40,471 nt of DNA. Origin: Kiritimatiellales bacterium. Its GTDB lineage: Bacteria; Patescibacteriota; Gracilibacteria; Peribacterales; Peribacteraceae. The stretch spans positions 1-40,471 of the forward strand of contig JAIPIN010000004.1 of the NCBI GenBank assembly GCA_021734665.1, given 5' to 3'. Under the pieces are notes generated by a model. That model did not search any database, was not told the origin of the DNA, and worked only from the letters and a program-made list of their open reading frames with translations. Within the stretch, counting starts at the first letter, position 1. Each line of letters begins with the position of its first letter. The position numbers were made by a program, and so were the translations under genes. This document shows, piece by piece, positions 1 through 40,471 of the stretch.

Positions 1-36
1 GCAGTTGTGAACGCTGTGCAAGCGTAATATATGACA

Positions 37-79
37 TACGGTATGGGGGAGATGGTAGAACGTCATCCCTCATACCGTA
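37..79. repeat. strong hairpin
   Basis: TACGGTATGGGGGA...TCCCTCATACCGTA, 14-bp stem with one GU, 15-nt loop. Confidence 0.8.
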
Positions 80-119
80 CTTGATCATAAGTTGTGTGTC
101 AGAGGTGAATAATTATGCA

Positions 120-256
120 TTTCATTTTTCAGTTCAGGAAAAAATTATTAACATATTTGCGCAAATATGTTAATAACATGAGGGATAGTATCTATAAATT
201 AGGAACATAGTTGCGCAACTATATCCCTGATAATATCTTGAACTGAACAATGAAAT
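120..256. repeat. nested inverted-repeat structure with perfect 32-bp palindrome
   Basis: Outer arms 120-139/237-256 (about 18 of 20 match); 145-176 TTATTAACATATTTGCGCAAATATGTTAATAA perfect; 207-222 ATAGTTGCGCAACTAT perfect; 181-187/222-228 AGGGATA/TATCCCT. Confidence 0.85.
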
Positions 257-605
257 ACCTACTTTCCTACCTCATAAACACACCTCACTATCGATCACGG
301 TTGATTGAGTAATAATTTACAATCTATACCCCCATTACACCCCAAAAATTACGGTTAACATATTATCCTGAAACATTTATTTGTTCACTTTCTGACCCTT
401 TGGCAAGCGATATTTTACCACTTAGCATTGCGAAAGTTATATTTAGAAAGGTAAGCTTGCCGTCCCTTTCCCCTAAATTTATGAAGGCCTTCCTTCTTGT
501 TGCAATGTTCGGAGTACTTCTTATCAGCTTTTAGCTTTTTAGCTATTAGCTTATTAGCAATACTTATCCCCAAAACTAGAAACTAAAAGCTAGAAGTTTA
601 TGTGC

Positions 606-1010
606 TTATCCAAACATAGATAAATACTTCTCACTAAACTTTGGTTTAATGACAACTTTCTCAGAGACATTTCCTTCTGGAATAACTACTAACTGATCTT
701 CGTGTGTATCGGGGCTTTCTTCAATGAGTACTTCAAACTCCCCTGCTTCCATCGGTGACTCAAGTACTGTCTCAATTCCGTTTGCATCAATGTCTTGCCT
801 AACTTGATCTTTAAGTTCTTCTTTTAATTTTGGCTGAGTTTCTAATTGGAAACTTAAAGATGCAAAAGACTCGTTAATTTTCATTTCCCGTTCCAAGTCC
901 TCAGGACCCTTCACACTTTCGCGCAAGCGCTCATACGCCTCGGGGCTTCTAAGCTTGGAGCGAATTTTCTCCTTTTCATTAGACGGTAATTTATCTAACC
1001 AATTTGACAT
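606..1010 (-). CDS. hypothetical protein, 134 aa, charged
   Basis: Complete ORF; no family recognised. Confidence 0.7.
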   Translation of the reverse strand: MSNWLDKLPSNEKEKIRSKLRSPEAYERLRESVKGPEDLEREMKINESFASLSFQLETQPKLKEELKDQVRQDIDANGIETVLESPMEAGEFEVLIEESPDTHEDQLVVIPEGNVSEKVVIKPKFSEKYLSMFG

Positions 1011-1060
1011 GAATCTAGATAGTAGCTGGTAGCTTGTAGCATCTTATCACAGCCTAGAAA

Positions 1061-4000
1061 CTAACTGCATCCCGACGTCCCTCCACAATCTAGGCAAACT
1101 TCACAAGACCCATTTGCTTTAACCCTAAGAGAGCCACAGTTCCCACACATAGAACCTGTAAATCCTTGTTGGCGTGCCATAGTCAGCTTTGTTTCTACAA
1201 TGCCAACTTCTTCCGAAGCCTCTGCTAGTTCTCCGCGCGTCTTCTCTTCTACTGCTGCTTCAAAATCTATAGTCGGAGCTACAGCCTGAGATCCTTCGTC
1301 TACAATTGGAAGTCTCATCGCAAATGCATCTTTACTCTTTGTACCCTCGCTATACGCAACAGCTACCAAGTCTTTATTGTGGAATTGCTCTGCTACTTCA
1401 CGAGGCAAGAACTTGAGCGCAAGCCACCTACCAAGATAATCCATCAAGCTTTTTACCATTGGAATTTCTTTGTTAATAGTCATGCCCATTGGCTCAAAGC
1501 GCGTACGAACAAGCTTTTGACATAAAACATCAAGAGGAACTCCATACTGAAGGTTCATAGACAAACTAAGAGCCAGAGTATCCATAACACCAGATAGAGT
1601 TGATCCTTCTTTGCTCATTTTTATAAAGATCTCACCAGGTGTTCCATCTTCGTATAGCCCTACGTGCAAGTATCCTTCGTGCCCTGCCACAGAATATTTA
1701 TGAGTAATCGACATACGCTCATCAGGAAGCTTACGACGGCGAGCTACTTCCTTGATGACAATCCTCTCCACAACTTCCTTTGATTCTTTTTCTTCCTTTG
1801 ATTCTTTCTTAGAATCCGTTGATAGCGGCTGGCTCAATTTACATCCGTCCCTGTAAAGCGCATTCGATTTGAGTCCAAGCTTCCAACTAAGGAAATATGC
1901 CTGCTTAATATCTTCTATAGTTGCTTCGTTTGGCAGATTGATTGTCTTGGAGATAGAACCTGTGATAAATGGCTGTACAGCTGCCATCATGCGAATATGA
2001 CCCTCTGCAGCTATGTAGCGCTTGCCATATTTGCCACACTTGCTTGCACAATCAAATACCGCAAGATGCTCATCTTTAACATGTGGAGCACCTTCCAACA
2101 TCATATGGCCACAGATGAATGTATTGGCCTCAGCTATTTCATCTTTGGAGAATCCAAGTTCCTCAAGCAAATTGAAACTAGGATCATCTAACTGCTCTGG
2201 TGTAAAACCAAGACGCTCTAAAGCTGAATCCCCCAATGTGAATCTATTAAATGCGAATGATAGTTCGAATACACTAGGAAGATTCTTTTCTACACTTGCT
2301 ATATCTTCATCTGTAAAACCTTTTTCTCTTAGTGAATTACGATTGATATGTGGAGCTCCCTCTAGTGATAAACTTCCAGAAACATAACGCATGATGTCAT
2401 CCATCTCTTGTTGGCTAAATCCAAGCTTTTTAAGCGCTGGTGCAACAGACTGATTAGCAATCTTCATAGATCCACCACCAGCAAGTTTCTTAAATTTTAC
2501 GAGTGCAAAATCTGGTTCAACTCCTGTGGTATCACAATCCATAAGCAAGCCAATGGTTCCAGTAGGTGCGATCACACTAACTTGTGCATTGCGGAAGCCA
2601 TACTTTTCTCCTTGAGCAAGCGCTCTATCCCAACATTCTTTGGCCGACTCCAAAAGCTCTGCAGGACATATTTTCTGATCTATTCCAACAGGAAGCACAT
2701 TAAGATCTTCGTATTCCGCAGCTGGCGCATTGTAAGCAGCACGCCTGTGGTTACGAATTACACGCAACATATCTTCACGATTATGTTCGAATCTCTGGAA
2801 AGGGCCCAAGTGTTTAGACATTTCTGCAGACGTTGCATAAGACTCGCCAGTAAGAATTGCTGTAATAGCTGCACAAAGCGTACGACCGTTATCTGAATCA
2901 TATGGAATACCCATACGCATAAGCAGTGCACCAAGATTTGCGTACCCAAGACCTAATGTACGAAACTTATAACTTTGTTCTGCAATTTCTTCACTTGGAA
3001 ACTGCGCCATCAAAACAGAAATCTCTAGAACTACTGTCCAAATTCTCACAGCGTGCTTGAATTTTTCTAACTCGAATGTCCCATGCTCTGCGTCGTAAAA
3101 CTTCATTAGGTTAATAGAAGCCAGATTACATGCAGTGTTATCTAAGAACATATACTCACTACATGGATTACTGGCATTTATACGCCCATCTTTGGGACAT
3201 GTGTGCCAATCGTTGATAGTTGTGTCGTATTGCACGCCAGGATCTGCACACACCCATGCCGCATAGCCAATTTTCTCCCACATATCGCGCGCTTTGAGCG
3301 TCTTGCATGGCTGTGGAGTGCGCCCTTCTTTTGCGGCACGCTTGAGTTCTGTACGCCAATACAAATCCCAATCTCCATCTTTTTCTACTTGTTCAAAGAA
3401 TTCATGAGGAACACGAACAGAATTATTGGAATTTTGACCAGATACAGTTTGATAAGCTTCACTGTTAAAATCAGTGGAATAACCCGCCTTGGCTAAAGCT
3501 GCAACTTTCTTTTCTTCTTTTACCTTCCAATCGATGAACTCCTCGATATCTGGATGATCCAGATTTAGTGTAACCATCTTGGCAGCTCTACGTGTTGTAC
3601 CACCAGATTTGATAGCTCCAGCAGCACGATCTCCAATTTTGAGAAAGCTCATAAGACCTGAACTAACTCCGCCGCCAGAAAGTGCCTCTCCAAATCCACG
3701 AATCTCGGAGAAGTTGGTACCGGTTCCTGATCCATACTTAAACAAACGTGCCTCACGAACCCAAAGATCCATAAGACCACCCGGATTAACCATATCGTCA
3801 CTAACAGACTGGATAAAGCATGCATGAGGCTGTGGATGCGTGTAAGCATCGGTACTCTGCTTCATCTCGCCTGTTTTTGGATCACAATAATAATGCCCCT
3901 GAGCTGGCCCCGTGATGCCATAAGAATAATTTAATCCTGTGTTAAACCACTGCGGACTATTTGGAGCGGACATCTGATGTACAAGCATGTAACTGAGCTC

Positions 4001-4459
4001 ATCTTCGAATGCCTGTGCATCTTGAGCAGTCTCAAAATAGTTAAACTGCTGTCCCCAATGCCTCCAACAACCAGATAAACGACGTACTACCTGCTTAACG
4101 CTGCGTTCTGGTCCAGTAATAATATTCCCCTGCTCATCCTTAAGCACATTCCCCTGCTCATCCACTTGAGGCACCTCCGCTTTACGGAAATATTTGCTAA
4201 CCATAATATCTGTAGCCATCTGGCTCCAATCAGATGGAATTTCTGCACCCTCCATCTCAAACACTACAGATCCATCGGAGTTACTTATACAACTACGACG
4301 CTTTTCGTAAATAACTTCTTCTAATGGATCACTCCCTGGGGTTGTAAATTTCCTTTCGATAGTAAGCCCTTTTCCTTCTGTTTTGGGCATATCGGCAGAC
4401 ACATTTTCTGCTTTAGAACTTGGATTAGGGTGTGATTGTGTGGCGAAAGAGGATGGCAT
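1061..4459 (-). CDS. nrdJ: adenosylcobalamin-dependent (class II) ribonucleoside-diphosphate reductase
   Basis: 1132 aa; NSPQWFNTGL, NPCSEY, APTGTIG and C-terminal CGNCGSLR..CEVCLDCGGTSGCS zinc/redox motifs typical of NrdJ. Confidence 0.95.
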   Translation of the reverse strand: MPSSFATQSHPNPSSKAENVSADMPKTEGKGLTIERKFTTPGSDPLEEVIYEKRRSCISNSDGSVVFEMEGAEIPSDWSQMATDIMVSKYFRKAEVPQVDEQGNVLKDEQGNIITGPERSVKQVVRRLSGCWRHWGQQFNYFETAQDAQAFEDELSYMLVHQMSAPNSPQWFNTGLNYSYGITGPAQGHYYCDPKTGEMKQSTDAYTHPQPHACFIQSVSDDMVNPGGLMDLWVREARLFKYGSGTGTNFSEIRGFGEALSGGGVSSGLMSFLKIGDRAAGAIKSGGTTRRAAKMVTLNLDHPDIEEFIDWKVKEEKKVAALAKAGYSTDFNSEAYQTVSGQNSNNSVRVPHEFFEQVEKDGDWDLYWRTELKRAAKEGRTPQPCKTLKARDMWEKIGYAAWVCADPGVQYDTTINDWHTCPKDGRINASNPCSEYMFLDNTACNLASINLMKFYDAEHGTFELEKFKHAVRIWTVVLEISVLMAQFPSEEIAEQSYKFRTLGLGYANLGALLMRMGIPYDSDNGRTLCAAITAILTGESYATSAEMSKHLGPFQRFEHNREDMLRVIRNHRRAAYNAPAAEYEDLNVLPVGIDQKICPAELLESAKECWDRALAQGEKYGFRNAQVSVIAPTGTIGLLMDCDTTGVEPDFALVKFKKLAGGGSMKIANQSVAPALKKLGFSQQEMDDIMRYVSGSLSLEGAPHINRNSLREKGFTDEDIASVEKNLPSVFELSFAFNRFTLGDSALERLGFTPEQLDDPSFNLLEELGFSKDEIAEANTFICGHMMLEGAPHVKDEHLAVFDCASKCGKYGKRYIAAEGHIRMMAAVQPFITGSISKTINLPNEATIEDIKQAYFLSWKLGLKSNALYRDGCKLSQPLSTDSKKESKEEKESKEVVERIVIKEVARRRKLPDERMSITHKYSVAGHEGYLHVGLYEDGTPGEIFIKMSKEGSTLSGVMDTLALSLSMNLQYGVPLDVLCQKLVRTRFEPMGMTINKEIPMVKSLMDYLGRWLALKFLPREVAEQFHNKDLVAVAYSEGTKSKDAFAMRLPIVDEGSQAVAPTIDFEAAVEEKTRGELAEASEEVGIVETKLTMARQQGFTGSMCGNCGSLRVKANGSCEVCLDCGGTSGCS

Positions 4460-4564
4460 AGAAAAGGAAAGAAAACACTACATACTGTGTCTTAGTACAG
4501 TGACATGGCACGATATATAGTTGTTTGCATGAGTGCAATCATATGTCATTGACAGAAGGCTGGT

Positions 4565-4633
4565 GCAGTTAGCAATTAGCTTGTTAGCAAGTTAGCTTGT
4601 TAACTTGTTAGCTAATTGCCAATTGCTAACTGC
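4565..4633. repeat. TTAGC-repeat hairpin between nrdJ and the FMN reductase gene
   Basis: 13-bp perfect arms GCAGTTAGCAATT / AATTGCTAACTGC; interior made of TTAGC/TTGTTAGC words. Confidence 0.85.
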
Positions 4634-4689
4634 TTCTATGTTGTAATATAAACCACATAAACACCCGTGTTACGTGATATAATAAACAC

Positions 4690-5364
4690 ATGAAAATCCT
4701 AGTTTTAATCGCTGGAACAAATGATCCAAGCAACTCGGCAACATTGGCTTCTTCGTTCGCAAGTGGAATAAATGATATTGGCAAAGTACATATAGATATA
4801 AAAAGTCTAAAAGATATGTCATTAGAACACTTCAACTTAGATTGCTATGGAGATAACCATGAACAAGGCGAAGATTTCCGAAAGCTTAAAGATCTGTTCC
4901 AAAATGCAGACGGCATTGTAATTGCTTCTCCTATTTGGAACTTTGGAGTACCAGCACATTTAAAAAACTTCATCGATCGTATGGGCAGCTTTGCATTGGA
5001 CGAGACACGGACTAAAGGAATACTGGGCGGCAAACCGTTTTACTTGATCTTTACGGGAGGAGCTCCGGCCGCAGCATGGACAGGACTAATGAAAAAAACA
5101 ACTAGTTATGTACCAGAAGCAATAAAATATTTTGGAGGCAGCATAATTGGTACCTACTTTGAAGGACGATGCACAATCGCCAAAGGCAAATTTGGACTTG
5201 TGGTTGATAAAAGGCCAGAGAGCCTAGATCACATGCGCAAAGAAGGGTTTAAATACTCTCAAGTAGTTAAAGAATTTTCTGAGTCTGGCAAGTTGCCTGC
5301 AAAGCAAACTGCTATTAAGCACCTATATCACTTGGGGCAGAGTGTGATTAAGAGGATGAAGTAG
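4690..5364 (+). CDS. NAD(P)H-dependent FMN reductase / flavodoxin-like fold protein
   Basis: MKILVLIAGTNDPSNSATLA...GIVIASPIWNFGVPAHLKNFIDRMG motif of the FMN_red/flavodoxin-like family. Confidence 0.85.
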   Translation: MKILVLIAGTNDPSNSATLASSFASGINDIGKVHIDIKSLKDMSLEHFNLDCYGDNHEQGEDFRKLKDLFQNADGIVIASPIWNFGVPAHLKNFIDRMGSFALDETRTKGILGGKPFYLIFTGGAPAAAWTGLMKKTTSYVPEAIKYFGGSIIGTYFEGRCTIAKGKFGLVVDKRPESLDHMRKEGFKYSQVVKEFSESGKLPAKQTAIKHLYHLGQSVIKRMK

Positions 5365-6805
5365 AATAATCTGCTGGATTCCAAACATTTTTTCTTGGCA
5401 TCAAAACACAGAAAAGTGTACTAACAATAATAATGAATAATGAAGAACCAACAATCCAAATTGGCTTTTCGATAATATTGCCATAGACAAAAAGCGGTAA
5501 CCCAACAACAAATGCTACAAGCACTCCCCAAAATACACCTCGAGCATCAAGCCTGTTCCAATATAAACTCAATATAGTTGGCACAACTACACAAGCTGCA
5601 ATTGTGTTAAAAATCCACCAAAGATGGAATAAGCCCAGCTGAGGAATATAGTAAACAGCATAAGCAATAGCCAAGCCTACGATTGTAATTCCAAACATTG
5701 CAATTCTTGCTGACTTAATAGCCTCATTGTCTGATGCCAGCTTCTTAATATCAGTAACCCATAATGAACTTGCAGCAGATAACCCAGAATCAAGCGTTGA
5801 ACTAAGGCCAGAAAGCAACATTATCACAAACAAAAATACCGCCCAAAAAGGTAACAATGTAGCAACTGTTTGTACTCCTATCATTGAAACATCAACACCT
5901 TCTGGTAAAACAATATTCATATCTGCATTGGCAGCAATAAATCCAAGAGAAGACAATGCAATTGGAACAATGCCAAAAAGAAATGCGCCAATAATAAATG
6001 ATTTTACTAGATAATTTTTCTTGATGGCAAAAGCCCTTTGCCAATATTGCTGATCTGATATAGCGCCTGCTATCAAACCAATTGAAGTAACTATACCTAG
6101 TGAAAATGCGACACCTGGATCAAAAATATTATCTATTCCTTCAATACCTGAGAAACCGGCAAATATTGCTGAGCTACCACCAGCTGCGATCCAAGTCATA
6201 GGTAAGATAATTAAACCTATAACAAATATCATACTTAACTGCACAAAATCTGTTACAACCGAAGCTTCCAACCCTGAAACAATAGTGTATACCAAAGCAA
6301 TGGCTGCCAATATTGGCATCACAGTTGTAAGAGGAATGCCAGTTAGAAGCGAAACCAAACTACCGCCGGCAAACAACTGTACAGTTACTGCCATAATCTG
6401 ATAAAAGAAATAAGGTACTAAATAAATTTTATGCACCTTATCGCTCTGCAAACGATAATTAATATATTGTGGAAGAGTGTATCCCTCTGGCAATAAATTT
6501 CTAATTCGTGGGGCAAGAAATGCAAAAATTGCTAAAGCTACAATGTTTGGGAATGTGAACCAAAAAATGCCTGCCAATCCTTTTTGATAGGCAAGCTGAA
6601 CAGATACAAAAAGTGCTGGTGCCCATATCCATGAAGCCGCAATACTTGTAGAACCAACAAACCAACCAACTTGACGATTGGCAACCAGAAAACCATCCCT
6701 TGTATGCCACTTTTTCCACCTCGCAAAAATAAAAGTAATTGCGAACATGGCAATACCAAAAATCAGCAAAAACCAATAACCAGCAGATTGTGATATGTAA
6801 CTCAT
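5348..6805 (-). CDS. sodium:solute symporter (SSS) family permease
   Basis: 485 aa, many TM helices; SSTLDSGLSAASSLWVTDI and GLEASVVTDFVQ match the SSS family. Confidence 0.85.
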   Translation of the reverse strand: MSYISQSAGYWFLLIFGIAMFAITFIFARWKKWHTRDGFLVANRQVGWFVGSTSIAASWIWAPALFVSVQLAYQKGLAGIFWFTFPNIVALAIFAFLAPRIRNLLPEGYTLPQYINYRLQSDKVHKIYLVPYFFYQIMAVTVQLFAGGSLVSLLTGIPLTTVMPILAAIALVYTIVSGLEASVVTDFVQLSMIFVIGLIILPMTWIAAGGSSAIFAGFSGIEGIDNIFDPGVAFSLGIVTSIGLIAGAISDQQYWQRAFAIKKNYLVKSFIIGAFLFGIVPIALSSLGFIAANADMNIVLPEGVDVSMIGVQTVATLLPFWAVFLFVIMLLSGLSSTLDSGLSAASSLWVTDIKKLASDNEAIKSARIAMFGITIVGLAIAYAVYYIPQLGLFHLWWIFNTIAACVVVPTILSLYWNRLDARGVFWGVLVAFVVGLPLFVYGNIIEKPIWIVGSSLFIIIVSTLFCVLMPRKNVWNPADYSTSSS

Positions 6806-6838
6806 ATAATTAAGAGGAATACTTCCTCTAATATATTA

Positions 6839-7852
6839 TTATAAATCTTTATTGTCCATTATTCCCACCAACCAAACCTCCTCATCTATCATTCCAGCCT
6901 TTTTAAAGTTAGCCCATGTACTAGCGCCTCCTTCGACCAAGACAGTAGAAATTCCATGATCTAAAAGCTCCCTCCACAAAGCATCCCAATCGAATACATC
7001 GTCTTTTATGGGAAGTTGAATGACTTGTGCGCCTCGCTCTTGCAATTCTTGCATCCGCGCAGGCACGAAGGCCTGCTCTGGGTTAGTTGTTACACTTTCT
7101 AACAAAGTCTCTCCAATAATGACTAATGTTCCTTCTTCTATAATTTGAGCATCATTTGGAATCTTTGATTCAGGATCTAGCACTATTCTTAGGGCTGAAC
7201 TCTGTTCTAATTTTTTATCCTCTAATCTTATAGTTAACTGTGGATCATCAGTAATTACTGTACCTGCACCAACCAAGATTGCATCATGACGAGCTCGCAG
7301 ATATCTGTGTGACCACTCATCCTGTTGAGGCGATGTGATCTTTAATGTAGAGCCATCTGAGTTAGCTATCTCTCCTGAGCGAGTTTGTGCGTGCTTAAGT
7401 GTGATGTAGGGTCTGCCTTTTGTCTGGAGTGAAATAAATCCCCTGTTAAGCCTCTGACAAATCTCTGGGAGCACAGGCCCCACTGTTTCTATTCCAGCCC
7501 TTTCTAAAGCCATAATCCCCTTACCACTAACTTCAGGATTTGGATCTTTCATACCATACACAATTCTCTTAATACCTTTATCGATAATGATGTCTGTGCA
7601 TGGTGGTGTCTTTCCGTGATGACAACATGGTTCGAGATTAACATAGAGAATGTCGTCTGGTTTGATCGGATCATTGAAGCTCTCCAATAGTGCCCTCTCT
7701 GCATGAGGCAATCCAAAACCTTCATGAAAGGCCTCAGCAATTATCTCACCATCACGAACTAATACAGCACCAACCATAGGATTAATGCCAACTTTACCTC
7801 TGCCTTGTTGGGCTAGCTCTAGGCAGCGGTGGATGAAATCTTGATTATTCAC
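6839..7852 (-). CDS. ribD: bifunctional diaminohydroxyphosphoribosylaminopyrimidine deaminase / 5-amino-6-(5-phosphoribosylamino)uracil reductase
   Basis: HAERALL and LEPCCHHGKTPPCTD deaminase motifs; GRPYITLKHAQT...ILVGAGTVITDDPQLT reductase motif. Confidence 0.93.
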   Translation of the reverse strand: MNNQDFIHRCLELAQQGRGKVGINPMVGAVLVRDGEIIAEAFHEGFGLPHAERALLESFNDPIKPDDILYVNLEPCCHHGKTPPCTDIIIDKGIKRIVYGMKDPNPEVSGKGIMALERAGIETVGPVLPEICQRLNRGFISLQTKGRPYITLKHAQTRSGEIANSDGSTLKITSPQQDEWSHRYLRARHDAILVGAGTVITDDPQLTIRLEDKKLEQSSALRIVLDPESKIPNDAQIIEEGTLVIIGETLLESVTTNPEQAFVPARMQELQERGAQVIQLPIKDDVFDWDALWRELLDHGISTVLVEGGASTWANFKKAGMIDEEVWLVGIMDNKDL

Positions 7853-7880
7853 ACATGCAGTATCCCTCGAATTTCACATA

Positions 7881-8282
7881 TCAACCAGAGGTCTCTTGAA
7901 GATATTTCCGCAATACTGAAGCTTTCTGGATACCAGAAGGGGCAACTGTATTTTGTTTGATATCATCGACAATTTTGTGCTTCTTGCGTCTAAGGAAACG
8001 AAGATATCCTCCTTCTCCGTTCTCTATAAATTTAGCAACTCTTGTCACAGTAGTAGTAGAAGCACCTGTATTTGCAGCAACCTGCCTATAACTAAGCCCT
8101 TGTGAAAGTTGCTTTGCAACTTCTAGGCGTTCACTCCATGCCTGAAGCTCGCTTAATGTACCTATATCCCTAAGAAGAGCTGCAACTTCTGCTTCACCTT
8201 TACATGATGCAATAGCACTGCTTAAACCCTTAAACCAAGGGTCAGTGTGCCAAGAGACTTCGGTGAATCGTCGTTTGCCCAT
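7881..8282 (-). CDS. YerC/YecD family TrpR-related DNA-binding protein
   Basis: LLRDIGTLSELQAWSERLEVAKQLSQGLSYRQVAANTGASTTTVTRVAKFI: TrpR/YerC helix-turn-helix. Confidence 0.88.
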   Translation of the reverse strand: MGKRRFTEVSWHTDPWFKGLSSAIASCKGEAEVAALLRDIGTLSELQAWSERLEVAKQLSQGLSYRQVAANTGASTTTVTRVAKFIENGEGGYLRFLRRKKHKIVDDIKQNTVAPSGIQKASVLRKYLQETSG

Positions 8283-8384
8283 ATCATTACAAACGTATCA
8301 CGAGATAGACAGAACAGCAACGTTTTATCACGATGATACACTTACTAGTGCACCCAAGCCCTAGCCCAATCCCAATCCCCAACC

Positions 8385-10481
8385 CTATTTAGCCCCTCCT
8401 CTTTTCGCAATAATCTCGTCTGCGACATTCCTAGGAACCTTGTCGTAGTGACCAAATTCCATAGTGGAGCTTGCTCTACCCTGAGACATAGAACGAAGAT
8501 CAGTAACATATCCAAACATGCTTGCAAGAGGAACATTTGCAACAATCGTCTTTGCATTACCACGTTCGCCAGTATCCTGAATCATTCCACGACGTGAGTT
8601 TAGGTCTCCCATCACATCTCCAAGGAATTCTTCTGGAGTTACCACCTCAACCTTCATAATAGGCTCTAGAATTGCAGGATCTGCTTTACGAGCAGCGTTT
8701 TGAAGTCCCAAGCTGGAACATGTTTTAAACGCCATCTCAGAGGAGTCCACATCATGATATGAACCGTCATAGAGATCTACCATGATATCCACCAAAGGAT
8801 AACCAGCCAATATTCCACGACTCATACCTTCTTGGAATCCCTTATCACAAGGCTTGATGTATTCCTTAGGAATTCTTCCTCCAACAACATGATTAACGAA
8901 TTCATATCCCTTGCCAGGCTCTTGAGGAATTAGCTTGAACATAACGTGACCATACTGTCCCTTACCTCCAGTCTGCTTAACGTACTTCTCATCATGATCC
9001 ACTTCTTTCTGAATAGTCTCGCGATATGCAACCTGAGGCTTACCAACATTTGTCTCCACTTTAAATTCTCGTTTCATACGATCAACAAGAATATCTAAGT
9101 GAAGCTCACCCATTCCAGAGATAATTGTTTGCCCTGTTTCTTCATCACTTTCTACACGGAATGTTGGATCTTCTTCGGCAAGTTTCTGAAGTGCGATTCC
9201 CATTTTCTCTTGGTCTGGCTTGGTCTTAGGCTCTACAGCTACAGAGATAACAGGCTCCGCAAATGTAATAGATTCAAGCTGAATTGGATGCCCATCATCA
9301 CAAAGTGTATCTCCTGTACGGCAATCTTTAAGACCAATAACAGCAGCTATATCTCCTGCTTCTACTTGATCAACTTCACTGCGTGAATTGGCATGCATCT
9401 TTACAAGTCTACCAATACGCTCTTTCCTTGATGTGCGTGTATTCATAATTGATCCTCCTGTCTTAAGTACTCCTGAGTAAACACGTACGAATGTTAGCTT
9501 TCCTACAAACGGATCGGTTGCAATTTTGAAAGCAAGAGCAGAAAGAGGCTCAGAATTATCAGCCTTTCGCTCTTCTTCGGCATCATTATCAGGATTGATT
9601 CCTTTGGCTGGTGGAATATCTAATGGTGAAGGCAAATAAGCTACAACAGCATCCAAAAGAGGCTGCACACCAACATTCTTAAGTGATGATCCACAGAATA
9701 CTGGGTAGATCTTGCCAGATACCGTACCAATACGAATACCCTTAACAAGTTGTTCATCTGTGAGTGCTCCATTCTCCAAATATGCATCCAATAGATCATC
9801 ATCACACTCAGCAACCTTTTCCATAAGCTGTGATCTGTATTCAGTAACTTGGTCTGCCATATCACTTGGAATCTCTACTTCGTCCACTTGCTCTCCCATT
9901 TTTCCACTAAATGTGTAAGCCTTCATACCAACGATATCAATTACACCCTTATGGTCAGATTCTGAACCAATTGGCAACTGAACTGCCACGGCATCTTTAC
10001 TCAAACGATCATGAATACTGGCAATAGACATAAAGAAGTCTCCACCTGTCTTATCCATTTTATTGATAAAAGCCATACGTGGAACGTTGTACTTATCTGC
10101 CTGACGCCATACTGTTTCACTCTGTGGCTCTACGCCCTGTGAACCATCAAAAACAACAATACCACCATCGAGAACCCTCAATGAGCGCTCAACCTCAGCC
10201 GTAAAGTCTACGTGGCCTGGGGTGTCGATAATGTTAACAGTACAATCAACTTCTTCGCCTTCTACTGTCTTTGCCTTCCAGTGACACTGAGTAGCTGCAG
10301 ATGTGATAGTAATTCCACGCTCACGCTCCTGTTCCATCCAGTCCATGGTTGCTTCACCTTCGTGAACCTCACCAATTTTGTAGTTAATACCTGTATAAAA
10401 AAGAACACGCTCGGTAGTTGTAGTTTTACCAGCATCTATATGAGCGATGATTCCAATATTTCGTACGTTTTTAAGATCCAT
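8385..10481 (-). CDS. fusA: elongation factor G
   Basis: 698 aa; [32 protein letters not shown], full-length EF-G. Confidence 0.98.
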
Positions 10482-10568
10482 GGGTTTGTAAGGGAAAAGA
10501 CAGCGAAATTCTTTAAGATTTCCGAGAAACTATAGGGAAAAGGGGTGTTTGATGCAATGATTATAGAA

Positions 10569-10676
10569 AGGTTTATTAGGTCTATTATGTTGATTAGGCT
10601 TATTAGGTTTTATGTCAAAAAAACTCATAAACTAAACGTAATCAACCTAATAAACCTAATGAACTTAACAAACCTA
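10569..10676. repeat. TTAGG-word inverted repeat between fusA and rpsG
   Basis: AGGTTTATTAGG (10569-10580) and its exact complement CCTAATAAACCT (10646-10657), plus further imperfect copies. Confidence 0.75.
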
Positions 10677-10679
10677 TTA

Positions 10680-11132
10680 TTACTTTGCCAAGTGCGCAAA
10701 CGCCTTGTTTGCCTGTGCCATTCTAAGCACATCTTGCTTCTTTTTTACTGCTGCGCCCTGATCTGAAGAAGCATCCAGCAATTCCATAGCCAATTTCTGT
10801 GACATAGGCATACCCTTGCGATCTCTGGCTGCATTTATAATCCAACGGATTGATAATGCTTGCTGGCGCTTTGGTGGAACTTCTGTAGGAACCTGATATA
10901 CAGATCCTCCAACACGCTTTGGTCTAACTTCAATTAATGGGGTCACGTTAAGCAAAGCCTTGTTGAATATATCTTTTGGATCATCATTTGTACGCGTCTT
11001 AATCACTCCCAACGAATCGTTAAATACCTTACGTGCAATACTCTTCTTGCCACCTTTCATCATGCAACAGATGAACTTCTCGATCGTAGGATCGGAATCT
11101 TGTGGAATATACTGTTTGATTGGCTTAGCCAT
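10680..11132 (-). CDS. rpsG: 30S ribosomal protein S7
   Basis: 150 aa; IEVRPKRVGGSVYQVPTEVPPKRQQALSIRWI. Confidence 0.97.
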   Translation of the reverse strand: MAKPIKQYIPQDSDPTIEKFICCMMKGGKKSIARKVFNDSLGVIKTRTNDDPKDIFNKALLNVTPLIEVRPKRVGGSVYQVPTEVPPKRQQALSIRWIINAARDRKGMPMSQKLAMELLDASSDQGAAVKKKQDVLRMAQANKAFAHLAK

Positions 11133-11155
11133 AATTAGGACTTAGGGATTAGGGA

Positions 11156-11575
11156 TTAGGACTTAGGTTTTTTAGCACCATAACGGGAACGACCTTGCTT
11201 ACGATTCTGTACGCCTTCGGTATCAAGAATTCCACGAACAATGTGGTATCGCACTCCTGGAAGGTCTTTTACACGTCCTCCTCTAACGAGGACGACACTG
11301 TGTTCCTGAAGATTGTGACCCTCACCCATGATGTAAGCCTTAACTTCATGTCCATTAGTTAAACGTACACGAGCAATCTTACGTAGAGCAGAGTTAGGCT
11401 TTTTAGGAGTCATTGTAGTTACCTTTACACAAACACCACGCTTAAACGGAGTTCCTTTGCGTAGAGGCACTTGCTTCATTTTGAGCGCATTCCACGTGTA
11501 CTGCAGAGCAGGAGCTTTAGACTTCTGAATCTTCTTTTTACGTGGCCTGCGGATTAGCTGATTTACAGTTGGCAT
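11156..11575 (-). CDS. rpsL: 30S ribosomal protein S12 (start [13 protein letters not shown])
   Basis: [58 protein letters not shown]; the ORF track start is 21 nt too far upstream. Confidence 0.97.
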
Positions 11576-11730
11576 AAGGAATGTGCACCCCCTCATACGA
11601 AGGAGCTCAAGTATTTAAAGGCAGAACAAGCTCAAAGTAAAGGATTTTTAGTGATTTTGATAGCGAATAATACAAGATAGAACTGATTCAATTGAAACAG
11701 ATCCATACTATAACCTAAATATTATGATAT

Positions 11731-13746
11731 TTATGATTTAATATCCTTATCCGAGTCATCTGCGTTATACAACTTCCTTTTATCAGTTACTTCACCATCA
11801 CGAACGCTAACCGCGTACTGACCATCATCTCCAGGAATATCAAATATTCCATCTTTTATAAAATGCACATCAACAGATTTAATAACTACATGAGGATATT
11901 TACCACCTTCGTGCGTGCTAATTGTCCCATACTTAGGCATTAGAACAATTCCAGCCTCAGCCAGAGCTTCCAGATCATCACGGCGCACACCTCCAAACGG
12001 GCTTGTATGAGTTGGACGTGCAAATGGATTGAAATTAACAGTTTTAATCTTATCTCCAACTTGATATCCAATGGTAAATTTACTGGGACCATTCAGTCTT
12101 TTTTGTGAATGATAACCAGAACTTTGAAGCCCACTAAGCATTTTAATAGAATCTATTGCATGAGTTCTACTTTTATCACTAGGCACATTCATTATTAAAT
12201 CTTCAGCAAATTTAATGCTCGCTAAGTATTGTTCAAGCTTAGCATTCTCGTCTGTAAATTGCTTCAGGCTATAATCATAATCAACTTCATTACCACTCTT
12301 AATTGCATCTACCAAAGACCTATATACGCTATATAGCTCTGGATACTCAGAATATTTATTCTGTGCTGCCTTCATAATATCCAATGCATTGCTTTCGTGT
12401 CCTCTTCTGTTTCGATCTATGATTTTATCATTAGTAGCTTTAATATCACTCTCGCTTGGCATTTGATCTATCTCATAAGAACGACCAAAACCACCTTGAT
12501 GAATTTCTCTATTATCACGCGCAGCACCATCGGAAATAAAAGATCCACTTCGAGGAGCAAAACCAGATTTTCGTAATGCCTCACTCTGCTCTGGTGTGTA
12601 ACCGGTTCGCGACTGTGGCCTGAGAAATCTCTGCTCTCCAAAAGCATCTGGTCCCCCATCTAAACCTAAAGCCTTCCAAGCTGCCTCACTCCTTTTTTTC
12701 TGAGTATCAATTCTAATGCGCTCCTCTCGCAATTTATATGCTCCATGCCCTCCTATAATATTTTCAAACGCATTGTAGGCACCTATGCCTCTACTTCTAG
12801 ACATAGCTCTTTCTGCATCCTCACGATCTTTCTTTTCTTTTATTTGTTCAAATCTCTCTCTGCCACCAATCATCCCATAACCCGTCGCTTTCATGCGTGC
12901 CCTGCGTGTGAGTTCGACATTTGTTAGATATTCCTTGTATTCGATCCCAGTAATATTTCTAAATTTATTTTTTAGCTTTATATATTCATCATGAATTTGC
13001 CCATTATTATTCGCATAATTAATACGTTCGCGCTTATCAGGATTCTTATAGTATGTACGATTCTTCTTTTGCCTGTAGCGCGAATGCTGGTGATTACCAA
13101 TATTCTTGCGATATGCCTTACGATTCTCTTCTAATTTTTTAACAATCCTTTGAGCACTCTTAGGCAATTGCTCTAGTTTATTTGCTTCGCCTAGTCTCCT
13201 ATAAGGAAGCTCACGATCTCCTCTTGTTCTATTCTTAGAAGGATGTGCTTTTTTATTTCTTTTGCTTTTTTTAGCAGCATTTTCAGATTCTGCTTTTTTT
13301 CTAGACCAAGCACTTGTTACGCTTTCTAGGCTAACACCAAATTTTAATGCAATCCACCCAGCATCATTCACGCTGGTTGGCAATAATTTTTCTAATGCAG
13401 CCACATCTATTTTGTGATCCTCAGGCAAATGAGGATTCAACGCACCCATCTGTGAAACAAGCGTTTTATAAAACTCATTCCCATAATTTTTTATTTCATC
13501 TGCACTCTTTTCAAACAAATTATCCAAAACATCTTTTAGCTCTTTTCCTTTTTTAGATACTTCTGAGTCTTCAGAATTTTCTAAAGCTTTTATTATTGTG
13601 CGTATTTGTTCTGCCTTTGCCTCGCTTGATAATTCCTTAGGTTCTGATGGCGGATTTTCATCTGGCACCTCATCCCAAATAAGTCTTTTTTCACAGAAGT
13701 GATAGTTTCTAAATGGCCAAAATGTGTGAATTCTATTCTCCTTCAT
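11731..13746 (-). CDS. large hypothetical protein, 671 aa, basic/charged N-terminal half
   Basis: Complete ORF; its start overlaps the stop of the upstream 122-aa ORF (ATGA), consistent with a coupled pair. Confidence 0.8.
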   Translation of the reverse strand: MKENRIHTFWPFRNYHFCEKRLIWDEVPDENPPSEPKELSSEAKAEQIRTIIKALENSEDSEVSKKGKELKDVLDNLFEKSADEIKNYGNEFYKTLVSQMGALNPHLPEDHKIDVAALEKLLPTSVNDAGWIALKFGVSLESVTSAWSRKKAESENAAKKSKRNKKAHPSKNRTRGDRELPYRRLGEANKLEQLPKSAQRIVKKLEENRKAYRKNIGNHQHSRYRQKKNRTYYKNPDKRERINYANNNGQIHDEYIKLKNKFRNITGIEYKEYLTNVELTRRARMKATGYGMIGGRERFEQIKEKKDREDAERAMSRSRGIGAYNAFENIIGGHGAYKLREERIRIDTQKKRSEAAWKALGLDGGPDAFGEQRFLRPQSRTGYTPEQSEALRKSGFAPRSGSFISDGAARDNREIHQGGFGRSYEIDQMPSESDIKATNDKIIDRNRRGHESNALDIMKAAQNKYSEYPELYSVYRSLVDAIKSGNEVDYDYSLKQFTDENAKLEQYLASIKFAEDLIMNVPSDKSRTHAIDSIKMLSGLQSSGYHSQKRLNGPSKFTIGYQVGDKIKTVNFNPFARPTHTSPFGGVRRDDLEALAEAGIVLMPKYGTISTHEGGKYPHVVIKSVDVHFIKDGIFDIPGDDGQYAVSVRDGEVTDKRKLYNADDSDKDIKS

Positions 13747-14111
13747 GCTGATTGAATGGAATCTTCTATATTAGAAATATCATTTGATTCTCCTTTATTT
13801 ATCTTCGCCTGCAACGCTGCAAACATTTCTTTTTTGAGAGCACCCAATTCACCCTTCCAAACACTCATTAATTTTTCAAACTTTTCAAAAAACTCTTCAA
13901 AAGCCTCCTTATAACGAGCCATACGATCTTTATGCTCATCTTCACTTTCATCAAAATAAAGCACGTCTAGATCCGCAATTTGATCTGTCATAAGCTCTGG
14001 CTCAATGTCATACATCAACAGGTTATAGATGTCTTCCATAGTCCACTGGATGCCTTTTGATTGCTTTGTTTGTTTTTTCATTCTTTCCCTTATTATAGCA
14101 GTTTTTAGCAT
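13743..14111 (-). CDS. hypothetical protein, 122 aa, acidic/charged
   Basis: Complete ORF overlapping the 671-aa ORF by 4 nt. Confidence 0.7.
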   Translation of the reverse strand: MLKTAIIRERMKKQTKQSKGIQWTMEDIYNLLMYDIEPELMTDQIADLDVLYFDESEDEHKDRMARYKEAFEEFFEKFEKLMSVWKGELGALKKEMFAALQAKINKGESNDISNIEDSIQSA

Positions 14112-14154
14112 TTTAAGAAAGAAGCCATTTTAAACTTAAATTATGGCCTAAAAC

Positions 14155-14181
14155 AAAAAACCAAGGGCTTTGGACCCTTGG
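14155..14181 (-). terminator. Rho-independent terminator after rpoC
   Basis: On the minus strand CCAAGGG-tccaaag-CCCTTGG followed by TTTTTTGTTTT; perfect 7-bp stem. Confidence 0.85.
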
Positions 14182-14217
14182 CTTCTTGATAATTACAATA
14201 TTCTACTCAAATTTATC

Positions 14218-17200
14218 TTAAGATGCTCTTGACCCTCTCATTTCACCTTCCTGCGTATCTTCATCACCTGAGACCTCTTCGTCTCCTACAAACCTCTTAC
14301 GATACACTTCTCCCGTAGGAATCAGACGTCCAATAATTACGTTTTCTTTTAGACCCTGAAGTGTATCCACACGACGAGTTGTAGCAGCTTCTACAAGAAC
14401 ACGAATAGTTTCTTGGAACGAAGCTCCAGCAAGCCATGAATCGGTAGCAAGTGCAGCACGTGTAATACCAAGTAGAAGATGTTCGTAAGTTGCCTTCTTC
14501 TGTTTTGGCTTAAGCTGACGGTTTTCGTAATCAACTTCTCCAACATCTACAGTTTCACCTGGTAAGAATGCTGTTTCTCCTGCATCAAAGATGCGAACCT
14601 TGGAGAACATTTTTCGTACAATGATTTCCAAATGTTTGTCGTTAATAGTTTGTCCTTGTGATGCGTAAATATTCTGAACCTCTTTAACTATGTATCTCTG
14701 CACTGCAAAGATACCCTTCTTCTCCAAAAGTTCTTGAAGATTAAAGTGGCCAAGATTCAAAGGCTGTCCGACTTCCATATCGTCACCTGATTTGAGCAGT
14801 AATGATTCACGAGCACCAAACTCGTGTGTTCGATCTTGAATCTCGGAATGCCTTACTCTAACAATTCCATATTCTACCTCTATCACTTTTCCTGCAACGG
14901 AAGCCTTAATTGTAGATTTATCCATAGAGGATTTGGCAATAACCGTACGCTCCTTTACTGCATCGCCCTTCTTAACTAGCACATCGTATCCGGCAGGAAT
15001 TCTGTATTCATCTTGACCCTTCTCAGTTGCGAGAATCTGAACAACAGTTCTTCCACTTGGATGAGTGACTTTAACCTTGCCTGCAATATCGGAAAGAATG
15101 GCAGGTGTTCTAGGAGAACGAGCTTCGAAGAGTTCTTCTACACGAGTAAGACCTTGTGTGATATCTGCACCTTCAGCAACTCCTCCCATGTGGAACGTAC
15201 GCATAGTAAGCTGAGTTCCAGGCTCTCCAATAGATTGAGCTGCAATAATACCAACTGGCGTTCCAATTTTTACAGTCTCGTTATCCCCAAGATCTCTTCC
15301 GTAACACTTAACACAAATACCCTTGCGTGTGTGACATGTCATAACTGATCTAACAGGAACTTCTTCTATATTATGTTCCTGAATTTTTTCTATCAGAGCG
15401 TCATCAATTTCTGCATCACGTTTTGCGAGAGTTTCGTTTCCTGATTTCAAATCACTGGCAAGTGATCGACCAAAAATACGATTTTCAAATTTCTCTCCAA
15501 TCTCTTCTGATTCCTTACGTGTAACCACGTTTACCTCATCTGTTCCACAGTCCTCTTCACGGATAATAATATCCTGCACAGCATCTACAAGCCTACGTGT
15601 AAGGTAACCAGCCTCAGCTGTTTTAAGAGCCGTATCGGATTTTCCTTTACGTCCTCCATGCGTTGCGATGAAGTATTCCAAAACAGAGAATCCCGTTTTT
15701 AGATTAGATTGAATAGGCAGCTCGATCGTACGTCCAGATGGATTAGCAACCAATCCCTTCATACCTGTTAGCTGAGTAACCTGACCCCAGTTACCACGAG
15801 CACCAGAGTCAATCACGTAAGTAATATCATTCTCTTCATACTTGCGGAAGTTTTCGATCATAACATTAGAAACTTCGTTCTTGGTCTTAGACCAAGTTTG
15901 AATTGCGTGGCTGTAGCGCTCATCAGAAGTGATAAGACCCTTCCAATAATAATTGTTGATTAGTCTAACTCGTTCGTTTGCAGCTTCTAGCATTTGCTCT
16001 CTCTCTTTAGGAACAATCATATCGCTAATCGCAATAGAAACACCCGATCGTGTGGCGTACTTAAATCCAATATCCTTAATTCTGTCAGCAAATGCGACAG
16101 TTTCTGCACTGCCAACTAGATCCAAAGCCTTTCTAACCAAAACAGAAAGCTTCTTTTTATTCTGAGTTTCGTTCACAAAGCCGAGTGCATCTGGAACAAT
16201 TTCATCAAAGTACAAACGACCAACAGATGTTTCATGAATTGCTTTATTACCCTCGGTATCGGTTAATCGAACCTTAATTATGGCCTGCAAATCTACGAAA
16301 TCTTGTTCATGAGCAAGAAATGCCTCTTCTGGATTTGCAAATGTCATACCCTCTCCCTTCTTTCCTTTATGAATTTGAGTGAGGAAATAACATCCCAATA
16401 CCATATCTTGTGAAGGATTGATAACCGGATCACCGGCAGAAGGCTTTAGCACATTTGTATTGGCTGCCATAAGCTCCTTAGCTTCACGCTGCGCCTTAAC
16501 AGACAAAGGAACATGAACTGCCATTTGGTCTCCATCAAAGTCGGCGTTAAAGGCTGCACACACAAGTGGGTGAATCTGAATAGCCAGACCTTCAACCAGC
16601 TTTGGCATAAATGCCTGAATACCCAATCTGTGTAGAGTAGGCGCACGGTTGAGTAGGACATACTTATCCTTAATTACATTCTCCAATATGTCCCACACTT
16701 CTTTTCCTCCTTCCTGTACCAATCGCTCCGCCCCTTTAACGTTGTGTGCTAGTTCATCTCTTATGATGTGACCAATCACAAATGGCTTGAAAAGTTTCAT
16801 AGCCATCCCCTTAGGAAGTCCACACTGATGCAAACCCAAATCAGGACCAACAACAATTACGCTACGTCCAGAATAATCAACACGCTTACCAAGAAGGTTC
16901 TGACGGAAACGTCCTTGTTTTCCTTTCAACATATCAGAAAGACTCCTTAGTTTTCTACGATCACCTGCTGTAAACAGAGTTTTACCAGCACGTGCTGAGT
17001 TATTTAGCAATGTATCAACAGCTTCCTGCAACATACGCTTTTCGTTTCGGCAGATAACTTCTGGAGCACCAATACTCATAAGTTTCTTCAAACGATTATT
17101 CCTATTGATCACTCTTCTATATAAATCATTCAAGTCCGATGCTGCAAAACGTCCACCATCTAACTGCACCATTGGTCGTAGATCTGGCGGAATAACTTGT

Positions 17201-18114
17201 AAACGTCTTAAGATCATCCACTGCGGTTTTATACCCGCTTTCATTAATGAACTTGTAAGCTTTATTCTTTTCATAATCTTCTTAAGTTTTTGACCACTGC
17301 TTAGAGCACGATCTTTCTGTAACTGTTCAAGCATCTGTTGCATGTCGATGTTAGCAATAATCTCTTCTAGAGATTCTGCACCTGTACCAGCTCTAAATAC
17401 GTGTCCAAACTTCATGTTCATTTCACGGAACTTAAGTTCAGAGAGAACTGATCCAATTGCCAAGTTCTTTAGATCGTCTATTGCCTCTTTATGATTAGCT
17501 TTTAAAGTGTCTATTTTATCCGCAAACTCCTTATCTAGTGCATCAAGCTGATCGCGAGTTGCTTTGCTCTTACCAAGCTGCTTCTTGGCTTCATCATACT
17601 CTTTCTTTAGTTGCTTCTTACGTGTATCCATTGAACTATTTATATCTTTTTCCGCTTCTTCTTTAGCTGTCTGATCAACAGAAATAACAATGTAAGCTGC
17701 AAAGTAAACAATCTGTTCTAAAGTTTTTATTGGAAGATCCAAGAGTAAACCAATACGTGATGGTGAACTTCTTAGGAACCAAATATGTGTAACAGGAACA
17801 GCTAAGTTGATGTGTCCTGTTCGCTCACGACGCACAATACTGCGCGTTACCTCTACTCCACACTTCTCACAAACAACTCCGCTATATCTAACTCCTTTGT
17901 ACTTACCACAAAAACATTGAAAGTTTTTTGTAGGTCCAAAAATGCGCTCGCAGAAAAGCCCATCTGGTTCAGCTCTTTGTGTACGGTAGTTAACCGTTTC
18001 TGGCTTTGTAATTTCTCCTCTAGACCAAGCGATAACATCTTCTGGGCTAGCAATGGAGAGAGCAACTGCATCAAATGAATCAGTTGCGGCGGCGGCAGGA
18101 CGGGCAGGTGACAT
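14218..18114 (-). CDS. rpoC: DNA-directed RNA polymerase subunit beta'
   Basis: 1298 aa; NADFDGDQMAVHVPLS catalytic motif, RAPTLHRLGIQAF, GEPGTQLTMRTFHMGG. Confidence 0.98.
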   Translation of the reverse strand: MSPARPAAAATDSFDAVALSIASPEDVIAWSRGEITKPETVNYRTQRAEPDGLFCERIFGPTKNFQCFCGKYKGVRYSGVVCEKCGVEVTRSIVRRERTGHINLAVPVTHIWFLRSSPSRIGLLLDLPIKTLEQIVYFAAYIVISVDQTAKEEAEKDINSSMDTRKKQLKKEYDEAKKQLGKSKATRDQLDALDKEFADKIDTLKANHKEAIDDLKNLAIGSVLSELKFREMNMKFGHVFRAGTGAESLEEIIANIDMQQMLEQLQKDRALSSGQKLKKIMKRIKLTSSLMKAGIKPQWMILRRLQVIPPDLRPMVQLDGGRFAASDLNDLYRRVINRNNRLKKLMSIGAPEVICRNEKRMLQEAVDTLLNNSARAGKTLFTAGDRRKLRSLSDMLKGKQGRFRQNLLGKRVDYSGRSVIVVGPDLGLHQCGLPKGMAMKLFKPFVIGHIIRDELAHNVKGAERLVQEGGKEVWDILENVIKDKYVLLNRAPTLHRLGIQAFMPKLVEGLAIQIHPLVCAAFNADFDGDQMAVHVPLSVKAQREAKELMAANTNVLKPSAGDPVINPSQDMVLGCYFLTQIHKGKKGEGMTFANPEEAFLAHEQDFVDLQAIIKVRLTDTEGNKAIHETSVGRLYFDEIVPDALGFVNETQNKKKLSVLVRKALDLVGSAETVAFADRIKDIGFKYATRSGVSIAISDMIVPKEREQMLEAANERVRLINNYYWKGLITSDERYSHAIQTWSKTKNEVSNVMIENFRKYEENDITYVIDSGARGNWGQVTQLTGMKGLVANPSGRTIELPIQSNLKTGFSVLEYFIATHGGRKGKSDTALKTAEAGYLTRRLVDAVQDIIIREEDCGTDEVNVVTRKESEEIGEKFENRIFGRSLASDLKSGNETLAKRDAEIDDALIEKIQEHNIEEVPVRSVMTCHTRKGICVKCYGRDLGDNETVKIGTPVGIIAAQSIGEPGTQLTMRTFHMGGVAEGADITQGLTRVEELFEARSPRTPAILSDIAGKVKVTHPSGRTVVQILATEKGQDEYRIPAGYDVLVKKGDAVKERTVIAKSSMDKSTIKASVAGKVIEVEYGIVRVRHSEIQDRTHEFGARESLLLKSGDDMEVGQPLNLGHFNLQELLEKKGIFAVQRYIVKEVQNIYASQGQTINDKHLEIIVRKMFSKVRIFDAGETAFLPGETVDVGEVDYENRQLKPKQKKATYEHLLLGITRAALATDSWLAGASFQETIRVLVEAATTRRVDTLQGLKENVIIGRLIPTGEVYRKRFVGDEEVSGDEDTQEGEMRGSRAS

Positions 18115-18358
18115 ATTACTAGGGGTTAGGGACTAAGTAATTTAGGGATTAGAAACTTTTTAGACATATCAAAGACCGCAGCTCTCCGGGCTGATCGTCT
18201 ATATCAGTGGAGAAACTCCGGTGTTTGTAGGTAAAGTTTACCTTTATATTAGTAGTTTGCAAGGTAATTCTGTGTTCTTTTTTTGTGACTAAGTTGACTG
18301 GTTTTCTAGAACAAATTGTAAATAGAATTTTTAACTCCATGAGTGTAATCTCACACGC

Positions 18359-19939
18359 ATGCATTCGTGGATACGAAAAATAAGAATAGAGATTTTTGCA
18401 TTACCTGCGCTACTAACAGGCATAGGACTTATTTTGTTTGCTACATATTCACATGGATGTGGATTTTCTCCAGATAGCATTAGTTACATGTCCATTGCTC
18501 ACAATTTAATTGATGGGAAAGGTTTTACTAGCATTACTTATGACGGAAATATATTTACACCACTTACAGTGTTTCCCCCTGCATATCCGGTTGTTTTAGC
18601 GATAACAAGCTTTCTTTTAAAAATTGATATTCAAGAAGCAACACCGTGGATCTCAATTATACTCATAAGCTTCAGTATCATAATAAGTGCAAAGATACTG
18701 TATAAGTTAACCAATTCAATAAAAGCAATATTCGCTGGAACCTTTTTGCTTCTATTCTGCCCACACTTTCTAGTAGTACATCTATTCGCATTGAGCGAGC
18801 CTCTGTATTTTTTCTCTATGTTTTTAACTTTTCTGTTAATGACATATTATTTAGAAGATACAAAAAGAACTTATTTGCTGATAGCGATAGGTTGCACAAC
18901 CACTCTGGCAATGCTTACTCGCTATATTGGAATCGCATTATTAGGTGCATGTTGTATTACACTTCTATGGAATCAAAGGAGATCACTGATTCAATCGATT
19001 CCAAAAATCTTAACTTTTTGCATATTTACTTCTATTCCACTTCTTTTGTGGTTTATAAGGAATGTAATAATTTCAGGAACAATTGCCAATAGGAGCATTG
19101 GATTCAATCTTGAGAATACAAGATCAGTAATAGAAGCAATTGGTGCTTCTGTATATACATTAATTGTCCCCGAGATTATCCATCCTGCAGCAAGAGCAAT
19201 ACTCTTTATATTAATAATAATTGGAATATTGCCATGCAATTACAAACTATTTGCATCTAAATGGAGATCTTCTAAAAAGAGAGATACATCCTCATTAACA
19301 TTTCTGCTAATTACATTTGCGTTATTACATTTTGCTTTAGTTGTCCTTATTCATCTTTCTCTTAACAAGATAAGCTTAAACGAAGCAAACAGGTTATTAG
19401 CACCGTCATATATTGTTTTTATATTATTATTTGTTAAAGAATTTACACTGTTTTGTAAGAGCGCGCCTGGTATTTATTGTCTGATTTCAAAAATAATTTT
19501 CACTGCTATTTTATGCGGATATATTTTTGCAAGTTGCGTATGGGTAACACAAATCCATAATAATGGTGCAGGATTTTCAGCAAAAGCATGGAGAGAATCA
19601 CCAACAATGTTATTCATCTCAAATTTATCTAATTCAATTCCAATCTATTCAAACGCACCTGAAGCAATTTATTTTCTTACTGGTAGAATAACTAATCACA
19701 TTCCACAAAAAGAAAACTCACTTAAAAACATACCTAATGATAATTATTTGAATGAAGTATCTGATATGGAAAAAGCACTTATATCTCAACAAGGCATCGT
19801 AGTGTTCTTTAATAATGTTGATTGGAAATATTATTTGCCAAGTAGAGCAGAACTAAAAGAGCCATTATCACTACAATTAATCAAATCAACAGAAGATGGC
19901 GAAGTGTATGCAAAAGATACAAATCAACAATACAATTAA
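18359..19939 (+). CDS. polytopic membrane protein, ArnT/PMT-like (GT-C) glycosyltransferase candidate
   Basis: 526 aa, about 10 TM segments; N-terminal SPDSISYMSIAHNLIDGKGF resembles the first periplasmic loop of GT-C proteins. Confidence 0.7.
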   Translation: MHSWIRKIRIEIFALPALLTGIGLILFATYSHGCGFSPDSISYMSIAHNLIDGKGFTSITYDGNIFTPLTVFPPAYPVVLAITSFLLKIDIQEATPWISIILISFSIIISAKILYKLTNSIKAIFAGTFLLLFCPHFLVVHLFALSEPLYFFSMFLTFLLMTYYLEDTKRTYLLIAIGCTTTLAMLTRYIGIALLGACCITLLWNQRRSLIQSIPKILTFCIFTSIPLLLWFIRNVIISGTIANRSIGFNLENTRSVIEAIGASVYTLIVPEIIHPAARAILFILIIIGILPCNYKLFASKWRSSKKRDTSSLTFLLITFALLHFALVVLIHLSLNKISLNEANRLLAPSYIVFILLFVKEFTLFCKSAPGIYCLISKIIFTAILCGYIFASCVWVTQIHNNGAGFSAKAWRESPTMLFISNLSNSIPIYSNAPEAIYFLTGRITNHIPQKENSLKNIPNDNYLNEVSDMEKALISQQGIVVFFNNVDWKYYLPSRAELKEPLSLQLIKSTEDGEVYAKDTNQQYN

Positions 19940-19942
19940 TTA

Positions 19943-20269
19943 CTAATTGGTGCCCAATCCCTCCTCAATCAACTTCTTTCCTTCTTGAATCTTTTCTACT
20001 CCTTCTTGCAAAGCATCAATGCGCTGTTTTGTTTCTTCTACCCCGCCCTTTACGGTGTCCACTACTGCCTTTCCAGTATCAACAACATCTTTCACTTGAT
20101 CTGCAGCATTATGCACAGCGCCAGAAGATGTCATCCTAATACCTGCAAAAAAATCCATAATACGAACCTGTCGATCTTTTATAGAAGAACATCCTACTAA
20201 TAACATGCCTCCAACAATCAAAACGAGGAGGAAAACCGAGCCGCTAGAAAACTGACGACTTGAAGACAT
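19943..20269 (-). CDS. small putative lipoprotein with coiled-coil C-terminus
   Basis: Signal peptide with lipobox-like LLVGC followed by SSIKD; 108 aa. Confidence 0.65.
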   Translation of the reverse strand: MSSSRQFSSGSVFLLVLIVGGMLLVGCSSIKDRQVRIMDFFAGIRMTSSGAVHNAADQVKDVVDTGKAVVDTVKGGVEETKQRIDALQEGVEKIQEGKKLIEEGLGTN

Positions 20270-20276
20270 ACACTGG

Positions 20277-20654
20277 TTAAGATTTTTCTGGCTCTGTACC
20301 TTCTACTACTCCAGTTCCATATTTTTCAAAAAGTTTTTCAAAAGATCCATCGGATTCTTCCAAAGCCCGGTTTAGCATTTTAGCTTCATCCGTTGCAAGA
20401 TTAAGAGTAGAAGAAATATTGGAAGTAGACTTTTCACTTTCTAATTCTGCAACTACATCATCTGCGCCTAACGATGCATGCAAAACAATAAACGCGCTAC
20501 AACTATCACACTGAAGCTGTAAAAGCATTGCATTGTTTGCAACAACACGCACCGCAGAAAAATCCACTGGAACACGACTGCCACATTGCGGGCAACGCAT
20601 CTGTTGGTATATCCGCTGGAGGATTTTCTGCAAAGTGTGTGGGTCGATCTCCAT
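20277..20654 (-). CDS. zinc-ribbon protein (CPQCG...CDSC), likely start MEIDPHTLQK
   Basis: Two CxxC knuckles; acidic C-terminus. Confidence 0.65.
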   Translation of the reverse strand: MEIDPHTLQKILQRIYQQMRCPQCGSRVPVDFSAVRVVANNAMLLQLQCDSCSAFIVLHASLGADDVVAELESEKSTSNISSTLNLATDEAKMLNRALEESDGSFEKLFEKYGTGVVEGTEPEKS

Positions 20655-20841
20655 GCAACACTTATTATACCACATCAATCATTCTTCAACAAAAATTCTG
20701 CACTTTATCCGCCAAGTGGAATGAATAATTAACAATTGAATATTAAAATTAACATTAATAAATATGTTTATGATTGCCAATCATCAATTGTCAATTATCA
20801 GAACAACTGCAACAATAAAAAAATAGGTGTAGAATCGAAGT

Positions 20842-21342
20842 ATGTCGCAAGTTCGTCAGCACATGTTTGCTTTAGTTGTCACAGCAGCTGTGATTTCTGT
20901 ATTTAGCTTCCAAAGTTTTCGCGCATCTGTGCAACCAAGTGTTTTGGAACCAATACGAATAGAAATCGGCATTGAACATGAGTTGCCTCTCTCTATCTCT
21001 TTAAGTGCAAGTGAACTTAAAGGAAGCGGTCTTATAGATATTAAACAAGATGGCGAAGAAACCATATCAGTTAACCTACCTAGCAGTTGGCAACGCAAAG
21101 AAGTTCGCAATGTTCCATTGAGCGAAGTCACTTCAGAAAATACATCGTTTGGATTCAAGCGCTATCAAATGCCCGCCGGAGCTTCGGTAACATTCACAAT
21201 CCCCGAATACCCCGACACAATGCTTATCCACAATCCATCTGGCATCACAATGAAAGTGAATTTAAAAATTGTAGATTTACAGACGAATACAGTTGAGACG
21301 AATGTTGTGCTAGTTCAGGATTCGCCTGCACAACTGTGGTAA
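20842..21342 (+). CDS. secreted or membrane-anchored hypothetical protein
   Basis: 166 aa with N-terminal hydrophobic segment; -10-like TAGAAT immediately upstream. Confidence 0.65.
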   Translation: MSQVRQHMFALVVTAAVISVFSFQSFRASVQPSVLEPIRIEIGIEHELPLSISLSASELKGSGLIDIKQDGEETISVNLPSSWQRKEVRNVPLSEVTSENTSFGFKRYQMPAGASVTFTIPEYPDTMLIHNPSGITMKVNLKIVDLQTNTVETNVVLVQDSPAQLW

Positions 21343-21508
21343 TATGAGGCGCTGCATAATGAGGTGTATGTCGTTTGTTATACAGTCAGAAAAAATTGAG
21401 AATTGAGAATTGAGAATTAGGTATGCAGTGATATGTTATAGACATTTTTCATTATTCATTCTTCATTTTTCATTATTTTTCATTATTAACTGCTATAAGC
21501 TAATTACC

Positions 21509-22273
21509 ATGCACCTAATCCCCATTACCACCCCTCTACTTAAAGAAGGAGACGACCTTATCTCCATTCTTATAAGCAATACTGAATTTAAAGAAGGAGA
21601 CATATTAGCTATTTCATCCAAAGCAATTGCCACTGTAGAAGGTGCAGCAATTAAACTGGGCAATATTAAAGTTACAAAAGAAGCCGAAGAGTTATCTGAA
21701 CATTGCGGCAAAACTCCAGTGCTAAGGCAAGCAATGCTAGATGAAACTGCTCGTCTTAATGGAAAAGTAGTTGGTAAATGCGAGCATGCTGTTTTAACAG
21801 AAGTGAAACCTTATGGCCTAGAAGAAGGAACTATTATGGCTGCAAGTGCAGGGCTAGATCAGTCTAATATTCCAGAAGGCTATACAATTGGATGGCCATT
21901 GGACCCTCTTAAATCAATTAAGAAATTACGAAAAGACTTAAATGAAAAAACCGGAACAAATGTTGCGCTACTTATTACTGATTCGTGTTGCAGACCTAGA
22001 CGTATAGGAGTGACAGCTATTGCATTGGTCGTAAGCGGATTTGACCCTCTGGAAGACCAGCGCGGTAAGAAAGATCTATTCGGACGATCAATGACAATGA
22101 CACAAGAGGCTCGAGCAGATCAGCTAGCCACAGCTGCAAATATTCTTATGGGGAATACAGATGCATCTGTTCCTGCAGTAATTATAAGAGATCACAATAT
22201 CCCCCTTTCAGACTTTGAAGGATGGGTTCCAGGGCTAGATCCGGAAGATGATTTGTTTCATGGAATCATTTGA
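21509..22273 (+). CDS. coenzyme F420-0:L-glutamate ligase (CofE) family protein
   Basis: MHLIPITTPLLKEGDDL...DILAISSKAIATVEGAAI...DSCCRPRRIGVTAIALVVSGFDPLEDQRGKKDLFGRSMTMTQEARADQLA: CofE/FbiB-type family. Confidence 0.85.
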   Translation: MHLIPITTPLLKEGDDLISILISNTEFKEGDILAISSKAIATVEGAAIKLGNIKVTKEAEELSEHCGKTPVLRQAMLDETARLNGKVVGKCEHAVLTEVKPYGLEEGTIMAASAGLDQSNIPEGYTIGWPLDPLKSIKKLRKDLNEKTGTNVALLITDSCCRPRRIGVTAIALVVSGFDPLEDQRGKKDLFGRSMTMTQEARADQLATAANILMGNTDASVPAVIIRDHNIPLSDFEGWVPGLDPEDDLFHGII

Positions 22274-22382
22274 AAGGATTAAAAAGAGACAAAGGAGACA
22301 AAAGAAATAAAGGGGTAAATCAGACCATGCTCCTTTAACTCTTTTGCTTCCTTTAACTCTTTTGGCTCTTTACAATACCCCC

Positions 22383-22970
22383 ATGAACTTCGTCGTATTA
22401 TCCTCATCTCGCGGAACTACCTTCCAAGCCGTATTGGACCGTATGGCAGACGGATCTTTGACTGCAAAATGCTTGGGGCTTGTAACAGATAAAGATGATC
22501 GCGGATGCATAAAAAAGGCAAAGAGTGCAGGCTTACCTGTAGTAATAGTAGAAAGAGAACACGGTCAAGATCGTGAGACTTACAACAAGAGATTAGACAA
22601 AGCGATCAGTAAACTCGGAAAGGTAGATGCGATTGCAGCGTTGGGCTGGATGTTTATTCTTACTCCTTGGTTTGTTCAAAAATGGGCAGGCAGAATCGTA
22701 AATGTTCATCCTGCACTTCTGCCAAAGCACCCCGGAGCTCATGGAATAGAAGAAACATTAAATGCAGGCGATAGTGAGTCTGGAATGACCATCCATATTA
22801 TTGATGAAGGTGTAGATACAGGTAAAATCCTTGTACAAAAAAGTTGTACAATTGAAGAGGATGATACGGAAGAAACGCTAAAAGATCGTATACAAGCCCT
22901 AGAAAAAGAGTGGTATCCAAAGGTATTACAGATGATTGAAACTGGTGAGATTATTTTACCAGTATCCTAG
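22383..22970 (+). CDS. purN: phosphoribosylglycinamide formyltransferase
   Basis: MNFVVLSSSRGTTFQAVLD...VNVHPALLPKHPGAHGIEETLNAGDSESGMTIHIIDEGVDTGKIL. Confidence 0.9.
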   Translation: MNFVVLSSSRGTTFQAVLDRMADGSLTAKCLGLVTDKDDRGCIKKAKSAGLPVVIVEREHGQDRETYNKRLDKAISKLGKVDAIAALGWMFILTPWFVQKWAGRIVNVHPALLPKHPGAHGIEETLNAGDSESGMTIHIIDEGVDTGKILVQKSCTIEEDDTEETLKDRIQALEKEWYPKVLQMIETGEIILPVS

Positions 22971-22989
22971 TTAACCAAACCTGCCGTAT

Positions 22990-23105
22990 GTCATCCTGAG
23001 TGCGCCGCCGGTCGCACTTCGATACGTCCCGCTAAAGCGTGACTACTCAGTATGACACGGCGGCGTGCCTGTCCTGAGTATGTCGAAGGGTATCGAAGAG
23101 TGACA
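22990..23105. repeat. composite intergenic palindromic element
   Basis: Interleaved inverted repeats GTCATCCTGAGT...ACTCAGTATGAC and CGCCGCCG...CGGCGGCG, plus CCTGTCCTGAGTATGTCGAAGG. Confidence 0.75.
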
Positions 23106-23170
23106 ATTGCCTTTTAGATACGCATTATCCACATTAGGAAATCACTCATGCATTCCCTTATACTTATTTC

Positions 23171-23884
23171 ATGCCAACTCCAAGTTTCACTCTAAAGTGC
23201 ACGCAAAATAAATTAATCACACACAATGTGTACGAAGTGCGATTAGAAAAACCGGAAGGGTTCACATTTAAACCCGGACAATTTGCATTGCTTGATGTTC
23301 CACTACTAGATAATCCGGATGACATTCAAGCTCGAGCATATTCAATTGCATCTACTCCAGATGAAGATGACTTATTGTTTGCAATTAAAATAAAACCAGA
23401 TGGAAGAGCCGGAAAGTGGGTAAAAGAATCACTTAAAGAAGGAGATGAAATACGCATTCAAGCTCCACTTGGCAACTTTACTTTTAACAAAGATAGCGAC
23501 CGTGATTGCCTATTTGTATGCACAGGAGTGGGCGCTGCACCATTCCGCTCTCAGATACTTGGCGCATTAAAAGCAGGAAATAAATGCAAGATGGATTTGA
23601 TAATTGGAGTGTTTGCAGAAGAAGATATTTTTTGGAGCGATCTTCATGAAGAAATTACTGCAACTCATCCAAATGTTCACGTACATATAACTCTCTCCGA
23701 ACCTAAACCAACTTGGGAAGGATACAAAGGAAGAGTGCAAGAAGTGATTCCCAATATAGAAAACTTTAAAGAGCGAAATATTTATCTATGTGGCAACCCT
23801 GCAATGACAACTAATGTGAAAAAAATGTGCCTAGAGGAATGGGAGATTCCTAAAGAGCAAGTGCATATGGAGGGATATATTTGA
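23171..23884 (+). CDS. ferredoxin/flavodoxin--NADP(+) reductase-like FAD/NAD-binding oxidoreductase
   Basis: FKPGQFALLDV...ARAYSIASTP; FVCTGVGAAPFRSQI; NIYLCGNPAMTTNVKKMCLEEWEIPKEQVHMEGYI. Confidence 0.9.
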   Translation: MPTPSFTLKCTQNKLITHNVYEVRLEKPEGFTFKPGQFALLDVPLLDNPDDIQARAYSIASTPDEDDLLFAIKIKPDGRAGKWVKESLKEGDEIRIQAPLGNFTFNKDSDRDCLFVCTGVGAAPFRSQILGALKAGNKCKMDLIIGVFAEEDIFWSDLHEEITATHPNVHVHITLSEPKPTWEGYKGRVQEVIPNIENFKERNIYLCGNPAMTTNVKKMCLEEWEIPKEQVHMEGYI

Positions 23885-24024
23885 CCTCACCCCTATCCCC
23901 TCTCCTACTTCGTTTTTCTCACCAAGAGGCAGGAGACATTCCAAAAGAGCAAGTTCATATGGAGGGGTATATTTGACCTCACCCCTATCCCCTCTCCTAC
24001 TTCGTTTTTCTCACCAAGAGGCAG
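23842..24024. repeat. 92-bp tandem duplication of the FNR gene 3' end plus spacer
   Basis: 23846-23932 and 23938-24024 align at a constant 92-nt offset. Confidence 0.9.
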
Positions 24025-24207
24025 TAGGGATTACATTTCAATTCTATTTATAGTCAGGAGAGGGGTAACGATTTTAAACAAAACACAAACATTCCCCTTC
24101 TCCTGAACATAAGATTTTAAGAAAAGTATCTCAAATATTTGAGAATATTATTGCGATGCAGAAAAAGGGTTTAGTACCCTGTGGGGCATCTTCGAGGGAT
24201 GAGGTCA

Positions 24208-25395
24208 TTAAAGAACCTTCAAAAACTCATCAAACAGATAATTTGCATCCTCTGGCCCAGGGGTCGCTTCAGGGTGGAATTGTACTGCAAAGAATTTTCC
24301 TGATTCGTGGCGGATACCCTCTACAGTCCCATCATTTGCATTTGTAAACCAGACCTTCCAATCGGCTGGCAAACTTTTTTCATCCACTGCAAAGCCATGG
24401 TTCTGAGATGTGATGATACATTTCTGCCCCGGCTTAACAGAATGCTCCCCTCCACCTGTGGGGGAGGGGCTGAGGGTGGGGGCATGCTCTATACATGGCT
24501 GATTAACTCCCCTATGACCGTACTTTAATTTGTAAGTATCACCACCAACTGCGAGAGCGAGTATCTGTGTACCGAGGCAAATTCCAAATGTAGGAATCCC
24601 CTTTTGAATACTGTTTGCAACTTGTGCGATTGTCTCTTTACACATTTTAGGATCACCCGGACCGTTGGAAATAAATACTGCGTCATATTCCAAATCGGAA
24701 GCTTCTAAATCAAAATTCCATGGAATACGATGAACTGTTACTCCCCTTTTTAGGAAAGATCTTAGGATGTCATTTTTAATTCCACAATCAAATACGGCGA
24801 CGGTTGGGGCGTTGGGTGTGGGGTGTGGGGTGTTGGGCTCATATGTTTTCACTTCTTTAACACTTACCTCATCCACAAGGTTTGAAAGGTTTGGGTCTTC
24901 AATTCTTAATTCTTCATTCTTAATTCTTAATTCCGAACCGTCTTGAACAATCCTGCCAAGCATCACTCCATGTTCCCTGAGCTTCTTGGTAAGTGCTCTC
25001 GTATCAATCCCTGTAATCCCCGGAATTTTGTGATGCTCCATCCAATTACTAAGCGAGCTAACAGCCTTGTAGTGGCTAAAATCTGGGCTTTGCTGTGTAA
25101 CAACTACTCCGCGAACATGGATAGCCTCGCTCTCGAAGTGTTCACTAAATCCCCAGCCTTCGCTCTGCGAGCTACGGCCGGCAGGCCATTCGTTCGATTC
25201 TGCGCTGGGTACACCGTAATTACCAATTAATGGATATGTGAATGTAAGAATCTGACCTCTATAACTGGGATCAGTAAGGCTCTCGACGTATCCAGCCATT
25301 CCTGTGTTAAATACTACCTCACCATCACTATCGCCCAAAAAACCAAACGGCTGACCAGAGAAGGTGGTACCGTCGCTTAAGATTAGTTGAGTCAT
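24208..25395 (-). CDS. carA: carbamoyl-phosphate synthase small subunit with several in-frame repeat-derived insertions
   Basis: LILSDGTTFSGQPFG..., FGICLGTQILALAVGG, ITSQNHGFAVD, FAVQFHPEATPGPEDANYLFDEF. Confidence 0.95.
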   Translation of the reverse strand: MTQLILSDGTTFSGQPFGFLGDSDGEVVFNTGMAGYVESLTDPSYRGQILTFTYPLIGNYGVPSAESNEWPAGRSSQSEGWGFSEHFESEAIHVRGVVVTQQSPDFSHYKAVSSLSNWMEHHKIPGITGIDTRALTKKLREHGVMLGRIVQDGSELRIKNEELRIEDPNLSNLVDEVSVKEVKTYEPNTPHPTPNAPTVAVFDCGIKNDILRSFLKRGVTVHRIPWNFDLEASDLEYDAVFISNGPGDPKMCKETIAQVANSIQKGIPTFGICLGTQILALAVGGDTYKLKYGHRGVNQPCIEHAPTLSPSPTGGGEHSVKPGQKCIITSQNHGFAVDEKSLPADWKVWFTNANDGTVEGIRHESGKFFAVQFHPEATPGPEDANYLFDEFLKVL

Positions 25396-25491
25396 ATTGG
25401 AGAGAGAATACAGAATATCCAAATGAAAGCGAATCTATTTCTCTTCGATTGACAAAAGTATTCATAAATAGCTTAATCATATGCCTATACA

Positions 25492-25520
25492 TTGAAGAAA
25501 TCGCCATTTTTAGGTATAAT
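25492..25520 (+). promoter_or_regulatory. sigma70-like promoter TTGAAG-N17-TATAAT
   Basis: TTGAAG 25492-25497, 17-nt spacer, TATAAT 25515-25520, ATG at 25531. Confidence 0.6.
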
Positions 25521-25530
25521 GATTAGATTT

Positions 25531-26997
25531 ATGTTGAACAAATACAACAAAACTCAAAGTGATGATTCCTGCAGCCGCGAGCACCGGTTGGTGCATAAGT
25601 TGCGCGAAGGTAGCAATCATGAATATGAACAATCAGAAAATGAATTGTCACCAAATGAACTCGAGTACGCTCAGAGATTTGCGGAAGGTAATACCGAAAG
25701 AGGAAGATCAGAAAAAAGAGATGAAGTTATGAGGTTGTTTTCTACTGATTCAGATCCAAATGCAAAATCTGAGACGAAGGGAGATAAAAAAGAAAATACC
25801 GATAAAAAAGATAAAGAACCAAGAGTTAAAGGAACTGAAAAAAGCTCTAATCTCAAAGAAAAAGAACAACGCAAGAAAGCTGAACAAAAACTTGAACAAA
25901 ACATTGCAGAACACGAAAGACGTTGGGGACAAGTAGATCTGTCACATCACAAACCGCCATTTATCAAAAGCCCCGAATTAAGAACTGGTATTGCAATTGG
26001 AGCTACTCCAATGGTTGCATCATATGCAGCCAGCCTTGGGAGCATACCACTTGCCGCTACAAGCATTGGTGCTGCGGGAATAGGAGCATATTATGGAAAG
26101 AAAAAATTATTCCCAAACATGCCAAATGCGGGACCAGCAATTGGTGCAATTGGAGGTATAGCAGCTGCATCTTCAATAGGATCAGTGACAAATGGAATAA
26201 TGGGATTTATGCAAAGCATAGGAGGGCCATTTGGGAAGATATTAAACTTTGGAATACCTTCAGTGTTATCTGGACTAGCAACAGGTGCATTAGGCACATC
26301 AATTGGTTATCGGCTTGGTAAAAAAATAGGTAAGCCAAAATGGCCTGAAGCTGCTGCAGCTGCTGGAGGAATTTTAGGCCTAGTCACTCCGCCTGCGATT
26401 GCTGCATCTACTGGCATAACCGCTGGTGGAATTGCAAGTTATACTGCAACTATACCAACTTTAGGCGCAGGTATATCTAGCTTAATTCCTGCGTCTGCCT
26501 TGGGACTTACGGTTGGTGCAGGCGCAGCCACATTGTATGGACTTGGTCATGCACACGGGAAACTTTGGAACAGACCAAAAGCAGGAATTTGGAAAACAAT
26601 GCTTACGGGAGGCACCATTGGAATTCCATCAATAATGCTGGGAGGGCTAAATAAATTGGGTTGGAAACCAGCAAAGAAAGTTGCAAACAGCATTGCAGAT
26701 GCAGCAAACAAAAACTACGAATCTGCAAAAAATATGTTGTTAAAATTAAAAGTTCCAATAGCTACACCTGTCGCTAAGGTCGCAGGCAATGCTCTTTTTT
26801 CACCTATTGCTGGATTAATTAATGGATGGAACAAGGCAAACGCACCATCCGAAGCTCAGGAAAAATTGGGAGTACCAGGTAAAATCGTTCGTGCCCCATT
26901 TAATCTAGCAGGCAGAATTGCACATTCTCCAATTGACATAGTTAATTGGGCGTTAGAAGAAACGCCAGAACATTGGCCATTATCAGGTCAAAATTAA
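25531..26997 (+). CDS. Gly/Ala-rich membrane protein with charged N-terminus, start MLNKYNKTQ
   Basis: Start re-assigned because the upstream TTG lies in a promoter-like -35; repeated G/A-rich hydrophobic segments with GxxxG-like spacing. Confidence 0.75.
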   Translation: MLNKYNKTQSDDSCSREHRLVHKLREGSNHEYEQSENELSPNELEYAQRFAEGNTERGRSEKRDEVMRLFSTDSDPNAKSETKGDKKENTDKKDKEPRVKGTEKSSNLKEKEQRKKAEQKLEQNIAEHERRWGQVDLSHHKPPFIKSPELRTGIAIGATPMVASYAASLGSIPLAATSIGAAGIGAYYGKKKLFPNMPNAGPAIGAIGGIAAASSIGSVTNGIMGFMQSIGGPFGKILNFGIPSVLSGLATGALGTSIGYRLGKKIGKPKWPEAAAAAGGILGLVTPPAIAASTGITAGGIASYTATIPTLGAGISSLIPASALGLTVGAGAATLYGLGHAHGKLWNRPKAGIWKTMLTGGTIGIPSIMLGGLNKLGWKPAKKVANSIADAANKNYESAKNMLLKLKVPIATPVAKVAGNALFSPIAGLINGWNKANAPSEAQEKLGVPGKIVRAPFNLAGRIAHSPIDIVNWALEETPEHWPLSGQN

Positions 26998-27008
26998 ATA
27001 TTAAACAT

Positions 27009-29603
27009 ATGTCACCAAATCAGCCTCCATCGGCCCCAAGTAATCAACCTACTCCACAAGAAAGAGCAAACCAGCAAATCAATAAACAAAATTCCACGAG
27101 CTCTGCAATTATTACTTCTCAACTTCGTGAGAGTATAAAGCGTAGAGAAGTTTCTGCTGTTGATGTTGCTGAATGGCCAAGAAAGCCGTGGCTCGCATAC
27201 GACTATCTTACAAATAAAGCACTTCAAAAAAATAATAGACGATCAAGGCGCAACAAAGTTTCACAGGGGCCTGATCCACAAGAACTAAAGGAAATCACAG
27301 ATCCTAATTCAGATGATAAACGTCTAGAACATTTACGCCACCTTCTTGGTGACGATGTGCTCAAGACGCTTGCAATCTGGTCACAAAAAGCACGGGAAGG
27401 TGACATAGAACGTGAAACATGGGAACGTGACGTCGCCAATGCTACAGATATTCAAAATGCACAAACTAAAGTGGCAAGTTTACATTCAGATTTAGAAAGC
27501 AGACTAGAATCATACGAAAAAACTGAAGAAGTTCTAAATACAAGCAAACAATTAAATCCTGTAGAAAAATTCCTTCGTGGAACAAAAGAATATGTATGGG
27601 ATGATTTCAAAAAACATCCAGAGATGAGCGTTGGACTTGTAGTACTTACATACCTAGCATTCCGCACAATTCAAAAAACAAATCCACGACTTTGGACTAT
27701 GACCAAAATATCTGCTGCAGCAATAGTTGCAGGTGCCTTTGTAAAAAGTAAATTTGGCATAGAGCCAACTGAATGGGTAGCGGAACAAGCAGAACGCTTT
27801 GGTTGGCAAAGTGGCGCTGATGGGATTCGCACAGGACGCGATACTGTAGGACAAATATTGCATGGGCCAAAAGGAGAGGGCACAGTAAACAACTACTACT
27901 ACGAACGTTTGGGACTTGGACGCGAAAAAGAACAAATAGTATTCGATTCAATGCTTACACAAAGTCCCGCACACTTTTTATCTTGGTATAACAATGCAAA
28001 AAAATGGAGAATGTCTGGAGATAAGAATATCCCAAAGAATATAACACGAATGGTAGATAAAATGTGTGAAGGTAAGCAGATTCCATCCTACTTCAAAAAA
28101 CTACCACCCGCCGATCGAGTAAAACTTACTCTAGATGTTGCAGACTCTATGTTCAAAGACATCGCAGAGGCCAATGGTAAAGATCCAGAAGCACATATTG
28201 GTATAGATATACTCCAAGGAAAATATGTAGACGGCACATATTTTGACCAAATATGGGCTGATTGGGAAAGAGATATAAAAATCGCTCTTACAAATCCAGC
28301 TCTGCCTCCTGATATTAAAACCCGTCTAGAGACAGCGCTACAAGAGGGTAAAGGATTCTGCGAAGGCATGAAGGCTCAAGTGCAAAATGGTGCAAGTACC
28401 ATAAAATTGATGGATGTTCTATATGTAGAACGTGCAAGCGAAGGCATTCCCAAATTTGATGGAGCAGGCAAATCTGTAGAATGGCTTATCTCAGAAGGAT
28501 ACAACAGTCTTAATGCTCTTTCTGGCGCAGCATACGATGCAGCAAAGAGCGCACTGGATTCAGTTAAAACTTATGTCACAAAATCCGTACCAAAAGCTGC
28601 TGGAGAAATTTGGTCCGAGATACAACCAATGCTAATCAACGATACTGGTACAGGAATTTTGGATAAGGGATTTGATAAATGGGAAGATCTGGATAACTGG
28701 CTTCGTGTAGACATTCCCAAAGATTCCTCAGGCAATCCTTTGTATGTTGATGCAGCTGGAAATGGACTTACAAGACTAGAGAATACGATAGATAAGGGTA
28801 CCAAAACATTCTGGGTAGTGGCAGAAAAAGGAAAGCCACTTGGAGATCTACTTATTGCAACTGGTGTAGCAGCAGGCGAAGCTGTGGAGATTACATTGGA
28901 ACAGATTAAGAAGTTTGCGGAGTATATAAAAAGTAAAACTCTAGAAAGTGGAATGTTCCGTGTACTTAAAACTGAACTTGCAGCTGGTGCTGATACACCA
29001 TCGATAAGAATCGAAGATCCTGAGCCTGGTTTTAAATACCAAGTAAAAGTTACATATAAAATTCGAGATCCAATCTCTGGGGCAACATCGAAACAACCTT
29101 TTATTTCTCCTGAACGCTGGTCTGACGACGGCACATCAATCGATTTCACTGACCCAACAACATTTGCAATCCCAGAAAATGCAATATCAGCGAAAACAAC
29201 GCTAATAATTACCGACAATTTAGGCAATACACAAAATAGCCCAGATTATGAACTTGATATTTCTAAATGGATAAATGAAAAGAGGGATATGCTTGCACTT
29301 GCAAACAGCTTCTCAGCAAGCTTCGACGCAACAGATAAAAAATTCAGCGTAACACTAAACGGCAAAAAGGATTATGAATACAGGGCATTTATATCATACG
29401 AATACACGGATGCTAATGGCGCTGCCAAGCCACCAGATAGTTTAATTTTTATGGGCACTTTCAATCAAGATGGATCACTACCGAAACCAATAATTAAACA
29501 GGTACCTAATGATGGACGTATAATTACATCTGCAAAAGCAAAAGTTGGGATTATCCATCCAAAAGGCAATAGTGTGAATACCGAAATAATAATTACGATA
29601 TAG
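27009..29603 (+). CDS. large hypothetical protein (864 aa from MSPNQPPSAP) with TM segments and C-terminal beta-rich domains
   Basis: Complete ORF directly downstream of the previous CDS; hydrophobic MSVGLVVLTYLAF and ISAAAIVAGAFV segments. Confidence 0.8.
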   Translation: MSPNQPPSAPSNQPTPQERANQQINKQNSTSSAIITSQLRESIKRREVSAVDVAEWPRKPWLAYDYLTNKALQKNNRRSRRNKVSQGPDPQELKEITDPNSDDKRLEHLRHLLGDDVLKTLAIWSQKAREGDIERETWERDVANATDIQNAQTKVASLHSDLESRLESYEKTEEVLNTSKQLNPVEKFLRGTKEYVWDDFKKHPEMSVGLVVLTYLAFRTIQKTNPRLWTMTKISAAAIVAGAFVKSKFGIEPTEWVAEQAERFGWQSGADGIRTGRDTVGQILHGPKGEGTVNNYYYERLGLGREKEQIVFDSMLTQSPAHFLSWYNNAKKWRMSGDKNIPKNITRMVDKMCEGKQIPSYFKKLPPADRVKLTLDVADSMFKDIAEANGKDPEAHIGIDILQGKYVDGTYFDQIWADWERDIKIALTNPALPPDIKTRLETALQEGKGFCEGMKAQVQNGASTIKLMDVLYVERASEGIPKFDGAGKSVEWLISEGYNSLNALSGAAYDAAKSALDSVKTYVTKSVPKAAGEIWSEIQPMLINDTGTGILDKGFDKWEDLDNWLRVDIPKDSSGNPLYVDAAGNGLTRLENTIDKGTKTFWVVAEKGKPLGDLLIATGVAAGEAVEITLEQIKKFAEYIKSKTLESGMFRVLKTELAAGADTPSIRIEDPEPGFKYQVKVTYKIRDPISGATSKQPFISPERWSDDGTSIDFTDPTTFAIPENAISAKTTLIITDNLGNTQNSPDYELDISKWINEKRDMLALANSFSASFDATDKKFSVTLNGKKDYEYRAFISYEYTDANGAAKPPDSLIFMGTFNQDGSLPKPIIKQVPNDGRIITSAKAKVGIIHPKGNSVNTEIIITI

Positions 29604-29630
29604 CACAAATTATATTGTCTTTACCGGAAA

Positions 29631-31337
29631 CTAGTCTTGCATCAATTGGTTAAACCCATCCTCCAAATGTTTATCTAGAGGCGAAAGTTCTTCCTCAAAT
29701 ACTGGTTCTTCACCATTATCTGGCTGCGCAGCCGGAGCTGTGCCTTCGGGAGGTGCATCTGGACCATCGCCTGAAGGAATTAATTTTGAGGCACCCCATA
29801 TACCGACGCCTGCGATTCCTGCAAGTAATAATTTCATTGCAGCATTTCTGGTAATATGCATTGTTTCCAAAATTCGTCTCTGAGTTCCTATATTTTCTTT
29901 TTCATGTAATTTTTTAATCAAACTCTTATGCAAATTACCTATGCCATATGACAAATTTTGAACAGTATCTTGTCTCATTTTCATTTCGGGTTTTAACCCA
30001 GACCCAGATTTTTGTGCATAAGAATTAAGTAACAAAGGAATTATTGGAACGCCCCATATTCTAAAAGTATTACTTTTAAGACTATCTAAAAACTGTTTCA
30101 TCCATAACAAGCGTGATTCAAGAACCATCCTTTCGGTTGCACTATCAACAATGGATTGATTGGGTTTTATATATTTATCGTAATGATTTTTCATTGCCTC
30201 GATTGCAGTAATCATCTCTTCAAAAATACGATTTAACTTTGTTTCATCATCATTTGTTCTAACAAAATTCCCTGCAGCATCTAATGCATTTGCAAATATA
30301 ATTATCTTAGAAACGCAAACATGATAGAGTCGCATTGACCCCCTCAACATTCCTTCATCTGTATCACCTGACGGTAAATTACTTACAGTTCTATTTATGT
30401 TAGCTAAACAAAGAGCATCCTGCTCAGAAGGTGTTTCTGGAATCTGTGATTGACCATATTGTAATTCATTTGCTCGAACTTGAAGATCTTTGTGAAAAAT
30501 AGAATTCCCCCAAGGTGGTGGAGATGCGCTCTTTTCAATAAAAGCATCAACATCTTTTCTTGTGGGCAAGATGCCTAAAAACTTTCTTTTATAATGATCA
30601 AGCAAAGTTCTAAATCCTCCTTTATTTTTAGTTTCAGCATCATTTTCTCCATCCACATTTGATTCTTCACCTTCTACTACTCCTACATCCAACGGATCAT
30701 CACCAACCTCTTCAGTACTACCTTCATTTTTCTTCTCTTCATCTTCAAGCGTAAGCAAATCATCCTCACCTAGTTCAGCTACTTCATCATCAGTATTTTC
30801 AAGAGACGTTAGATCAGATTCATCATTTTCATAGTATTCATCTCTTTCAACTAAAGGTTCATCCAATCTTAAGCCTGAATCCCCAAAATCCGAATCAATA
30901 TCAGAACCTCCTGCTGCCTGTGACTCTTCATCATCAAGCACACCAGAACCTTCATCCAACTTAATATCAGAACCGCCAAGCTCAATATCAGAACCTCCTT
31001 CATCCTGTAGCTCTTCATCATCTAACACATCAGAGCCTCCTTCCAATTCTAGTGGTTCTTCGTCACCCCAAGCTTTATTTCTCTCTCTCTGTTTTGCTAA
31101 TTCATTAACATCATCACGTTTAAACTTCCAAGTAGCTCCATCTATAAATCCACGAAGTTTATTTTGCTCACGTAACAACATAACATCTGCCGGTCTAAGA
31201 TCTAAATGTTCTGCAGCCTCTTCTAATGAAGAAAACTTAGGTGCCTCATTGCCACTATCGTGTCCACCATCTTTCTCTCCACCACCAAGTTCAAACTCTT
31301 CATCTTCTGGCCAATTACTATCAGGTCCATTTGACAT
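29631..31337 (-). CDS. MerR/excisionase-like HTH protein with acidic GGSD-type repeats and a C-terminal TM segment
   Basis: SSLEEAAEHLDLRPADVMLLREQNKLRGFIDGATWKFKRDDVNELAKQRE, then GGSDVLDDEE...GGSDIELGGSDIKLDEGSGVLDDEE; TM near MKLLLAGIAGVGIWGASKL. Confidence 0.75.
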   Translation of the reverse strand: MSNGPDSNWPEDEEFELGGGEKDGGHDSGNEAPKFSSLEEAAEHLDLRPADVMLLREQNKLRGFIDGATWKFKRDDVNELAKQRERNKAWGDEEPLELEGGSDVLDDEELQDEGGSDIELGGSDIKLDEGSGVLDDEESQAAGGSDIDSDFGDSGLRLDEPLVERDEYYENDESDLTSLENTDDEVAELGEDDLLTLEDEEKKNEGSTEEVGDDPLDVGVVEGEESNVDGENDAETKNKGGFRTLLDHYKRKFLGILPTRKDVDAFIEKSASPPPWGNSIFHKDLQVRANELQYGQSQIPETPSEQDALCLANINRTVSNLPSGDTDEGMLRGSMRLYHVCVSKIIIFANALDAAGNFVRTNDDETKLNRIFEEMITAIEAMKNHYDKYIKPNQSIVDSATERMVLESRLLWMKQFLDSLKSNTFRIWGVPIIPLLLNSYAQKSGSGLKPEMKMRQDTVQNLSYGIGNLHKSLIKKLHEKENIGTQRRILETMHITRNAAMKLLLAGIAGVGIWGASKLIPSGDGPDAPPEGTAPAAQPDNGEEPVFEEELSPLDKHLEDGFNQLMQD

Positions 31338-31431
31338 AATCACAAATTGGAAAAGGTTTCCTAAATACATAAATATTGTATAATAAAACTTCAAAAAAAT
31401 CAACCATATTACTGCAAATCCCTATTTCTCT

Positions 31432-32012
31432 TTAAATATCTCTATTTCCCCACTTTTGCGGATTTCGTGCAATATATGCTCGAATTCGGTTTAAATCGAT
31501 TTCGCCTCTTACTCGATGCTCATAATAATTTCGACTTGTGGTGAGCCTATCGAACCATGCCAAACTTTGGCTCCGGACGAATCCCTTAATTCATTTATTC
31601 TTTTCGCCACGGCGGATTTAAATGACCCAATAATTATGGGCAATGAATTTGGAATTGGCTTTCCAAAATGGCGGGACATGGATCGCGCGGGGGCGGCGGC
31701 ATGCCATTGTACGGGCGCGGATTTTCGTCGTAGGGGCACGGCATGCCGTGCCCCTATCCAAATAATTCCATGCATATGATTTGGCATCACAACAAATCGA
31801 TCCAATATAACATTCGAAAAATGATCGGAAATTTCAATCCATTTTTGCATAACAACCTCCCCACACTCATTCAATTTCATTATCCCATTTACAACTTCTC
31901 CAAAAATACATTCATTATTTACTGCATTAATCGTCACAAAATAAATCCCATTCATATATGAATGATTCTTTAAACGAACCGAACGTCTATTTGGCAAATC
32001 AATTTTCATCAT
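31432..32012 (-). pseudogene. REP-associated tyrosine transposase (RAYT, Y1_Tnp/HUH family), frameshifted
   Basis: NGIYFVTINAVNNECIFGEV...RFVVMPNHMHGIIW (HUH) ...SFKSAVAKRINELRDSSGAKVW, then a shift of frame to RNYYEHRVRGEIDLNRIRAYIARNPQKWGNRDI*. Confidence 0.88.
31731..31756. repeat. perfect 26-bp palindrome TAGGGGCACGGCATGCCGTGCCCCTA within the RAYT ORF
   Basis: Self-complementary by inspection; preceded by G to give GTAG at 31730-31733. Confidence 0.95.
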
Positions 32013-34411
32013 CCTTTTAAAACTTTGAATGCCATAAGGAATCCAGAAGTACACACTCCGCCAATAATCATGATCACCTCAACAATTGAAATCGGTGGAA
32101 GTGTGGCAACATCGCGCTGTGACCCTACTTCAATTGTTTCATTGGATAACGGCTCCTCAATCAAAAGGTTCGCAAACAACGCCCCTGTTAACACATCTTC
32201 CTCCGCCTCAACCTCATCTTCGTGCACAACATTCACATATTTTGTTTTAAGTGTAGGCAGAGGCTTTGCCTGCATCGGCTGAATCGAATCAGCAACAGGC
32301 TCTTGTTCCACTTGCTCCCGCACATCTAAATGTTCCACCGGACAAACATTCTTCTTCCCAGGTGTCGCCTTTTCCGTTACGCAATAAGACCCACCTACGC
32401 TCTTTGAGCTTCGGCGGGCAGGAGAAGCAGGCTCTCCCGCCAGTGTGACCACTGCACTATCCCGCACAGCACCGCCAGCTGCTGATACGAGGCCATGACC
32501 CATACGGCGAGAGAGCCCGCTCCTCAGAGAATAGGAATAATCTTTTTTTATTTTTGGATACGTTACGCCAATTTCAAACTCCCCCTCTGGCGATACAAGC
32601 CACACCTCATCCCCACCATTATTTAATGCAATACCTGTTTCATCTTTTGTAAGAACCAAAAAACCATGCGGAGCGATATCAAACTCTTCCGAGATTGTCC
32701 AATGTTTACTCCCGCCATCACGCACATCATCCAATACCCATCCACAAAGATTAAAACGCTTATCGGTTAGATTTAAAAGCTCAATCCACTCTTCTCCATC
32801 GCTTGGTGCAGGGAATATTTCCGAAATGATTACACCAGAAGAAACCGTTGGAATACATACAGAATCTTCTGTGTCCGCAGGTGGGAACACCTGCTCCTGA
32901 GTTAATGCTTGAGTTTCCTCTTCTTCTTCCTTTATCTCCTTTTCATCTTTTATCTCTTTTACCTCCTTCTCATCAATCTTCTCCCCTCTCACCTGCACCA
33001 ACAACGTCTCCCTCAACCCCATAGAACAATACGTATCCACCAACAACTCAATCGTATACTCCCCCACTTCATCAAAAGTATGCGACGTCGGATTGCATCC
33101 ACTTACTATTTCTCCATCACCGTAGTCCCATCTGCACTCTGCACTATCCAATGATCCTTCTTTAACTTCTGCAATCAAGTTGACTGAAAGTTTTTCACGT
33201 CCCCACACATCCCCAGATTGCATCACAATCATAGGGTCTAATTTCTTAAACGAGTTAATACTCCCAGGAGTTGGAATACAAAATGCAGTTAATGTTTCCG
33301 GATCCTGTGGATCTCTCCCAAAACTTACTTCCTCCGCAGTTTGTGCATACTCCAAAGAATCAATCAGTTCAGATCCATACCAAAGCTCTATAGTGTCACC
33401 CTGATTTCTAAGAGAAATATCTGTCTGCGTTTTACGCAAAGCAATCGCATGCAAAGCATCTAACATATAGTCATTAGAAATTTGATATTCACTACTCCCC
33501 TTCTTCAAAATCAAACCGTTTAAATTAACTGTTCCAGTTCCAAAGTTCATCAGCTCTATCCATTCTTGATCATCACGCCCAATGGGATTGGCTAATATTT
33601 CTGTAATTAAGATAGGAGGAAGAACAATGGGTTCGGGGTCGGGTTCGGGTTCGGGCTGAGGGTCGGGTTCGGGTTCGGGTTCGGAATTGGGGAACCACGG
33701 TGTTCCAAAAATCTCTAATCCATCATCGAATCCAACACAATCAGTTGAGCTTCTCCAATTAGATTCATCAGTACCAGAAATATTCGTATCAATCCTTTCC
33801 ATACTTGCTTTGGCTCCAGTACCAGATGGATTATTCCCTGCAAAAGGAGCACCACTACCATCATCCACTTCATCAACAAGAGCACCGCTGGCATTACGCA
33901 AACGCAGAAGTAACTTAGAATTCGGTAAACTCACAGAGCTTGTTACTAGATCGGGCTCATTTTTCAAACGTGAATTTGAACTGTTGTAATTGCTAATTAT
34001 AAAAAATTCATCTGACTGAATACTTATATCATCAAATTCAATCATCAAAACTTCTGCTCCATCTTTTATATAATTTAGTGTCCACTTATCAAGTACCACA
34101 TCATCGGAATCTGTATTTATCAATTCAATCCACTCATCCGCTGTACTTAAGTCTGAACCCATCCACATAAGCTCATTTATTACAATTTGAGCAGAGGTTT
34201 GCCTAGGCAGAATCAATCCTGCTAATAATGTAATAACAACTAATATGGCCAAACGAAGATGATTCTTTTTAAAAACAATTTTTCCATATCTCCTCTCCAC
34301 CTCAGAAGGGGGAGAGGATGGGAGAGGGGCCTTAGATACATATCTAAACAACTTCATACTAAGAAAAGAGTAACCATAAAGTTCTCTATCAAAACAGATC
34401 ATTGACCTCAT
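32009..34411 (-). CDS. secreted/anchored protein with three lamin-tail domains and a PKD-like domain
   Basis: IVINELMWMGSDLSTADEWIELIN, ILITEILANPIGRDDQEWIELMN and GVIISEIFPAPSDGEEWIELLN are LTD motifs; CRWDYGDGEIVSGCNPTSHTFDEVGEYTIEL is PKD-like; C-terminal TM. True start may be downstream of 34411. Confidence 0.85.
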   Translation of the reverse strand: MRSMICFDRELYGYSFLSMKLFRYVSKAPLPSSPPSEVERRYGKIVFKKNHLRLAILVVITLLAGLILPRQTSAQIVINELMWMGSDLSTADEWIELINTDSDDVVLDKWTLNYIKDGAEVLMIEFDDISIQSDEFFIISNYNSSNSRLKNEPDLVTSSVSLPNSKLLLRLRNASGALVDEVDDGSGAPFAGNNPSGTGAKASMERIDTNISGTDESNWRSSTDCVGFDDGLEIFGTPWFPNSEPEPEPDPQPEPEPDPEPIVLPPILITEILANPIGRDDQEWIELMNFGTGTVNLNGLILKKGSSEYQISNDYMLDALHAIALRKTQTDISLRNQGDTIELWYGSELIDSLEYAQTAEEVSFGRDPQDPETLTAFCIPTPGSINSFKKLDPMIVMQSGDVWGREKLSVNLIAEVKEGSLDSAECRWDYGDGEIVSGCNPTSHTFDEVGEYTIELLVDTYCSMGLRETLLVQVRGEKIDEKEVKEIKDEKEIKEEEEETQALTQEQVFPPADTEDSVCIPTVSSGVIISEIFPAPSDGEEWIELLNLTDKRFNLCGWVLDDVRDGGSKHWTISEEFDIAPHGFLVLTKDETGIALNNGGDEVWLVSPEGEFEIGVTYPKIKKDYSYSLRSGLSRRMGHGLVSAAGGAVRDSAVVTLAGEPASPARRSSKSVGGSYCVTEKATPGKKNVCPVEHLDVREQVEQEPVADSIQPMQAKPLPTLKTKYVNVVHEDEVEAEEDVLTGALFANLLIEEPLSNETIEVGSQRDVATLPPISIVEVIMIIGGVCTSGFLMAFKVLKG

Positions 34412-34803
34412 ACATACATCCTGACGAAATAATCATTTTGCCAACACAGACTTTTACGCTCTGTATAAAGGAAAAATACGTTCTTAACACACATAGAACG
34501 CCCAAAAAAGATAAATGTAGGAATATGTAAAGTTATCTTTAGCGCTGACTATCGTATTTTTGGCTTGGATTAGCCATATTCTAGCCACTCGCTTATTGAT
34601 AAAATCCCATATATAATAAGGATAGAGTTCTTCACACTCTCTCTAAAAGCTATTAACAGTTTGATACCGCATGAATTCCCCATTTGTAAACTATTCAGAT
34701 AACTTCCATCGCTTAACAGACCCCGAATTGATGGAACATATGTATCAAAGCTGACACGAGAGGGTGGCAGAGGAATTGTTTTGACTTCTGCCCCAAACAC
34801 TTC

Positions 34804-36375
34804 ATGGAAAATATCTTTACGTTTTATATCATCGTATTCCTAGCACTGCTAGGAGGTTTAATGCTAGGTCTACTTTCAGGCTGGTTCTGGTTTTCGCAAG
34901 GAAAGCGTATGAGCTCTGCCATTCGTGCAGAAATTAACGCACAAGAAAAAGAGTTACAAAAACTCGAAGGCAAAATCAATGAATCAGAAATTAAAGTAAA
35001 AGCTGCCGAAGCGGAAGCACGTGCAGCAGCAAAAGAAATTATTAGTGAAGCAAAGCTAAGAGCGAACGATCTGGAAAATAAATTAGAAAAAGAACAAGCT
35101 CGCATGGAAGAAAAAGAACGCGGAATGGAACAAAGGGCTAAAGAGATAGATCAGCAACGTGACACTCTGGCCAATCAACAAGAAGAAGTAAAAACCTTAA
35201 AAGCTGAACTTGCAGAAGCAAGTGTAAAACACCGCGAAGCGTTAGAAAAAGTTTCCAAGCTCACCGAAGAACAAGCAAAAGAGCAGCTATGGGAAGAAAT
35301 GAAAATAGAATATTCCCAACACTTTGCTTCCAACATAAAACAACTAAAAGTTGGAATGGAAGAAGAAGTGGAAGAAGAAGCAAAGCAACTATTATCCGAA
35401 GCCATTCAAAGATACGCATCCGAAGTTGCTACAGAATCTACATCCACAATTGTGCAACTACCTTCTGATGACGTTAAAGGAAAAATCATTGGAAAGGAGG
35501 GGCGAAATATTATTGCATTCGAACAAGCAACAGGCGTGGATATCATCATTGATGATACTCCGGGTGCAATTGTAATCTCTGGATTCGATCTGGCACGAAG
35601 GTATGTAGCCAAACTGGCAATGGAAAAACTTCTTAAAGATGGACGTGTTCAACCAGCACGCATAGAAGAAGTAGTAGAAAAGATGAAGGAACAAGTTGGA
35701 AAGATGATGCTTGAATTTGGAAAACGCGCTACAGAAGAACTGGGCATCACAGGATTCCCACAAGACTTACTTAAGATAATTGGACGCCTAAGGTTCCGCA
35801 CAAGTTACGGACAAAACATCCTCAAGCACTCTGTAGAGATGGCAAACTTGGCACGCATGCTTGCAGAAGAAATAGGAGCAGACCCACGCGTAGTTGTAGA
35901 AGCATGCTTACTACACGACATTGGCAAGGCATTAGACCACGAAGTTGCAGGAACTCACGTAGATATAGGAGTAGAGATTTGTAAGCGCTTTAAGATTAGA
36001 CCAGAAGTTATTCACTGTGTTGCATCTCACCACGAAGATATTCCTATCGAATCTCCAGAGGCATTTATTGTTGCTGCTGCAGATGCTGTTTCTGGCGCGC
36101 GTCCAGGTGCACGACGCGAATCATTTGAGGCTTACCTCAAACGCCTTAAAGATCTAGAAGGAATTGCAAAACAATTCGAAGGAGTACAAAGAGCATTTGC
36201 AATTTCTGCTGGACGTGAAATTCGTGTGTACGTTGATACCAATAAAATTGATGATCTTAAGCAAGCAGAACTGGCTAAGAACATCGCAAAGAAGATTGAA
36301 GATGAGCTTACCTATCCTGGAGTTATCAAAGTAAACGTTATCCGCGAAAGACGTATAGAAGAGAGCGCCCAATAA
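34804..36375 (+). CDS. rny: ribonuclease Y
   Basis: N-terminal TM, long coiled coil, KH domain (GKIIGKEGRNIIAFEQATGVDIIIDDTP), HD domain (LLHDIGKALDHE). Confidence 0.96.
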   Translation: MENIFTFYIIVFLALLGGLMLGLLSGWFWFSQGKRMSSAIRAEINAQEKELQKLEGKINESEIKVKAAEAEARAAAKEIISEAKLRANDLENKLEKEQARMEEKERGMEQRAKEIDQQRDTLANQQEEVKTLKAELAEASVKHREALEKVSKLTEEQAKEQLWEEMKIEYSQHFASNIKQLKVGMEEEVEEEAKQLLSEAIQRYASEVATESTSTIVQLPSDDVKGKIIGKEGRNIIAFEQATGVDIIIDDTPGAIVISGFDLARRYVAKLAMEKLLKDGRVQPARIEEVVEKMKEQVGKMMLEFGKRATEELGITGFPQDLLKIIGRLRFRTSYGQNILKHSVEMANLARMLAEEIGADPRVVVEACLLHDIGKALDHEVAGTHVDIGVEICKRFKIRPEVIHCVASHHEDIPIESPEAFIVAAADAVSGARPGARRESFEAYLKRLKDLEGIAKQFEGVQRAFAISAGREIRVYVDTNKIDDLKQAELAKNIAKKIEDELTYPGVIKVNVIRERRIEESAQ

Positions 36376-36397
36376 TATAAAACAAGACGTGCCATTG

Positions 36398-36436
36398 GGG
36401 CTGTAGAGACGTGCCATTGGCACGTCTCTACAGCCC
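36398..36436. repeat. perfect 18-bp inverted repeat with 3-nt loop
   Basis: GGGCTGTAGAGACGTGCC-ATT-GGCACGTCTCTACAGCCC; partial direct repeat GACGTGCCATTGG at 36386-36398. Confidence 0.95.
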
Positions 36437-36467
36437 AAACCTACAATATCAACCGTTTTGACGGATA

Positions 36468-36496
36468 TTGCACATAATGCATAATTGATGTATAAT
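36468..36496 (+). promoter_or_regulatory. sigma70-like promoter TTGCAC-N17-TATAAT
   Basis: Near-consensus hexamers at 36468-36473 and 36491-36496 with 17-nt spacer. Confidence 0.7.
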
Positions 36497-36519
36497 ATAT
36501 ATTGAATACAAATAAAAAC

Positions 36520-37563
36520 ATGAAACACTCAATATTTGCCTCATCGGTTCTATTCGCATCAATCTGTATTACTTTTGTAATATCAACAGAAATTGATCGT
36601 ATTGGACTTTCAACACAAGGACAATTAAGTGGAGATACCATCGTAGATGATATTGACGTTATATCTGCAGATACTGGTAGTGGCACAGACATAGTCACAG
36701 AAGATACTGGAAGTGGTACTAATACTGAGCCAGATGATCTAATACCAGATACTCCAGCAGAACCCGACCCTGTTGTACCTGTAACGCCTATAACACAACC
36801 ATCTATTCCTAAACCTGTATTTTATAGAAACGGTTTGCCAGTAGAAGTTGTAACTCCAAAAGTAGAAGAGCCTGAAGTTGAAATACCAATCGAAACTCCA
36901 GAAGATATTGAACCAGAAGTAGAAGATACCGAAACAGGAAGTGGAGACGAAGTTATTCCATCAGACAACGCTGATCCAACTGATGGAGAAGAAGCTCCTG
37001 AAGGCACACAAGAAGAAGAAAAAATTGAATTAATGCACTATGCATCAGCCGTTAAACAGTGGCCTATTATTCCTATAGTTGTAGTAACCACTATTATCGC
37101 ACTAACTTTATTTGGACTAATTTGGTTCCTTAATAGAAAAAAGGTCACAGATGATGCAACATCATCAGAAGAAATCGGCGAGGACGGAATCGCAAAACTA
37201 GCTCCACAAATTACTTCAGATCGCTTGAAACAAGCACTAAATACGCTCGAATCAGATCAATCCGAAAGAACAATCCCAATAAACACTGGGGTAGAGGTAG
37301 TAACTCCTGCAGATGTAATTGAAGAAGAATCAACTAATGCAAAAGAAACATCAACAATAGAAACTCCAGTTGTAACAGAAGCACCAACAGTAGAAACTCC
37401 CATTGCAACAGAAATGACAGCTAAAACAGAAGAACAAGAAACTCTGGAAACTAAAGTAATACCAAAAGAACAAGAAACTCTTAAAACTCAAGAAACACCA
37501 AGTGAGCAAACTACTTCAGAAACTCATACAGAATTCCCTGATATAGAAGAACCTCAAAAATAG
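36520..37563 (+). CDS. acidic Pro/Glu/Thr-rich membrane-anchored protein
   Basis: N-terminal signal/TM, acidic low-complexity extracellular-type region, central TM IIPIVVVTTIIALTLFGLIWFL. Confidence 0.7.
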   Translation: MKHSIFASSVLFASICITFVISTEIDRIGLSTQGQLSGDTIVDDIDVISADTGSGTDIVTEDTGSGTNTEPDDLIPDTPAEPDPVVPVTPITQPSIPKPVFYRNGLPVEVVTPKVEEPEVEIPIETPEDIEPEVEDTETGSGDEVIPSDNADPTDGEEAPEGTQEEEKIELMHYASAVKQWPIIPIVVVTTIIALTLFGLIWFLNRKKVTDDATSSEEIGEDGIAKLAPQITSDRLKQALNTLESDQSERTIPINTGVEVVTPADVIEEESTNAKETSTIETPVVTEAPTVETPIATEMTAKTEEQETLETKVIPKEQETLKTQETPSEQTTSETHTEFPDIEEPQK

Positions 37564-37780
37564 AATAATTAATATCTAAAAAAGAGATATATCAATAATT
37601 TGGTTTAACAGTATGCTATGGGCACGATATCTCGATAGTTGGTGATTTAAAGAAACTACGTATTTTGTTCAGGAAATATTGACTCTTTTTGCCTTTCTCC
37701 CTAGACTTTCGCGGCTAGAGGAGTTTATTCTCTTCTTAGATTTAATTCGTTCCCTTTCATTTACTTTTCCCTCTCTCAGT

Positions 37781-38959
37781 ATGGCAGATAAGAAATTTGA
37801 CCGTTCCAAGCCGCATATTAATGTTGGTACCATTGGTCACGTCGACCACGGTAAGACAACTCTTACGGCTGCTTTATCCACTAACTTCTCACCTGAGGGG
37901 GAGAAGAAAGATTTCGGCGCAATCGACAATGCACCAGAAGAGCGCGAGCGCGGTATTACTATCGCCACAGCACACGTTGAGTATGAATCAGACAAGCGTC
38001 ACTACGCTCACGTCGACTGTCCAGGTCATGCCGACTACGTTAAAAACATGATCACTGGTGCAGCTCAGATGGACGCCGCTATTCTTGTTGTGTCCGCTGC
38101 TGATGGTCCTATGCCTCAGACACGTGAGCACATTCTACTTGCACGCCAAGTAAACGTTCCTCAGATCATTGTCTTCATGAATAAAGTTGACATGGTCTCT
38201 GATCCTGAACTTATCGAGCTTGTAGAAGTAGAAATTCGCGAGCTTCTAAACAAGTATGAGTTCCCAGGCGACGACACTCCAATTATCAAGGGTTCAGCTC
38301 TAAAGGCACTCGAAGGTGATGCAGAGCATGTTGCCCATATTAAGGAACTTCTAGATACTTTGGATAGCTACATTCCAGAGCCAAAGCGTGAAATCGATAA
38401 GCCTCTCTTGATGCCTGTTGAAGATATCTTCTCTATTAAAGGTCGCGGAACAGTGGCGACTGGTCGTATCGATCAGGGTAAAGTTAATGTTAACGACGAA
38501 GTAGAGATCGTTGGAATCAAAGATACACGCAAGGTAGTAGTTACTGGAGTAGAGATGTTCCACAAACTACTAGACGAAGGATTGGCAGGAGACAACGTTG
38601 GTTTGCTCTTGCGTGGAATCGAGCGTGAAGAAATTGAGCGTGGACAGGTTATCGCCAAGCCAGGCTCTATCACACCTCACACTAAGTTCGACTCAGAAGT
38701 TTATGTCCTAAGCAAAGATGAAGGAGGACGTCACACTCCTTTCTTTAAGGGTTACAAGCCTCAGTTCTACATCAGAACAACAGACGTTACAGGTTCTGTA
38801 GAACTTCCTGAAAACGTAGAAATGGTAATGCCTGGAGATAGCGTGAAATTCACTGTTACTCTTGGATGCCCAATTGCCTTGGACGAAGGAACTCGCTTTG
38901 CTATCCGCGAAGGTGGACGCACGGTTGGTGCCGGAGTAGTTACCAAAATCATTGAATAA
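37781..38959 (+). CDS. tuf: elongation factor Tu
   Basis: [33 protein letters not shown]...[20 protein letters not shown]; start at ATG 37781, not 37679. Confidence 0.98.
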
Positions 38960-38970
38960 TAAAATTTAAT

Positions 38971-38993
38971 GGGAGGGGGCCCTAGGCCCTCTC
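38971..38993 (+). terminator. hairpin between tuf and rpsJ (terminator or attenuator)
   Basis: GGAGGGGGCC-CTA-GGCCCTCTCC stem (one GU) followed by a pyrimidine-rich tract; U-run is imperfect. Confidence 0.5.
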
Positions 38994-39020
38994 CTTCTCT
39001 TGTTCTTTCTCCTCTCCGTT

Positions 39021-39512
39021 ATGACCCCCGAAAAGAAAAAAGCAGCTACCACCAAAAAGTCCGCCCCTAAAAAGACGGCTACAAAGAAATCTATAAAGAA
39101 AACGACAAAAAAAGCTGTCCAAAATGAAACTAAATCAGCTGCTCAGATCGCGGAGTCTGTTAGTGATACATCTACAAAAAAAGATTCTAAAAAGGTTGAA
39201 CAGCCTATTTCCTCAATCCGAATTCGCTTGAGTGCTTTTGATCACGTAGTACTGGACGAAGCTACAGCTAAAATTGTAGATACAGCAGAACGAAGTGGTG
39301 CAGTAATTCATGGGCCCATCCCTCTACCAACTAAGATACGTAAATTTACAGTGAACAAGTCAACATTTGTCCACAAAGATTCACGCGATCAATACGAGAT
39401 GCGAACTCACAGAAGGCTAATTGATCTTACAGAAACCACATTTAAGACAATAGAAAGCCTTCAGAATCTCTCTCTGCCATCTGGTGTGGATATTGAGATT
39501 AAGATGGGCTGA
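39021..39512 (+). CDS. rpsJ: 30S ribosomal protein S10 with long Lys/Ala-rich N-terminal extension
   Basis: [71 protein letters not shown]. Confidence 0.95.
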
Positions 39513-39617
39513 TTAGCTTCTGGCTTCTGGCTTCTAGCTTTTAGGTTATTAGCTAATTGTTTTTGATTTCATAAACTGACTTTTCTTTCGTACCATCTAC
39601 AAGCTACACTCTTAACA

Positions 39618-40313
39618 ATGATCAATCCACCAGCCTCATTCACAGTACTCGAAAAAGAAATCGGCGTTCACTTCCACGAAAAAGACATATTAGTTCAAGC
39701 TCTTACACACAGAAGTGCAGTAAGAGGAAATAGTGTGAAAGGTCATAACGAACGATTCGAATTTTTGGGTGATGCGGTATTGGAACTAGTAACGACTGCG
39801 TATTTATTCCAATTTGAAGAGAAGTCCGAAGGAGAACTAACAAATTGGCGCGCGGCACTTGTAAAGGGCGAACAGCTAGCCGCAGTAGCCGCAGAGCTCA
39901 GACTTGGTGAATATTTATTTATGAGCAAGGGGGAAGAAGTAAGTGGTGGCCGTACAAAGATCTCTACACTTGCAAATGCCTTAGAAGCACTAATAGGAGC
40001 CATTTTCTTAGATCAAGGTTACGATAGCGCAAAAGAGTTCTGTTCTAAGTACATTTTAGTACAGCTACAAGACCTGCTTAAGCAGGGCAAGGATCGTGAC
40101 GAGAAGAGCCTCTTCCAAGAAAAGGCACAAGAAGTTCTTAATATAACTCCACACTATGAAGTGGTAGACGAGAAAGGCCCAGACCACAATAAACAATTCA
40201 CTTGTGCTATCTATCTAGGTGAAGAAAAGATTGCAACGGGCAAAGGTAATAGCAAGCAACGAGCAGAACAGGCAGCAGCCAAAAAAGGACTAGAAAAGAA
40301 AAAATGGAGATAA
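39618..40313 (+). CDS. rnc: ribonuclease III
   Basis: HNERFEFLGDAVLELV signature; C-terminal dsRBD (GKGNSKQRAEQAAAKKGLE). Confidence 0.96.
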   Translation: MINPPASFTVLEKEIGVHFHEKDILVQALTHRSAVRGNSVKGHNERFEFLGDAVLELVTTAYLFQFEEKSEGELTNWRAALVKGEQLAAVAAELRLGEYLFMSKGEEVSGGRTKISTLANALEALIGAIFLDQGYDSAKEFCSKYILVQLQDLLKQGKDRDEKSLFQEKAQEVLNITPHYEVVDEKGPDHNKQFTCAIYLGEEKIATGKGNSKQRAEQAAAKKGLEKKKWR

Positions 40314-40471
40314 ATAATAACAGTTAACCAGCCTGGCTTAATGGAAAATTTTGGGGGCTAAAATGATGTCTTTTCCGCTAATGTTAGCTGAGATATGCTT
40401 ATATTTTCCCCGATGCATCATGAAAAATATGTTCTAATTGTAATTCTCACTCAATTAAAAAGGATGGAACA

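Follow-up and report, generated by a model that had tools for sequence, protein, structure and literature searches.

The closest described systems are the class 2 TnpAREP/RAYT enzymes, especially subclass 2.4 (Quentin et al. 2018, PMC6006769), in which the catalytic tyrosine sits in a Y---NP motif and an in-frame palindrome of REP type separates the HuH motif from that tyrosine, a published hallmark of the subclass. In the E. coli enzyme, Y115F has been termed a catalytic mutant (PMC8266576). Short repeats within protein genes, many of them in frame, are also known as intragenic GTAG/CGTC REPs and Rickettsia palindromic elements, with tRNA synthetase and DNA-repair genes among their hosts (PMC3733652). 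The gene analyzed here, on a 40,471-nucleotide stretch of DNA that we call the window, encodes the HuH, W, and Y---NP motifs of class 2 and carries the in-frame palindrome of subclass 2.4; it differs from that subclass in a second, unrelated repeat 3' of the W codon, which breaks the frame, whereas the in-gene REPs of PMC6006769 keep it. E. coli TnpAREP (PDB 4er8) aligns with a profile of intact relatives over HuH and the W...Y---NP segment, but that enzyme is intact and, in profile alignment, has a much shorter HuH-W linker. Compared with the elements of PMC3733652, the second repeat, a 23-nt word, lacks a GTAG foot and a stable hairpin, and its copy in the RAYT gene shifts the frame. A text search of PMC3733652 did not turn up the word, and neither the DNA words nor their encoded peptides matched the openly accessible papers searched.

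A RAYT gene split over two frames

An earlier note on this DNA had placed a RAYT gene on the minus strand at 31432-32012, and profile searches bear this out. The N-side half matches the NCBIfam profile NF047646 (REP-associated tyrosine transposase) over profile positions 3-64 (E 7e-6) and the C-side half over positions 107-135 (E 6e-4), both scoring below the curated cut-off, as do the intact relatives. The relatives also match PF01797, two of three above its cut-off, and a profile built from 29 of them matches PDB 4er8 (E 2.6e-7) with the HuH and W...Y---NP segment aligned. A Pfam scan of the two window halves gave no match, and a PDB search using a single window ORF returned noise alone; the family profile succeeded instead. 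A protein-level scan of genome contigs gave no relatives. This RAYT is the only one found in the assembly (1.05 Mb, 62 contigs, 82.7% complete), whose size and gene content suggest a Patescibacteria-type lineage. The features are as follows:

31432-32012, minus strand: RAYT (TnpAREP-like) gene split over two frames, both halves matching NF047646
31509-32012, minus strand: first-frame ORF (N domain, HuH, linker, W, repeat-encoded GSIGSPQ, out-of-frame tail to TAA)
31770-31778, minus strand: HuH motif codons (HMH of PNHMHG), from the profile alignment with 4er8
31731-31756, no strand assigned: perfect 26-nt palindrome TAGGGGCACGGCATGCCGTGCCCCTA in the HuH-Y linker, an in-frame in-gene REP of GTAG type with one foot mutated to ATAG
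31560-31562, minus strand: invariant Trp codon immediately 5' of the insertion (W159, invariant in 29 intact relatives)
31535-31557, minus strand: inserted 23-nt repeat unit TGGTTCGATAGGCTCACCACAAG
31432-31534, minus strand: stranded C-terminal part in the other frame, RNYYEH...YIARNPQKWGNRDI
31474-31476, minus strand: predicted catalytic Tyr codon (Y of YIARNP, equivalent of E. coli TnpAREP Y115)
36403-36431, no strand assigned: intergenic GTAG...CTAC double-foot REP just 3' of an RNase Y-like gene, the genome's single other match of this type
23075-23087, minus strand: TTCGACATACTCA, a further, diverged copy of the repeat core within the intergenic element at 22990-23105

Frame 1 runs from the ATG at 32012, which overlaps the stop codon of a lamin-tail-domain gene lying upstream at 32009-34411, through ...SSGAKVWH and GSIGSPQVEIIMSIE to a stop codon at 31509-31511; frame 2 reads ...SRNYYEHRVRGEIDLNRIRAYIARNPQKWGNRDI followed by a stop, ending at 31432. 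The gene has the HuH motif of class 2 Y1 HuH enzymes, but YIARNP, which class 2 members carry in frame with HuH, is encoded in a different frame. Because of this frame difference, the locus appears to be a RAYT pseudogene rather than a working member. The first-frame ORF retains HuH and lacks both the YIARNP tyrosine and the C-terminal subdomain, and its product is predicted to be inactive.

The window signatures NHMH, WH, and YIARNP compare with NH[IFV]H, WQ, and YIxNNP in subclass 2.4, and the relatives mostly have WQ. For the restored reading VW-[H/Q] of the earlier note, the sequence itself and the same-genus relative favor WH over WQ. That note had also taken WQRNYYEH for the active site, which does not hold: the NYYEH segment is conserved, but with the catalytic tyrosine of class 2 enzymes in Y---NP (PMC6006769), the predicted nucleophile lies 3' of NYYEH, in YIARNP. 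Its placement of the insertion "at the active-site segment" is not quite right: the insertion separates the invariant W from the downstream subdomain and lies away from the catalytic tyrosine motif.

The relatives give a measure of how unusual this state is. Among 118 RAYT loci scored, drawn from 191 relatives, 104 are single-frame, nine are broken, and five lack a C domain, at least three of these five being cut by the end of a contig or of the fetched stretch. The gap from W to the aromatic pair is exactly three residues in 86 of the 89 loci scored for it, the other three being motif-search misplacements or unresolved, and no insertion between W and the aromatic pair was seen among about 100 intact RAYTs. 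A dispersed repeat outside the linker occurs in only two of the nine broken genes, that of the window and one in another genome of the family (G035:C18, L042), where an exact 20-nt palindrome CCTGCCTGCCGGCAGGCAGG at 11009-11028 stands between FYE and HIIR and breaks the gene; allowing up to one mismatch, G035 contains 17 copies of this palindrome and the family 202 (control 0). The remaining breaks are stop codons or linker frameshifts. The two insertion points lie ~16 nt apart in the alignment; an insertion hotspot in the W-Y segment was considered and rejected, since two cases among 118 genes are suggestive but not significant. Separately, the RAYT frames of six genomes (G175, G185, G166, G153, G162, and G189) contain several in-frame TGA codons, which suggests that TGA may be read as an amino acid there.

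The 23-nt insertion and its repeat family

The earlier note's estimate of a split by about 23 nt proved accurate: exactly 23 extra bases are present, and the RAYT of a genome of the same genus (G003, L039; 41% identity to the window RAYT over the N half) is uninterrupted at the equivalent site (TGGCATCGA; longer stretch TGGCATCGAGGATATTATGAG). The placement of the unit slides by one base, with T at both edges, and beyond that ambiguity no target duplication is visible at the insertion. As 23 is not divisible by three, the frame is broken and a stop follows after a few codons. Both halves are open and motif-complete except at this break, the sole lesion seen, which argues that the lesion is probably young. 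The downstream 590-aa protein is absent from the 40 genomes searched except this one, so synteny gave no date for the insertion.

That the inserted bases are a copy of a dispersed short repeat, as the note had also maintained, is borne out by further copies in the window and the genome. The chance expectation of the core 13-mer in the RAYT gene is ~7e-5, and 100 shuffles of the window yielded not one match to the 19-nt word. The genome-wide search for the word that the note had called for gave, at up to three mismatches, five matches against none for the control. Three look true by inspection (the RAYT copy and those on contigs C25 and C24); a near match on C7 was rejected as chance by its appearance, and one on C37 was rejected for its resemblance to a native ClpC start. 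The C25 copy (G000:C25:14510; L153 about 4500-4530) forms the N terminus, MDSTSSPQ, of a predicted lipoprotein. No donor copy identical over 23 nt was found in the genome assembly.

Beyond this genome, the core TTCGAYARGCTCA has 463 matches over 71 family genomes, against five for a reversed-pattern control, and is present in 64 of the 71. A 22-nt form, GGTTCGAYAGGCTCACCACAAG, is exact in 49 stretches across GTDB, in Patescibacteria, Bacteroidota, Chloroflexota, Planctomycetota, Omnitrophota, Acidobacteriota, and other phyla. Alignment of 53 copies of this form reveals strong conservation beyond the search pattern at a single left-hand T alone (96%), and tandem copies of the word are spaced 23 or 24 nt apart. 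Based on this one conserved flanking base and the tandem spacing, the repeat unit would be ~23 nt, matching the excess in the RAYT gene, a close estimate because the right edge is fixed by the search pattern; its consensus is TGGTTCGAYAGGCTCACCACAAG. The likeness seen earlier between the inserted word and the 22990-23105 element is real but confined to the core (TTCGACATACTCA versus TTCGATAGGCTCA); that intergenic element is a composite of the words GTCATCCTGAG and TTCGACATACTCA, kin to the inserted repeat by the core alone. At 23830-24013, a 92-nt tandem duplication (91% identical) ends a reductase-like ORF and contains the word CTCACCCCTATCCCCTCTCC.

The word also occurs inside other genes. 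Of the 23 loci at which it is embedded by 20 residues or more in a stop-to-stop ORF of at least 150 aa, 18 use the GSTGSPQ frame (p 3e-9 versus equal use of five open frames), the effective n being below 23 since the DnaK and MsrA loci share descent. In GlyRS, CysRS, and MutM, the repeat-encoded residues appear extra in alignments to solved structures. Four Patescibacteria (L169, L173, L182, and L212) have the word at one and the same place in the C-terminal tail of DnaK, as AMYGSTGSPQ or similar, and an MsrA loop of two Kaiserbacteria (L205 and L210) holds it as GYAGGSTGSPQAAPTY. Dispersed and in frame within conserved genes, it thus behaves as an in-gene repeat of the RPE / intragenic REP kind and is usually tolerated; the RAYT copy is read in the tolerated frame (GSIGSPQ), yet its length disrupts the gene.

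The observations above bear on whether the break is real. If the break stemmed from an error of assembly or sequencing, or from an in-frame insertion compounded by a one-base error, the real gene would be intact or carry only an extra short GSIGSPQ-like loop; the in-frame GSTGSPQ copies within housekeeping genes and an insert length one base from frame-preserving both speak for such a reading. However, a 23-nt dispersed repeat is an improbable product of random assembly error, and no tolerated insertion at this position was seen in any of the roughly 100 intact relatives, so that we consider an error unlikely. With a real break, the insertion may at first have kept the frame and then suffered a one-base indel, since GSIGSPQ is the frame tolerated elsewhere. 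Two further points count against the pseudogene reading: the assembly is in 62 contigs and 82.7% complete, and it yielded no donor copy identical to the insert.

The gene's own REP and its bearing on the insertion

The linker palindrome at 31731-31756, which the earlier note overlooked, lies in frame between HuH and W. A perfect palindrome (arms of at least 9 bp) occupies the linker in 88 of 113 RAYTs, against 0.35 expected from simple shuffles; by the same measure, N domains have two and C domains three. Several linker palindromes recur identically elsewhere in the same genome (G035 and G036), and full GTAG...CTAC versions stand at G035:C6:99929, at G036:C36:10536, and within the linker of L040, the RAYT of G028. 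The linker REP is near-general in this RAYT class; an in-frame REP between HuH and Y is itself an already published feature (PMC6006769). Flanking GTAG REPs are absent from the window RAYT, the nearest double-foot REP being 4.4 kb off, at 36403-36431.

The inserted word is different from the GTAG REP kind on which RAYTs act. It has neither the GTAG foot nor the palindromic stem of those REPs: the unit alone has 4-bp arms and no significant hairpin (fold z 0.07), and the insert as a hairpin was rejected on that value; a longer family copy, on contig C24, does form a significant hairpin (z -3.7). Double-foot GTAG REPs have a median of three in RAYT-bearing genomes versus zero in genomes without RAYT (p 6.6e-5), the inserted type, counted by its TTCGA core, is slightly more numerous in RAYT-bearing genomes (a weak association, p 0.027), and the CCTGCC palindrome has no association with RAYT presence; these counts ignore phylogeny, and the linker REP itself raises the count in RAYT-bearing genomes.

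Could the enzyme have mobilized the repeat into its own gene? Since in-gene REPs are general in the class (88 of 113), a RAYT gene evidently makes a good target for its own REPs, and both the GTAG-type REP in this gene's own linker and the slight rise in TTCGA-core counts fit such self-inactivation. Nevertheless, a word that lacks foot and hairpin, is spread over many phyla, and follows RAYT presence far less strongly than double-foot GTAG REPs do makes it very improbable. Programmed frameshifting that joins the two frames into a functional product, as their still open and conserved halves might allow, hardly merits belief, since visual inspection of the junction revealed no slippery heptamer, the word splits no other RAYT at this position, and the intact relatives have the gene in one frame (104 of 118).

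Origin and meaning of the lesion

We consider it likely that a non-cognate micro-repeat recently turned the window RAYT into a pseudogene. The gene would already have carried its GTAG-type linker REP, in frame, as in most RAYTs of the class, when one 23-nt unit of the dispersed repeat TGGTTCGAYAGGCTCACCACAAG entered directly 3' of the W codon. Translation would then pass through the repeat as GSIGSPQ and terminate a few codons on, yielding a product that retains HuH and has lost the catalytic tyrosine and the C-terminal subdomain. We infer that the insertion arose within the organism's own lineage and that the repeat moves independently of the window RAYT. More tentatively, TGGTTCGAYAGGCTCACCACAAG may be a micro-repeat not described before, entering protein genes in many bacterial phyla, surviving mostly in the one frame that gives the flexible linker GSTGSPQ, and spreading independently of RAYTs, with RAYT genes among its casualties.

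These results provide a clear case, joined by a second from the same family, in which the repeat that killed a RAYT was probably no substrate of that enzyme. The case allows a test of whether REP numbers drop after loss of the enzyme: this genome has one other double-foot REP, compared with the median of three in RAYT-bearing relatives. It also reveals a very short repeat that inserts in frame into housekeeping genes across phyla.

Follow-up and report, generated by a model that had tools for sequence, protein, structure and literature searches.

The window – the whole 40,471-nucleotide stretch of DNA analysed here – carries on its minus strand, at 31509–32054, an open reading frame of 181 aa that by its sequence is a RAYT, or REP-associated tyrosine transposase (tnpA_REP), whose C-terminus is truncated by a frameshift. 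The assignment draws on the reading frame itself, on identity to homologues and on the NCBIfam model REP_Tyr_transpos (NF047646). The window ORF matches this model with E=1.1e-5 and 25 bits, under the curated cut-off of 80; 28 of 28 aligned homologues also match it, and the best RAYTs of same-family genomes are 42–47% identical to the window ORF. A Pfam search with the window protein gave no match. The HUH motif, MPNHMH, is encoded at 31770–31787 and is followed, after a linker, by an FKSAV motif at 31608–31622, both on the minus strand.

The catalytic-tyrosine module, RNYYEHRVRGEIDLNRIRAYIARNPQKW, was located by tblastn with RAYT proteins from many phyla at 31450–31533 (minus strand). It includes YIARNP, the Y---NP catalytic tyrosine motif, and does not share the reading frame of the N-terminal part: of the 36 RAYT queries used, nearly all place it in a different frame, past an insert of about 23 nt at 31534–31556 (minus strand). 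This frame-shifting insert contains TTCGATAGGCTCACCACAAG and is related to one of the family's dispersed repeats; its 13-mer TTCGAYARGCTCA is such a repeat, found in 50 of 57 family genomes, with the reversed control almost absent. As far as the sequence can be read, the window RAYT is probably a damaged member of its kind, a pseudogene, which the frameshift has very probably made inactive and whose palindrome, described below, would then be a relic. In-frame TGA codons were seen in RAYTs of same-class genomes, which suggests a Gracilibacteria-like placement for the window genome.

Upstream of the gene, at 32101–32128 (minus strand), lies half of a GTAG palindrome that is possibly a decayed flanking REP, a weak candidate represented by half an element with 9 of 14 pairs left. 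Its left arm, GTAGGGTCACAGCGCG, is the same as that of the internal RAYT palindrome of locus L008, and it is read in frame near the C-terminus of an 800-aa upstream ORF (EVGSQRDVATLPP).

Within the linker, between MPNHMH and FKSAV, lies what is probably a 28-nt double-foot REP unit (31730–31757, assigned to neither strand), delimited by its sequence, its fold as single-stranded DNA and comparison with homologous linkers. Pairing is perfect over the inner 26 bp only, the palindrome TAGGGGCACGGCATGCCGTGCCCCTA at 31731–31756. The GTAG foot is intact at 31730–31733 on the plus strand, which is the non-coding strand of the RAYT gene, and the partner foot is CTAT rather than CTAC; one foot of the element is thus decayed. 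The sequence-only reading had described a perfect, GTAG-led palindrome translated as GARHAVPLR between the HUH and SFKSAV regions. Its placement and translation are confirmed (the peptide lies within IGARHAVPLR), as are the perfect 26 bp and the reading frame, with the amendment that GTAG stands on the non-coding strand and faces an altered partner. It had also pointed out a second GC-rich patch beside the palindrome. As a candidate for another hairpin this patch was rejected: it forms no stem, and its best stem score is 4.

As single-stranded DNA, the fold that the same reading had called for, the palindrome does form a hairpin, with 11 bp, a 4-nt loop and z = -3.16. TAGGGGCACGGCATGCCGTGCCCCTA did not arise in any of 100 dinucleotide-shuffled versions of the window, and searches for an intrinsic terminator and for an Rfam RNA gave no match. 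In the window genome (an assembly 82.7% complete), no second copy was found at ≤3 mismatches, although some relatives have repeated copies; what makes the window palindrome REP-like is its form and its context rather than its copy number. With only one copy present and the RAYT out of frame, activity cannot be seen in this genome. The exact 26-bp palindrome also occurs in four IMG/VR contigs (L216–L219). The window holds a second perfect palindrome at 145–176, TTATTAACATATTTGCGCAAATATGTTAATAA, which is 32 bp long and A+T-rich.

The linker palindrome is a recurrent feature of related genes. Taking as near-perfect any palindrome with a stem score ≥10, a loop ≤8 and ≤1 mismatch, we found one in 80 of 108 linkers of same-class RAYT genes, a set compiled automatically that includes a few doubtful members (e.g. 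the second ORF of L001 and that of L112). Shuffled linkers gave 2/324, equal windows upstream of HUH 2/108 and equal windows downstream of FKS 1/92. A scan of GTDB representative genomes contributed 80 RAYT loci from many phyla, as judged by record title, to which five RAYT relatives from viral contigs were added; two loci gave no linker and two an extra unrelated ORF, and 85 candidate linkers were scored. Fifty of these 85 carried a near-perfect palindrome, compared with 3/425 shuffles and 2/84 equal windows upstream of HUH; throughout, loci were counted without phylogenetic thinning, and p-values overstate independence. About a quarter of the same-class linkers and 40% of the cross-phylum ones have no palindrome at this threshold, a point against the explanation preferred below. 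Chance as the origin of the palindrome was ruled out by the shuffles of the window and of the same-class and cross-phylum linkers.

The reading frames and the pairing of these palindromes show a constraint on the DNA (or RNA) rather than on the protein. Of the palindromes with a GTA foot, 78 measure 28 nt and 22 measure 29 nt; the foot is read as GTA|GGG in 73 cases and as xGT|AGG in 27, while the frame that would give a TAG stop is never used. It might be supposed that the linker encodes a conserved protein motif whose codons are palindromic by accident, and peptides such as GARHAVPL and RGTACRAPT do recur. Yet these two peptides come from an identical palindrome read in two frames, as IGARHAVPL in the window and as RGTACRAPT in L009 and L159. 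Likewise, the arms vary widely while remaining paired: among 67 distinct 28-mers, which were selected for near-pairing and not for diversity, inner positions show up to four Watson–Crick pair types, and GTAGAGAC is another palindrome type among subclass-2.4 RAYTs. On the frame data and the diversity of pairing, the protein-motif explanation was excluded, its probability being negligible. The sequence-only reading had named, as the result that would count against it, a conserved protein segment in distant RAYTs without a palindrome in the DNA; the opposite was found, in that palindromicity is conserved across phyla and the protein sequence is not.

Palindromes beside RAYT genes resemble those inside them. 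For 130 RAYTs selected for an internal stem ≥10, a flanking palindrome was present upstream in 42 and downstream in 31. At ≥85% identity, the upstream one matches the gene's own internal palindrome in 29 of 42 cases, against 1.9% for the internal palindromes of other loci, and the downstream one in 16 of 31, against 1.5%. The internal palindrome also co-diversifies with the enzyme: across 86 genes, similarity of the RAYT core (with the linker removed) correlates with similarity of the palindrome arms (Pearson r=0.40, 0/2000 permutations), although shared descent alone could yield part of this correlation.

Dispersed copies were examined in the genome G100, which was read whole (1,073,675 bp). 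It contains 24 GTAG-foot palindromes, compared with 0–2 for each of six unrelated control feet; the TAGG foot gives 15, because TAGG is nested in the same elements. One sequence, GTAGGGAACGCAGATCTGCGTTCCCTAC, occurs there in seven copies, of which two lie in RAYT linkers, one is flanking and four have no covering ORF of ≥100 codons; another internal palindrome type has one dispersed copy. Across genomes, 52 of the 94 with a RAYT match show the GTAG palindrome pattern, as do 15 of the 196 without (Fisher p = 2e-18), with counts that consist in part of the copies inside and beside RAYT genes. Four genomes (G030, G033, G058 and G008) have 5 to 10 GTAG palindromes each and a negative RAYT search; their RAYTs are possibly lost or more distant. 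For the family, then, the match to flanking REPs, the covariation with the RAYT and the dispersed copies in G100 all favour, at the level of sequence, the earlier suggestion that the gene may contain its own substrate.

In the structure predicted for the L159 homologue (161 aa, mean pLDDT 89), the linker is a flexible loop of low confidence (pLDDT about 60) that joins the HUH strand to the helix after it. Of known folds, this model best matches 4er8, in which a RAYT is complexed with a REP hairpin; the IS200/IS605 transposases 2xm3 and 2vjv come after it.

We therefore consider it very likely that the window palindrome is a double-foot REP residing in a subclass-2.4-type RAYT gene, of the kind that the RAYT of this lineage recognises and spreads; more generally, the internal palindrome is the probable cognate double-foot REP of the RAYT that carries it. 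RAYTs of other groups that have been studied attach to REP hairpins in single-stranded form and cleave close by, and GTAG steers recognition or the choice of cleavage site (PMC8266576). By analogy, the enzyme would contact both the stem and the GTAG foot of the single-stranded hairpin and nick the DNA close to it. The RAYT of the lineage would most likely use the hairpin that its gene contains, and the copies that flank the gene or are dispersed would be of this kind too. One copy sits inside the gene, in the surface loop that leads from the HUH strand to the following helix; this loop would tolerate both frames free of the TAG stop, and the copy diversifies together with the RAYT.

The persistence of near-perfect arms may owe something to homogenisation by template switching, through which stems are known to arise and to be repaired (PMC8794818). 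Mirrored flanks extending ≥4 nt past the feet were found for 8 of 100 linker palindromes (expected 0.39) and for 9 of 64 others (expected 0.25), expectations that assume equal base frequencies. Such flanks would suit template switching during replication.

GTAG palindromes also lie in frame in other genes of relatives. They were seen near position 1500 in L034, L036, L038, L039, L048 and L050, six loci whose host genes comprise HMG-CoA reductase, DnaG, a dehydroquinase–shikimate dehydrogenase fusion, an HhH-GPD (MutY-like) glycosylase, EPSP synthase and TsaD. By eye, the palindrome-flanking DNA forms an inverted repeat a few bases off the feet in L034 (1470–1560, HMG-CoA reductase; ACCGATACACGC/GCGTGTATCGGT) and in L050 (1470–1550, TsaD; GCGCCATT/AATGGCGC). 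In L035, the palindrome is near the N-terminus of an ORF that, by eye, resembles RNase III.

Why a copy stays in the transposase gene is a separate question, and the answers to it overlap in confidence because each is compatible with the cognate-REP explanation of what the copy is. One answer, which we rate as slightly more likely than not, is that the linker is a permissive landing site: REPs would enter many genes and persist in a tolerant loop, without function, their arms maintained by template switching. The in-frame REPs in housekeeping genes of relatives fit this answer, as do the excess of mirrored flanks, the documented ability of template switching to make and mend stems (PMC8794818) and the flexible loop of the model. 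It has to contend, however, with the concentration of palindromes in RAYT genes, which hold 6 of 25 in G100 while making up about 0.4% of the genome, and with the emptiness of equal windows elsewhere in the same genes; tolerance alone would need to be extreme.

Alternatively, and more tentatively, the internal REP could be a functional cis element under selection, which the RAYT binds in its own gene or mRNA, either for autoregulation or as a tag that matches enzyme and substrate when the gene moves between genomes. This adds to the cognate-REP explanation selection for the internal copy. It would agree with the co-diversification of palindrome and enzyme, with the presence of the palindrome in many phyla and with its being commoner inside than beside the gene, a comparison made on the 130 RAYTs chosen for an internal palindrome. 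Linkers without a palindrome in otherwise intact-looking RAYTs count against it, and there may be other reasons why decay is slower in a coding region than in its flanks.

Internal REPs have already been described as a distinctive trait of TnpA_REP subclass 2.4, and as unique to it (Quentin 2018, PMC6006769). This subclass, equivalent to Bertels group 4, has motifs of the NHxH, WQ and YIxxNP type – the consensus of our homologues – together with flanking and double-foot GTAG...CTAC REPs (PMC6006769). The window gene shares its in-frame REP between the HuH and Y motifs, and sets NHMH, WH and (out of frame) YIARNP against the NH[IFV]H, WQ and YIxNNP of the subclass. Unlike other members, the window copy is frameshifted, has one decayed foot and is accompanied by no other REP copy in the assembly; flanking REPs are present in relatives, whereas the window has only the decayed half element upstream. 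The gene is thus a damaged further example of a published trait, to which the counts, the frame rule, the co-diversification and the mirrored flanks may add detail.

Other systems resemble this one in part. GTAG REPs inside genes (Di Nocera 2013, PMC3733652) and Rickettsia palindromic elements are likewise short in-frame palindromes, but they occur in varied genes and are ascribed to insertion, whereas here the palindrome is a standing feature of one site in a transposase gene. IS200/IS605 TnpA shares the HUH/Y1 fold, as the matches to 2xm3 and 2vjv illustrate, and the recognition of hairpin DNA, but it has its hairpins at the ends of the element and not within the transposase gene (PMC6006769). 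GTAG-footed REP hairpins are also used by E. coli TnpA_REP and by group 3 RAYTs, which bind and cleave single-stranded REP (PMC8266576), but these REPs are of the single-foot type. A narrow literature search returned no earlier report of in-frame palindromes in Patescibacteria.

The present comparison shows the regularity of the internal hairpin across many bacterial phyla, an example of a protein-coding gene shaped by a constraint at the level of DNA. Since each such RAYT gene bears what is probably its own REP, enzyme–substrate pairs become readable from sequence, including in genomes where no REP family can be recognised, and the specificity and co-evolution of RAYTs and REPs become directly testable with dozens of natural pairs. 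A bolder proposal, which we put forward as no better than a possibility, is that subclass-2.4 RAYT genes carry their cognate REP as a selected, built-in tag whose arms are renewed by template switching; if this is true, such a tag, serving self-recognition or autoregulation, would keep the specificity of enzyme and REP matched through horizontal transfer.
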